Shown here one piece after another: positions 1 through 45,238 of a stretch of DNA of 45,238 nt. Both the position numbers and the translations under genes were made by a program. Under the pieces are notes generated by a model. The model was not told the origin of the DNA and did not search any database. It saw only the letters and a list, made by a program, of their open reading frames with translations. This DNA is from Planctomycetia bacterium. Its GTDB lineage: Bacteria > Planctomycetota > Phycisphaerae > Phycisphaerales > SM1A02. Positions within the stretch are counted from its first letter, which is position 1. Each line of letters starts with the position of its first letter. Location of the stretch: contig SXSS01000085.1 of the NCBI GenBank assembly GCA_005792145.1, positions 1 through 45,238 of the forward strand. Direction: 5' to 3'.

Positions 1-21
1 CGAATTTCTCCATGGAAGTTT

Positions 22-225
22 CTAGTTCAAGTCGGATCCAAAGGCCTTAGGCAATGTTTCTTTCTGAGTTTGATCAGCGTCATGCTTCAGCAAACTGGAA
101 TAAAAAACACTACCTGTGGATATGCAAACAATACATCCCACAAGTGCAAAATAGCACAAGATTTTGAACTTGCAAATAAAAAATCGTGTTTTGGAAGGTT
201 TTTCCCCTGAATCTCTTTCGGACAA
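22..225 (-). CDS. Possible small single-pass membrane protein (67 aa)
   Basis: An open frame of 67 codons begins with TTG and has no convincing ribosome binding site. It encodes a short charged N-terminus, one hydrophobic segment at about residues 22-43 (it includes CYFALVGCIVCISTG) and a hydrophilic tail. I do not recognise a family. It lies beyond the likely terminator of the upstream minus-strand operon, so it would need its own promoter, and none is evident. The gene-poor left edge (1-363) otherwise holds only that terminator region. The hydrophobic segment is the only argument for a real gene; a chance frame is equally likely. Confidence 0.2.
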   Translation of the reverse strand: MSERDSGEKPSKTRFFICKFKILCYFALVGCIVCISTGSVFYSSLLKHDADQTQKETLPKAFGSDLN

Positions 226-313
226 TATAAAAAAGCGATGGGTTTCGCTCTAAATCTCTCACCCTGAGTGGTGGATTGGAACTGAAGATATGGTCCTAGG
301 ACATTGATTGGCA

Positions 314-354
314 TTTTTCGAGAACCCGTCTTGGTCGAAAAACGCCCGGTGGGC
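314..354 (-). terminator. Probable rho-independent terminator of the pilT/gspE-like/cvpA-like operon
   Basis: Read on the minus strand just after the stop at 364-366, a short GC stem (GCCC-ACC-GGGC, 344-354) is followed by five T residues (338-342). The same T run is one arm of an eight-base inverted repeat, TTTTTCGA at 314-321 and TCGAAAAA at 335-342, which could form a second hairpin. The first stem is only four pairs, so strength is uncertain, but its place immediately after the last gene fits. Confidence 0.45.
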
Positions 355-363
355 CTCAAAAGT

Positions 364-2037
364 TCAGTCCTTACTTCCACCCTTCGCTTGAATATTGCAA
401 GTACCTATGAGGGTCTTCCCCAATTTTATCCCTGTGATATTACTATTTACGGGAACTATGAAAACAAGTTTCAATTTGTGCTCTCCAGAACTTGGTTGCC
501 TGGGTAGTTCTGATACTTTCATTATTAGCTTGGATGGCTGGAAGAATATTTGAACATCGTTTTGACGCTCCCAGATGTAGCCGCAGGGTTTTGTTGTTTT
601 GCCCATCGAATCCACGAGTTCAATTGGAACATCTGTTCCGAGTTCCTTGAATGTCTTCGATCGATCGCCCCACATATCAATCCCAGTTCCATCTGCCTTT
701 CTCGTGGCATCTACCAAGACAACTTCGGTCTCCACTGAATGGTAAAAACCACTGATTCGCTGAGAACGTGTGATTGCATTTTGTGAACCTTTTTTATAGA
801 CACCGGTTCCTCCGCTGAGAAAGTTTCCCTCGTCACTCTTTGCGACATCCATCGTGCCAACAATGTTGACATTGAGTTGAACTGGACGAATTGAGTTATT
901 TACAATGATAAAATCAGAGATGTCACGAAGGAAACCGCCATCCGGATTCGACTTGTCTTGTTCGACGATTTCGACAGTGCTTTCATCTGAAAACTTTTTT
1001 GCAAGATCCGTTGTTTCTGCGGGATTTAGTACATACCGAAGTCCTTTAATGAAAAAAACACTTGGTGGCTTCGCGGGGTCTGGGAAATTTTCTGAGGGGA
1101 AAAAAAGAACGATTTTAACCTCTTGGCTCCCTGGAAAACTTGTGGCGTAATTTCCAATGTCCTCAAATGTAAAGTTTTTTTCTGCACCCCCATCGATCGG
1201 TTGCCGAAACTGTGCTGGATACGAAACTTTGGGGTTGGTCTCTGTATTTGCAAGTCGTGTTTGCGCACAAGAGAGAATAAACTGCTCTCCGTTGTCGTAT
1301 CCACCAGTCGTTATGTTCAATTCAATGGCATAAGTCCCTTTGGCCGCACCATCTTTCGCAATGAAATCTGGATCGAAAATGAGATTTCCAACCGAAACAT
1401 CTTGGGGAGCAATTGTTGCTCGACCATCTCCGCCACGAAACGTGTCCCTATGCAAACTCAAGGCCGTATCTGCAAGGCGAGGGAAGTGGGTCGCCATTGA
1501 GTACTTACCGCTTGGAGACATGCTTCCAAGAGAGAGTTGCCGATAAAAGTTTTCCGTCCAATTTGCAGATGGTAAGAACATCTGATTGAATTGCTTTGGA
1601 GCACCTTGACTGTCTGCGCCTCGAGCCCAACCAAGAAACCCCATAAGTTCAGTCGGTCCTTGGATAAAACCGCACGAAATCAATGCCATTCCGATCGTCA
1701 AGACACCAGCGATGAAACCGACCACACCGCCTCCGATCGTATTGGGGAGAGAAGGCAATTGGATATCAAACGGAACAAGGATATCTGAAGCGAGACGAGT
1801 GATGACGAGGAAAAGAAAAAACAGCAGACCAAGAGCTATGCCCCAGGAATAGTTGTCAAAACTGCTCCCTTTCAAAAGATAACCGATGACAACAGGTTCC
1901 CAAAAAGCAAATGCGAGTCCTCCGGAAATAATCACACAGATGCAATGCATCAGGGCACTGAATAAGCCTTGATTTGCCCACCAGTATGCAATCAGAAGTA
2001 TGAACGCAAAGACGATGATGGTGAATACTTCGCTCAT
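364..2037 (-). CDS. CvpA-like membrane protein with large C-terminal domain (557 aa)
   Basis: The first 150 residues hold about four hydrophobic segments (roughly 4-22, 28-55, 65-85 and 100-125), with a Gly-rich stretch (NTIGGGVVGFIAG) before the last, a pattern that resembles the CvpA/colicin V production family. About 400 hydrophilic residues follow, rich in beta-type sequence, probably on the outer face of the membrane; I do not recognise that domain. CvpA proteins are usually 160-220 residues, so the tail is the unusual part. The ATG at 2035-2037 overlaps the stop of the upstream GspE-like gene by four bases, implying coupled translation. The membrane call is solid from the sequence; the CvpA assignment is moderate and function is unknown. 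Confidence 0.7.
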   Translation of the reverse strand: MSEVFTIIVFAFILLIAYWWANQGLFSALMHCICVIISGGLAFAFWEPVVIGYLLKGSSFDNYSWGIALGLLFFLFLVITRLASDILVPFDIQLPSLPNTIGGGVVGFIAGVLTIGMALISCGFIQGPTELMGFLGWARGADSQGAPKQFNQMFLPSANWTENFYRQLSLGSMSPSGKYSMATHFPRLADTALSLHRDTFRGGDGRATIAPQDVSVGNLIFDPDFIAKDGAAKGTYAIELNITTGGYDNGEQFILSCAQTRLANTETNPKVSYPAQFRQPIDGGAEKNFTFEDIGNYATSFPGSQEVKIVLFFPSENFPDPAKPPSVFFIKGLRYVLNPAETTDLAKKFSDESTVEIVEQDKSNPDGGFLRDISDFIIVNNSIRPVQLNVNIVGTMDVAKSDEGNFLSGGTGVYKKGSQNAITRSQRISGFYHSVETEVVLVDATRKADGTGIDMWGDRSKTFKELGTDVPIELVDSMGKTTKPCGYIWERQNDVQIFFQPSKLIMKVSELPRQPSSGEHKLKLVFIVPVNSNITGIKLGKTLIGTCNIQAKGGSKD

Positions 2038-3782
2038 TGCGATTCCTTCTTCAAAGTTGCCGAGTTTGTTTTCGGGGTACTTGCTGCGTTGGCCGTCGGT
2101 GTTGGGGAAGCGCCACTAGGCTTGGCAGCAGGCGGGACTTTAGGTGCGAAAACTCGCGCGATTTCTTCCAAACTTGTTTCACCAGCCCGAACTTTAAGGA
2201 GAGCGCACTCTTGAGTCAGCGGCGTTCTATATGCACGACGCATTTGCTGATATGCATTTGGGATGTCGCCAGAAATAAGCAATCCAAGACCTCGATCATC
2301 AGGGCGGACGACTTCAAAGACTCCAATCGTCCCAAGAAATCCAGTTCCTGAGCAATTACTGCAGTCAACGATGTCATTCTTGACTTGAACTTTTCCACTC
2401 GCGCGAAAGAGTTGGAGAGGTTTCCCAGAAGCACCAAGACGCTTGGATTGATCCGCAGATGCTTGAAAAACTTGGCGACAATCTGGACAAAGTTTTCTGA
2501 CCAATCTTCCGGCAACCACAGCACGAAGGGAATTCGCAGCGGACTTGGGATCACCAACTGCTTTCAGATATGTTGAAAGTCCAATGGTGACAGAGTCAGT
2601 AGGAATCAGCACATAAAACAGGGTATTCTGGCTGTTGGCATGAGTCAAAATTGGTCCCGTACCAGGATCGGTGATGTCCGAAACCAACATGACATTCGGA
2701 CCTCGTCGCACGATGGACTGGAGTGCCGTTGAATATTCGTTGGTCGCCTCGCCCGCAATCCAAGCCAATTGAGTGACGCCTTCAATTCTGCGATCAACCT
2801 GCCGTTCGATCGTCTTGATATCGCTGGTATATGCGTTGTGTTGTTCTAGCAATGAATATCCAAGCGTGGTCAATCCGTGAGTTGGAGGCACAAGCACCAG
2901 CACAACTCCACCAACGACATTCTCCAGCGCATCCTTCAAAGTTTGTGCTTGAATGGGGAGCATTCCCAACTTGTCGAAAGCAATGGTCAGTTGTTTTTCA
3001 CGGTCAAGTTCGAGGCGAAGAATCTGGCCTGCAGATGAGCCCCATGTTGTGAGAAGAAATTTGACTTCTCCATCACCAATTTTCATCCCAAGAATCGCAG
3101 ATTGTCTTTTGCGTCGTTCTTTGATTTCCAAACCCGCGGCGGATTTGAGGTAATCGATCATCTTGACTGCAACATCCGCCTGATATGTTTCTCTACGACT
3201 TTTTATAGTGTCGACCGTTTGCACTGTGAGATATCCACCTTGAATAGGGGAAAGCTCCACTCGACTTGCGCGCGCCGGAAGCGATGGCACAAGCATCCTC
3301 TCGGAGTTGAGATGAATCTCGAAGTCTGGCGCACCTTTTTCTGGGGGTGTGATAAATTTTCCTTTGCCCGTTCCATAAGACGCAGTCACTTCGGCGAATG
3401 CTTGCTTCATTTTTCGCTTCGCTCTGAAAGCGGCGAGCTTGGTTGCAAAGATGTCAAATCTGTCGGCAGGGTCGACGCGTTTGTCGCGAAACTTCCAATA
3501 AGAGTATGGAACAGCCATAAACATCGCAATCATCAATGGCCAACCGATCCAGAAGATCGGGACAAATAAAACCGTTGCAATTCCGATGATGAACACTGCG
3601 AGACTGAGGCCTCCCCAACGCTCGGGAAAGAATCGTCGCTTGCGACTGTCCATTTCGATCACCGTCGAGATGACCCATGCGTAAGGCAGGACCGTGAGGA
3701 AAATCAGGATCGGCTTGTAAGTCGAAACCAAATTAATCGCGATTGGTTCGATTGCAAGAAATGAAGTCGATTGGAAAATCAT
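2034..3782 (-). CDS. GspE/PilB-like protein with N-terminal membrane segments and degenerate ATPase site (582 aa)
   Basis: Residues 20-95 carry two to three hydrophobic segments. A GspE/PilB-type N-domain follows, then an ATPase-like domain at about 270-430 and a tetracysteine zinc site (C432, C435, C474, C477). The secretion-ATPase motifs are recognisable but altered. The Walker A region (298-307, VPPTHGLTTL) has Leu304 where the catalytic Lys belongs. The Asp box reads TIERQVD instead of TIEDPVE. Walker B has SDITD instead of GEIRD, and the His box (LFYVLIPTD) has Pro for His. The usual soluble hexameric ATPase has none of these changes and no membrane anchor. I infer a catalytically dead, membrane-anchored paralogue. 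The C-terminal 35 residues are a Pro/Ala/Thr-rich tail. It sits between a PilT-like ATPase with intact motifs and the CvpA-like gene. Confidence 0.8.
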   Translation of the reverse strand: MIFQSTSFLAIEPIAINLVSTYKPILIFLTVLPYAWVISTVIEMDSRKRRFFPERWGGLSLAVFIIGIATVLFVPIFWIGWPLMIAMFMAVPYSYWKFRDKRVDPADRFDIFATKLAAFRAKRKMKQAFAEVTASYGTGKGKFITPPEKGAPDFEIHLNSERMLVPSLPARASRVELSPIQGGYLTVQTVDTIKSRRETYQADVAVKMIDYLKSAAGLEIKERRKRQSAILGMKIGDGEVKFLLTTWGSSAGQILRLELDREKQLTIAFDKLGMLPIQAQTLKDALENVVGGVVLVLVPPTHGLTTLGYSLLEQHNAYTSDIKTIERQVDRRIEGVTQLAWIAGEATNEYSTALQSIVRRGPNVMLVSDITDPGTGPILTHANSQNTLFYVLIPTDSVTIGLSTYLKAVGDPKSAANSLRAVVAGRLVRKLCPDCRQVFQASADQSKRLGASGKPLQLFRASGKVQVKNDIVDCSNCSGTGFLGTIGVFEVVRPDDRGLGLLISGDIPNAYQQMRRAYRTPLTQECALLKVRAGETSLEEIARVFAPKVPPAAKPSGASPTPTANAASTPKTNSATLKKESQ

Positions 3783-3816
3783 TGGGAATATGTCAGTAAA
3801 TGTATTGAGAAAACGA

Positions 3817-4956
3817 TTACGTGATGCCCTTTAAGCGCATCTTCAGCTCTTCTGGGCGAGGCGTGGATTCGATCGCAACACGCTGATGGACCATTTCACT
3901 TTCGACAAGTTCCACAAGCGCGGAAGTGTAATCGAGCATGCCTTCGTCCTTTGCGCCTTTGATGACTTCCAAGAGATCTCCTTCGCGGGCATCCAAGATG
4001 TACTTCTGAACGACTGGAGTGTTGAGGAGAATTTCGAGAGCGGGAATACGGGCAACTTCTGGCTTCAGCGTTGGAAGAAGTTTCTGATAGACGATCGCAC
4101 GCAGGTTGTATGCAAGAAGTTTGCGAATTTGATCTCGTTCGTTTTCTGGGAACAAGTCATAGATACGCCCGAATGTTTGCCATGCGCTCGATGCGTGGAT
4201 GGTTCCGAAAACCAAATGGCCAGTTTCTGCCGCGCGTACTGCTGCTTCGAATGTTTCAAAATCGCGCATTTCACCGACGAGGCAAATGTCGGGATTTTCT
4301 CGCACAAGAGCGCGCAGCGCATCGTCGAAATTCGTGCAATCGATGCCGATTTCGCGCTGATTGATCGTCGCCTTCACGTCGGTGAAGATGTATTCGATCG
4401 GATCTTCAATTGTGACAATATGCACCTTCTTGCGCTCATTGACATATTGAAGCATCGCAGCGATCGAGGTGCTCTTTCCAGATCCAGTGACTCCAGAAAA
4501 CAGGATGAGTCCTTGCGCCAACATAGCGATATCTCCAAGACTTGGTCGAAGTCCCAGTTCTTCGAAAGTCTTGATCTTGCTCGTGATGAGTCGTGCGGCA
4601 ACTGCGGGGCGGCCTCGGGCCATAAATAAATTGACTCGGAATCGTCGACCTTGGTCAAAGTCGAACGCGAAATCCATTGAACCGTTTCGGCGGAAGTGAT
4701 CGAGCTGATTCGGATCGAGAATGTCCTTTGCAACTTGAAACATCAAGTCTTCAGTGATTGGCGGTGTCGCGAGATCTCGAAGAGCGCCACGGTGTCGAAT
4801 GCGTGGCGGTAGACCAGACTTGACGATGAGATCACTGCCTTCAATCTTTATGATCGCGGTCAGCCATGAATTCCAAGCTTTACGGCCTTCGCCGGGCTGG
4901 GTTCCACGAGTGTCCGTGGCAACTGGGGTGATGAGTTCGCTTCGTGAATGGCTCAA
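3817..4956 (-). CDS. PilT-like type IV pilus/secretion ATPase (379 aa)
   Basis: This is a hexameric ATPase of the PilT/PilU family, which in other bacteria powers pilus retraction at the cytoplasmic membrane. All hallmarks are intact: Walker A GVTGSGKS (155-162), Asp box TIEDPIE (182-188), ALRALVRENPD (213-223), Walker B ICLVGEMRD (224-232) and His box GHLVFGTIHASS (246-257). Length matches PilT plus about 25 extra N-terminal residues. The start is TTG: an in-frame TAA lies four codons upstream, no Met occurs before residue 72, and AAGGA sits six bases before the TTG. The stop lies 34 bases upstream of the GspE-like gene, so the two are probably co-transcribed. No pilin or PilC gene is in view, so a pilus role is only inferred. 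Confidence 0.9.
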   Translation of the reverse strand: MSHSRSELITPVATDTRGTQPGEGRKAWNSWLTAIIKIEGSDLIVKSGLPPRIRHRGALRDLATPPITEDLMFQVAKDILDPNQLDHFRRNGSMDFAFDFDQGRRFRVNLFMARGRPAVAARLITSKIKTFEELGLRPSLGDIAMLAQGLILFSGVTGSGKSTSIAAMLQYVNERKKVHIVTIEDPIEYIFTDVKATINQREIGIDCTNFDDALRALVRENPDICLVGEMRDFETFEAAVRAAETGHLVFGTIHASSAWQTFGRIYDLFPENERDQIRKLLAYNLRAIVYQKLLPTLKPEVARIPALEILLNTPVVQKYILDAREGDLLEVIKGAKDEGMLDYTSALVELVESEMVHQRVAIESTPRPEELKMRLKGIT

Positions 4957-4967
4957 TGCAGTTCCTT
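4954..4967 (-). promoter_or_regulatory. Ribosome binding site and TTG start of the PilT-like gene
   Basis: On the minus strand AAGGA (4963-4967) is followed by six bases and then TTG (4954-4956). The in-frame TAA overlaps the first bases of the binding site, so no upstream start exists. This decides the rare TTG start. Confidence 0.6.
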
Positions 4968-5064
4968 ACTGTGTCATTTTCTCTTGATCTCAAAGAATAG
5001 CAGGGGAAAGCAACAATGGAAGTGGCTACTTGACGAGATTGTCAATTCTGCGGATCATCTCCAA

Positions 5065-6537
5065 ATGGAAGACAAGATTTCTCAAGACGGAATCACCTTT
5101 GACGACGTCCTTCTGATTCCCAGGTTCAGCTCCGTCGTCCCGGACTCGGTCGATATCTCGACGCGTCTGACCCGCAACATCTCGATTGGCTTACCGCTGA
5201 TTTCTGCGCCAATGGACACCGTGACCGAAGCCACATTGGCGCGTGCGTTGGCGCAAGAAGGTGGAATTGGAATCATCCATAAAAACATGACGCCTGAACA
5301 ACAGGCCAGCGAAGTTGCCAAAGTCAAACGCAGTGAAAATGGAATCATCGTTGATCCAATCATTTTGAGCCCACACGAATCGGTTGCACGTGCATTGGCG
5401 TTGATGTTGGAGCAAGGTGTCAGCGGATTTCCGGTGACTGAAGATGGAACGCGTGGAGGAAAACTGGTTGGGATTTTGACTCGCCGCGATATGAAGTTCG
5501 TTGCGAAGATTGCCGGGACAACCACGGTTGGCGATTCGATGACTAGCAAGAATCTTGCGACTGGACGATTGAATACGCCGCTTGCGGAAGCTGAAGCGAT
5601 CATGATTCGAGCTCGGGTTGAAAAATTACCGCTCGTCGATGATGCTGGGAGACTGACTGGTTTAGTGACGATGCGAGACATTGACAACACTCGTCGACAT
5701 CCACGTGCGTGCAGGGATTCGCGGGGCAGACTTCGCGTCGGCGCATCCGTTGGTGTTCATCAATACGACCGAGTGGAAGCTTTGATCGCGGCGGAAGTTG
5801 ATGTGATCGTGGTCGACACAGCGCATGGCCATAGTCAGAATGTCTTGGAAACTGTGCGAGAATTGAAGAAGCGATTTTCCATCGAAGTGATCGCGGGAAA
5901 TGTTGGTACCGCGGATGGAGCCAAGGCGCTTATTGATGTTGGCGCGGATGGAATCAAGGTTGGTATTGGTCCTGGATCGATTTGCACCACTCGTGTTGTG
6001 ACTGGCGTTGGAATGCCGCAAATCACCGCGATTATGAATGCTGTCACTGCCGCTGAAAAGGCTGGAATTCCAGTCATTGCGGATGGGGGCATCCGACTTT
6101 CAGGCGATATCGCCAAAGCCATCGCCGCTGGGGCGCACTGTGTGATGCTTGGAGGACTCTTCGCGGGATTGGACGAAAGTCCAGGTGAACTTGTGCTTCA
6201 CAGCAATCGAAGATTCAAGGTCTATCGGGGGATGGGCAGCGAAGGTGCGATGAATGCTGGTAGCGCTGATCGATATTCGCAGGCGGGTTCAAGAAAGTTT
6301 GTGCCTGAAGGTGTTGAAGGACGCGTTCCATACAGAGGGACTCTTTCTGATTTCGTTTATCAAATGATTGGCGGACTGCGAAGTGCGATGGGGTACTGCG
6401 GATGCAAAACAATTGAAGAACTGCGCCGCGACACGAGATTTGTTCGAGTAAGCGCGGCAACGGTCGTGGAGAACCATCCACACGACATCCAGATCACGAA
6501 AGAATCCCCGAATTATTCCAGAGGACTAGAGGAATAA
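5065..6537 (+). CDS. guaB: Inosine-5'-monophosphate dehydrogenase (490 aa)
   Basis: Catalyses NAD-dependent oxidation of IMP to XMP, the committed step of GMP synthesis, in the cytoplasm. The N-terminus [12 protein letters not shown] and the [10 protein letters not shown] segment are canonical. Two CBS domains occupy about 97-150 and 157-210. The catalytic loop [15 protein letters not shown] carries Cys307, and the flap region has [15 protein letters not shown]. Length matches the family (about 490). The frame is open back to 4948, but the 39 extra residues are unlike any IMPDH and overlap the divergent PilT-like start, so I start at MEDKISQDG. The ribosome site there is weak. guaB converges on tRNA-Leu, and a hairpin spans its stop codon. 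Confidence 0.97.
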
Positions 6538-6544
6538 ACGGGGA
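6505..6544. terminator. Hairpin spanning the guaB stop, probable bidirectional terminator
   Basis: TCCCCG (6505-6510) pairs with CGGGGA (6539-6544), and TTATTCC (6513-6519) pairs with GGAATAA (6531-6537), with a small AA/A internal loop and an 11-base apical loop. The guaB TAA is inside the right arm. On the plus strand no T run follows; on the minus strand it is followed by TTCTTT, so it may mainly stop the convergent tRNA-Leu transcript. Confidence 0.45.
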
Positions 6545-6557
6545 TTGATGCGAAAAA

Positions 6558-6643
6558 TGCCGGCGACAGGAATCGAACCTGCACGAGGTATTAGCCCCAA
6601 TGGATTTTGAGTCCATCGCGTCTGCCAGTTCCGCCACGCCGGC
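6558..6643 (-). tRNA. tRNA-Leu, anticodon CAA
   Basis: The 86-base gene has a seven-pair acceptor stem (GCCGGCG with CGCCGGC), the anticodon loop CTCAAAA giving CAA, a long variable arm as expected for tRNA-Leu, and a TTCGATTCC T-loop region. The discriminator is A, typical for Leu. CCA is not encoded; five T residues follow directly. It reads UUG codons. Confidence 0.95.
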
Positions 6644-6696
6644 GTGAACTGATTCAAGGATAACAATAAATCTTTACAGTAGTATATTTTTGACTT

Positions 6697-7776
6697 ATGT
6701 TTTTCCTAATCGCGAAGAAACGCTTTGCTTTCATCTTCGTGGTTCTCATCGCAGCATCTTCGCTGAATTCAATAGCAGGAAGTGATGTTGCTTCAACGGC
6801 TGTCGTGTGCGCGCCGACTAGTGAAAATATAAATGCTGGAGATTTGAGCATCTTCAGTTCTGCAAGTCCTCCTGCGCACGAAATCAGAGAGATTGCGTGG
6901 CTTGTTCTTGGAATTTCCGCGGCAATATTTGTTGTCGTTGAAGGTGTCTTGGTCTGGTCGATCATCCGCTTTCGAAAGCGTGCGCGTGATGCAGGCGAAC
7001 CTGTGCAAGTCTTTGGCAGCAATCCTGTGGAACTTGCTTGGACTGTCATTCCGACAATCATCGTGTTTGTGCTTGCGCTTGCGACTCTGAGAACAATTCG
7101 TGAAGTGCAATTGACCGAAGCTCCCGAAGGTTCGCTAAATGTGGATGTCATTGCTCACCAATGGTGGTGGGAATATCGGATCCCGAATCTTGACGGAAAT
7201 GGAACGATTGTTACTGCGAACGAACTTGTTGTCCCTGTTGGACGACCAATTTGGCTGACGCTTCAATCGGCTGATGTCATTCATTCTTTCTGGATTCCAC
7301 AGTTGAATGGCAAGACAGACATCATTCCAAATCATGCCAATCACACTTGGTTTCAGGCGGAGCGTGCTGGTATTTTTCTTGGGCAGTGTGCGGAGTATTG
7401 CGGAAAACAACATGCGAATATGTTGCTGAGAGTGACCGCTGTCGACGATGCCGCATTCAAAGCGTGGTGCGTGCATCAATCCAGTCCTGTTGTTTCCGAC
7501 CCATCCGTCGAGCAAGGGAGGGATATGTTCCTGAATTTGGCATGTATGAATTGTCATGCGATTGATGGAGTTTCTGGAGGATCATTTGGCCCAAATTTGA
7601 CCCATCTCATGAGCCGAACAACAATCGGTTCGGGAGTTGCACCGCTGAATCCAACGACACTTCGTGCGTGGGTTGATGATCCACAGAATCTGAAAGTTGG
7701 TTGCAATATGCCGAGCCTCGAACTGGATCCAAATCAACTTGACGCAATTGTTGCGTATCTCTTGACCTTGAAATAA
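6697..7776 (+). CDS. coxB: Cytochrome c oxidase subunit II with fused haem c domain (359 aa)
   Basis: This subunit takes electrons from the cytochrome c pool through the binuclear CuA site and passes them to CoxA. It has a signal peptide (cut near residue 28), two membrane helices (about 66-90 and 113-132) and a cupredoxin domain. CuA ligands are visible: His196, and Cys231, Glu233, Cys235, His239 and Met242 in GQCAEYCGKQHANM. A C-terminal class I cytochrome c domain has CMNCH (283-287) and a probable axial Met338, making this a caa3-type enzyme. It is the first gene of the respiratory operon. The ATG lacks a good Shine-Dalgarno sequence. Length fits caa3-type subunit II. Confidence 0.97.
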   Translation: MFFLIAKKRFAFIFVVLIAASSLNSIAGSDVASTAVVCAPTSENINAGDLSIFSSASPPAHEIREIAWLVLGISAAIFVVVEGVLVWSIIRFRKRARDAGEPVQVFGSNPVELAWTVIPTIIVFVLALATLRTIREVQLTEAPEGSLNVDVIAHQWWWEYRIPNLDGNGTIVTANELVVPVGRPIWLTLQSADVIHSFWIPQLNGKTDIIPNHANHTWFQAERAGIFLGQCAEYCGKQHANMLLRVTAVDDAAFKAWCVHQSSPVVSDPSVEQGRDMFLNLACMNCHAIDGVSGGSFGPNLTHLMSRTTIGSGVAPLNPTTLRAWVDDPQNLKVGCNMPSLELDPNQLDAIVAYLLTLK

Positions 7777-7782
7777 ATCCAT

Positions 7783-9477
7783 ATGACGACCGCATCACAT
7801 CCTCACGCCGTTCCCGATGAAGTGCGCCGCACATTGGGATCTCAAGTTCATTCGTGGATCGTCACAGTTGATCACAAACGACTTGGAATGATGTATGTCG
7901 GATTTGGGTTGCTCTTTTTCGTCATTGGAGGAATCGAAGCGGCGTTGATGCGATCACAACTCGCGCAGGCAGCTGGCAAGATCATTGATCCAGCCACATT
8001 CAATCAACTCTTCACGATGCACGGAACGACGATGGTCTTCTTGGTGGGAATGCCCATCTTGCTTGGCATGGGAAATTATTTGATCCCGCTGATGGTTGGT
8101 GCACGAGATATGGCGTTTCCGCGGTTGAATGCATTCGGTCTGTGGCTTTTTGTTTTCGGGGCATGCCTTCTTTATTACTCCTATATTGGAGCGCAAGGTC
8201 TCTATGGAACTTCGGCGGCGCCCGATGTTGGATGGTTCGCTTATGCACCTTTGACATCGAAAACATTTTCGCCTGGAAATTCGACGGACTATTGGATTCT
8301 TGGAATCTTGATCAGCGGGCTGGGGAGCATCACGACTGCGATCAATCTTGTTGCCACGATCTTGGTCATGCGCTGTCCAGGAATGACCTTGATGCGAATG
8401 CCTCTTCTTTGCTGGATGATGTTGATCACGGGAATTCTGGTGATTATCGCGATTCCCGTTCTGACTGGCGCGCAAGCAATGTTGCTCTTGGACCGCTATT
8501 TGGGCGCTCATTTCTTTGACACGCAAAATGGTGGATCGGCAGTGCTTTGGCAGCATCTCTTCTGGTTCTTTGGACATCCAGAGGTGTACATCTTGGTGTT
8601 GCCTGCGTTTGGATTTCTCAACGAAATTATTCCCGTCTTCAGCCGCAAAGTCATCTTTGGATATGCGTTGATGGTCGCGGCGACAGTTGCCATTGGTTTT
8701 ATTTCCCTCAGTGTCTGGGCGCATCACATGTTTTCAATTGGAATGTCGCCTGAATTGAATTCGTTTTTCGCGGCCACGACATTTCTGATCGCCGTTCCAA
8801 CTGGGATCAAGATATTCACTTGGTTGGGAACGATGGTCGGTGGACGAATCATCTTCGCGACGCCGATGCTTTTCGCCACAGGGTTCATCGCGATGTTCAC
8901 CTTCGGCGGATTGACCGGCGTGATGTTGGCGGTCGTGCCATTCGACTGGCAATTGTCGGATAGTTATTTCGTCGTCGCGCATTTTCACTATGTGCTCTTC
9001 GGCGGAACGGTCTTTGGAATTTTCGCCGGTGTCTTTTATTGGTTCCCCAAGGCAACTGGCCGAATGCTCTCAGAAAGACTTGGGAAATGGTTCTTTTGGC
9101 TCTTATTCTTCGGATTCAATCTGACATTCCTGCCGATGCACATTTCAGGAATTCTGGGAATGCCTCGAAGAATCTATATGTATCAACCAGACCGCGGGCT
9201 TGAATTGTGGAACATGCTTTCTTCGATCGGTGTTCTCTTTCAGGGAATCGCAGTTTCGTTTTTCATCTGGAACATCATCACTTCGCTTCGCAAAGGCAAG
9301 ATTGCTGGCAACAATCCGTGGAACGCTTGGACGCTCGAATGGGCAACTTCCAGTCCACCTCCGGAATGGAATTTTGATCAAGTGCCGACTGTTGGTTCTG
9401 CGCGACCACTGTGGGATCTTGCCAATCCACACGATCCTGATTCGCGGCACGAGACTGAAGGCGAGGGGAACAAATGA
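7783..9477 (+). CDS. coxA: Cytochrome c oxidase subunit I, A1 type (564 aa)
   Basis: Catalytic subunit that reduces O2 to water at the haem a3-CuB centre and pumps protons. About twelve membrane helices. Ligands are in place: His80 and His402 (haem a), His265, His314 and His315 (CuB), His400 (haem a3). The GHPEVY motif (264-269) has the proton-channel Glu267 and cross-linked Tyr269 that define family A1. A hydrophilic C-terminal tail of about 60 residues carries WEWxxxSPPP-like sequence common in caa3 oxidases. It starts six bases after the coxB stop, and its stop overlaps the coxC start (ATGA). Confidence 0.98.
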   Translation: MTTASHPHAVPDEVRRTLGSQVHSWIVTVDHKRLGMMYVGFGLLFFVIGGIEAALMRSQLAQAAGKIIDPATFNQLFTMHGTTMVFLVGMPILLGMGNYLIPLMVGARDMAFPRLNAFGLWLFVFGACLLYYSYIGAQGLYGTSAAPDVGWFAYAPLTSKTFSPGNSTDYWILGILISGLGSITTAINLVATILVMRCPGMTLMRMPLLCWMMLITGILVIIAIPVLTGAQAMLLLDRYLGAHFFDTQNGGSAVLWQHLFWFFGHPEVYILVLPAFGFLNEIIPVFSRKVIFGYALMVAATVAIGFISLSVWAHHMFSIGMSPELNSFFAATTFLIAVPTGIKIFTWLGTMVGGRIIFATPMLFATGFIAMFTFGGLTGVMLAVVPFDWQLSDSYFVVAHFHYVLFGGTVFGIFAGVFYWFPKATGRMLSERLGKWFFWLLFFGFNLTFLPMHISGILGMPRRIYMYQPDRGLELWNMLSSIGVLFQGIAVSFFIWNIITSLRKGKIAGNNPWNAWTLEWATSSPPPEWNFDQVPTVGSARPLWDLANPHDPDSRHETEGEGNK

Positions 9478-10070
9478 GCGTTGCATCTACGACACTATCT
9501 CTTCCAAAGCAGTGGCAACCATCACGCGGAAAGGTCGGCATGATCTGCTTGATCGCTGCCGAAAGTTGCATCTTCTTGACATTTGTTGTCGCGTATCTTT
9601 TTTATATAGGCAAAAGTGCGACGGGGCCTCAGCCGAAAGATGTGATTGAAATGCCTTTGGTGATCGTCAATTCGATCGCGCTCATATCAAGCTCTTTCAC
9701 AGTTGTCTTCGCAGTCAAATCCCTTGAACGCCAGAGAAAAAGCGCATTTCTGGGATGGCTGGCTTTGACCATTGTGCTTGGTCTTTGGTTTGTCGGAGGA
9801 ACCGCATCTGAGTGGAAGGGGATGATGGAAGAAGATGGCCTGTACATCGGGACCAATCTCTTTGGAACAACTTTCTATTCACTCGTTGGTTTGCATCTAC
9901 TTCATGTTCTCGTTGGTCTGACAATGCTTGGGATTGTGTTGATCCTTGGTGCGTTGGGCTTTGTGAAAGTTCGGCACGCGCACTCCTTCGACATGCTGAG
10001 TTGGTATTGGCATTTCGTGGATGCAGTGTGGATTATTGTTTTTACCACCGTGTATGTGATTGGACGTTGA
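9474..10070 (+). CDS. coxC: Cytochrome c oxidase subunit III (198 aa)
   Basis: Integral membrane subunit that stabilises the oxidase core. It has five hydrophobic segments, LIAAESCIFLTFVVAYLF near the N-terminus, GTTFYSLVGLHLLHVLVG in the middle and SWYWHFVDAVWIIVF near the end, all characteristic. At 198 residues it is the short five-helix form found in many bacterial caa3 and bo3 enzymes. The start is well supported: GAGG lies about eight bases upstream of an ATG that overlaps the coxA stop by four bases. Confidence 0.95.
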   Translation: MSVASTTLSLPKQWQPSRGKVGMICLIAAESCIFLTFVVAYLFYIGKSATGPQPKDVIEMPLVIVNSIALISSSFTVVFAVKSLERQRKSAFLGWLALTIVLGLWFVGGTASEWKGMMEEDGLYIGTNLFGTTFYSLVGLHLLHVLVGLTMLGIVLILGALGFVKVRHAHSFDMLSWYWHFVDAVWIIVFTTVYVIGR

Positions 10071-10090
10071 CCAAGAATCAAGATGCACCT

Positions 10091-10933
10091 ATGAACAAGA
10101 ACGAAGCAAATCATCAAAGTGAAAGCGCGAGTGGCGGCAGGATTGAAACCCCGTACAGTCGTGCGATTCCCGAACCGACTTCGGGACCAATCGTCACAGC
10201 ATTCGGCGTGGCATTTCTTGGTGCGAGCATGGTGACCGATTACTGGGTCTTAGCGGTCGGTATCATTGTTGTAATTTTTGGAATGGTTGTCTGGTTCAGA
10301 GACATTTTTCCTGATGAATGTCTCGAGGAAATCCCGTCAGAACTTTTGGCAAAGACGGGACCCAATTATGCAATCGCTGGCGAGGGAGAAAAGGTGGAAA
10401 GACCGCTTTTTCCAGCGGAAGTTCATCCATATCGCTCGGGAGTCGTCGGAGGACTTGTCGGTGGAGTGGCGATGGCGATCGTGGCGTGCACCTGGGGAAT
10501 CGTCAAGCACGGAAGCGTTTGGTTGCCAATCAATCTTCTCACCGGCGCAGTCCTGCCTGAAGTGGGAGATGCGGACCTTGCAACGCTCGAGGTCATCCAT
10601 CCTGGTTGGTTTGCAATTGCAATTTTCATTCATCTTGCAATGTCTGTTGCCGTTGGATCGCTGTACACCACTGCTCTTCCGATGATGCCTCGACGACCGA
10701 TCTTTGCTGGCGGAGTTCTTGTCCCCGTTATCGTGACCGGTTTGGTCTGGGCGACACTTGGAGTCGTGAATCCAGCGCTTGAAAAATATATTTCTTGGCC
10801 ATGGTTTATTGGAAGTCAGTTTGCATTTGGAATCGCTTGCGGTTGGTGGGTCAGTCGCGGAGAAATGGTCTCGACAATGACAAACAAGACACTTGCTCAG
10901 CGACTTCGAATCGAGCGGGGAGGCAACAAGTGA
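10091..10933 (+). CDS. Unrecognised membrane protein of the respiratory operon (280 aa)
   Basis: I do not recognise the family with confidence. After a polar N-terminus there are two close hydrophobic segments (about 35-52 and 54-68) followed by WFRDIFPDE, a layout reminiscent of small subunit IV-type proteins of bacterial oxidases. A linker with VERPLFPAEVHPYRSG leads to four more segments (about 115-140, 176-196, 206-228 and 238-256). No haem or metal motif is evident. It sits between subunit III and the cytochrome c genes and its stop overlaps the next start, so a structural or assembly role in the oxidase or supercomplex is likely. The frame is open upstream, but the first 93 codons there are the coxC shadow; the ATG at 10091 is the first sensible start. 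Confidence 0.85.
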   Translation: MNKNEANHQSESASGGRIETPYSRAIPEPTSGPIVTAFGVAFLGASMVTDYWVLAVGIIVVIFGMVVWFRDIFPDECLEEIPSELLAKTGPNYAIAGEGEKVERPLFPAEVHPYRSGVVGGLVGGVAMAIVACTWGIVKHGSVWLPINLLTGAVLPEVGDADLATLEVIHPGWFAIAIFIHLAMSVAVGSLYTTALPMMPRRPIFAGGVLVPVIVTGLVWATLGVVNPALEKYISWPWFIGSQFAFGIACGWWVSRGEMVSTMTNKTLAQRLRIERGGNK

Positions 10934-11631
10934 TAATGCTGCGAATTCCAAATTTCTTTTCTTGCTTGTTGATTTTTGCTTCCATTGGGTGTGATCGAAT
11001 GCCAGGAAAACCAACGGTGGCGACTCCTGTCGCGATTGGATCATCAGCCTGGACTCAATCGACTTTTGATACAAATTGCCGAGGCTGTCATTCCCAGGGT
11101 GCTGAAGGCGCGGCAATTCCGCTGATTGATGCTGGATATTGGAAAGTTGCCACTGATGCGCAAGTGATTCAAGTCATCTCTCATGGTCAAGGAGTTTTGA
11201 TGCCGAGTTACTTGGAATCCAATGGTGGACCGATGAGCGCGGAACAAATTGCCGCGTTCGTGAAAGGGATGAGATCTTTGTGGGGGGCAGGCTCTCCTGG
11301 CGGTCAAGGCGGAATTTCTGATGTGGTCGTTGCCGGAAATGCTGACGCTGGAGCGCACGTCTTCGCTTCCGCGTGTGCATCGTGCCACGCCGCTGGAGGT
11401 TCAGCAGGAAGTGTGACCGACCCGATGTATCTGAAATTGATTTCCAACCAAGGCTTGTGGAGCGCTATTGTTTATGGCCGCGCAGCACTCGCAAGTCCAG
11501 CATGGAATGAACCAATGCCCAATCATCCAAATGGTTTAACTCCAACGGAAGTTGCGGATGTAGTCAGTTGGATTGCGCAAGCGAGACCAGTTTCCCCAGC
11601 GAATAATCAGAATGCGAGTAATGCGAAATGA
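10930..11631 (+). CDS. Dihaem c-type cytochrome lipoprotein (233 aa)
   Basis: Probable electron carrier between the Rieske/cytochrome b module and the oxidase. The N-terminus is a hydrophobic leader ending in SIGC, an imperfect lipobox, so it is likely anchored to the outer face of the membrane. Two class I haem sites follow, CRGCH (about 50-54) and CASCH (about 149-153), each with a downstream Met candidate (VLMPSYL, NEPMPNH). I chose the GTG at 10930 because GGAGG lies six bases before it and it overlaps the previous stop by four bases; the ATG at 10936 is the alternative and loses two residues. Confidence 0.9.
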   Translation: MIMLRIPNFFSCLLIFASIGCDRMPGKPTVATPVAIGSSAWTQSTFDTNCRGCHSQGAEGAAIPLIDAGYWKVATDAQVIQVISHGQGVLMPSYLESNGGPMSAEQIAAFVKGMRSLWGAGSPGGQGGISDVVVAGNADAGAHVFASACASCHAAGGSAGSVTDPMYLKLISNQGLWSAIVYGRAALASPAWNEPMPNHPNGLTPTEVADVVSWIAQARPVSPANNQNASNAK

Positions 11632-12212
11632 GTGACAATACGAATGGTGAAACGAAGAAAGAAGGATGCGTTGGCTGCGGTTGCGGAGGTGGCGGTGGTG
11701 GAAGTCTTCCTCCCGTTGCCGCACAAGACGCGCGGCGCGGATTCATGTTCAAGTTTGGCGCTGGATTGCTGGGAATAGGCGGTGCTCTTGCGGCAGTGCC
11801 AATCGTTGGATACATCATTGGCCCAGCTCGAAGCCGATATCGAAATGAATGGGTCGATCTGGGTGCAACCACGCTTTTCCCATCGGGACAAACTCGTTTC
11901 GCTACATTTCTCAATCCAATTCGACAGCCGACCGATGGTGATGCTGCGAAAACCGCATGCTGGGTTCGCTGTGTAGAAACTGGAAAGTTTCAAGTTTTCG
12001 CTATCAACTGCGCACACTTGGGATGTCCTGTTCGCTGGTTCGAGCAATCCAAACTTTTCATGTGCCCCTGTCACGGAGGGGTGTATTACCAAGATGGCAG
12101 TCGTGCCGCGGGTCCGCCGCCGCGTGGACTCTTTGAATACAAATGGAAAGTTGAAGGCGGAAAACTCTTGATCGACGCTGGACGATTGCCGGGCTTGGAA
12201 GAATCAGTATGA
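11628..12212 (+). CDS. Rieske [2Fe-2S] protein (194 aa)
   Basis: Iron-sulfur subunit of a quinol:cytochrome c oxidoreductase. The cluster boxes are complete: C128-A-H130-L-G-C133 and C146-P-C148-H149-G-G, with C133/C148 as the usual disulfide pair. A Tat-like signal, ARRGFMFKFG, precedes one membrane helix (about 45-65), as usual for Rieske proteins. Before it lies an odd Gly/Cys cluster (GCVGCGCGG, residues 13-21) on the cytoplasmic side. The start overlaps the previous stop and the stop overlaps the cytochrome b start (ATGA both times). Confidence 0.95.
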   Translation: MSDNTNGETKKEGCVGCGCGGGGGGSLPPVAAQDARRGFMFKFGAGLLGIGGALAAVPIVGYIIGPARSRYRNEWVDLGATTLFPSGQTRFATFLNPIRQPTDGDAAKTACWVRCVETGKFQVFAINCAHLGCPVRWFEQSKLFMCPCHGGVYYQDGSRAAGPPPRGLFEYKWKVEGGKLLIDAGRLPGLEESV

Positions 12213-13759
12213 ACCGCGATGCAATCATCAAACTTCTCAAGCAACCTGTGCAATGGGTCGAAGAGCGCACTGGTGTCATTGCATTCAGTGCGCCATTACT
12301 TACCCATCATGTTCCTCGCAGCGCGAAATGGTGGTATGTCTTTGGAAGCGCCACTCTGATGTTCTTTACGATTCAGATTGTGACTGGGGTTTGTCTTGGA
12401 ACGATGTATGCCCCAAGCGCTTCAAATGCCTGGGAAAGCCTTCGATATATCGACGAGGAAATTCCTCTTGGTTGGATGTTGCGCGCGCTGCACGGATGGT
12501 CAAGCAGTGCGATGGTTGTGATGATGGCAATCCATATGTTGCAAGTCTTTATGCACGGCTCGTTCAAATATCCGCGCGAACTGAATTGGATCACAGGCGT
12601 CTTCTTGTTGTTGACCGTGCTTGCATTGGCTTTCACAGGACAGGTGATGCGATGGGATCAAGATGCTTATTGGGGGCTTGGAATTGGCGCGGCAATCGTT
12701 GACCGCGTTCCAGTCTTCGGAGATCAAATGCGTGCGCTGATGTTGGGTGGACCAATCATCGGCGGTGAAACTCTCAATCGATTCTTCGCCCTGCATGTTT
12801 TCATTCTTCCAGGAGCTGCGATTGGACTTGTAGGAATCCACATGACACTGATTATGAAGAACGGGATCAGCGAAATGCCCAAGCCCGGCGAGATCGTGGT
12901 TCCTTCGACATATCGCAAAGAATTCGAAGAGCGGATGCATAAAACAGGCGTGCCTTTCTTTCCTGATGCGGCTCAGCGCGACATGGTTTTCTGCGGAGTT
13001 TGTCTGATTCTGCTGGTGTTTTTGGCCGCGTATTACGGTCCATTTGGTCCAGGCGGAATGCCAGATCCCACATTGATCAATACAAATCCACGACCTGATT
13101 ATCCATTCATGTGGATCTTCGGCGCGGTCAGTCTTCTGCCACCTGCATCCGAGACTGCCATCATGCTGATTTCACCTGTTATTGGAATTGCCATCTTGGT
13201 TGCAGTTCCATTTCTTTCAAACTCTGGTGAGCGTGCTCCGAGTCGTCGGCCTGGAATGATGCTGCTAGCGGTCTTTGTTGTGATGGCAATCGTCGCATTG
13301 ACATGGGAGGGAGTCACAAGCCCTTGGTCGCCAGTGATGAATGGTTGGTCTGCGCTGCCAACTCCAACGCAGTTTGTGAAGGGTCGCACGCCTTTACAAA
13401 TGCAAGGTGCGGTTGTCTTTCAATACGCTCAGTGCCGCAACTGTCATGAACTTGGTGGATTCGGCGGCAAGCGCGGTCCAGCGCTTGATGAGATCGCAAC
13501 TCGCATGTCGCCTGATCAGATCGTGCGACAAGTTCAGCAAGGTGGGGGCAACATGCCTGCGTTTGGCAAGAATCTCAATAGTGCTCAAATGACTGCAATT
13601 GTGGACTTTCTCAGCACGCTCCGCCCAGCAAATGAGCCGGACTCGACCATTCCCGGCGCACAATTGCCACTTCCAATCAAGTCGCCCCTGACACTGAATG
13701 AACCCTTCACTGGAACAGGAGTGCCAGCGGAAATTGCAACTGGAGCTTCATCGCGCTGA
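12209..13759 (+). CDS. Cytochrome b with fused C-terminal haem c domain (516 aa)
   Basis: Membrane core of the quinol-oxidising complex. The b-haem ligand pairs are His95/His109 and His196/His211; the 15-residue step of the second pair is the b6f-type spacing. About nine helices span residues 40-370. The position of the Qo-site PEWY motif reads RPDYPFMW (295-302). After the last helix comes a class I cytochrome c domain, CRNCH (409-413) with Met449 as probable axial ligand, and a Pro-rich tail. Fusions of cytochrome b to haem c are known in several phyla, where they replace cytochrome c1. The stop (CTGA) appears to overlap the start of the next gene. Confidence 0.95.
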   Translation: MNRDAIIKLLKQPVQWVEERTGVIAFSAPLLTHHVPRSAKWWYVFGSATLMFFTIQIVTGVCLGTMYAPSASNAWESLRYIDEEIPLGWMLRALHGWSSSAMVVMMAIHMLQVFMHGSFKYPRELNWITGVFLLLTVLALAFTGQVMRWDQDAYWGLGIGAAIVDRVPVFGDQMRALMLGGPIIGGETLNRFFALHVFILPGAAIGLVGIHMTLIMKNGISEMPKPGEIVVPSTYRKEFEERMHKTGVPFFPDAAQRDMVFCGVCLILLVFLAAYYGPFGPGGMPDPTLINTNPRPDYPFMWIFGAVSLLPPASETAIMLISPVIGIAILVAVPFLSNSGERAPSRRPGMMLLAVFVVMAIVALTWEGVTSPWSPVMNGWSALPTPTQFVKGRTPLQMQGAVVFQYAQCRNCHELGGFGGKRGPALDEIATRMSPDQIVRQVQQGGGNMPAFGKNLNSAQMTAIVDFLSTLRPANEPDSTIPGAQLPLPIKSPLTLNEPFTGTGVPAEIATGASSR

Positions 13760-16053
13760 GCGCGGCCGCAGCCATTTTCAGTAGTTGGAACATCGACCCA
13801 TGGTTGGTCGTTGCAATCGCATTGGCCTCAATCTTGTATGTGCGCGGTGTGCGAGGAATCGTTGGGCGAGTCCGCGGTTTCCCAACTTGGAGACCAAAGT
13901 GTTTTGCAGCGGGAATGATTGTTCTTTTTCTCTCGCTTGCATCTCCGATTGATTCGATCGGTCACTTGTTGTTATGGGTGCACATGGTTCAGCACTGGTT
14001 GTTGATCATGATCGCTGCGCCTTTGATTCTCTTGGGTTCGCCAGGAATCCCCTTGCTTCGAGGATTGCCCAAGGTAGTGCGAAGAGAAGCGCTTGGACCA
14101 TTTCTTGCAAGTCCTTTCGTGCGTCGATGTCTCGCGCTGTTGTTGAACCCATTCACTGGTTGGATTGCATTCGCACTTGTGAATTGGGGTTGGCACTATC
14201 CAACTTTTTACGGCGCAGCACTGCAATCAAATCTGGTTCACCGATTCGAACACGCCTCGTTTCTTGCAGGTTCGATGCTGTTTTGGTGGCAAATCATCGC
14301 GCCCTGGCCGTGGAAAGCCCGTTGGTCGGATGCAGCTTTGGTTGTCTATCTGCTGGCAGCAGATGTTCAGAACACAATCTTTTCTGCAATCGTCACCTTC
14401 TCGGATTCTGTGCTGTACTCAAACTATCTTGCGACTTCACCAGCGCTTGGCTGGGATGCACTTCGCGATCAGCGAATGGCTGGTGCGTTCATGTGGACCG
14501 CGGGTCAAGTTGTCATGCTGCCGACGGCGATCTTTTTGATCTTGCGTGCATTGAAAATGGTTCGCCCCACTCCATTTATTGCGCGAGAGAGACCATCGAC
14601 CGCCTCGCACATCACAGCACGCTTTGATCTGCTTCGAGTTTCATGGATCGGAGCATTTTTGCGCAAGCGTGCTGCGAGAGAATCGGTTCGATGGACTTTG
14701 GCATTCATTGCGCTGGTCCTTGTTATTGATGGTTTTTTTGGTCCATCAGATGCTCCGTCGAATTTGGCTGGGACACTTCCTTGGACTCACTGGAGAGGCT
14801 TGGTCGTGATAGCACTTTTATTCGGCGGCAATTTTCTCTGCATGTCGTGTCCGTTGATGGCGCCGCGCAATTTGATGCGTCGCTGGTGGCGACCTCGCTT
14901 TCGTTGGCCGACTGCGCTGCGATCCAAATGGTTGGCGGTTGGACTGGTTGCAATCTGGTTGATTTCATATGAGGCCTTTGATCTCTGGTCGAACCCAATG
15001 GCGACTGCATTGATATTTATTGGATATTTCGCTGCCATTCTGCTGATCGACGGACTCTTTCGAGGCGGAAGTTTCTGCAAATGGGTCTGCCCAATTGGGC
15101 AATTTCATATGGCTCAAAGTTTGATTTCCCCACTTTCTGTTTCTGTGCGCGATACTGCGGTGTGTGCAACATGTACTGGACGAGAGTGCATTCGCGGATC
15201 GGATTCTGGCTCCGCGAAATCCGCAAGTGTCGCGTTGAGCATTTCTGTTCCAGGCTGCGAATTAGAAATCTTTCAACCTGCCAAGCGTGGCAATTTGGAT
15301 TGCACATTCTGCTTGGACTGTGTGGATGCTTGTCCGCATGACAACATTGGAATCCTGACGCAATCGCCAAGTGTTGCATTGACCGATCGGCGGTGGGGTT
15401 CGTCGATTGGACGAGTCGCTTCTCGAGTTGATGTCTCTGCTCTGCTTGCACTCTTGACATTCGGTGCATTCGCCAATGCTGCTGGGATGACTGCGCCGTG
15501 GCTTGATCTTGTTGCATCAGTGACAAAGTCATTTGAACTGACATCGTCTGTCGCGGTTGAAGGAGGGATGACAACGATGGCGATTGTCATCCTGCCTGTG
15601 ATCCTGATGTCTTGCGCGGCTTTGATTTCATCACGCATTGGCGGGCGCTCGCTGCGCGAATCGCTCTGTGGCGGCGCACACGCACTGGTTCCCATTGGCG
15701 CATCAATGTGGTGTGTTCATTGGTTTTTTCATCTTGCAACAAGCGCTTCCACAGCGATTCCTGTGATGCAGCGGGCATTCAACGATATTGGTCTTGCCTG
15801 GTTTGGCGAACCAGATTGGGCCGAATCCTGCTGCGGAGCAGTTCCATCCTGGTTGCTTCCTGTCGAACTTCTGTTGCTTCAATCTGGGCTTGTGGTCTCT
15901 GGTTGGATGATCTGGCGGGGAAATACACAGCGAACAGGAGGGCGAGCAATCTTGGCATCAATTCCGTGGTGGACGCTCACACTCATCTTGTGGTTGGTGG
16001 GAGTCTGGATCGTCTTTCAGCCAATGCAAATGCGGGGGACTTCGACGCTATGA
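13756..16053 (+). CDS. CtaG-type oxidase assembly protein fused to a NapH/CcoG-like polyferredoxin (765 aa)
   Basis: Residues 1-265 match the CtaG family of caa3 oxidase assembly proteins: FSSWNIDPW at the N-terminus, SLASPIDSIG, HMVQHWLLIMIAAPL and NWGWHYPTFY, with about seven helices. From about 310 on there are further helices and a NapH/CcoG-like iron-sulfur part: CMSCP, CKWVCPIGQFHM, CATCTGREC, then a full 4Fe-4S motif CTFCLDCVDACP. More helices and a Cys-containing loop (SCCGAVPSW) close the protein. No ATG or GTG precedes the conserved N-terminus; CTG at 13756 overlaps the previous TGA exactly as the operon's other ATGA junctions do, with GGAG ten bases upstream. The TTG at 13804 would cut off the conserved segment. 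I infer roles in copper/haem insertion plus electron supply. Confidence 0.85.
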   Translation: MSAAAAIFSSWNIDPWLVVAIALASILYVRGVRGIVGRVRGFPTWRPKCFAAGMIVLFLSLASPIDSIGHLLLWVHMVQHWLLIMIAAPLILLGSPGIPLLRGLPKVVRREALGPFLASPFVRRCLALLLNPFTGWIAFALVNWGWHYPTFYGAALQSNLVHRFEHASFLAGSMLFWWQIIAPWPWKARWSDAALVVYLLAADVQNTIFSAIVTFSDSVLYSNYLATSPALGWDALRDQRMAGAFMWTAGQVVMLPTAIFLILRALKMVRPTPFIARERPSTASHITARFDLLRVSWIGAFLRKRAARESVRWTLAFIALVLVIDGFFGPSDAPSNLAGTLPWTHWRGLVVIALLFGGNFLCMSCPLMAPRNLMRRWWRPRFRWPTALRSKWLAVGLVAIWLISYEAFDLWSNPMATALIFIGYFAAILLIDGLFRGGSFCKWVCPIGQFHMAQSLISPLSVSVRDTAVCATCTGRECIRGSDSGSAKSASVALSISVPGCELEIFQPAKRGNLDCTFCLDCVDACPHDNIGILTQSPSVALTDRRWGSSIGRVASRVDVSALLALLTFGAFANAAGMTAPWLDLVASVTKSFELTSSVAVEGGMTTMAIVILPVILMSCAALISSRIGGRSLRESLCGGAHALVPIGASMWCVHWFFHLATSASTAIPVMQRAFNDIGLAWFGEPDWAESCCGAVPSWLLPVELLLLQSGLVVSGWMIWRGNTQRTGGRAILASIPWWTLTLILWLVGVWIVFQPMQMRGTSTL

Positions 16054-16604
16054 ACCTGCTTGCTTCCATCAAGTGGATCGCTTGTGGACTTGCGATTTCA
16101 TTCTGCATACAAGCGCACGCGGATGGTGGCGCGGTCGTCGATCGTGGTCGATATGGAGAATATGACGCGACGGTTTTTCTCTCGCCAGTCCCGCCGAGCG
16201 CAGGCGCGATTGATTTTTCTATTTTGCTTTCCCTCAGCGGCGAACCTCAACTGACCGTCCCAGTCCATGTTCGCGCCGAAGGTCCAAATGGTGCGTGGAC
16301 TGAAGCCGTGATGCATGATGCGGAGTCTGGGAATCGACTGCTTCGTGCATGTTCGCTGACGCTGGCAACCTCCGGTGCTTGGAAAATTTTCATCCATGTT
16401 GGCGAAAACACATCGAATTGCCGATCTTTCGATATTTTTGTGAATCCCGCTCCGCCACCATGGCGCGCATCATTGCCGTGGATGGTCCTGTGGATTCCCG
16501 TTGCACTGTTGCTCGTTGCACGAGAAATTCTCGCCGCTAACCAACGTCGGCGTAGAGGCGCTTCGGTTGATTCAAATCGTTTTTCAGCGACTATGCTTCG
16601 ATGA
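16050..16604 (+). CDS. FixH-like membrane-anchored protein (184 aa)
   Basis: It has a signal peptide (about 1-24, ending QAHA), a beta-rich domain of about 110 residues (DYDATVFLSPVPP-like start, then LTVPVHVRAEGPNG) and one C-terminal helix (about 145-163) followed by a basic tail. The layout and position after a CcoG-like domain suggest the FixH/YtkA group involved in oxidase maturation, but sequence similarity is not strong enough to be firm. Both ends overlap neighbours by four bases (ATGA), so it belongs to the operon. Confidence 0.8.
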   Translation: MNLLASIKWIACGLAISFCIQAHADGGAVVDRGRYGEYDATVFLSPVPPSAGAIDFSILLSLSGEPQLTVPVHVRAEGPNGAWTEAVMHDAESGNRLLRACSLTLATSGAWKIFIHVGENTSNCRSFDIFVNPAPPPWRASLPWMVLWIPVALLLVAREILAANQRRRRGASVDSNRFSATMLR

Positions 16605-17731
16605 CAATGACTCAAAGTGATCGTGACATAGAAAAAGATTTGTCGAACGAGGAACTCTCGAATCTGTACCGCATCGACGACTTCGAAGCTGTCGCACACG
16701 AACGCCTTTCACAAATGACTTTCGCTTATTACGCTGGCGGAGCTGGCGACGAGCGCACATTGTCGCGTAATCGAGCCGCGTGGGAAGCATTGTCAATTTG
16801 GTATCGAGTGATGATTGATGTCTCCAAGAGATCGCCTGCAACAACATTGTTGGATATGCCTTTGTCCTTCCCATTGCTTGCCGCACCAACTGCGCTGCAT
16901 AAAATGGCGCACATCGATGGAGAAATCGCAACTGCGCGAGCTTGTGGCGCGGCAGGAGTCCCAATGGTTGTCAGCAGTCTTTCGACAACATCGATCGAAG
17001 AAATCTGTGCCGCGGCTCGCTCGCCAATACTTTTTCAGATCTACATCGGGCAAGACCGCGGATTCTTGACTGATTTAGTGCGTCGAGTCGAGCAGGCTGG
17101 TTGCGTTGCATTTCAATTGACGGTGGACACACCCGTCTGGGGACTGCGTGAGCGTGAAATGAAAACTGGATTTTGTGTTCCACCAGAGATGAGTATCGTC
17201 AATTTGCAACGCACCGGAAGCGCTTCAACAGGACATAAAGGAGTTGGAATTGGCGAGACTTTGGGTTGGACCATTACGCCGAGTTTGTGTTGGAAAGATC
17301 TTGAATGGCTCTGTGGTCTGACGAAACTGCCTGTGATGGTGAAGGGAATTTGCAGGGCCGACGATGCGTTGACCGCTGTTCGATGTGGTGCGAAGGGGAT
17401 CGTGGTCAGCAATCATGGTGGCCGGCAACTTGATGGCGCGCCGCCAACTGCCGAGGCATTGCCGCGCATTGCGCAAGCTGTCGCAAGTCGCGTTCCTGTT
17501 CTCGTCGATGGAGGAATTCGCCACGGCGGAGACATCCTGAAGGCTTTGGCGCTCGGCGCAACAGCGGTACAGATTGGACGACCGATTCTTTGGGGACTTG
17601 CAGCGGGCGGAGAAAATGGCGCGAAACGCGTGATCGAAATTCTTGCCCAAGATTTCGATCGAGTGATGGCGCTCTCTGGTTGTCCAACAATTGCAAGTAT
17701 TACGCGCGATCTGCTGGAACCTGCTCGCTGA
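16601..17731 (+). CDS. FMN-dependent alpha-hydroxy-acid oxidase/dehydrogenase (376 aa)
   Basis: Member of the glycolate oxidase / lactate dehydrogenase (LldD) / lactate oxidase family, which oxidises 2-hydroxy acids to 2-keto acids using FMN. Visible hallmarks: YYAGGAGDE (43-51), LLAAPTALHKMAH, VKGI with Lys248, SNHGGRQLDG with catalytic His272 and Arg275, and the FMN phosphate region LVDGGIRHGGDILKALALGA. Length is normal. It is the last gene of the respiratory operon (ATGA overlap). Whether it passes electrons to quinone, cytochrome or oxygen cannot be told from sequence. Only 15 bases separate it from the convergent transglutaminase-like gene and no terminator is visible. Confidence 0.93.
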   Translation: MTMTQSDRDIEKDLSNEELSNLYRIDDFEAVAHERLSQMTFAYYAGGAGDERTLSRNRAAWEALSIWYRVMIDVSKRSPATTLLDMPLSFPLLAAPTALHKMAHIDGEIATARACGAAGVPMVVSSLSTTSIEEICAAARSPILFQIYIGQDRGFLTDLVRRVEQAGCVAFQLTVDTPVWGLREREMKTGFCVPPEMSIVNLQRTGSASTGHKGVGIGETLGWTITPSLCWKDLEWLCGLTKLPVMVKGICRADDALTAVRCGAKGIVVSNHGGRQLDGAPPTAEALPRIAQAVASRVPVLVDGGIRHGGDILKALALGATAVQIGRPILWGLAAGGENGAKRVIEILAQDFDRVMALSGCPTIASITRDLLEPAR

Positions 17732-17746
17732 AATCGCTCCTTTGAT

Positions 17747-18934
17747 TCATCGCTGAACTCGTCCACGACTGATCAACGCAGTCTGAATGAGAATGTCGGT
17801 AGGGCCTTGCCCAGGCTGATCCAATTTCGTTTTCAATCGGCAAAGTGCGATGTATGAAGCCAATCGAATTCCATCCGCGGCCTTTGGCTGATAGATGTCT
17901 AACTCGTGTGTAATCGGAATGCGTTCATTGAATTCGTCGTCGCTTCCAAACCCATTCCAGTTCTGATCAAGTCTGTTCGCAGCGGAGATACCTCCACGAA
18001 TCAAATCGCTGTCGAATGGCACCCATCCGCAATTTGGGAGATAAACCTCGCCCCACATTCCTAGTTTTTTTGCGGAGAGTGAATTTCCTTGACGCTTGTT
18101 TCGATCAAGCAATCCGATCACTGGCCGAGCAGGAAATCCCATCGCTCGAAGCAAGGCAACACAGATACACGCAACATCCGACTCACTTCCAATTTGAGTG
18201 GCAAGTGCCCGAGCACTTCCGCGCATCTCCAGACCTCGCGACTGGATGCCAAATGGATTTCCTTCTTTATGATCACCATTTTTTAGAGATCGACTGCCAG
18301 TTCGAATAATCTCCTTTGCCACATAAATTGGCGGCGTATCAATAGAAACACGCTGAAGTATTTGTCGTCGCAATTCCTGAACTTGTGGATCGTGCGGATC
18401 AATCCCTGGACTTGGTTGACGCCATCTTTCGACTTCCTCTGGCCATCGTAAAGGCATCTGTTCTTTCGCAGCAGCAGCCTCGTCGAATAGACAAGACCAT
18501 GTCTCTACGACCCATGTCAATTCAGTCCGTAAACGAAAATCAACGAAATTTGGAATCGAAATCTCCGCACGCGAGTCTCCCCAACGATTTTGATTCACCT
18601 TGAGATTTGTAGATACATCAGCAACTGGATACAAATCGACAAAAAGTCTTGCTCGAAATGATCGCGGGTCAACCTTCCACCACGTGTCAAGAATGCTCAC
18701 TGGAACGATGATCGATTCGGACACAGCGTCATCTTTGTGAAAGACGGGAAGATCTATTTTCAGTGTGATTTCCCACTTGCGAGAATCAGTTCGCTGAAGT
18801 GCGCCTGTGGGAGGTCGTCCATCAGGTGGAGGTGTTATTCCAGTTTCAACACTTGACTGATCTGCCAGTGGAGAGAGAGGAGCAAATGCCAGCGTGGCCA
18901 TGACCGCGCACAACATCGCCATCGAACTTTTCAT
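17747..18934 (-). CDS. Secreted transglutaminase-fold protein lacking catalytic Cys and His (395 aa)
   Basis: A signal peptide (cut near residue 24) is followed by a beta-rich region (about 50-150) and a transglutaminase-like core at 235-312: GSESDVACICVALLRAMGFP, then GMWGEVYLPNCGWVPFDSD. In active members the first motif reads GxCxD and the second HAW; here Glu251 stands where the Cys should be and Gly292 where the His should be, while Asp308 is kept. I infer a non-enzymatic binding or structural protein. The start MKSSMAML overlaps the MlaE-like stop by four bases (ATGA); the frame continues upstream only as a shadow of that gene. Confidence 0.85.
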   Translation of the reverse strand: MKSSMAMLCAVMATLAFAPLSPLADQSSVETGITPPPDGRPPTGALQRTDSRKWEITLKIDLPVFHKDDAVSESIIVPVSILDTWWKVDPRSFRARLFVDLYPVADVSTNLKVNQNRWGDSRAEISIPNFVDFRLRTELTWVVETWSCLFDEAAAAKEQMPLRWPEEVERWRQPSPGIDPHDPQVQELRRQILQRVSIDTPPIYVAKEIIRTGSRSLKNGDHKEGNPFGIQSRGLEMRGSARALATQIGSESDVACICVALLRAMGFPARPVIGLLDRNKRQGNSLSAKKLGMWGEVYLPNCGWVPFDSDLIRGGISAANRLDQNWNGFGSDDEFNERIPITHELDIYQPKAADGIRLASYIALCRLKTKLDQPGQGPTDILIQTALISRGRVQR

Positions 18935-19764
18935 GGCAAGAGACCAGAGACTCGACCCGTCACAAGTTCGTAGAACGTTCCAAAGAATTGCGCCAAGACC
19001 AAATTGATCAACACGATCGCCAAGAAACTTGCAACGAATGCATTTGTTGCGGCACGTCCAACACCAGCAGCACCCGCTGAACAGGTGAAGCCTTTGAAAC
19101 AAGAAATGAAACCTATCGCAGCTCCAAATGCAATTGACTTGAGCAACCCCGAAGTTGGATCCCACCAATCAATGGCCTGAGCAGTGAAGTACCAATAGTT
19201 TTCGCTGGAAACTCCGTAGATTTGCACAGTAATGAACCATGCACCCCATGCTCCAAGCAGATCAGAATAAATGGTCAACAGGGGGGTCATAATGATGCAT
19301 GCAACGACACGTGGTGCGACCAAGATGCGAAGTGGATCTGCATCCATCGCTCGCATCGCATCAAGTTGTTCGGTCACTGCCATTGTTCCAAGTTCTGCGG
19401 CGAGCGCGCAGCCGACGCGACCTGCAACCATCACCGCTGCAAGCACTGGTCCAATCTGCTTGGTCACAGAAAGATTGATCACGCTTCCAAGTCTGGATTC
19501 TTGTCCGAATGATGCGAACTGTTCGTATCCTTCGAGGGCAAGAATCATTCCTATGAAAGCACCTGTGATCGCTACGACGGGGATGCTTGCAATTCCAACG
19601 GCATAAAACTGTGGTCCAAGCAACGTCCACTTGAGACATCGCATCGGATGCGCGGCGAAACGAACCGAAACATCCCATACGAATTTGATGAACTTGCCAA
19701 ACTCGGTGACCGAGTCATAGACAAGCCACCCAAACCGCGAAATTTCTTGAACAGCAGCAGGCAC
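18931..19764 (-). CDS. MlaE-family ABC transporter permease (277 aa)
   Basis: Inner-membrane permease of the MlaE/YrbE family, which with an MlaF-type ATPase and MlaD-type MCE protein moves phospholipids or other lipids across the envelope. Motifs are typical: GAFIGMILALEGYEQFASFG, GPVLAAVMVAGRVGCALAAE, LGTMAVTEQLDAMRAM followed by DPLRILVAPRVVA. Five to six helices and normal length. The start is GTG, the only start after an in-frame TGA. No ATPase or MCE gene is nearby, so partners must be encoded elsewhere. It is translationally coupled to the transglutaminase-fold gene. Confidence 0.93.
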   Translation of the reverse strand: MPAAVQEISRFGWLVYDSVTEFGKFIKFVWDVSVRFAAHPMRCLKWTLLGPQFYAVGIASIPVVAITGAFIGMILALEGYEQFASFGQESRLGSVINLSVTKQIGPVLAAVMVAGRVGCALAAELGTMAVTEQLDAMRAMDADPLRILVAPRVVACIIMTPLLTIYSDLLGAWGAWFITVQIYGVSSENYWYFTAQAIDWWDPTSGLLKSIAFGAAIGFISCFKGFTCSAGAAGVGRAATNAFVASFLAIVLINLVLAQFFGTFYELVTGRVSGLLP

Positions 19765-19840
19765 ATCACTACGGTATCAGGGGCGAGCCGTAAAAGATTG
19801 AACACTTTTCATTCGATTGTAAAACTATGGAAGGACAAAG

Positions 19841-19869
19841 AAAAACCCCCCAGTCTTACGACTGAGGGG
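19841..19869 (-). terminator. Rho-independent terminator after the repeat/dockerin gene
   Basis: On the minus strand, beginning 25 bases after the stop at 19894, CCCCTCAGTC pairs with GACTGGGGGG around a GTAA loop (stem 19846-19869, one mismatch) and is followed by five T residues (19841-19845) and CTTT. This is a textbook terminator. Confidence 0.85.
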
Positions 19870-19893
19870 TGTGCGATTTGATCGAGAATCAAC

Positions 19894-22122
19894 TTATGGG
19901 CAAGCGCCCCAACCGCTGAGCAGAGCAGTGAGATCGGCACCAGATGTCGTTCCGTCTCCGGTGATATCTCCGCCTTGGGTACCCCAAGCCGAAAGTAGCG
20001 TCGCCAAGTCGGAACCATTTCGCTGACCGTCCAAGTTGTAATCGCCCGCGCATGGTGAACCGCAGTTCAAGTTCGCAACTCCAGGCGTATCAGTTGGGTC
20101 AACAAGAATGTCGAATCTTCCGATGTTCCAGCAACCCGTGTCTTCGCAGCGCCAAATATGTCCAGGGACAAAGGTTGTATCTGGTCCAATTGTGTTTGGC
20201 CCGTAGTACCACTCTGTACCAGTTGGAGGCACCGTCGTCGTCTTGATCAATGCGATTGTGTCAATCACTTCTGTCCATGGAACGACTGCATTAAAGACAC
20301 CGTTGTCGTCCGAGTCCAAATCTTGTGCGTCTGCTCCAGTGAAATTTCGAACGAGCATGAAGGTCACATTATCGCTGTTTTCAAAGTTGAGGGGATTGGT
20401 TCCTGGGATGACATAATCTATCGCAGCAATACCTTGGGTGAATGTTGACTCGGACATTGAAAAATGTCCGTCGGCAGGAATGGACTTGCCGGCAAGACTT
20501 ACAACTGCTTCGATGACGCCGCTCAATAATGTTGATGAGCCATCACCGATGACAATCAATGTCACATCATTCAGGCTTGTTTCAGGAGCTCCGACAAGTT
20601 CAACCCATTCGTCGGTGTCAGTTGATGTTTGATCTATGCGAATTTCGCTGAAAGCAACGACACCCTTGACGCAGGATGAGCTTCCTGTCTGTCCGCAACT
20701 TGTAGTCGCAGCTGCAGCGCATGGCGCATCCCAAGCAATCGTGCAACAAGTTGGCTGTGTCACACAAATCAGCGCGCAGCAGAGTGGATCAGAGCAGTAT
20801 CGGTTTGCATGGGCCGTGTTGCAATCACCAGCCGTGGCTTCGCCGCACTCAAGAACTGGTCCAAGACCACACGCACGATTCTGAGCGCCGGGGGTATCAC
20901 CACCAGCAAGTTGATCGTATGCACCAACAGACCAAATTCCGTCCGAAAAGCATCGGAAGGCGTGGCCAGTGGTGTAATTGCCGTCGGGTCCGGCAACTGA
21001 ACTGGAATAATTGCATGTTGTGTCCAAACCGGTCAGCGCAACGGAGTCAATGATTGATTCCCAAGGATTCACATCAAACACGCAGTTAGCGTCGGTATCC
21101 ACGTCTCCATTCAGCGCTCCAGTGAAACCAGAGACCAGCAAGAAGGTGACATTGTCACCGTTTTCAAAGTTCATTGCAGCGGGTGCAACGATGAAGTCTG
21201 GAACTGCAATTGTCATCGTGGATTTTGCGACCAAAAGATAGCCAGAAGCAGGAATGATCGCACCATCGAGCGGCGTGATGCTTTCGATCACTCCTGAAAC
21301 ATCTAAATGAGTTGTCAACGCATCGTCGCCCAAGACGACGATCGAGAAACCATTCATATTGAATCCAGCTGGCCCTTGAATTTCAACATACTCATCGTTA
21401 TCTGTTCCAGGCTGGTCGATTCGGATTTCAGAAAGGCGGATTGCAACTCCACTGCCGCAAGTCGGATTTGCTGCGCCTGGCGAATCTGTTCCCAAAGTTG
21501 TATCTGAAGATCCAATTCGCCATGTATTACTGTCAGCGCAAAGCCAGACTTGCGCTGGCGATGTTGTTGCATCTGGTCCAACTCGATTGGATGAATAGAC
21601 AAAGTCCGCAGTTGTTCCATCTGGAGTCGCAACTTGAACCAATGCAACTGAACTGAGAATCGCGGTCCATGGGCTTACATCAAGAACGGCGTCGTTGTTC
21701 GTATCGAGGTCTTGTCCGTTGGATCCAGTGAATCCACTGACCAAGAGAAATGTGACATTGTCTGGATTTTCGAAATTGAGAATTGCCACTTGGTCAGGCG
21801 TTCCAAATTGAAAGGTGGATTCTGCGAGAACAAAGAAACCCGTCGAAGAGAAATTTCCAGAGAGCGCAACAACGGCTTCGATGGTTCCATTTTGACTTGG
21901 AGGTGAAGCAGAGTCGTCATCTCCAATAACGACAAGGGTCAAGCCCGCCAGCGACGCGCCAGGGGTGCCCTTGAACTCGATGTATTCACTCAAGTCAATG
22001 CCGGGTTGATCCACGCGGATTTCATTGATCACTGGATCTTGGGCCAAGGCGTTCGCGGCAAAGGCGATTGAAAAGGAAAGTGCGCAAAGGTTGGTGAAGA
22101 GCCGAGTGGATCGGGTGGTCAT
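19894..22122 (-). CDS. Secreted protein with three lamin-tail-like repeats, Cys-rich module and dockerin-like tail (742 aa)
   Basis: A signal peptide ends in NALAQ (about 28). Three homologous repeats of about 190 residues follow (31-222, 229-418, 491-687), each opening with SEIRIDQ-type sequence and D-EY-E, then VVIGDD, NFEN-DNVTFLLV-GFTG and D-D-D loops, consistent with lamin-tail-type beta domains. Between repeats 2 and 3 lies a cysteine-rich module (419-484). Residues 692-742 are a paired dockerin-like tail (DYNLDGQRNGSDL and DITGDGTTSGADL, each ending in LLSxWG), common on planctomycete exported proteins. I chose the ATG at 22122 because GGAG lies six bases upstream; the frame extends nine codons further. 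Own promoter and terminator, so monocistronic. Function unknown, probably surface-associated. Confidence 0.92.
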   Translation of the reverse strand: MTTRSTRLFTNLCALSFSIAFAANALAQDPVINEIRVDQPGIDLSEYIEFKGTPGASLAGLTLVVIGDDDSASPPSQNGTIEAVVALSGNFSSTGFFVLAESTFQFGTPDQVAILNFENPDNVTFLLVSGFTGSNGQDLDTNNDAVLDVSPWTAILSSVALVQVATPDGTTADFVYSSNRVGPDATTSPAQVWLCADSNTWRIGSSDTTLGTDSPGAANPTCGSGVAIRLSEIRIDQPGTDNDEYVEIQGPAGFNMNGFSIVVLGDDALTTHLDVSGVIESITPLDGAIIPASGYLLVAKSTMTIAVPDFIVAPAAMNFENGDNVTFLLVSGFTGALNGDVDTDANCVFDVNPWESIIDSVALTGLDTTCNYSSSVAGPDGNYTTGHAFRCFSDGIWSVGAYDQLAGGDTPGAQNRACGLGPVLECGEATAGDCNTAHANRYCSDPLCCALICVTQPTCCTIAWDAPCAAAATTSCGQTGSSSCVKGVVAFSEIRIDQTSTDTDEWVELVGAPETSLNDVTLIVIGDGSSTLLSGVIEAVVSLAGKSIPADGHFSMSESTFTQGIAAIDYVIPGTNPLNFENSDNVTFMLVRNFTGADAQDLDSDDNGVFNAVVPWTEVIDTIALIKTTTVPPTGTEWYYGPNTIGPDTTFVPGHIWRCEDTGCWNIGRFDILVDPTDTPGVANLNCGSPCAGDYNLDGQRNGSDLATLLSAWGTQGGDITGDGTTSGADLTALLSGWGACP

Positions 22123-22185
22123 TTCTTTCTCCATAAAGTCGTTCATCAAGCAGGTTTAGAGCGGTTAATCAGGGTGGACAACTTC

Positions 22186-22213
22186 ATTGTAATCCCTGAA
22201 TTGAATGTTTCAA
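22186..22213 (-). promoter_or_regulatory. Sigma70-type promoter of the repeat/dockerin gene
   Basis: On the minus strand TTGAAA (22208-22213) and TACAAT (22186-22191) are separated by 16 bases, with AT-rich sequence upstream of the -35 box. Transcription would start near 22180, leaving a leader of about 57 bases before the ATG at 22122. Confidence 0.5.
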
Positions 22214-22292
22214 ATAAAATCTTCAAGATTATGCGTTATTCACACATCCCAAAGATTTGCCTTGCAATCCTGAATGTTTTATGAGAAGCGAC

Positions 22293-22329
22293 AAAAAATG
22301 GGATCTCACGGGTTTTCCGTGCGATCCCA
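22293..22329 (-). terminator. Rho-independent terminator after the OmpA-family gene
   Basis: On the minus strand TGGGATC-CACGG pairs with CCGTG-GATCCCA (22299-22329) with single-base mismatches and a short A-rich loop, followed by six T residues (22293-22298). It lies about 62 bases after the stop. Confidence 0.85.
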
Positions 22330-22334
22330 CTGAT

Positions 22335-22364
22335 AAAAATGACAAATGTGGCAAAAATGACAAA
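22335..22364. repeat. Twelve-base direct repeat in the 3' region of the OmpA-family gene
   Basis: AAAAATGACAAA occurs at 22335-22346 and again at 22353-22364, an 18-base period. It sits between the stop at 22391 and the terminator hairpin. No function can be assigned; low sequence complexity may explain it. Confidence 0.5.
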
Positions 22365-22390
22365 ATTGAAAACTTGGCAAAGCCTGAAGG

Positions 22391-23275
22391 CTATTTCGTT
22401 GGTTCCTCGTCAGCCTTGGCTGGTTGGGAAACCTTCGCAGAAGCCGGGTTAGAAGCCGGGACAGAATCCGAGGGCATTCCAGCCGCGGATGACATATCGC
22501 TGGACATCGCCACAAAGTATGGCATCAGATAGACATCAACACGACGGTTTTGAGCTGCGCCATTTGGGCCATTTGGAACCGTTGGACGGAATTCGCCATA
22601 ACCAGCAATGAGGAAGCGCGATGCTTGAACGCCATCTTTATAAAGAGCGTCTCGCACGGCAATTGCTCGATTGGCCGACAAATGCATGTTGGTTGGATTT
22701 TGAGCTGCGGACTTTTTGATCGGCACATTGTCCGTATGACCAACAACAACAACTTCAAATGGATTCGCCGCATTCGAATTGAGAATTGTTGCAAGTTGAG
22801 AAAGCACTGAAAGCGCGCTTGCTTTCAATCCAACTGAACCTGGATCGAATGTGAAGTCTGCAGCAAAGCGAATCATTCCGCGCTTTTCATCAAACTGCAA
22901 TACATCAGGATATTGCGCGGCAAGCGCGGCAAGAGCAGCGTTCACATCGGCCGGAAGTGGTCCGCCATTCATGTTGCCAACTTTTTTCAAGAGCGATTCG
23001 TAATCAGCCAGCAGCTTGTCGACATCGACATTCTGGCCTTTTCGCAGCGCTTCGAGAGAAGAAAGATCACCTGCTGATTGCGCCAGCTGTGATCTCAATC
23101 TCGATTCATTCGCTCGAGTGGTCTCGAGATCGCCTTGCGTTCGAAGCAGTTGTTGCTGCTGGGAGCGATAAGCCAAATCGAGATCGTTGTATTTTTCTTG
23201 TGGGACGCAACCAACACTAGCAACAGCAACAAGTCCGATGAGTGTGGTTCGAAACGACGCTTCCAATGCGTTCAT
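22391..23275 (-). CDS. OmpA-family peptidoglycan-binding lipoprotein (294 aa)
   Basis: A leader ending in VASVGC gives a lipobox with Cys23. A coiled-coil region follows (about 30-90, QQQQLL then RANESRLRSQLA-type heptads). The C-terminal OmpA domain (about 150-260) has ADFTFDPGS, VVVGHTDNVP, NRAIAVRDAL, GYGEFRP and NRRVDVYL, the residues that bind diaminopimelate of peptidoglycan. The tail is Ser/Pro/Ala-rich. This is a Pal/MotB-like anchor linking the outer membrane to the wall, without a porin barrel. The start is secure: GGAGG lies eight bases before the ATG at 23275. A TATACT hexamer about 30 bases upstream may be the -10 box. Confidence 0.93.
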   Translation of the reverse strand: MNALEASFRTTLIGLVAVASVGCVPQEKYNDLDLAYRSQQQQLLRTQGDLETTRANESRLRSQLAQSAGDLSSLEALRKGQNVDVDKLLADYESLLKKVGNMNGGPLPADVNAALAALAAQYPDVLQFDEKRGMIRFAADFTFDPGSVGLKASALSVLSQLATILNSNAANPFEVVVVGHTDNVPIKKSAAQNPTNMHLSANRAIAVRDALYKDGVQASRFLIAGYGEFRPTVPNGPNGAAQNRRVDVYLMPYFVAMSSDMSSAAGMPSDSVPASNPASAKVSQPAKADEEPTK

Positions 23276-23470
23276 AGTAGTAACCTCCGTGTTGGTGCAA
23301 AGTATAGCGGGAGGTTGCCACTTTTGGGAAGGGGGTAAAGCAAAAATATTTTTTTCTCTATTGTCGTTTGGCACTCTGAACACTGTCTGCCAGTGGCAAC
23401 GGCGGAAGACAGGCAATCGCTCATTATGAATTGTGCACATTTTAGGGCAGATTCCCGATAAACTATCCGT

Positions 23471-23887
23471 ATGCCGTCGAAGCAAAAACCAGAATTGGAC
23501 TTGGCGACGATTCGGGCCGCTGCGGGACCATATCCCGTTCAGGCTTTGCACTTCGTCCAGTCAGGATTTGGGCACGCGGCGAAGTCCGCCTTGTCGGACC
23601 CGAGCCAGCTTTCGACCACTGACCGACACCTCAGTGGTCAACAGCTTTGTATGGGGCTCTTGGAATTCGCGATCGAGCAATACGGAATGATGGCTCCCGT
23701 TGTCTTGCAACGTTGGAATGTTCAGCGCACAGATGACTTTGGGCGAATCGTCTTTACTCTGATTGATCTGGGGATCTTTCGCAAATCTCCAAATGATTCG
23801 ATTGAGGACTTTCGATCTGTCTATGACTTTGCCGAAGTCTTTGCGCAAGACAGACTTCGCAAGCACATCATAGGAAAGACAGGGTAA
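23471..23887 (+). CDS. Minf_1886 family protein (138 aa)
   Basis: Small soluble protein of a family found mostly in Planctomycetota and Verrucomicrobiota. Family features are RHLSGQQLCMGLLEFAIEQY, MAPVVLQRWNVQRT and DFGRIVFTLIDLGIFRK followed by the acidic EDF-VYDF segment. Function is not known. The ATG at 23471 has no clear ribosome site. It is divergent from the OmpA-family gene and precedes the AI-2E transporter by 27 bases, so the two may be co-transcribed. Confidence 0.9.
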   Translation: MPSKQKPELDLATIRAAAGPYPVQALHFVQSGFGHAAKSALSDPSQLSTTDRHLSGQQLCMGLLEFAIEQYGMMAPVVLQRWNVQRTDDFGRIVFTLIDLGIFRKSPNDSIEDFRSVYDFAEVFAQDRLRKHIIGKTG

Positions 23888-23914
23888 GGGCAAGAATAAG
23901 GTGAAAGAGAATTG

Positions 23915-25228
23915 ATGGACCAAGCTCCGCAGAAAACGACAACCGAATCCGAGAACACAAACTTTGCACGTATGCACATTTGGCAAGTGCAAGCATTTCG
24001 GGATCTGCTTGTCATCGCAGTCATCTTTGGAGCAATCTGGGCGGGATATGCGCTTCGCTTTGTGACCATTCCATTGCTGCTTGCTTTTACGCTCGCGTAT
24101 TTGGTCGAACCGTTGGTGGCTTGGCTCTGCCGCGTATTGAAGATGTCGCGGCCAGTCGCCGTGAGCGCGATCTTGGCTTCTGCGGGATTGGGAGTTGTTC
24201 TGGCGGGATTGCTCTTCATTCCAACAATCGTCTATCAGGCATCTGAATTCGTATCGAGCGCAAGAGCAGGGCGCTTCGATCAATGGATCAACCGGTTCGA
24301 AGATGTGCTTCCTTCGCAGTACCGAAATGAAATTGGCAGAGTCCGTTCTTGGATCAATTACAATTCAGCTTCAGTACCGCCCGTTGCAACTCCTTCAGAA
24401 TCGACCCCTCCCGCACCCGACAGCAAAGCTGCAGATCTTGTGAATTCAACCGTAGCACCCACGGTTGTTCCCCCTCGACCAGTTGCCGAAGCACAGGATT
24501 CAGCACCAAATTCACTTACTCAAGCACTGCTGAGTCCGACAGCGCAATCAGCACTTTGGAAAATCCTCGATTTTTCCAGCCTGCTTTTCGCCGCAGTTCT
24601 TATCCCGTTCTATTTTTGGTTTTTCAGCGTTGGATTTCCAACTGCATTGAAATTTGTTGGGAGCCTTGTGCCAGAATCGCGCAAAGAAAAAATCTTTCAC
24701 TTGGCCGCCGAAATGGATGCGGCAGTCGCGGGCTTTGTTCGCGGAAGAATTCTGATTGCTGTTGGAATGGGTGTGATGTTCGCTGGCGGTTGGTGGATCA
24801 ATGGTGTGCCCTACGCATTAACCCTTGGCTTGCTCGCAGGAATTCTTTCAATCGTTCCATATCTTGGTTTGGTCGTGATCATTCCTGCGATTGCACTCTT
24901 GGCCGCAAATCAACTGACGATTCCCGAGGCTGATCGCATGGCGTGGTATTGGATCGTCGGCGGACCGCCGCTTGTCTTCACGATCGTTCAGTCCATCGAG
25001 GGATATCTGCTGACCCCTGTCTTTGCTGGTCGTGCAACCAATCTTGGACCAGTCTCAATCTTTGTCGCTGTACTCGCAGGGGCAAGCGTTGCGGGCCTGT
25101 ATGGAATGTTGCTGGCGATTCCTGTCGCCGCGTGCGCAAAGATATTGATCCGTGAAACGATTATGCCTTCACTGAGAAATTGGGCCGCTGGAAAATCCTC
25201 CGATCCACTGCCGCTTGATCGATATTAG
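23915..25228 (+). CDS. AI-2E family transporter, PerM-like (437 aa)
   Basis: Multi-pass inner-membrane protein of the AI-2E/PerM family; members export small molecules or act as Na+/H+ antiporters, so the substrate cannot be named. About eight helices: two at 32-66, one at 78-100, then a soluble region, then the C-terminal group. Typical signals are AFTLAYLVEPLVAWLCR near the N-terminus and VPYLGLVVIIPAIALLAANQ and EGYLLTPVFAGRATNLGPV late in the protein. The central soluble part carries a Pro/Ala/Ser-rich insertion of about 60 residues (150-205). A TTG one codon earlier is possible; the ATG at 23915 is preferred. Confidence 0.93.
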   Translation: MDQAPQKTTTESENTNFARMHIWQVQAFRDLLVIAVIFGAIWAGYALRFVTIPLLLAFTLAYLVEPLVAWLCRVLKMSRPVAVSAILASAGLGVVLAGLLFIPTIVYQASEFVSSARAGRFDQWINRFEDVLPSQYRNEIGRVRSWINYNSASVPPVATPSESTPPAPDSKAADLVNSTVAPTVVPPRPVAEAQDSAPNSLTQALLSPTAQSALWKILDFSSLLFAAVLIPFYFWFFSVGFPTALKFVGSLVPESRKEKIFHLAAEMDAAVAGFVRGRILIAVGMGVMFAGGWWINGVPYALTLGLLAGILSIVPYLGLVVIIPAIALLAANQLTIPEADRMAWYWIVGGPPLVFTIVQSIEGYLLTPVFAGRATNLGPVSIFVAVLAGASVAGLYGMLLAIPVAACAKILIRETIMPSLRNWAAGKSSDPLPLDRY

Positions 25229-25260
25229 ATTGGCTGAATCGATGAGCCTGTAAGAGTGAA

Positions 25261-26724
25261 TTAGCGTCGGGGGCGTTGCTTGAATTTGCTTTTCGCTGCA
25301 TCGGGGCGTGCTCCAGATGAACCGGGCATATTTGGCATCCCGCCACCCGCGGCCATCTCGCGCATCGCATTCATCTTGCCCGACATGCCGCCGCCGCTCA
25401 TCTGCTTCATCATCTTCTGCATCATCTCGAATTGCTTGGTCAGCCGACCAACTTCGACCGCATTCGTGCCGCTTCCTGTTGCGATGCGTTTGACGCGACT
25501 GCGATCAATCAGTGTCGGCGTGGCGCGCTCTTTCTTGGTCATCGAACGAATCATTCCTTCGATTCGATCAAATTGCTTCTCGTCGATATCGATGCCCTTT
25601 ATCATGGAACCAACTCCGGGAAGAAGCCCAAGAATCTGCTTGAGCGGTCCCATGCGACGAATTGATTTCAGCTGACTCAGGAAATCGTCCATATCCAACT
25701 GACCACGCGACATCTTTTCGGCAAGTTTCTCCGCCTCTTTTTCATCAACCTGGCCTTGAACCTTTTCAACGAGCGAGACAACATCACCCATTCCCAAGAT
25801 TCGACCGGCCATTCTTTCGGGATCGAATTCATCCAGACCATCCCAGTGTTCGCTGACTCCAACAAATTTTATTGGTGCGCCTGTGACTTGCCGAACCGAA
25901 AGTGCCGCGCCGCCGCGCGTGTCTGAATCGAGTTTGGTCAGGATCACGCCATCAATATTCAATCGCTGGTGGAAAGCCTTCGCACTATTGACTGCATCTT
26001 GTCCAGTCATCGAATCAACGACGAGTAGAATTTCGTGCGCTTCGATTGCGCTGTCAACAGATTCGAGTTCACGCATCAGCGCATCGTCAATGTGCAGTCG
26101 ACCTGCAGTATCAATGATCAGCACATCGAAACGCTCTGCGCGTGCTTTTTGCAGCGCACGCTTCGCAACACCGACCGCGCTGCCAGGCTTCGCGCCAGGT
26201 TGATCAGCGCATTGATCTGGCTCGCCGTGAAATGCGATGCGACTGCCACCTGCTGCACTTGCCGCACCTTCGACAACAATTCGAAGTTGATCAACAGCAG
26301 CGGGGCGCTGTAAATCGCACGCTGCAACCAAAACGCTCTTGCCGCGCCGACCAATCCAAGCAGCAAGTTTGCCGCAGGTGGTGGTTTTTCCCGCGCCTTG
26401 CAATCCGCAAAGCATCAGAACAGTTGGCGCAGGTTCTACAAATGAAAGTCGCGATGTGCTTGTGCCCATCAACGCAACGAGGCGCTTGTGAACGATGCCA
26501 ATCATCTGCTCATCAGGGCGAAGACTTCGTAGCACTTCGGAACCAAGCGCATCCTGAAGAACATCTGCGCAGAAAGTTTTTACGATTTCACGATTGACAT
26601 CCGCTTCAAGCAGAGCAGTTTCAATAGTGCCCATCGCCTCGCGAACATTGGATTCAGAAATGCGTCCTCGTCCAGTCAGGTTTCGAAGTGCGCCCGAGAG
26701 ATTCTCTGTGAGTGATTCAAACAT
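25261..26724 (-). CDS. ffh: Signal recognition particle GTPase (487 aa)
   Basis: Protein subunit of the bacterial SRP, which binds signal sequences and 4.5S RNA and docks nascent chains at FtsY on the membrane. N domain 1-90; G domain with GLQGAGKTTT (107-116), ACDLQRPAAV, DTAGRLHID, TKLDSDTRGG and GVSEHWDGLDEFDP; M domain from about 320, Met-rich at the end (MMQKMMKQM). The region after the second G motif has about 20 additional residues including a Cys (EPDQCADQPGAKPGS), longer than in E. coli. A basic tail ends the protein. It follows polX by 25 bases on the same strand. Confidence 0.97.
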   Translation of the reverse strand: MFESLTENLSGALRNLTGRGRISESNVREAMGTIETALLEADVNREIVKTFCADVLQDALGSEVLRSLRPDEQMIGIVHKRLVALMGTSTSRLSFVEPAPTVLMLCGLQGAGKTTTCGKLAAWIGRRGKSVLVAACDLQRPAAVDQLRIVVEGAASAAGGSRIAFHGEPDQCADQPGAKPGSAVGVAKRALQKARAERFDVLIIDTAGRLHIDDALMRELESVDSAIEAHEILLVVDSMTGQDAVNSAKAFHQRLNIDGVILTKLDSDTRGGAALSVRQVTGAPIKFVGVSEHWDGLDEFDPERMAGRILGMGDVVSLVEKVQGQVDEKEAEKLAEKMSRGQLDMDDFLSQLKSIRRMGPLKQILGLLPGVGSMIKGIDIDEKQFDRIEGMIRSMTKKERATPTLIDRSRVKRIATGSGTNAVEVGRLTKQFEMMQKMMKQMSGGGMSGKMNAMREMAAGGGMPNMPGSSGARPDAAKSKFKQRPRR

Positions 26725-26749
26725 CGAAGTCTGATCCTAGCGTAGGACT

Positions 26750-28516
26750 TCATGATCGAATTGACGATCGCTTGCTGGACAGCCATTCGTGCAATTTTGC
26801 CGCGGACCATGTGTTGACGCATCCCGCCGCAGTCAACCCGCCACGCCGAGCGGTTGCGATGCCATAACGGAGATTGTCGGCATCGCCGGGGGAGTGAATG
26901 TCGCAGTCGATGGCAATCATGCAACCAGATGCAACGGCGATTCGGACATGCTGATCGCGCAAGTCAAGCCGAGACCAATGGCAGTTGATCTCCATCGCGG
27001 TCCCGCATTCCTTGGCAGTCCTACAAAGCAATTCCATATCGGGAGAAAGACCCTCGCGACCTTGAATTATTCGTCCCGTGGGATGGCCAAGAATGTGAAC
27101 AAGTGGATGGCGAATCGCGCAGAGGAGTCGATCGGTCGCAGCTTGAGGAGCTTGCTTGAGAGCGGTGTGCGGGCTGGCAACGACAACATCTAATTTTGCG
27201 AGGATGTCATCGTCATAATCCAATCGACCATCTGCCATGATGTCGACTTCGCTTCCAGCGAGGATTCGAATGCCTCCAAGTGTCGCTTCGGCTTCACGAA
27301 TTGCGTCGATGTGCTTCAGTAAACGCTCGACCGAGAGTCCGTTCGCTTGCGCGCTTGCTCGACTGTGATCGGTCACGGCGATGGTGTGAAAACCTCGAGC
27401 CTTGGCAAGTGATGCGAGTTCGATGATGCTCATATCGCCATCACTCGCTGTGGTATGCGAATGGAGTTCTGCTTTGATGTCGGCGAGTTCGATCAATATC
27501 GGTGACGGTTTCGTCAAGTCCGATCCGTGCATCTCGCGCAATTCTGGTGGGCAGTAGGGAAGTTCCAGCGCGCGATAAATCGACTCCTCCGTTTCAGCTG
27601 CGACAAGCGGAAGATCCGCGCCTTCTGGACTTTCTTTTGGCACGCGAAAAAGTCCATATTCATTCAGCCGCATTCCGCGTGCAATTGCGCGTTCGCGCAA
27701 CAGAACATTGTGGTCAACGCTGCCAGTGAAGTACATCAGCGCTGCGCCGAATGCGTTGTCCTTCACGATGCGAAGATCGACTTGTATTCCAGTTGCCAAT
27801 TGCACTGCGCATTTTGTATCGCCTTGAGCAAGAACTTTTCCAATTCCTGCGAAATTCAAGAACGCTGATTTCGCTGCCGCGGGATCGTCGGTTGAAACAA
27901 GAAGGTCAAGATCGCCAACGGTCTCTCGTCCACGTCGAGCGCTGCCTGCAAATGCCACGCGCACGGTGCCATGGGCGGCGCGCAAGATTTTCAGCATCGA
28001 TTCAGCAATTGGGATGGCTTCGCCCAATCGATAACGCACGGGGCCCGCACCAGCCGCGTCGTGCGCAGCGACCGCATCGCGAAGATTTGCAATTGTTTTC
28101 TCGCCCATACGCTCGACGGTCAGCAAGGCACCGCTTTCGATTGCCGCGCGCAATTCGTCGATGTTGGTGACTTTTGCAGAATCCCAAAGAAGTTTTACGG
28201 ACTTTGGCCCGACCCCTTGCAAGCTGAGAAGCGCGGGCAAACCTGGAGGAACTTTTGATTGCAGCGCATCAAGTTCAGCAACTTTTCCAACAGTTTCAAG
28301 TTCGACAATCTTCGCTGCGGTGCTCTCGCCGATTCCTTCGACGGTGCGAAGTTCTGCGGGGTTTTCGCGTGCAAGCCGACCAAGTTCTCGTGATTCATTC
28401 TCGCACGACCGCGCAGCCTTGCGGTATGCATTCACCTTGAAGGCATTGGCTCCCGTGATTTCGAGCAGATCTGCGATCTTCGAAAAGACATTCGCGCATT
28501 CTTGATTGGTCGCCAC
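26750..28516 (-). CDS. polX: Family X DNA polymerase with PHP nuclease domain (588 aa)
   Basis: Gap-filling repair polymerase with 3'-5' exonuclease activity, as in Bacillus PolX. Two helix-hairpin-helix motifs (VEGIGESTAA at 59-68, LQGVGPKSVK at 99-108) precede the nucleotidyltransferase core: GSARRGRETVGDLDLLV with Asp202 and Asp204, and Asp247 in IQVDLRIV. The PHP domain starts with AELHSHTTASDG (His352, His354) and has AVTDHS, GSEVDI, SPHTAL, HPTGR, EINCH and CDIHS, so the metal ligands look complete. The start is GTG at 28516, set by AGGAG five bases upstream. tRNA-Arg lies just upstream. Confidence 0.95.
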   Translation of the reverse strand: MATNQECANVFSKIADLLEITGANAFKVNAYRKAARSCENESRELGRLARENPAELRTVEGIGESTAAKIVELETVGKVAELDALQSKVPPGLPALLSLQGVGPKSVKLLWDSAKVTNIDELRAAIESGALLTVERMGEKTIANLRDAVAAHDAAGAGPVRYRLGEAIPIAESMLKILRAAHGTVRVAFAGSARRGRETVGDLDLLVSTDDPAAAKSAFLNFAGIGKVLAQGDTKCAVQLATGIQVDLRIVKDNAFGAALMYFTGSVDHNVLLRERAIARGMRLNEYGLFRVPKESPEGADLPLVAAETEESIYRALELPYCPPELREMHGSDLTKPSPILIELADIKAELHSHTTASDGDMSIIELASLAKARGFHTIAVTDHSRASAQANGLSVERLLKHIDAIREAEATLGGIRILAGSEVDIMADGRLDYDDDILAKLDVVVASPHTALKQAPQAATDRLLCAIRHPLVHILGHPTGRIIQGREGLSPDMELLCRTAKECGTAMEINCHWSRLDLRDQHVRIAVASGCMIAIDCDIHSPGDADNLRYGIATARRGGLTAAGCVNTWSAAKLHEWLSSKRSSIRS

Positions 28517-28548
28517 GGTGACTCCTGTGGATTCGAGCGAAAAAACAG

Positions 28549-28622
28549 CGCGACCAGCAGGACTTGAACCTGCAACCCCGAGCTTCGTAGGCTCGTGCTC
28601 TATCCAATTGAGCTATGGTCGC
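28549..28622 (-). tRNA. tRNA-Arg, anticodon ACG
   Basis: A 74-base cloverleaf with acceptor stem GCGACCA/TGGTCGC, D-arm region AGCTCAATTGGATAGAGC, anticodon loop CTACGAA (ACG, read as ICG after A34 deamination) and T-arm GCAGGTTCAAGTCCTGC. Discriminator G. CCA is not encoded. It lies between nuoN and polX on the same strand. Confidence 0.96.
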
Positions 28623-28638
28623 TTGAAATCGGATGATA

Positions 28639-30240
28639 TCAATGCGTTGAGGCTGTGGGCAACGCTTCCTGCGATGCAGTCAGAACAATCGGCGATGCTT
28701 GCGCAGAACTTTTTGCAGCTCCAATCAATGTCCCCGCAATCGCTGGCAACACGATTGTTCCAACTCCGCAAACGACTGCCGCGATAAACGGCCAACGACT
28801 TGGAACAGATGTCACTTCTTCGGATCGCGCCGATGGTGGAGCAACCAAAGGGACAATTGCCAACTTCAAGTAGTACAAGCCGCTGATGGCACTATTGAGC
28901 ACTGCGGCAAGAACCAATCCAAATTGATCCGCTTCGAATGCGGCGATAAAGAGATATATCTTGCCGAAAAATCCAATGAACGGCGGCATTCCAACCAACG
29001 ATGCGGCCGAGATTGCCAGCATCCACGCCATAACTGGATGTCGCATACGCAGTCCAGCGAGATCAGAAAATGAATTGATTTCTTCGCCGCGGCGTTCAAG
29101 CGCTGCCAGCGCAGCGAATGATGCCGTGGTCATCACGCCGTATGCGAGAAGATAGAAGAAGAGTGCTTCGATCCCAGCGGTCGCGCCTGCGATAAGTCCA
29201 AGGATCAAATATCCAGAATGTGCGATGGAGCTATACGCCAACATTCGCTTGACAGATGTTTGCAAGAGAGCGCCGATGTTTCCAAGAGTCATCGTGAGAA
29301 TTGCGATCATCCATAGAATCGCGGCGATTGATGTTGGCAATCCGGTGTATGGAATGCGAATGCCATCCGTGTCAATCAGCGTGTGACCGCTCCATCCAAC
29401 ACATGTCAGAATGAGCACCATGGCTGTGAATCCCGCAGTCTTTGGCACGAATGCCAAGAATGCAGTGACATGCGTTGGCGCACCTTCGTAGACGTCTGGA
29501 GCATAAAACTGCATCGGAACAGCGGTGATCTTGAAGCAGAGCCCCAAGAGAATCAGAACAATTCCAATAGTTGCCAGAGTGTCAATGCCGCTGCCTGCAG
29601 ATTGAGCGGCCAAAGCATTCCGGATTTCAATGAACTGAAGCGAACCCGTCGAACCATACAAGAGTGCGAAGCCATACAAGAAGACTGCGGTGCTCATCGC
29701 GCCAAGGAAAAAATATTTGACGGCAGCTTCTTGATTTCGATTTCCTGAACCGCCGATGGCAACCATGATGTATGTCGGTAGTGAGACCAATTCAATCGCG
29801 AGAAAAAGCCAGATCAAGTCCTGCGCATTGCACACAAGCATCGCGCCCATAATGCTGAGCAGAAAGAAGGCGTAAAATTCGCCACGCACGACGCGCTGTG
29901 GATCGAACGCCATCCGACCGCGTGCGACAGATTCTTCCATTTTTCGATCGACAGAACCCACCGAAAGCAGCACAAGCAAGACGCCGACTCCGGCCAAGAG
30001 TGGCTTGACGAATCGACCAAGCATCGGCAACAGCAGATTTGCTGCTTGCGCATTCTCGTTGGTCCAAGTCAGCGGGATCGCGGCGATCGAAGCGATCAAT
30101 GCAGCGCAAGTGAGAAATGGCAGAGATGCACGAATTCCGTGATTTTTCGAGAGACCCAAGATCGCGACGACGACCGCAGCGACAAAGAGAATCATCTCGG
30201 GAGCAAGAAGAATCAATCGTGGTGATAAGGCTTCGGTCAT
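28639..30240 (-). CDS. nuoN: NADH:quinone oxidoreductase subunit N (533 aa)
   Basis: Antiporter-like membrane subunit of complex I that takes part in proton translocation. About 14 helices. Family signals: LFLAIELVSLPTYIMVA with the conserved Glu, EAAVKYFFLGAMSTAVFLYG with the key Lys, APDVYEGAPTHVTAFLAFVP, KRMLAYSSIAHSGYLILGL. Length is slightly above average (about 485). It is the last nuo gene; its start overlaps the nuoM stop (ATGA) and tRNA-Arg follows 16 bases after its stop. Confidence 0.96.
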   Translation of the reverse strand: MTEALSPRLILLAPEMILFVAAVVVAILGLSKNHGIRASLPFLTCAALIASIAAIPLTWTNENAQAANLLLPMLGRFVKPLLAGVGVLLVLLSVGSVDRKMEESVARGRMAFDPQRVVRGEFYAFFLLSIMGAMLVCNAQDLIWLFLAIELVSLPTYIMVAIGGSGNRNQEAAVKYFFLGAMSTAVFLYGFALLYGSTGSLQFIEIRNALAAQSAGSGIDTLATIGIVLILLGLCFKITAVPMQFYAPDVYEGAPTHVTAFLAFVPKTAGFTAMVLILTCVGWSGHTLIDTDGIRIPYTGLPTSIAAILWMIAILTMTLGNIGALLQTSVKRMLAYSSIAHSGYLILGLIAGATAGIEALFFYLLAYGVMTTASFAALAALERRGEEINSFSDLAGLRMRHPVMAWMLAISAASLVGMPPFIGFFGKIYLFIAAFEADQFGLVLAAVLNSAISGLYYLKLAIVPLVAPPSARSEEVTSVPSRWPFIAAVVCGVGTIVLPAIAGTLIGAAKSSAQASPIVLTASQEALPTASTH

Positions 30241-31859
30241 TCGTCTCTCGATTCGTTGGTCTTGCCACTGAGGGATGCAAGCGGAGTACCAGCAGACTGT
30301 GACATATATCGCTCGACTTCCTTGGGATAATTCGCCAGCATTTTTTCAGCGCACGGAGCGATCGCATCAAGCATCGGCTTTGGTTGAAAACCAAGCCAAA
30401 TGCAAGCGACAGCAAGCGGCGTCAAGATTGCGATCTCTCGGAAGCAGAGGTCTTGCGGAAGACGAACTGCGGGTGTTGCGTGAGCGGCGTCATCGTGCGG
30501 TTCGCGCAAAGGACCCCAGACAATTTTTCCAAGAAGGATCAACAAATACATCGCAGCGAAGATCAATCCAAGTCCTGCCACAACCGCGTACCACGGTCCA
30601 AGCACTCCTGGATATCCAGTTTGTACGTCGTGTTCAGAGATGAACGTTCCTCCCAAGCAGAGGAATTCTCCGATGAATCCGTTCAGTCCTGGAAGACCAA
30701 TACTTGCCAAAGTGAACAAGACCATAAAGGAAGCCCATATTGGCATTCGCTTTGCCAGTCCACCAACAACATCCGTGTCCTTCGTGTGGTAACGCTCATA
30801 GAACATTCCGATGCACAGAAAGAGCGCGCCGGTTGAAAGTCCGTGGTTGACCATATAAAAGACAGCACCTTCTGCGCCAACTGGATTGAGTGCGAAAAGT
30901 CCCAGCATGCAAAGTCCAAGATGCGCGACCGATGAATAGGCGATCAACTTCTTTGCGTCTGTTTGGACCCAGCAAATCAGCGAGGCATAAATGATTGCGA
31001 TGATCGCGAGCACTGCAACGAAACTCATCAAGTCCACGCCGCCAGCAGGTGCCATCGGCAGAGCGAAGCGATAGTTTCCATATGTTCCAAGTTTCAACAT
31101 CGCCGATGCGAGGATGACCGAGCCAGCAGTGGGGGCTTGGTCATGAGCGAGCGGAAGCCATGTATGCAGAGGGAAAAGCGGAACTTTGACTGCAAATCCA
31201 ACCATAAATGCAGCGAAGACCCAATACTGCGTGGAACTTGGCAGACGAATTGCGGTCTTCGTGAGCGTGTCGATATCGAAGTCCCAAGCACCAACGGCAA
31301 GACGATGCTCCCAACCAATGTAAAGCAGCGCTGCAAGCATGAACATCGAACCCAAGAATGTGTACAGAAACATCTTGATCGCAGCGACGCGTCGCTCGGT
31401 TCCACCATAAATCGCGATGATCAAAGTCATCGGCACAAGCGTGAATTCGTAACCAATATAAAAAAGTATCGCATCACGAGCGGCGAATGCGAGAATGATC
31501 GACGATCCAAGCACGAGGAACCAGCCGTAATACTCCTTTGTTCGTTCGGTGATTGCGCTGAATGACCCAACGATGCACAGCGGCATCAGGAATGCGCTGA
31601 GCAGGGCAAGCAAGAGTGAGACCGTATCGAAACCAACTGAAAATGTGATGCCGGCATGTGGAATCCAACTTGGTCCAGTTGTGTTTGGAAAGTGTTCTGC
31701 GTTATGCCACGCGGGAAAATTCCAAGCGAAGATTGTGAGCGCCCCAAGCGAAACCAATGTGCCTGCGAATGCGATCCACTTTGCGGATTTGGTGGGACCA
31801 ATTGCAACGGCAAATGCCGCAACGATTGGAAAGAGAATGCTGGTCCAAATCAAGAGCAT
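30237..31859 (-). CDS. nuoM: NADH:quinone oxidoreductase subunit M (540 aa)
   Basis: Second antiporter-like subunit of complex I. Typical motifs: FYIGYEFTLVPMTLIIAIYG with the conserved Glu, AIKMFLYTFLGSMFMLAALL with the conserved Lys, FPLHTWLPLAHDQAPTAGSV, LKLGTYGNYRFALP, KLIAYSSVAHLGLCMLGL. About 14 helices. One base separates its start from the nuoL stop, and its stop overlaps nuoN. Length is normal to slightly long. Confidence 0.96.
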   Translation of the reverse strand: MLLIWTSILFPIVAAFAVAIGPTKSAKWIAFAGTLVSLGALTIFAWNFPAWHNAEHFPNTTGPSWIPHAGITFSVGFDTVSLLLALLSAFLMPLCIVGSFSAITERTKEYYGWFLVLGSSIILAFAARDAILFYIGYEFTLVPMTLIIAIYGGTERRVAAIKMFLYTFLGSMFMLAALLYIGWEHRLAVGAWDFDIDTLTKTAIRLPSSTQYWVFAAFMVGFAVKVPLFPLHTWLPLAHDQAPTAGSVILASAMLKLGTYGNYRFALPMAPAGGVDLMSFVAVLAIIAIIYASLICWVQTDAKKLIAYSSVAHLGLCMLGLFALNPVGAEGAVFYMVNHGLSTGALFLCIGMFYERYHTKDTDVVGGLAKRMPIWASFMVLFTLASIGLPGLNGFIGEFLCLGGTFISEHDVQTGYPGVLGPWYAVVAGLGLIFAAMYLLILLGKIVWGPLREPHDDAAHATPAVRLPQDLCFREIAILTPLAVACIWLGFQPKPMLDAIAPCAEKMLANYPKEVERYMSQSAGTPLASLSGKTNESRDE

Positions 31860-31860
31860 G

Positions 31861-33999
31861 TCAGTTGAACCCCCGCAACCAAATCCAACTCAACCAAGCG
31901 ACAACCAACGCAATTCCACCAGCCATTGTTGCCGCATAACCTTGCAGCGCTCCGCCATAAAGTGGCTTGAAAAGTTTTCCGACTGCGATGGGAATCTTTG
32001 CCAAACCATCGACCATCACACCATCGAGGAAATGTCGATCTCCGAAAGCGAGAATTTGTGAGCCAAGCCACATCGGCAATCGGAAGCACGCGTGATAGAT
32101 CTCGTCCACATACCACTTGTTTTCCATGCAAATTGGAACCCAGCGAATCCACCATCGGCGCAAAAGCGCTGCGCGCAATTGATCGGCCGACTTTCGAGAA
32201 CGCAAATGCAGATACCAAGCGACCAAGATGCCACCAATCGAAGCCGTGCAACCAACAACGGTCAATCCCGTGTGCGCATCCATTCCAAGCACTGTGGGAT
32301 GCTCCTCGGAGGCTTGCGAACCGTGATCCTCGGCAAGACCAGCGCCTTCCATCGCGCTTGATCCAGCGATCATTTGCTGAACCCAATTATCTTTGTGAGC
32401 GAAAGTATTGTTGTATGCAGGAACTCCAACAACCAAAGCTCCAAGTGCGAGAATCAAGAGAACTCCATTGATTGCCCAGCGTGGCGCATGGGGATGGAAT
32501 GCGTGGGTTGACTTCGCTACGGAAGCGGAAGCAGGTTTGCCATGCGTGTCATGAGCATCATTCGGTTCATGATGAACCTCGGCACCAGGTTCGAAATGAA
32601 GTGGTCCTGCGCAGACTCGAAACCAAACGCGGAATGTGTAATACGCAGTGAGCGCCGCGGTGAAAAGGCCAAGCCAGCCGAGGAATCTGAAATCTGCGCG
32701 AACACTGGTCAGAGCTTGCAAGAGAATCGCATCCTTGGAAAAGAACGCTGCGGTGTATGGAAATGCGGAGAGCCATAAACATCCAACAAACATTGTCCAC
32801 GAAACGATTCGCCAACCGGGGAGTTGGCGAAGTCCGCTCAATTTTCGAAGGTCAAGTTGACCTGCAAATCCGTGCATAACTGCGCCAGCGGTGAGGAACA
32901 AAAGAGCCTTGAAGAAAGCGTGGGTCAGCGTGTGATAGCACGCGCCAAATGTTGTTCCGACGCCAAGTCCAAGAAACATATAACCCAACTGCGAAATCGT
33001 GGAATATGCAAAGACTCGCTTGATGTCGTATTGCGCCATACCGATTGTTGCCGCGAGCAGTGCTGTCAATCCACCGACCCATGCGACTGTGGCGAGTGCT
33101 TGCGGATGAAGTTCGAAGAATGGATACATGCGCGCAATCAGAAAGACACCTGCCGTGACCATCGTCGCAGCATGAATGAGCGCAGAAACTGGCGTTGGAC
33201 CTTCCATCGCATCTGGCAACCAAGTGAACAGAGGAATCTGCGCACTTTTTCCAAAGGCGCCGAGCATCAGCAAGAATGGAATCACTGAAAGATCCCAGTC
33301 CACCAGAGTTTGTCCGCCATTGTTCATCGCCGCGAACAATTCGGAATATTGCAGCGTGCCATAGTTTGCCCACAACATGAAAATGCCAAGGGCGAGGCCA
33401 AGATCGCCGATGCGGTTCATGATGAACGCCTTTTTGCCCGCAGCAACTGCGGCGGGACGCGCGTAGTCATAACCAATCAATAAATAACTGGCCAGACCAA
33501 CACCTTCCCATCCCAAATAGAGCATGATGAGATTGTCGCCCAAGACAAGCGTGCTCATAGAAAAGAGGAAAATGCAGATACCGAAAAAGAAACGCGAGAA
33601 TCCGGCGCCGCAATCGCCTTCCATATATTCACTGGCATAAATCGAAATGAGCGTTCCAAGTCCTGTGACAAAGAGCATCCAGTAGAGCGTCAACGTATCG
33701 ATGTACATGCCGCAATTTGCGGTGAACGATTGGAATTGACTAGTTCCCCATTGAAAAGTGAGCCACTGAAAAATCGGGACTTGCACTGGTCCGGTGTATG
33801 CGAAGTATGCCTTGACAATGATGCCAAAAGATGCGCCAAGAGCAAGGATGGTGATGATTGCCGCAGCCTTGCCTTTGACGCGCAGAGCGCAGCAGAGAGC
33901 GCATGCAACGGCGGCAAGCAATGGAAGAAGCATCGCAAGTCCGATCCACGAAAGTTCGGGGGCGATGATTGCTTGTGGGATGGAAGTCAGTTGCGTCAT
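31861..33999 (-). CDS. nuoL: NADH:quinone oxidoreductase subunit L (712 aa)
   Basis: Distal antiporter-like subunit of complex I, with the long lateral helix at the C-terminus. Motifs: LYLGWEGVGLASYLLIG, KKAFIMNRIGDLGLALGIFM, PLFTWLPDAMEGPTPVSALI, HAATMVTAGVFLIAR, DIKRVFAYSTISQLGYMFLG. At 712 residues it is longer than the usual 610-660; the extra length includes a His/Asp-rich loop (HHEPNDAHDTHG and HAFHPHAPRW) near the middle of the C-terminal half. The start overlaps the nuoK stop by four bases. Confidence 0.96.
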   Translation of the reverse strand: MTQLTSIPQAIIAPELSWIGLAMLLPLLAAVACALCCALRVKGKAAAIITILALGASFGIIVKAYFAYTGPVQVPIFQWLTFQWGTSQFQSFTANCGMYIDTLTLYWMLFVTGLGTLISIYASEYMEGDCGAGFSRFFFGICIFLFSMSTLVLGDNLIMLYLGWEGVGLASYLLIGYDYARPAAVAAGKKAFIMNRIGDLGLALGIFMLWANYGTLQYSELFAAMNNGGQTLVDWDLSVIPFLLMLGAFGKSAQIPLFTWLPDAMEGPTPVSALIHAATMVTAGVFLIARMYPFFELHPQALATVAWVGGLTALLAATIGMAQYDIKRVFAYSTISQLGYMFLGLGVGTTFGACYHTLTHAFFKALLFLTAGAVMHGFAGQLDLRKLSGLRQLPGWRIVSWTMFVGCLWLSAFPYTAAFFSKDAILLQALTSVRADFRFLGWLGLFTAALTAYYTFRVWFRVCAGPLHFEPGAEVHHEPNDAHDTHGKPASASVAKSTHAFHPHAPRWAINGVLLILALGALVVGVPAYNNTFAHKDNWVQQMIAGSSAMEGAGLAEDHGSQASEEHPTVLGMDAHTGLTVVGCTASIGGILVAWYLHLRSRKSADQLRAALLRRWWIRWVPICMENKWYVDEIYHACFRLPMWLGSQILAFGDRHFLDGVMVDGLAKIPIAVGKLFKPLYGGALQGYAATMAGGIALVVAWLSWIWLRGFN

Positions 34000-34340
34000 G
34001 ATTCACCCAGATCCGACCACGCGTCCGCACTCAATGTTTCACGCTTTCGATAGAGCAGAACGACCAGTGCCAGCGCGAGCGCAGCTTCCGCGGCGGCAAC
34101 TGTCAGAATGAAAATAACGAAGACTTGTCCAGAAACATCCATTCGTAATCGAGCGAATGCGATCATGGCAAGTGCGGCACCTTGGAACATCAGTTCGGTG
34201 CAGAGAAACATAATGATCATATTGCGTCGACAGAGGAACCCAACAAGTCCAATGACGAAAAGCAATGCGCTGATTGCAAGTGCGACTGCAATAGGAGCAT
34301 TTGCTGCGATGGTGAATCCGCTGGAAAGTTCTTGATTCAT
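33996..34340 (-). CDS. nuoK: NADH:quinone oxidoreductase subunit K (114 aa)
   Basis: Small three-helix subunit linking the quinone-side and antiporter-side parts of the complex I membrane arm. It has FLCRRNMIIMFLCTELMFQG with the conserved membrane Glu, and ILTVAAAEAALALALVVLLY with the second conserved Glu. Length is about ten residues over the norm, all at the N-terminus. Both ends overlap neighbours by four bases. Confidence 0.95.
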   Translation of the reverse strand: MNQELSSGFTIAANAPIAVALAISALLFVIGLVGFLCRRNMIIMFLCTELMFQGAALAMIAFARLRMDVSGQVFVIFILTVAAAEAALALALVVLLYRKRETLSADAWSDLGES

Positions 34341-35323
34341 CGGTTCGCCTTTCCCTGGCTGCTCTGGCTTCCATCAATAACTTTTCCCAATCCCGCGAGC
34401 GCGCGACGATCATCGTCTGCGATATCAGTCTGCTTGCGAGCAAGAACAACCGCGCCCAGCATTGCCATCAACAGGATGATTCCAGCAAGTTCTAAACTGA
34501 CCGGAAATCTCTTGACCAGCGCCATGCCGACGCGTGAAGTGTTGTCAGGAAGAAGTGATGGCGCAAGCGTCAGATCCGTCGGCGTCATTTGACCGGCACG
34601 CTCGACAGAAATGATTGCGGAGTGATCTGTTTGGACTGCGATCATTTGACCATCGGTTCGAGCAACAACAGCGGTCACAGTTGAATCTGTTCTGCGCGCT
34701 TGTTCGAGCAACAGCTTCGGCATCATGGAAAGGTCGCTCCATCCTTGGCGGATTGCGCGATTCTGATCCAGAATCGATTCTGCCTTTTGTTCACTCACCG
34801 AGAAAACGCTTCCGCCCAGAACCGCGATCAACACGAAACCCGCGATGACTGCGCCGGCGGGTTCGCGTGCAATTCGGTCGTAATCCACCGCATCGGCTGA
34901 ACCAATATCGGCCGGAGATTGTTGGGCAAGCATCAGCACAAACAAATAGGTGATGAGAATTGCGCCGGCATAAACGATGACCAGTGAAAACGCCACGAAT
35001 TCAGCGGAAAGGAGCACATAAATCGCAGCGCCGCTGACAACCACCAACACAAAGTAGAGCGCGCAGAAGACCGGACGGTGATGCGTGATGACTCGAACCG
35101 CGGAAGCCACCGAAACAAATGCACAGAGAATCATCAAACCAAGCGGACCCATTTCGCTTGCAGGCGTCGGAATCGTTTGGACAACAATGACGAGAATCCA
35201 AGCGATTCCAGCAAGTCCAAGAATGGTCGCGCCCGTGCGAAACTTGCTCCCACTCTGCATGAGCAGCAGTGCGAGTCCAGCGGCGGCAATCGCACACGCG
35301 GCATAAAAAATTGTCGGCACCAT
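34337..35323 (-). CDS. nuoJ: NADH:quinone oxidoreductase subunit J, extended form (328 aa)
   Basis: Membrane subunit of complex I. The core NuoJ pattern is at about 58-135 (RVITHHRPVFCALYFVLVVV, AFSLVIVYAGAILITYLFVL) and the closing helix at 276-295. Typical NuoJ has 165-200 residues; here there are about 55 extra N-terminal residues with two helices (5-22, 31-50) and an extra polar loop at about 178-268 before the last helix. I start at MVPTIFYAACA; GGAG lies 11 bases upstream, and the frame beyond is the divergent upstream region. First gene of the nuoJKLMN set; no nuoA-I is in the window. Confidence 0.92.
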   Translation of the reverse strand: MVPTIFYAACAIAAAGLALLLMQSGSKFRTGATILGLAGIAWILVIVVQTIPTPASEMGPLGLMILCAFVSVASAVRVITHHRPVFCALYFVLVVVSGAAIYVLLSAEFVAFSLVIVYAGAILITYLFVLMLAQQSPADIGSADAVDYDRIAREPAGAVIAGFVLIAVLGGSVFSVSEQKAESILDQNRAIRQGWSDLSMMPKLLLEQARRTDSTVTAVVARTDGQMIAVQTDHSAIISVERAGQMTPTDLTLAPSLLPDNTSRVGMALVKRFPVSLELAGIILLMAMLGAVVLARKQTDIADDDRRALAGLGKVIDGSQSSQGKANR

Positions 35324-35434
35324 TGCGCTTCGGTTCTCCAATCTCAAACGAAACCAACACATCCGTGTGTTGGAGGAATGGGGAAGATAATGGCGAATGC
35401 GAATGCCTGCAACGACCTTCTTTCGAGGGGTACT

Positions 35435-35446
35435 ATGGGCGCCTGA
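35435..35446 (+). other. Three-codon mini-ORF coupled to the pgsA start
   Basis: ATG GGC GCC TGA reads M-G-A and its TGA shares one base with the pgsA ATG (TGATG). The strong GAGGGG sequence (35425-35430) is four bases from this ATG but 15 from the pgsA ATG. It may serve as a loading site for re-initiation at pgsA, or be chance. Confidence 0.3.
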
Positions 35447-36063
35447 TGAACGCCCTCCAACGGACACTTCCCAACACAATCACCGTTGGTCGGCTTGTAC
35501 TTTCCGTGGTCTTTTTCGCGGTGATTTCTGGTGTTGCTTGCACTCCAGGTGAGGATCCTTCGCGTGCTTGGTGGGCGGTTTGGATTTTTATTGTCGCCGC
35601 CGTGACTGATGTCCTTGATGGCTATCTCGCCCGCAAATGGAAAACGGTTTCTCCCTTCGGTCGGATTCTCGATCCCGTGGTCGACAAAGTATTGGTGATT
35701 GGCGGACTTGTTTTTCTCGCCTCGCCACCATTTGTTGGAGGCAGTGGAGTTCTCCCGTGGATGGTTGTCTTGGTCATCGGCCGTGAACTGCTTGTCACCA
35801 GCGTGCGCGCGGTGATCGAAGCAGAAGGAACTCCATTCGGCGCGGATTGGGCAGGCAAGATCAAGATGCTCGTTCAGTGCGTTGCAGTGCCCGTGTGCTT
35901 TGGCAATGCGGCGATCGAATCGCGCAGAACATCATCTACTTTCAATCTCTTCGCCGAAATTATGTTGTGGGGAATGATCGTGGTGACTGTTGCAAGCGCT
36001 ATCCCCGCGATGATGCGCGCCGTTCAATTTTTCAAAGACAAATCAAAGGAAATCAAGCGATGA
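35446..36063 (+). CDS. pgsA: CDP-diacylglycerol-glycerol-3-phosphate 3-phosphatidyltransferase (205 aa)
   Basis: Makes phosphatidylglycerophosphate from CDP-diacylglycerol and glycerol-3-phosphate in the inner membrane. The CDP-alcohol phosphotransferase signature DVLDGYLARKW...GRILDPVVDK is complete with its conserved Asp residues. About six hydrophobic segments; TLPNTITVGRL near the N-terminus is typical of PgsA. The frame is open upstream without a better start. The next gene, pgpA, overlaps its stop by four bases, and the pair performs consecutive reactions. Confidence 0.94.
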   Translation: MNALQRTLPNTITVGRLVLSVVFFAVISGVACTPGEDPSRAWWAVWIFIVAAVTDVLDGYLARKWKTVSPFGRILDPVVDKVLVIGGLVFLASPPFVGGSGVLPWMVVLVIGRELLVTSVRAVIEAEGTPFGADWAGKIKMLVQCVAVPVCFGNAAIESRRTSSTFNLFAEIMLWGMIVVTVASAIPAMMRAVQFFKDKSKEIKR

Positions 36064-36608
36064 CCAGTGGGCAACGCATGCCAAAGGGAATGCCGCCACT
36101 GGCGCTTTTCGCGGTGACAATCGGTGGAATAGGACTTCTGCGTCCAGCGTCTGGATCGTGGGGATCACTGCCTCCAGTCGCGCTTGCTTTATTGATTGTG
36201 TGGAGCGGGGCTCCGTGGTGGGTTGTTGATGTTTCGTTGGTATTGACAGTCGTGTTCGGAACGATTGCGTGCGTCAAGTTTGGGAAACTTGCTGAAGAGG
36301 CATTCGGCGCGAAAGATCCTTCATCCGTTGTGGCAGATGAAACAGCGGGATGCGCAGTGACATTGCTCGCAGTTCCGTGGTGGATGATCGCGACCGGGGA
36401 TTCAAACGCACTGATGCGTGCTGCGATTGTGTGCGCAACGGGATTCTTTTTCTTTCGGCTCTTTGATGTTTGGAAGCCAGGTTATGTCGGAGATTTGCAG
36501 TCGCAACCTCACGGTTGGGGAATTGTTCTTGACGATCTCGCAGCTGGCGCTTGGGCGTGGCCGCCAACAATTCTTTCCGCTGTCATTGCGCTGAATTACT
36601 TGAAGTAA
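36060..36608 (+). CDS. pgpA: Phosphatidylglycerophosphatase A (182 aa)
   Basis: Dephosphorylates phosphatidylglycerophosphate to phosphatidylglycerol. Family features: PASGSWGSLPPVALAL, then FGKLAEEAFGAKDPSSVVADE with the conserved acidic metal-site residues, FRLFDVWKPGYVGDLQ and GIVLDDLAAGAWAW. Four helices and normal length. ATGA overlap with pgsA shows coupled expression, and the two steps are consecutive. It converges on the SRPBCC gene with three bases between stops. Confidence 0.94.
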   Translation: MTSGQRMPKGMPPLALFAVTIGGIGLLRPASGSWGSLPPVALALLIVWSGAPWWVVDVSLVLTVVFGTIACVKFGKLAEEAFGAKDPSSVVADETAGCAVTLLAVPWWMIATGDSNALMRAAIVCATGFFFFRLFDVWKPGYVGDLQSQPHGWGIVLDDLAAGAWAWPPTILSAVIALNYLK

Positions 36609-36611
36609 AAA

Positions 36612-37073
36612 TCACAGCGGACGAACAGTTCGCATATCGACGCGCGCTTCGAAGACCGTCCGCAAATTGCACAAATACCAGCGCCAACTCTCCGCATCTT
36701 CGGCCATTGCCATCAGAGCTTCAGGTCCAGTTCCAATTGGTCCCATACGCAAGACAACTTCGCTGCCGTTTTCGACCGATGGATGCACCGACCATTCAAT
36801 GCGCACGAATTTGTCATCGACTCGAGAAGGCCAGTGCCAAGTGATGCGTCCGCCCGCGTCAAATTCCTCGATGCCAATCGTCAGTGTTCGCTTGAATTTG
36901 CGATCCCATCCAAGCACGATCGATCCTCCCGCGCGAAGATCAACTTGCGCGGCGACTGGGAACCAACGGATCAATCCAGCCTCCGTGGTCAACGCAGCGA
37001 AGACTTCTTCAGGATGCGCCGCGATCGTCTCTCGCAAGACGGTCCAAACTCCTTTTTCATCTTGAACAACCAT
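36612..37073 (-). CDS. SRPBCC/AHSA1-domain protein (153 aa)
   Basis: A single START-like fold of the AHSA1 type: an N-terminal strand, IAAHPEEVFAALTTEAGLIRWFP, then alternating strands (GGSIVLGWD, GRITWHWPSR) and a final helix beginning ESWRWYLCNLRTVFE. Such domains bind small hydrophobic ligands or partner proteins; no ligand can be inferred. It follows lysA by 18 bases on the same strand and is probably its operon partner by position only. Confidence 0.88.
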   Translation of the reverse strand: MVVQDEKGVWTVLRETIAAHPEEVFAALTTEAGLIRWFPVAAQVDLRAGGSIVLGWDRKFKRTLTIGIEEFDAGGRITWHWPSRVDDKFVRIEWSVHPSVENGSEVVLRMGPIGTGPEALMAMAEDAESWRWYLCNLRTVFEARVDMRTVRPL

Positions 37074-37091
37074 TGGTAAGAATGCTAGGGC

Positions 37092-38381
37092 TTATGCGCT
37101 CTCGTGGTGGACAAGATCGTCGTATGTCTCACGCTCGCGAATCACGCGGAATTGATCGCCTTCAACCAAAACTTCAACTGGCAGAGGATGACTGTTGTAT
37201 CTGCTTGCCATCGTCATTCCGTACGCACCAGCGGTATAAACCGCCAACAAATCTCCGCGGTGAAGCGGTGGAATCATGCGATCCTCCGCGAGAAAATCGC
37301 CAGTTTCGCACAGAGGACCGACGACTTCTGTTCTTTCAAGACCTGGCAATACAAGTTCGCGGGCTCGACGAGGAGGCACAAGCGCAGCGGGCACATCCGT
37401 CGGCCATACAAAGTGAAATGCACCATAGTGACTTGGTCGCAAGAGCGTGTGCATACCCGCATCACAGATGGCAAAGTTTCGATCGCCAGACTTCTTGACA
37501 TACTCGACTTTGGTCAAGAGCACGCCTGCATTGGCTGCGATCGTTCGACCAGGTTCAAGAATTATGCGCAGTCCATTCGTGACTCGATCGCGGAGCAACG
37601 GAACAATCGCATTCGCATACTCATCCGCAAGAGGAGACTGATCACTTTCATAATCTGCTCCGAATCCGCCACCAAGATCAAGCGTGTCAATTTGAAATCC
37701 TTGCCCAGTCAATTCATCCATCAACGCAAGAGCTTTGGTGACGCTCTCCAAATAGGGCGCAGTCGTATAAACCGGCGATCCAATATGAAGGTGAATTCCG
37801 CGAAGGGAAACAAATGGATCGCGTCCATACGAACGAAAAAAAGCGGCGGCGCGTTCAAGGTCAACACCGAATTTGCTCTCGCGCTTTCCAGTGGATGTAT
37901 ATCGATGCGTCTTGGGGTCGACATCGGGATTGACTCGAAGAGCAGCGCCTGTATGAATGCCAGTTTCGCGCGCAATTCGGGCAAGATTCTCGAATTCCAT
38001 TTCGCTTTCGACATTGAAAAGTCCGATCCGCTGTTCGAGTGCGTATCGAATCTCCGCATCGGACTTTCCAACACCGGCATAGACGAAGTTCTTTGGATCG
38101 CCCCCAACTTTCATTGCACGAAAGAGTTCTCCTCCAGACACAACATCCATGCCCGCACCCAGTTCAGTCAGTAGACGCAGAATGGAAAGATTCGAGCAAC
38201 ATTTGACCGAAAAGCAAATCAACGGATTGATTGGTGCGAATGCGTCACGAAGGCGGATGAAGTGCTGGCGAAATGTCGCGCAGGAATAGACATAACAGGG
38301 AGTTCCCACGGACTTGGCAATGTCCCGCATCGAAACGCCTTCGCAAGAGAGTGAGCCTTTGAGATATCGAAAATCATCCAT
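37092..38381 (-). CDS. lysA: Diaminopimelate decarboxylase (429 aa)
   Basis: PLP enzyme of the last step of lysine synthesis, meso-diaminopimelate to lysine. The PLP lysine is Lys60 in CFSVKCCSN. Other hallmarks: GAGMDVVSGGELFRA, HLHIGSP, LDLGGGFGADY, ILEPGRTIAANAG, and the active-site CETGDFLAEDR with the substrate-binding Cys. AYGMTMASRYN and the end segment ERETYDDLVHHE are typical LysA. Length is normal. It sits 54 bases downstream of an uncharacterised membrane-protein gene. Confidence 0.95.
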   Translation of the reverse strand: MDDFRYLKGSLSCEGVSMRDIAKSVGTPCYVYSCATFRQHFIRLRDAFAPINPLICFSVKCCSNLSILRLLTELGAGMDVVSGGELFRAMKVGGDPKNFVYAGVGKSDAEIRYALEQRIGLFNVESEMEFENLARIARETGIHTGAALRVNPDVDPKTHRYTSTGKRESKFGVDLERAAAFFRSYGRDPFVSLRGIHLHIGSPVYTTAPYLESVTKALALMDELTGQGFQIDTLDLGGGFGADYESDQSPLADEYANAIVPLLRDRVTNGLRIILEPGRTIAANAGVLLTKVEYVKKSGDRNFAICDAGMHTLLRPSHYGAFHFVWPTDVPAALVPPRRARELVLPGLERTEVVGPLCETGDFLAEDRMIPPLHRGDLLAVYTAGAYGMTMASRYNSHPLPVEVLVEGDQFRVIRERETYDDLVHHESA

Positions 38382-38435
38382 AGTGTTCGTCCGTGAAATG
38401 CAATCGTTCGAGACACAGGATAGTCGTGGCGCTTC

Positions 38436-39257
38436 TTATGCGGGCGATGGAGCTTCTTTTTGTGCTTGGACTCTTCTCATTTGGAAAGCCCAACCTGCAA
38501 GCGTCGTGGCTCCTCCAAGAAAAATCCAAGCGGTCGGAGAATCAGGGCAATGAAATGATGGAATGATCGTCTCCAGCAAAGGCATTCCGCATCCGAGAAA
38601 GAGCAGCGATCCAAGAGTCGCCGCTGCTCCCGCAAGCGCCCAACGTGCAAAGAGGATTCCCAAGCCAAATCCCATGACTGCGCCGCCCGCAGTCACTGCG
38701 AAAAGAAATGTCTGTGTCGCAGGGGGCACGAGATCCCACCGACTCTTGATCTGCGCTGCGATTCGTCCACCCGCGCCTGCAAGAAGCGCGATATTTCCAG
38801 TTGTGTCTGATGCATCAGAATGAGATCGAGTCTCACCAATGATCGTCAGGATCGAATCGGTCAATCCACTTCGAGCCGCGCGAACAGAGGCAGAAGGAGT
38901 CGCCTCTTGATTCGCACTCGCGGAAGATTTCGCTGATGGCAGCGGAGCCGTTGGAGTAATCCCGCGTTCGACCAGCAAACCCGCGAAAAGTAATCCGATG
39001 ATCGTGCCCGCAGCAGCAAATCCAACGGCGACAGCAGGCCTGACAAAGAGCGCCGCGAGTGCCGCGCATCCAACGCTTGCCGTCGCGGCACAGATTGCGG
39101 GAGACCACTCTGGAACAAACGAATCGTGGATGAATCCGCCGAGGCACCAGCCAAGGACTCCGCCTGTGAATGCTGCGATCAGTCCGACCAGGCGTACGCC
39201 AGCGATCAGCAGAAAAAAACCTAGCGCAGCAAAGAGTGCAAGAATGAGCGTGGACAT
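38436..39257 (-). CDS. Uncharacterised multi-pass membrane protein (273 aa)
   Basis: Seven or eight hydrophobic segments: three at 3-40 and 50-75, one at about 78-97, then a polar linker of about 85 residues rich in Ser and Ala (105-190), then three or four more. Gly/Ala-rich helices such as VGFAAAGTIIGLLFAGL resemble the DUF4203/TMEM198 type, but this is a weak match. Start at MSTLILALF; the frame upstream overlaps the divergent yyaL region and is not protein-like. No clear partner; lysA follows. Confidence 0.8.
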   Translation of the reverse strand: MSTLILALFAALGFFLLIAGVRLVGLIAAFTGGVLGWCLGGFIHDSFVPEWSPAICAATASVGCAALAALFVRPAVAVGFAAAGTIIGLLFAGLLVERGITPTAPLPSAKSSASANQEATPSASVRAARSGLTDSILTIIGETRSHSDASDTTGNIALLAGAGGRIAAQIKSRWDLVPPATQTFLFAVTAGGAVMGFGLGILFARWALAGAAATLGSLLFLGCGMPLLETIIPSFHCPDSPTAWIFLGGATTLAGWAFQMRRVQAQKEAPSPA

Positions 39258-39324
39258 CGTTACAGTATCGGTCAATGAACCACTTCCGCTTTGTTGATCA
39301 TTGCCAAAGAATCGAAAACCACCT

Positions 39325-41574
39325 ATGAGCAGTGGATTGCAAGGTAAATCTGGCGGGAATCGACTTGGGAAAGAAGACAGTCCATACCTCTTGCAACATG
39401 CTGGCAATCCTGTTGATTGGTGGCCGTGGTGTCCGGAGGCTTTCGAAGTCGCTCGCAAGCGAAATGTCCCGATTTTTCTTTCGATTGGTTACGCAACGTG
39501 CCATTGGTGCCATGTGATGGAACACGAAAGCTTTGAAAATGCAGAGTGCGCCGCACAGATGAACGCGTCATTCGTTTGCATCAAAGTCGACCGCGAGCAG
39601 CGGCCCGATGTCGACGACATTTATATGCAGGCATGTCAGATTTATACGCAGGCAACCGAAGGTCGAGCAAGTGGAGGATGGCCACTCTCTGCATTCTTGG
39701 AGCCATCGAAGGGGAGACCTTTCTTTGTTGGAACGTATTACCCTCCGCAACCTGCGTGGGGGCGACCAAGTTTTCAGCAACTTCTTGATTCGATTTCGAA
39801 TTCTTGGTCAACGCGTGAGGGTGCGATGATCGAACAATCTCAGTGCATCGCAGATGTTGTGACATCCGCAATCGCCACTGAACATCCACCTGGAAAAGTC
39901 TCCACAACAATTGCCACACGCGCCGCGTTGCAGTTATTGCAAATTGAAGATCGCGAACATGGCGGATTTGGTACAGCGCCAAAGTTTCCGCAGCCCGCGT
40001 ATTTCTCCCTTCTCTTGGCTGCAGGAGGCGAGCAAGGTGGTCAGGTCGTTCGATCTTCATTGACCAAGATGGCATGCGGTGGAGTCTTCGATCAAGTCGC
40101 AGGAGGTTTTCACAGATATTCCGTCGACGAAGCGTGGATGATTCCCCACTTCGAAAAAATGCTCTATGACAATGCATTGCTGGCACCCATATATGCGCAA
40201 GTCGCAGCAGAAAACCACGATCCATTTCTTCGACAGATTTGCGAAAGAACGCTGCAATTTGTCAATCGCGAGCTTTCAGTTTCTCACGGTGGTTTTTATT
40301 GCGCTCTCGACGCGGATGTCGGAGGCAAAGAAGGAACTGGGCATGCTTGGAATCCCCAACGCACGCTCTCTGTGCTGCAAAATGCAGGAATTCCGGCTGA
40401 TGAACAAGCACTCCTGCTGACAGTCACAAGAATGGATGGCGCCGCGAATTTTCGAGATCCGCATCATCCAAACGATCCTCCAACATGGGTGTTACAAATG
40501 CGTGATCCTGCCGATGCGCTGAATGAAAAAGTCCAACGCGCATTGGAAGCGCTCCATAAAAATCGAATGACATGGCCACAACCCCTTCGCGATGACAAGG
40601 TATTGCTTGGATGGAACGGATTGATGATCGAAGGATTTGCGGACTCTGGTCGATGGCTAGAGAACGACCAATGGAAAGCGCGCGCAGAGGAAGCTGCGAA
40701 TTGGATTTTCGATAATTTGTCAACGGCTGATGGATGGATGCGATGTTGGCGCAGTGGTCGCGCGTCCATACCTGCAACACTCGAAGACATCGCGGGTATC
40801 GCCAACGCATGCATGAGCATCTGGCGCAATTCAAAGCAACGAAAATGGCTCGCACGCGCAGGGGATCTCTATTCGAATGCACGCGAGGCATTCTTTGACA
40901 GCGAGCACGGAAGATGGAGTGATGTCCGCGCTGGAGACTCGATGTTGTTTGTTCGCCCTCGAAGTTGCAATGATGGCGCTGTGCCTTCAGGTACTTCTTC
41001 AATCTTGCGGGTGATGACCGCTCTGATCCAAGCCGAGTCGAAACCATCACTTCGCAGCGACCTCGAGATTTCGTTGCAGGCACTCGCGACCAATTTGACC
41101 GATCACCCGCTTTCAATGGCAAACACCCTCTCGCTGCTGCCACTTGCACAAACGATTGTCCCAGATGCATTTACAACTGGCGCAGTCGCCGTGCGATCCT
41201 CATTACTGACCGCCAAAGGGGACAAAATTGAAGGCGTAGAAATACGTTGGCGAAATGGAGCCGTGGAAATTACCGCCGAGTCTGGTGCGGAAGTTCTTGC
41301 CCACGATGAAAGTCCTCGTGGACTTGGAGTGCGTGTCCACGCGCTAAGTGAAATTGAAATTGATGTCAAATACCCAACCCCAAACGTGACGCACGATGGC
41401 GCGAAATATCTCACTGGCTTTTTTCGAATGCCAGTACGGCAAAGAAGCGGTGATGTCGCGAGTGCGGCCAAGCTTCTCGTGACCGTCAGCGTCTGCCGAA
41501 ATGGTGTGTGCGCGGCAGCGCAGGTAGTCGAAGTGACAGCGGCCCTTCAAACCAACTTCACCAAAGGAGATTAG
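39325..41574 (+). CDS. yyaL: YyaL/SPATA20-like thioredoxin-domain protein (749 aa)
   Basis: Large two-part protein found in bacteria and animals (SPATA20). The N-terminal thioredoxin-like DUF255 domain has [17 protein letters not shown] and [17 protein letters not shown] with the redox-type CHWC (59-62). The rest is an alpha/alpha toroid related to N-acyl-glucosamine epimerase folds ([55 protein letters not shown]). Biochemical role is not established. An in-frame TTG eight codons earlier exists, but ATG at 39325 is preferred. Asparaginase follows by nine bases. Confidence 0.94.
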
Positions 41575-41583
41575 TCTTCCACG

Positions 41584-42141
41584 ATGTTTCGACTTCTGCT
41601 CATTTCAACAGGCGGCACGATTGAAAAAACCTATGACGAATTGGCAGGTGTGCTGACGAATCATGTCAGTGTTCTTGATGTGATGCTTCGTTCTCTTGAT
41701 CTGCGCGGAGTCACCATCACGCGTCAAGCACTAATGAACAAAGACAGTTTAGATATGACTTCGCAGGATCATCAAGACATTGCCGACGCCGCATTCCAAG
41801 GGGCGCAAGAATCGGATGGGATCGTGATCGTGCATGGAACAGATCGGCTTACTTTGACTGGCGAAGCAATTTGCAAACGCTGGTCGCAACCAAATGCGCC
41901 TCGCAAGCCTGTTGTTTTAACAGGTGCAATGCGCCCATATGAAATGCGCCGCACGGATGCCGTTCAGAATCTGACCGAATCTCTTATCGCCGTGCAGATT
42001 CTGCCAGCGGGAGTGTTTGCCGTCATGCACAATAAAGTCTTGGCTTTTCCTGGTGTCACCAAGGACTTGAACAACGGAACTTTTGTCAAGATTTCCGCGC
42101 AGCAACCTGCTGCTGGAAATTCAGGAATGATGCGAAGCTGA
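41584..42141 (+). CDS. Single-domain asparaginase-like protein (185 aa)
   Basis: Matches only the N-terminal catalytic domain of type I/II L-asparaginases: STGGTIEKTY with the nucleophile Thr, NKDSLDMTSQD, IVIVHGTDRLTLTGE with the second Thr-Asp pair, and TGAMRPYEMRRTDAVQNL. Classical enzymes have about 330 residues, with a C-terminal domain completing the active site of the neighbouring subunit; that half is absent and the frame ends cleanly, not in a remnant. One-domain members are known, so I do not call it a pseudogene. Its last 21 bases overlap the end of the convergent HdeD-like gene. Confidence 0.88.
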   Translation: MFRLLLISTGGTIEKTYDELAGVLTNHVSVLDVMLRSLDLRGVTITRQALMNKDSLDMTSQDHQDIADAAFQGAQESDGIVIVHGTDRLTLTGEAICKRWSQPNAPRKPVVLTGAMRPYEMRRTDAVQNLTESLIAVQILPAGVFAVMHNKVLAFPGVTKDLNNGTFVKISAQQPAAGNSGMMRS

Positions 42142-42687
42142 AAATCGTCGGATGCGAGATCCGACAGCGCACATACGAAATCCGCTGAAGATCAACTGAA
42201 CGCCAAAGAAAATCGCAAAGACGAAAAGCGCGGCATCTGGCCACATTACAATCAGGATTCCTGCGATTGTCGTCAATACTCCATTGCCCAAGACGGCGAT
42301 CCATCCATCGTGGCCACGAAGTCCAAGCGCTGTTGCAATGAGTGCGCCACCACCGATGATTGCAAGTGCGCCAGCAAATTCGGTGATGGTGATTGCGGAC
42401 TGCTGAGGCGCATCCACGAAGAGAACTCCAAGAATCATTGCCAGAATTGGCCCGACAAATGCCGTCACGCTGCGAATTCCATGCGAAAGTCCAAAGAACG
42501 CTCCGAATAATCCAAGCACGCCAGCAATGGCGAGCATGATTCCAAAGATGTACAGCCATGCGAATGTGGCCATAAGTGGAACGGTGACCAAGACCAATCC
42601 TCCAAGAATCAGCAGGATTCCATTGATCCATAGAACCCACCACATCTTGGAGTGCAACACCGGAAACATACTTGGAGAAGTGTTCAT
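42121..42687 (-). CDS. HdeD-family (DUF308) membrane protein (188 aa)
   Basis: Six closely spaced helices with Gly-rich turns, MWWVLWINGILLILGGLVLV at the start, the IFGIMLAIAGVLGLFGAFFG repeat and ILIVMWPDAALFVFAIFFGV near the end, as in HdeD-type proteins. HdeD of E. coli is linked to acid resistance at high cell density; function here is open. I start at MNTSPSMFP (ATG 42685-42687); a TTG three codons earlier is possible. It lies 22 bases downstream of smc and its 3' end overlaps the asparaginase gene tail to tail. Confidence 0.88.
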   Translation of the reverse strand: MNTSPSMFPVLHSKMWWVLWINGILLILGGLVLVTVPLMATFAWLYIFGIMLAIAGVLGLFGAFFGLSHGIRSVTAFVGPILAMILGVLFVDAPQQSAITITEFAGALAIIGGGALIATALGLRGHDGWIAVLGNGVLTTIAGILIVMWPDAALFVFAIFFGVQLIFSGFRMCAVGSRIRRFSASHHS

Positions 42688-42709
42688 AATCTGCAATAGA
42701 CCAATTTGA

Positions 42710-45238
42710 TCAATTATTCGTCAGAGCAGACTTATCCGACTGTCCAACCGACTCGGAGTTTGCTTCGCTTGCAGATTCTTCCGCGGCAATTGCAGATTCG
42801 GCAATTCGACCGCCAGCACCAACTTGTTCAAAGCGAACCGTCACACGCTTGGAGACTCCGCGTTGAGGCATAGTCACACCGTGCAATCTGTGGCAAGCTT
42901 GCATTGTTCGCTTGTGATGGGTGATCACAATGAAGTGACTTTCATCAAGGAATCCACTGAGTGAATTGCAGAACCGTTCGACATTCGCTTCATCGAGAGC
43001 CGCATCGACTTCGTCGAGAATGCAGAAGGGGGCTGGTTTGCTTTTGAAGATCGCCAACAGAAGCGCGACCGTCGTCATGGACTTTTCGCCTCCAGAGAGT
43101 TGGGTGATGATTCGTGGCTCTTTTCCAGGTGGTTTTGCACGGATTTCTATTCCAGATGCAAGCCAATCGATTGTTCCATCTTCCATCGGAATCAGATACA
43201 TATCCGCACTTCCACCGCCGAATAAGCGTCGGAACATTCCGTTTGTTCCGCCGAAATTCTCGCGAACCATGTTGAACGTTTCCTCGAACTGAACCCGACT
43301 TGTGGCATCAAGTTCGACCACCAAGCGTTCCAAGTGTTCCTTCGCCGAATCAATATCAGTCAACTGGTTTGCGAGTTCTTGAGTTCGATTTTCCAATTCA
43401 GTCAGTTCCGCCATCGCATCAAGATTGACATTTCCAAGGGAACGAATTTCGTCGCGCAGTTGATCCGCTTCAAGCGAGGCGATTGCTCGATCAGTCAGCA
43501 CAAATGCACCGGACTCTCGCTCCTCGAGATGAGCGGTCCAGAGTGTTTCAAGTTCGAGCCCAAGTTCTTCGCGTGCTTGCGTTGTCAGAGTCTCAAGACG
43601 CATCGAACATTCGCGTCGAGCCAATTCGGACTCGCTCCATTGGCGCTCAGTTTCAGAAGCAGATTCGCGCAAAGTTCGAAGCACTTCGCCCGCCGCATCG
43701 TTTGCCACAACAGCCATCGAAAGCGATTGCGCCAAATCCGCGAGCCGAACTGCAATCGCATCGTGTTTCTGCTGAGCTCGCTGGGTCACCGAACGGGATT
43801 CTGAAATCGATTCCTCGAGTGTTTCGACATGAGCCTCGCGTCGTCGCAACTGGTCTTCCGCCGTGACGCGCTGTCTGCGAGATTCTTGCAATGCAGTCTC
43901 GATAAGAATTTGTTCGCGCCGAGCAACTTGCGCCCGACTGGTCGTCTCTCCAAGCATCAAGCGCGCGGCGGAAAGAGTTTCTTGCGCTTGATCAAGGATG
44001 TTTTGTCGTTCAAGGGCTTGTTCGCGAGCGCTTGTCGCATTGGCATCCGCCGTGGAAAGTGTTGCGTCGGCAATAGCAAGTCGTTCGATGATCGATGACT
44101 GCTCTTGTTGAGCTGCTTGCGCGCGTCGAGCAATCTCTGCAACTTCAAAGCGCACGGCGACTTGATCGCGTTCGATTCGGGTAATGAGTTGCTCGGTTCG
44201 TTCAGATTGGAATTCGCATTCGATCGCAGTTCTTCGAGCTGTCTGAAGCGCACTATCCCGCTCCTCGTGGCGATCTTTCGCCGCGCTTCCTAGTGCCGCA
44301 ACACGCGATGCGTCATCTTCGATTTCGCGGATGCGTTCGCCGAGAATTTGATTTGAGGAAGTCAATTCCGTCAATTCAGCGCGCCGAATGACCGAACCTC
44401 CGCTGCCGCCGCGAAGCTTTCCAACAGTGACGGTTCGCAGATGATCGATCACTTCACCCGAAAGCGTGACGAACCGCGAACCAGATTCATCTCCAGTCGA
44501 AAGTTGCAATGCTGTCGCGAGATCATTGACCAGCCAAGTTCGTCGAAGCAACGTGTCGATGATTCCTTGCGCGCCACCAGAGACGCGGATGATCGAACCA
44601 AGTGGTCGCGCGCCCTCTGGATAAGCCTGCGCAGAAGCGGGGGATGTTTCGTCGAGAGATTCTGCAATTGTCGCCGGCGCGAATGTGACTCTGCCGTCGA
44701 GTTCACATGCATGAGCCAACAACGGGGAAGATTCCAACGCCCCATCGACAACCAAGCATTCAAGCCAACTTCCAAGTGCTGCTTCAACTGCGACTGCATT
44801 CACTCGATCTGTTGAAACAAGATCTCCTAAAGCTCCACGAACATTTGGGAATTTGTTTTGGTCGCCGAGGACCGTTCGGACTGCGCCGCCCAATCCTTCT
44901 CGCGCCAATTCCATTTCTTCCAGAATCGCTCGACGGCTTTCGCCGCGCGTTCTTTCGTCGCGCAAGGTCATCAATCTTTCATTGATTGCAACACCTTCTT
45001 CGCCATACGACTCGACATTTCGAAGTTCATTGACCACTTCAGTTTGAATCTTCTCGGCAATTGCCTGAGCCTCGGACCGCCGAGTCGCGGCAAGATCGCG
45101 AGCAGCCAAATGAGTCTGCAGTTCGCGCTCTTGTTCGTTCGAGCGAGCAGTCACTCGGACTGATTCGGCTTCGATGGATGCAAGCCGTTCTTCAGCGGCA
45201 TGGCGTCGAGCTGCCAGACGAGACTTTTCGCGTTCGAG
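42710..45238 (-). CDS. smc: Chromosome segregation protein SMC, C-terminal part (842 codons visible)
   Basis: ATPase that loops and organises the chromosome. The frame runs to the right window edge without a start, so the N-terminal Walker A half is outside. Visible parts in order: end of the first coiled coil, hinge (about 44380-44890; [24 protein letters not shown]), a second long coiled coil rich in Glu, Arg and Ala, then the head half with [18 protein letters not shown] (signature motif) and [16 protein letters not shown] (Walker B and D-loop), and THHKRTM. A Ser/Glu-rich tail of about 35 residues follows the usual end. The HdeD-like gene lies 22 bases downstream. Confidence 0.96.

Follow-up and report, generated by a model that had tools for sequence, protein, structure and literature searches.

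A CtaG–polyferredoxin fusion in a planctomycete caa3 oxidase operon, a candidate copper-reducing assembly factor

Introduction

CtaG of Bacillus subtilis has been tied to copper and to oxidase assembly, and YtkA, also called CtaK, has been linked to CuA assembly in Bacillus, according to the available portions of PMC13344008. The membrane polyferredoxin CcoG is described as the Cu(II) reductase for cbb3 oxidases (extracts of PMC13344008 and PMC7558416). In its extracts, PMC13344008 also describes Firmicutes as having no CcoG homologue, leaves undecided whether the reduction of Cu(II) for oxidase assembly in B. subtilis is enzymatic, and reports a CtaG–CopD fusion in Corynebacterium glutamicum. 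No description of CtaG fused to a ferredoxin or to CcoG was found in the literature searched, most subscription journals lying outside its scope, nor in the available portions of PMC13344008, PMC8239418, PMC10654088, PMC6696091, PMC3475470, PMC10875860 and PMC6431628. Here we describe such a fusion.

Results

The window analysed, a stretch of 45,238 nucleotides, comes from a freshwater planctomycete and carries the fusion gene inside a cytochrome oxidase operon. The genes upstream, on the forward strand like all features given below, encode CoxB, a caa3-type subunit II bearing a cytochrome c region at its C-terminus (6697..7776), CtaD/CoxA (subunit I; 7783..9477), subunit III (cox3; 9474..10070), a Rieske protein (11628..12212) and a cytochrome b with a C-terminal cytochrome c domain (12209..13759), the stop of which overlaps the first codon of the fusion. 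The CtaD_CoxA and CoxB profiles exceed their cut-offs next to the fusion and, judged from sequence, the adjoining oxidase is an A-type caa3 enzyme with a Rieske/cytochrome b complex, not a cbb3 oxidase. The arrangement recurs among relatives: the cytochrome b gene of the bc-caa3 superoperon lies directly 5' of the fusion in 66 of 74 loci, and cox2, cox1, cox3 and cytochrome b are found upstream in 46 of the 51 relatives having more than 7 kb of upstream sequence. The first-pass annotation had seen the ccoGH order of cbb3 loci echoed here; the operon is of caa3 type, and CcoG is a separate protein tied to ccoN. Cox11 (PF04442) was matched in none of 61 relatives, this genome included.

The fusion gene (13756..16053) is an open frame of 765 codons plus a stop. 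Its likely first codon is a CTG that shares bases with the cytochrome b stop codon, TGA. The same CTGA overlap is present in 10 of 15 examined loci (L032–L046); L043, L045 and L046 have GTGA instead, and in L040 and L044 the two genes do not overlap. A rule that admits only ATG, GTG and TTG places the start at 13804, past the nearly invariant W11, and 13756 is a plausible start coordinate. Both halves were found in a single frame in all 80 relatives fetched (the best 80 of 286), of which 74 are closed at both ends and 6 are truncated by a contig end, and a frameshift or assembly artefact at the junction is therefore ruled out. These relatives belong to the Planctomycetota, Verrucomicrobiota and Acidobacteriota. 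Among the carriers available in culture are Lacipirellula limnantheis I41 (L049) and Acidobacteriaceae KBS 96 (L050). Sequence comparison thus confirms a genuine fusion of CtaG with a NapH/CcoG-like membrane polyferredoxin, conserved across three phyla. The earlier proposal of both domains in one frame holds, given the PF09678 match and the 80 one-frame relatives; the same domain order, sought in other genomes, was found in three phyla, and the possibility that homologues are always encoded separately fails. One relative (G025) had seemed to carry a gene broken in pieces, but the supposed insertions are runs of N, that is, scaffold gaps; two of its four N-runs are flanked on both sides by repeats of 23–24 bp, and a third gap of this kind falls within the gene for cytochrome b.

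The CtaG domain (residues 26–266; 13831..14553) contains seven predicted transmembrane (TM) helices and matches PF09678 (Caa3_CtaG) with an E-value of 1.5e-55, its 188.7 bits far exceeding the 27.7 demanded by the cut-off; all 65 members of alignment A1 match this family at E <=0.1. Residues H76, M77, H80, H147, H162, H166, D238 and M246 are invariant and predicted to lie at or near the outer face. D238, probably the counterpart of D249 in B. subtilis CtaG, is kept in 65/65 fused, 8/8 operon-type and 49/49 other standalone copies. This half can be placed in the Caa3_CtaG family by the Pfam cut-off, by the seven predicted helices with outer His/Met and an invariant Asp, and by its linkage to a caa3 oxidase. 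It resembles B. subtilis CtaG (PF09678, TIGR02737) in the predicted topology, the caa3 operon and the invariant outer-face Asp/His/Met, but the fusion bears a nine-TM polyferredoxin C-terminally and stays far below the TIGR02737 equivalog cut-off (70.2 versus 279.35 bits). As in the C. glutamicum CtaG–CopD protein, as far as the extracts of PMC13344008 describe it, CtaG is joined to a second copper-related membrane module, which is CopD there and a polyferredoxin in the planctomycete.

A linker (residues 267–304; 14554..14667), predicted to be cytoplasmic, contains the junction. The structure model of the fusion (pLDDT 86.6, pTM 0.63) is of low confidence at residues 269–286 of this linker. 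With this model, a PDB fold search gave no match at E <=0.001 and a VIA-align comparison no Z >=8, and no solved structure was related to the fusion by sequence at E 0.01.

The polyferredoxin half (residues 305–765; 14668..16050) comprises nine predicted TM helices and a cytoplasmic Fe-S domain at approximately residues 436–557. A first CxxCP motif (C362, C365, P366; 14839..14853) is located at the predicted cytoplasmic end of TM9. The three motifs named by the first-pass annotation were located at residues 441–446 (CKWVCP, a CxxxCP motif; 15076..15093), 470–478 (CATCTGREC, with C470, C473 and C478; 15163..15189) and 516–527 (CTFCLDCVDACP, with C516, C519, C522 and C526; 15301..15336). That annotation overlooked the C362/C365 CxxCP motif and C501 (15256..15258), which brings the conserved cysteines in the Fe-S domain to eight; both are invariant in A1. 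Together, C470, C473, C478, C501 and the cysteines of CTFCLDCVDACP would be sufficient for two 4Fe-4S clusters, and the Fe-S cysteines are invariant in all 65 members of A1. An HxxxH motif (H655, H659; 15718..15732) is found in the predicted outer half of TM14, and a C-terminal QPMQMRG (M757, M759, R760; 16018..16038) is predicted at the outer face. The CxxCP/CxxxCP motifs, eight further cysteines, HxxxH and MxMR are all invariant in A1. Mean K+R is 44.1 for the inner loops and 5.4 for the outer ones, inner exceeding outer in 65/65 members. The Fe-S cysteines are predicted to be cytoplasmic and the CtaG ligands to lie near the outer face; with the two on opposite faces, a trans-membrane path has to be assumed.

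Regarding family membership, NapH (TIGR02163) is matched by all 65 members at E <=0.1 (best 1.7e-12), NosR by 29 and CcoG (TIGR02745), weakly, by 15 (best 2.7e-5). The window protein scores 24 bits against NapH (E 2.4e-5), missing the cut-off of 213.05, and has no match to CcoG (cut-off 316.7 bits) at E 0.1; FixG_C is absent from the 16 Pfam families listed over the 65 fusion members. The NapH/CcoG-like label given earlier is right as a resemblance, but by curated cut-offs the protein is neither CcoG nor NapH. With CcoG/FixG/RdxA it shares a membrane polyferredoxin, the CxxCP/CxxxCP motifs, cysteines for two clusters, an Ig-like partner and an oxidase neighbour; unlike CcoG, it has the Ig-like protein as a separate gene, a caa3 locus instead of a place behind the ccoNOQP genes of a cbb3 locus, and CtaG attached. 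NapH/MauN and the NosR polyferredoxins provide the nearest profiles, but the ferredoxin half possesses an additional TM module, in which HxxxH and QPMxMR are located, and lies here outside a nap or nos cluster.

The fusion stop overlaps, as ATGA, a gene for a YtkA/FixH-like protein (16050..16604) with an apparent signal peptide, an Ig-like domain and a C-terminal TM helix. Such a gene follows the fusion in 65 of 72 loci. At E <=1, YtkA (PF13115) is matched by 17 of 37 downstream proteins of relatives (best 2e-7) and FixH (PF05751) by 7 (best 4.2e-4); for the copy in the window itself, no match to either profile was obtained. The gene reported earlier as FixH-like is better called FixH/YtkA-like, resemblance to YtkA (CtaK) being the commoner one among relatives. 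In fold comparison, the downstream protein came closest to the copper protein CrdA (E 1.5e-4), general Ig folds being nearly as good. Like YtkA/CtaK and FixH, the protein is Ig-like and predicted at the outer face; unlike them, it has a C-terminal TM helix and no conserved His, Met or Cys. When presence was scored by profile at E 1 within the first 1,000 bases downstream, a YtkA-like gene was found beside none of seven unfused operon CtaG copies and beside both fused Acidobacteriota copies (L251 and L252; E 1e-40 and 2e-43). The seven fused loci counted as having no such gene gave no profile match within that distance (0/7), one of them (L095) having a copy 1.35 kb away. Gene neighbourhoods show that the YtkA-like gene travels with the ferredoxin half.

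Searches for CcoG gave no match in 21 of 27 fusion genomes, among them the source genome. It accompanies the fusion in the other 6 and is present in 13 of 34 genomes of the remaining set (Fisher p 0.27); with no significant mutual exclusion between the two, the idea that the fusion replaces CcoG was set aside. CcoG accompanies ccoN in 19/19 cases, 18 with ccoN above the cut-off and one (G012) with a fragment at a contig edge; ccoN occurs without CcoG in G009 (a fragment) and G043. The source genome, 90% complete, gave no match for ccoN or ccoG. In none of the 20 fusion genomes lacking a strong ccoN match was CcoG detected, so the fusion could take the place of CcoG for caa3.

Rooted trees are most consistent with a single fusion, the ferredoxin half having been lost twice and having escaped once to a new locus. 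The loss cases are Acidobacteriota, which have the same operon with CtaG unfused and the YtkA-like gene missing; this phylum apparently lost the ferredoxin half twice, yet retained CtaG. One relative (G023) keeps the gene and its membrane part without the cluster domain, and has no CcoG match. The 12 Cys, HxxxH and MxMR are kept in 7/7 escaped and 8/8 cousin copies checked. At the escaped standalone loci, the YtkA-like proteins carry NM(N/S/T)HAGM in all five read; among the cousins, YHS is found near the ferredoxin half in two, and NapA-like molybdoenzymes adjoin them in seven of nine fetched loci. A further protein at the standalone loci, protein X, was considered as a short CtaG and rejected (hhalign probability 13%, with a WHxxEHA motif alone in common).

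Discussion

We favour, at a probability of roughly 0.55, the reading that the fusion takes part in assembling the adjoining caa3 oxidase as a reduce-and-insert factor for its copper. The cytoplasmic Fe-S domain would take in electrons, with quinol or a cytosolic ferredoxin as candidate donors, and these would move to a copper site and reduce Cu(II) to Cu(I). The CtaG half, its His/Met/Asp ligands outward, would accept Cu(I) and pass it on to the nascent CuB, or possibly CuA, and the YtkA-like Ig protein would be the outer-face partner of the ferredoxin half. We infer the copper substrate, the electron direction, the transfer from reductase to CtaG and the copper centre served, and with them the coupling of metal insertion to electron supply that was suggested earlier. 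The PF09678 match, the caa3 neighbours, the lack of Cox11 matches, the invariant Fe-S cysteines and the loop charges all argue for this reading, as do the CtaG and CcoG precedents, the failure to find CcoG in fusion genomes lacking a strong ccoN match and the CrdA fold match of the downstream protein. The partners of the ferredoxin half are, moreover, often of copper or metal types (CtaG, the NM(N/S/T)HAGM YtkA-like proteins, YHS). Against it count the missed NapH and CcoG cut-offs, the lack of conserved His, Met or Cys in the downstream protein, the placement of Fe-S domain and CtaG ligands on opposite faces, the retention of CtaG without the ferredoxin half in Acidobacteriota, the missing cluster domain of G023, and the NapA-like neighbours of the cousins, where the expected job is quinol oxidation.

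Those cousins, which have the same motifs beside NapA-like enzymes, together with the NapH matches of all 65 members against 15 for CcoG, are consistent with the ferredoxin half being a quinol-oxidising NapH-type module that feeds another assembly step, for example by holding CuA cysteines, haem or Sco-type chaperones in the reduced state, its tie to CtaG serving just to place it at the site of assembly. The link between YtkA/CtaK and CuA assembly in Bacillus (PMC13344008, in extract) points the same way. This is unlikely, though it carries real weight: the half misses the NapH cut-off, is fused to a copper-site factor and has YtkA-like proteins alongside, and no thiol oxidoreductase partner was noticed incidentally. 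Quite improbable, in our estimate, is a part in the respiratory chain instead of in assembly, with the fusion docked via CtaG as an inlet through which ferredoxin or quinol would pass electrons to the bc-caa3 supercomplex. Membrane polyferredoxins elsewhere are carriers of electron flow, and the position immediately 3' of the cytochrome b gene (66/74 loci) would suit such an inlet; the fusion, however, has no CxxCH haem c motif in its sequence, and the half is missing from otherwise similar Acidobacteriota operons. Assembly is also the role of CtaG in Bacillus, according to the available text of PMC13344008. The dispensability of the half in some lineages, and G023 with its membrane part retained, could instead suggest a sensor or gate, the clusters reporting the oxygen or iron state and switching copper delivery by CtaG without net electron transfer to copper. 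We give this little credence, as A1 shows no variation in the Cys motifs, HxxxH or MxMR and all escaped and cousin copies checked keep them, which is what a redox carrier would show.

A fuller version of the reduce-and-insert reading, which we hold tentatively and at somewhat less than even odds, is that one polypeptide serves A-type oxidases both as cupric reductase and as copper inserter; electrons would run from the cytoplasmic clusters across the membrane, via HxxxH/MxMR, to outer copper on CtaG. The protein would have arisen once and spread through three phyla as the caa3 counterpart of CcoG, the YtkA-like protein replacing the Ig domain of CcoG. Matched comparisons that separate the roles of the two halves are offered by the natural losses, where the same operon retains an unfused CtaG, and by the standalone copies that escaped. 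For the copper-reducing step still missing from caa3 oxidase assembly, the fusion is a good candidate; as a natural CtaG–polyferredoxin fusion, it would link Cu(II) reduction with oxidase assembly and points to a testable enzyme.

The fusion gene and its operon

The fusion gene (13756–16053, forward strand) encodes 765 residues in a frame with no internal stop. Its CtaG half matches Caa3_CtaG (PF09678) at residues 26–266 with 188.7 bits (cut-off 27.7), and the ferredoxin half (residues 305–765) gives a weak NapH match at residues 383–532 (24 of 213.05 bits, E 2.4e-5). The frame opens with CTG, which shares bases with the TGA stop of the cytochrome b gene before it (CTGA, 13756–13759). Among 15 related loci examined, this start overlap is CTGA in ten, GTGA in three and absent in two, so 13756 is likely the true, non-standard CTG start; a start under the ATG/GTG/TTG rule would fall beyond the nearly invariant W11. 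Upstream lie genes for CoxB ending in a cytochrome c region (185.8 bits, cut-off 147.7), CtaD/CoxA (713.6 bits, cut-off 670.75), oxidase subunit III, a Rieske protein and, directly before the fusion, cytochrome b with a cytochrome c domain; this part of the operon is an A-type caa3 oxidase plus a bc-type complex. The YtkA-like gene (16050–16604) has its start codon inside the stop codon of the fusion.

A pattern search of a genome collection described as covering 84,980 species returned 293 stretches, 286 of them relatives, and the best 80 were kept. The first-pass annotation had proposed that CtaG and a polyferredoxin are joined in one frame, and all of the best 80 of 286 relatives agree; 74 are closed at both ends and contig ends cut the other six. 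The relatives' titles name Planctomycetota, Verrucomicrobiota and Acidobacteriota. In these best 80 of 286, profiles place a cytochrome b gene directly 5' of the fusion in 66 of the 74 loci long enough to show it, and the YtkA-like gene directly 3' in 65/72. Where the upstream sequence exceeds 7 kb, 46 of 51 loci have cox2, cox1, cox3 and cytochrome b there. Four of the 80 (L064, L066, L075, L076) showed no operon gene within the DNA retrieved. Two loci (L111, L081) carry the same superoperon yet are titled Klebsiella pneumoniae and Candidatus Kuenenia, probably mislabelled bins. Locus L131 (genome G025) has ~300 N scaffold gaps, some flanked by 23–24 bp repeats, which break several genes and imitate insertions in frame tables.

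In the model of the downstream protein (pLDDT 91.7), a helix at the N-terminus leads into an all-beta domain, and a long helix closes the C-terminus; these three parts are predicted to be a signal peptide, an Ig-like domain and a transmembrane anchor. Its earlier description as FixH-like finds profile matches in some relatives only: at E 1 or less, 7 of 37 match FixH and 17 match YtkA. The copy in the window has no Pfam match. In the PDB its closest fold is that of H. pylori CrdA (E 1.5e-4), followed narrowly by filamin-type Ig folds. The relatives compared share no conserved His, Met or Cys, which suggests that this protein need not bind copper.

Conserved residues and predicted topology

When the window protein is aligned with 64 of the 74 closed loci, the CtaG residues that never vary include H76, M77, H80, H147, H162, H166, D238 and M246. 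The ferredoxin half has twelve invariant cysteines (C362, C365, C441, C445, C470, C473, C478, C501, C516, C519, C522, C526), and H655, H659, M757, M759 and R760 are also invariant. Dropping near-duplicates, frames under 590 aa and two cousins (L029, L030) from 110 first frames left a wider set of 87, in which the CxxCP and CxxxCP motifs occur in 87/87 and the eight further cysteines in 86/87. The exception, L026 of genome G023 (L138 6633–8618), lacks about residues 483–556, which carry Fe-S cysteines, through an in-frame deletion, and retains CxxCP, CxxxCP, HxxxH and QPMxMR; it is a natural removal of the clusters, found in one MAG only.

Sixteen transmembrane helices were placed by hand from an AlphaFold model and hydropathy. 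In this arrangement the mean K+R count is 44.1 for inner loops against 5.4 for outer loops, inner exceeding outer in 65/65 aligned sequences. From this bias the Fe-S domain is predicted to be cytoplasmic, and the CtaG ligands, H655/H659 and the MxMR tail to lie at or near the outer face.

Distribution and history

PF09678 matches 36 of 392 Planctomycetota genomes, 34 above the cut-off; of these, 12 carry the fusion in one frame (including G023, without the cluster domain), G346 has it split across two contig ends, and in the other 21 eight standalone copies were profile-checked and 13 judged by frame length only. The fusion occurs in 3 of the 19 Acidobacteriota genomes with PF09678 (198 searched) and in 3 of the 32 Verrucomicrobiota genomes over the cut-off (194 searched), the latter count leaving out 8 of 38 matches without a locus, including a 719-residue frame in G641. 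The Bryobacterales genome G434 (L255, L263) has four CtaG matches, one a fused copy with an in-frame TGA near the C-terminus in one search.

A quick CtaG tree (108 rows, from 121 after removal of near-copies) unites 65 fused and 5 standalone rows in one clade (SH-aLRT 99), with the remaining 38 standalone rows outside. A careful tree was built from 45 chosen rows and rooted on 14 outside copies; it groups 24 fused with 7 standalone rows (support 100/99). The fusion pattern needs three changes on this tree, and under this root it would represent one gain and two losses. The seven standalone rows within the clade are Acidobacteriota, with a lone CtaG directly behind the cytochrome b gene. In none of these seven copies was a YtkA-like gene found within the following 1,000 bases, and it is retained in two fused sister copies (L251, L252); the ferredoxin half, sought in 8 lone-CtaG Acidobacteriota genomes, gave only one weak match (3e-6). 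The YtkA-like gene thus appears to accompany the ferredoxin half (65/72 fused versus 0/7 unfused, Fisher p 1e-6), the rows being related and the loss events only two.

Among 61 relatives, 27 were counted as having the fusion: 22 whole, G023, G025 (interrupted by N gaps) and three truncated at contig ends, one of which (G017) shows the CtaG part only, the fusion being presumed. The count excludes two cousins with a YHS domain (G039, G051) and a CtaG fragment in G028. Cox11 (PF04442) matched in 0/61. CcoG matched in 22/61, over its cut-off in 19; ccoN is present in each of these 19, in one of them as a fragment at the edge of a contig. CcoG and the fusion coexist in six genomes; CcoG was found in none of the 20 fusion genomes without a strong ccoN match, and neither ccoN nor CcoG was found in the window genome (90% complete).

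Standalone copies and farther cousins of the ferredoxin half

A ferredoxin-half search matched 77 of 294 Planctomycetota genomes, many weakly. Seven high-scoring copies stand without CtaG (G337, G218, G199, G120, G195, G180, G100), and all seven keep the 12 cysteines, H345, H655, H659, M757, M759 and R760. A careful tree built from 41 chosen rows places them within the planctomycete fused rows (94/83, branch not starred), which suggests that they escaped from the fusion; starred branches alone do not force this nesting, but the fused rows form one side of a branch in 0/200 bootstrap trees. A His-rich membrane protein X lies upstream in six of the seven loci (the contig of L180 ends before it), and YtkA-like proteins bearing NM(N/S/T)HAGM are encoded ahead of the ferredoxin gene in all five loci read. 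Loci of this type (L175 8177–11786, L176 9530–12166, L178 and others), with protein X, the NM(N/S/T)HAGM protein and the standalone polyferredoxin, also encode a second Ig-like protein with HDG/HEG just after an apparent signal peptide, giving a mature N-terminal His if cut there; they are possibly another copper system.

The Cys, HxxxH and MxMR motifs recur in farther cousins (8/8 checked), which differ at H345 and R347. Seven of nine cousin loci (L181–L189) encode a CPYCGVGC protein; in the six scanned the best match is NapA, always below the equivalog cut-off, and they are therefore named NapA-like only, as putative molybdoenzymes. At two other loci (L132 3627–5801, L133 4432–6726) a YHS domain, over its cut-off in L132 and under it in L133, is fused to a cousin polyferredoxin adjoining a second polyferredoxin, and in L132 this second protein carries a YtkA-like stretch at its end; CPYCGVGC was not found in the 10 kb examined at either.

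A possible CtaG-coupled copper reductase

According to PMC13344008, active Cta of B. subtilis requires CtaG, the exact copper centre served is unsettled, copper reduction there may be enzymatic or not, CcoG is described as missing from Firmicutes, and natural CtaG–CopD and Sco–DUF420 fusions are taken as evidence of interaction. PMC7558416 describes CcoG as a Cu(II) reductase that has two Fe-S clusters, two Cu sites and an unknown donor, and in PMC8239418 the conserved CtaG ligands are assigned to the outer side. Kinds already known include CtaG, polyferredoxin reductases and CtaG fusions; no report of a CtaG–polyferredoxin fusion was found in the literature searched.

Taken with this literature, the anatomy of the fusion is best read as that of a CtaG-coupled Cu(II) reductase, at a probability of about 0.55. 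Against a copper reductase, NapH is the nearest profile of the ferredoxin half, its cousins adjoin NapA-like enzymes, two lineages do without this half, and G023 lost the cluster domain and kept the rest; these points hold the confidence at this level. A CtaG-coupled reductase might work by either of two routes: Cu(II) would be reduced at the cytoplasmic CxxCP motifs and then pass through CtaG, or electrons would be carried through the membrane and reach copper at an outer site (H655/H659 and the MxM tail).
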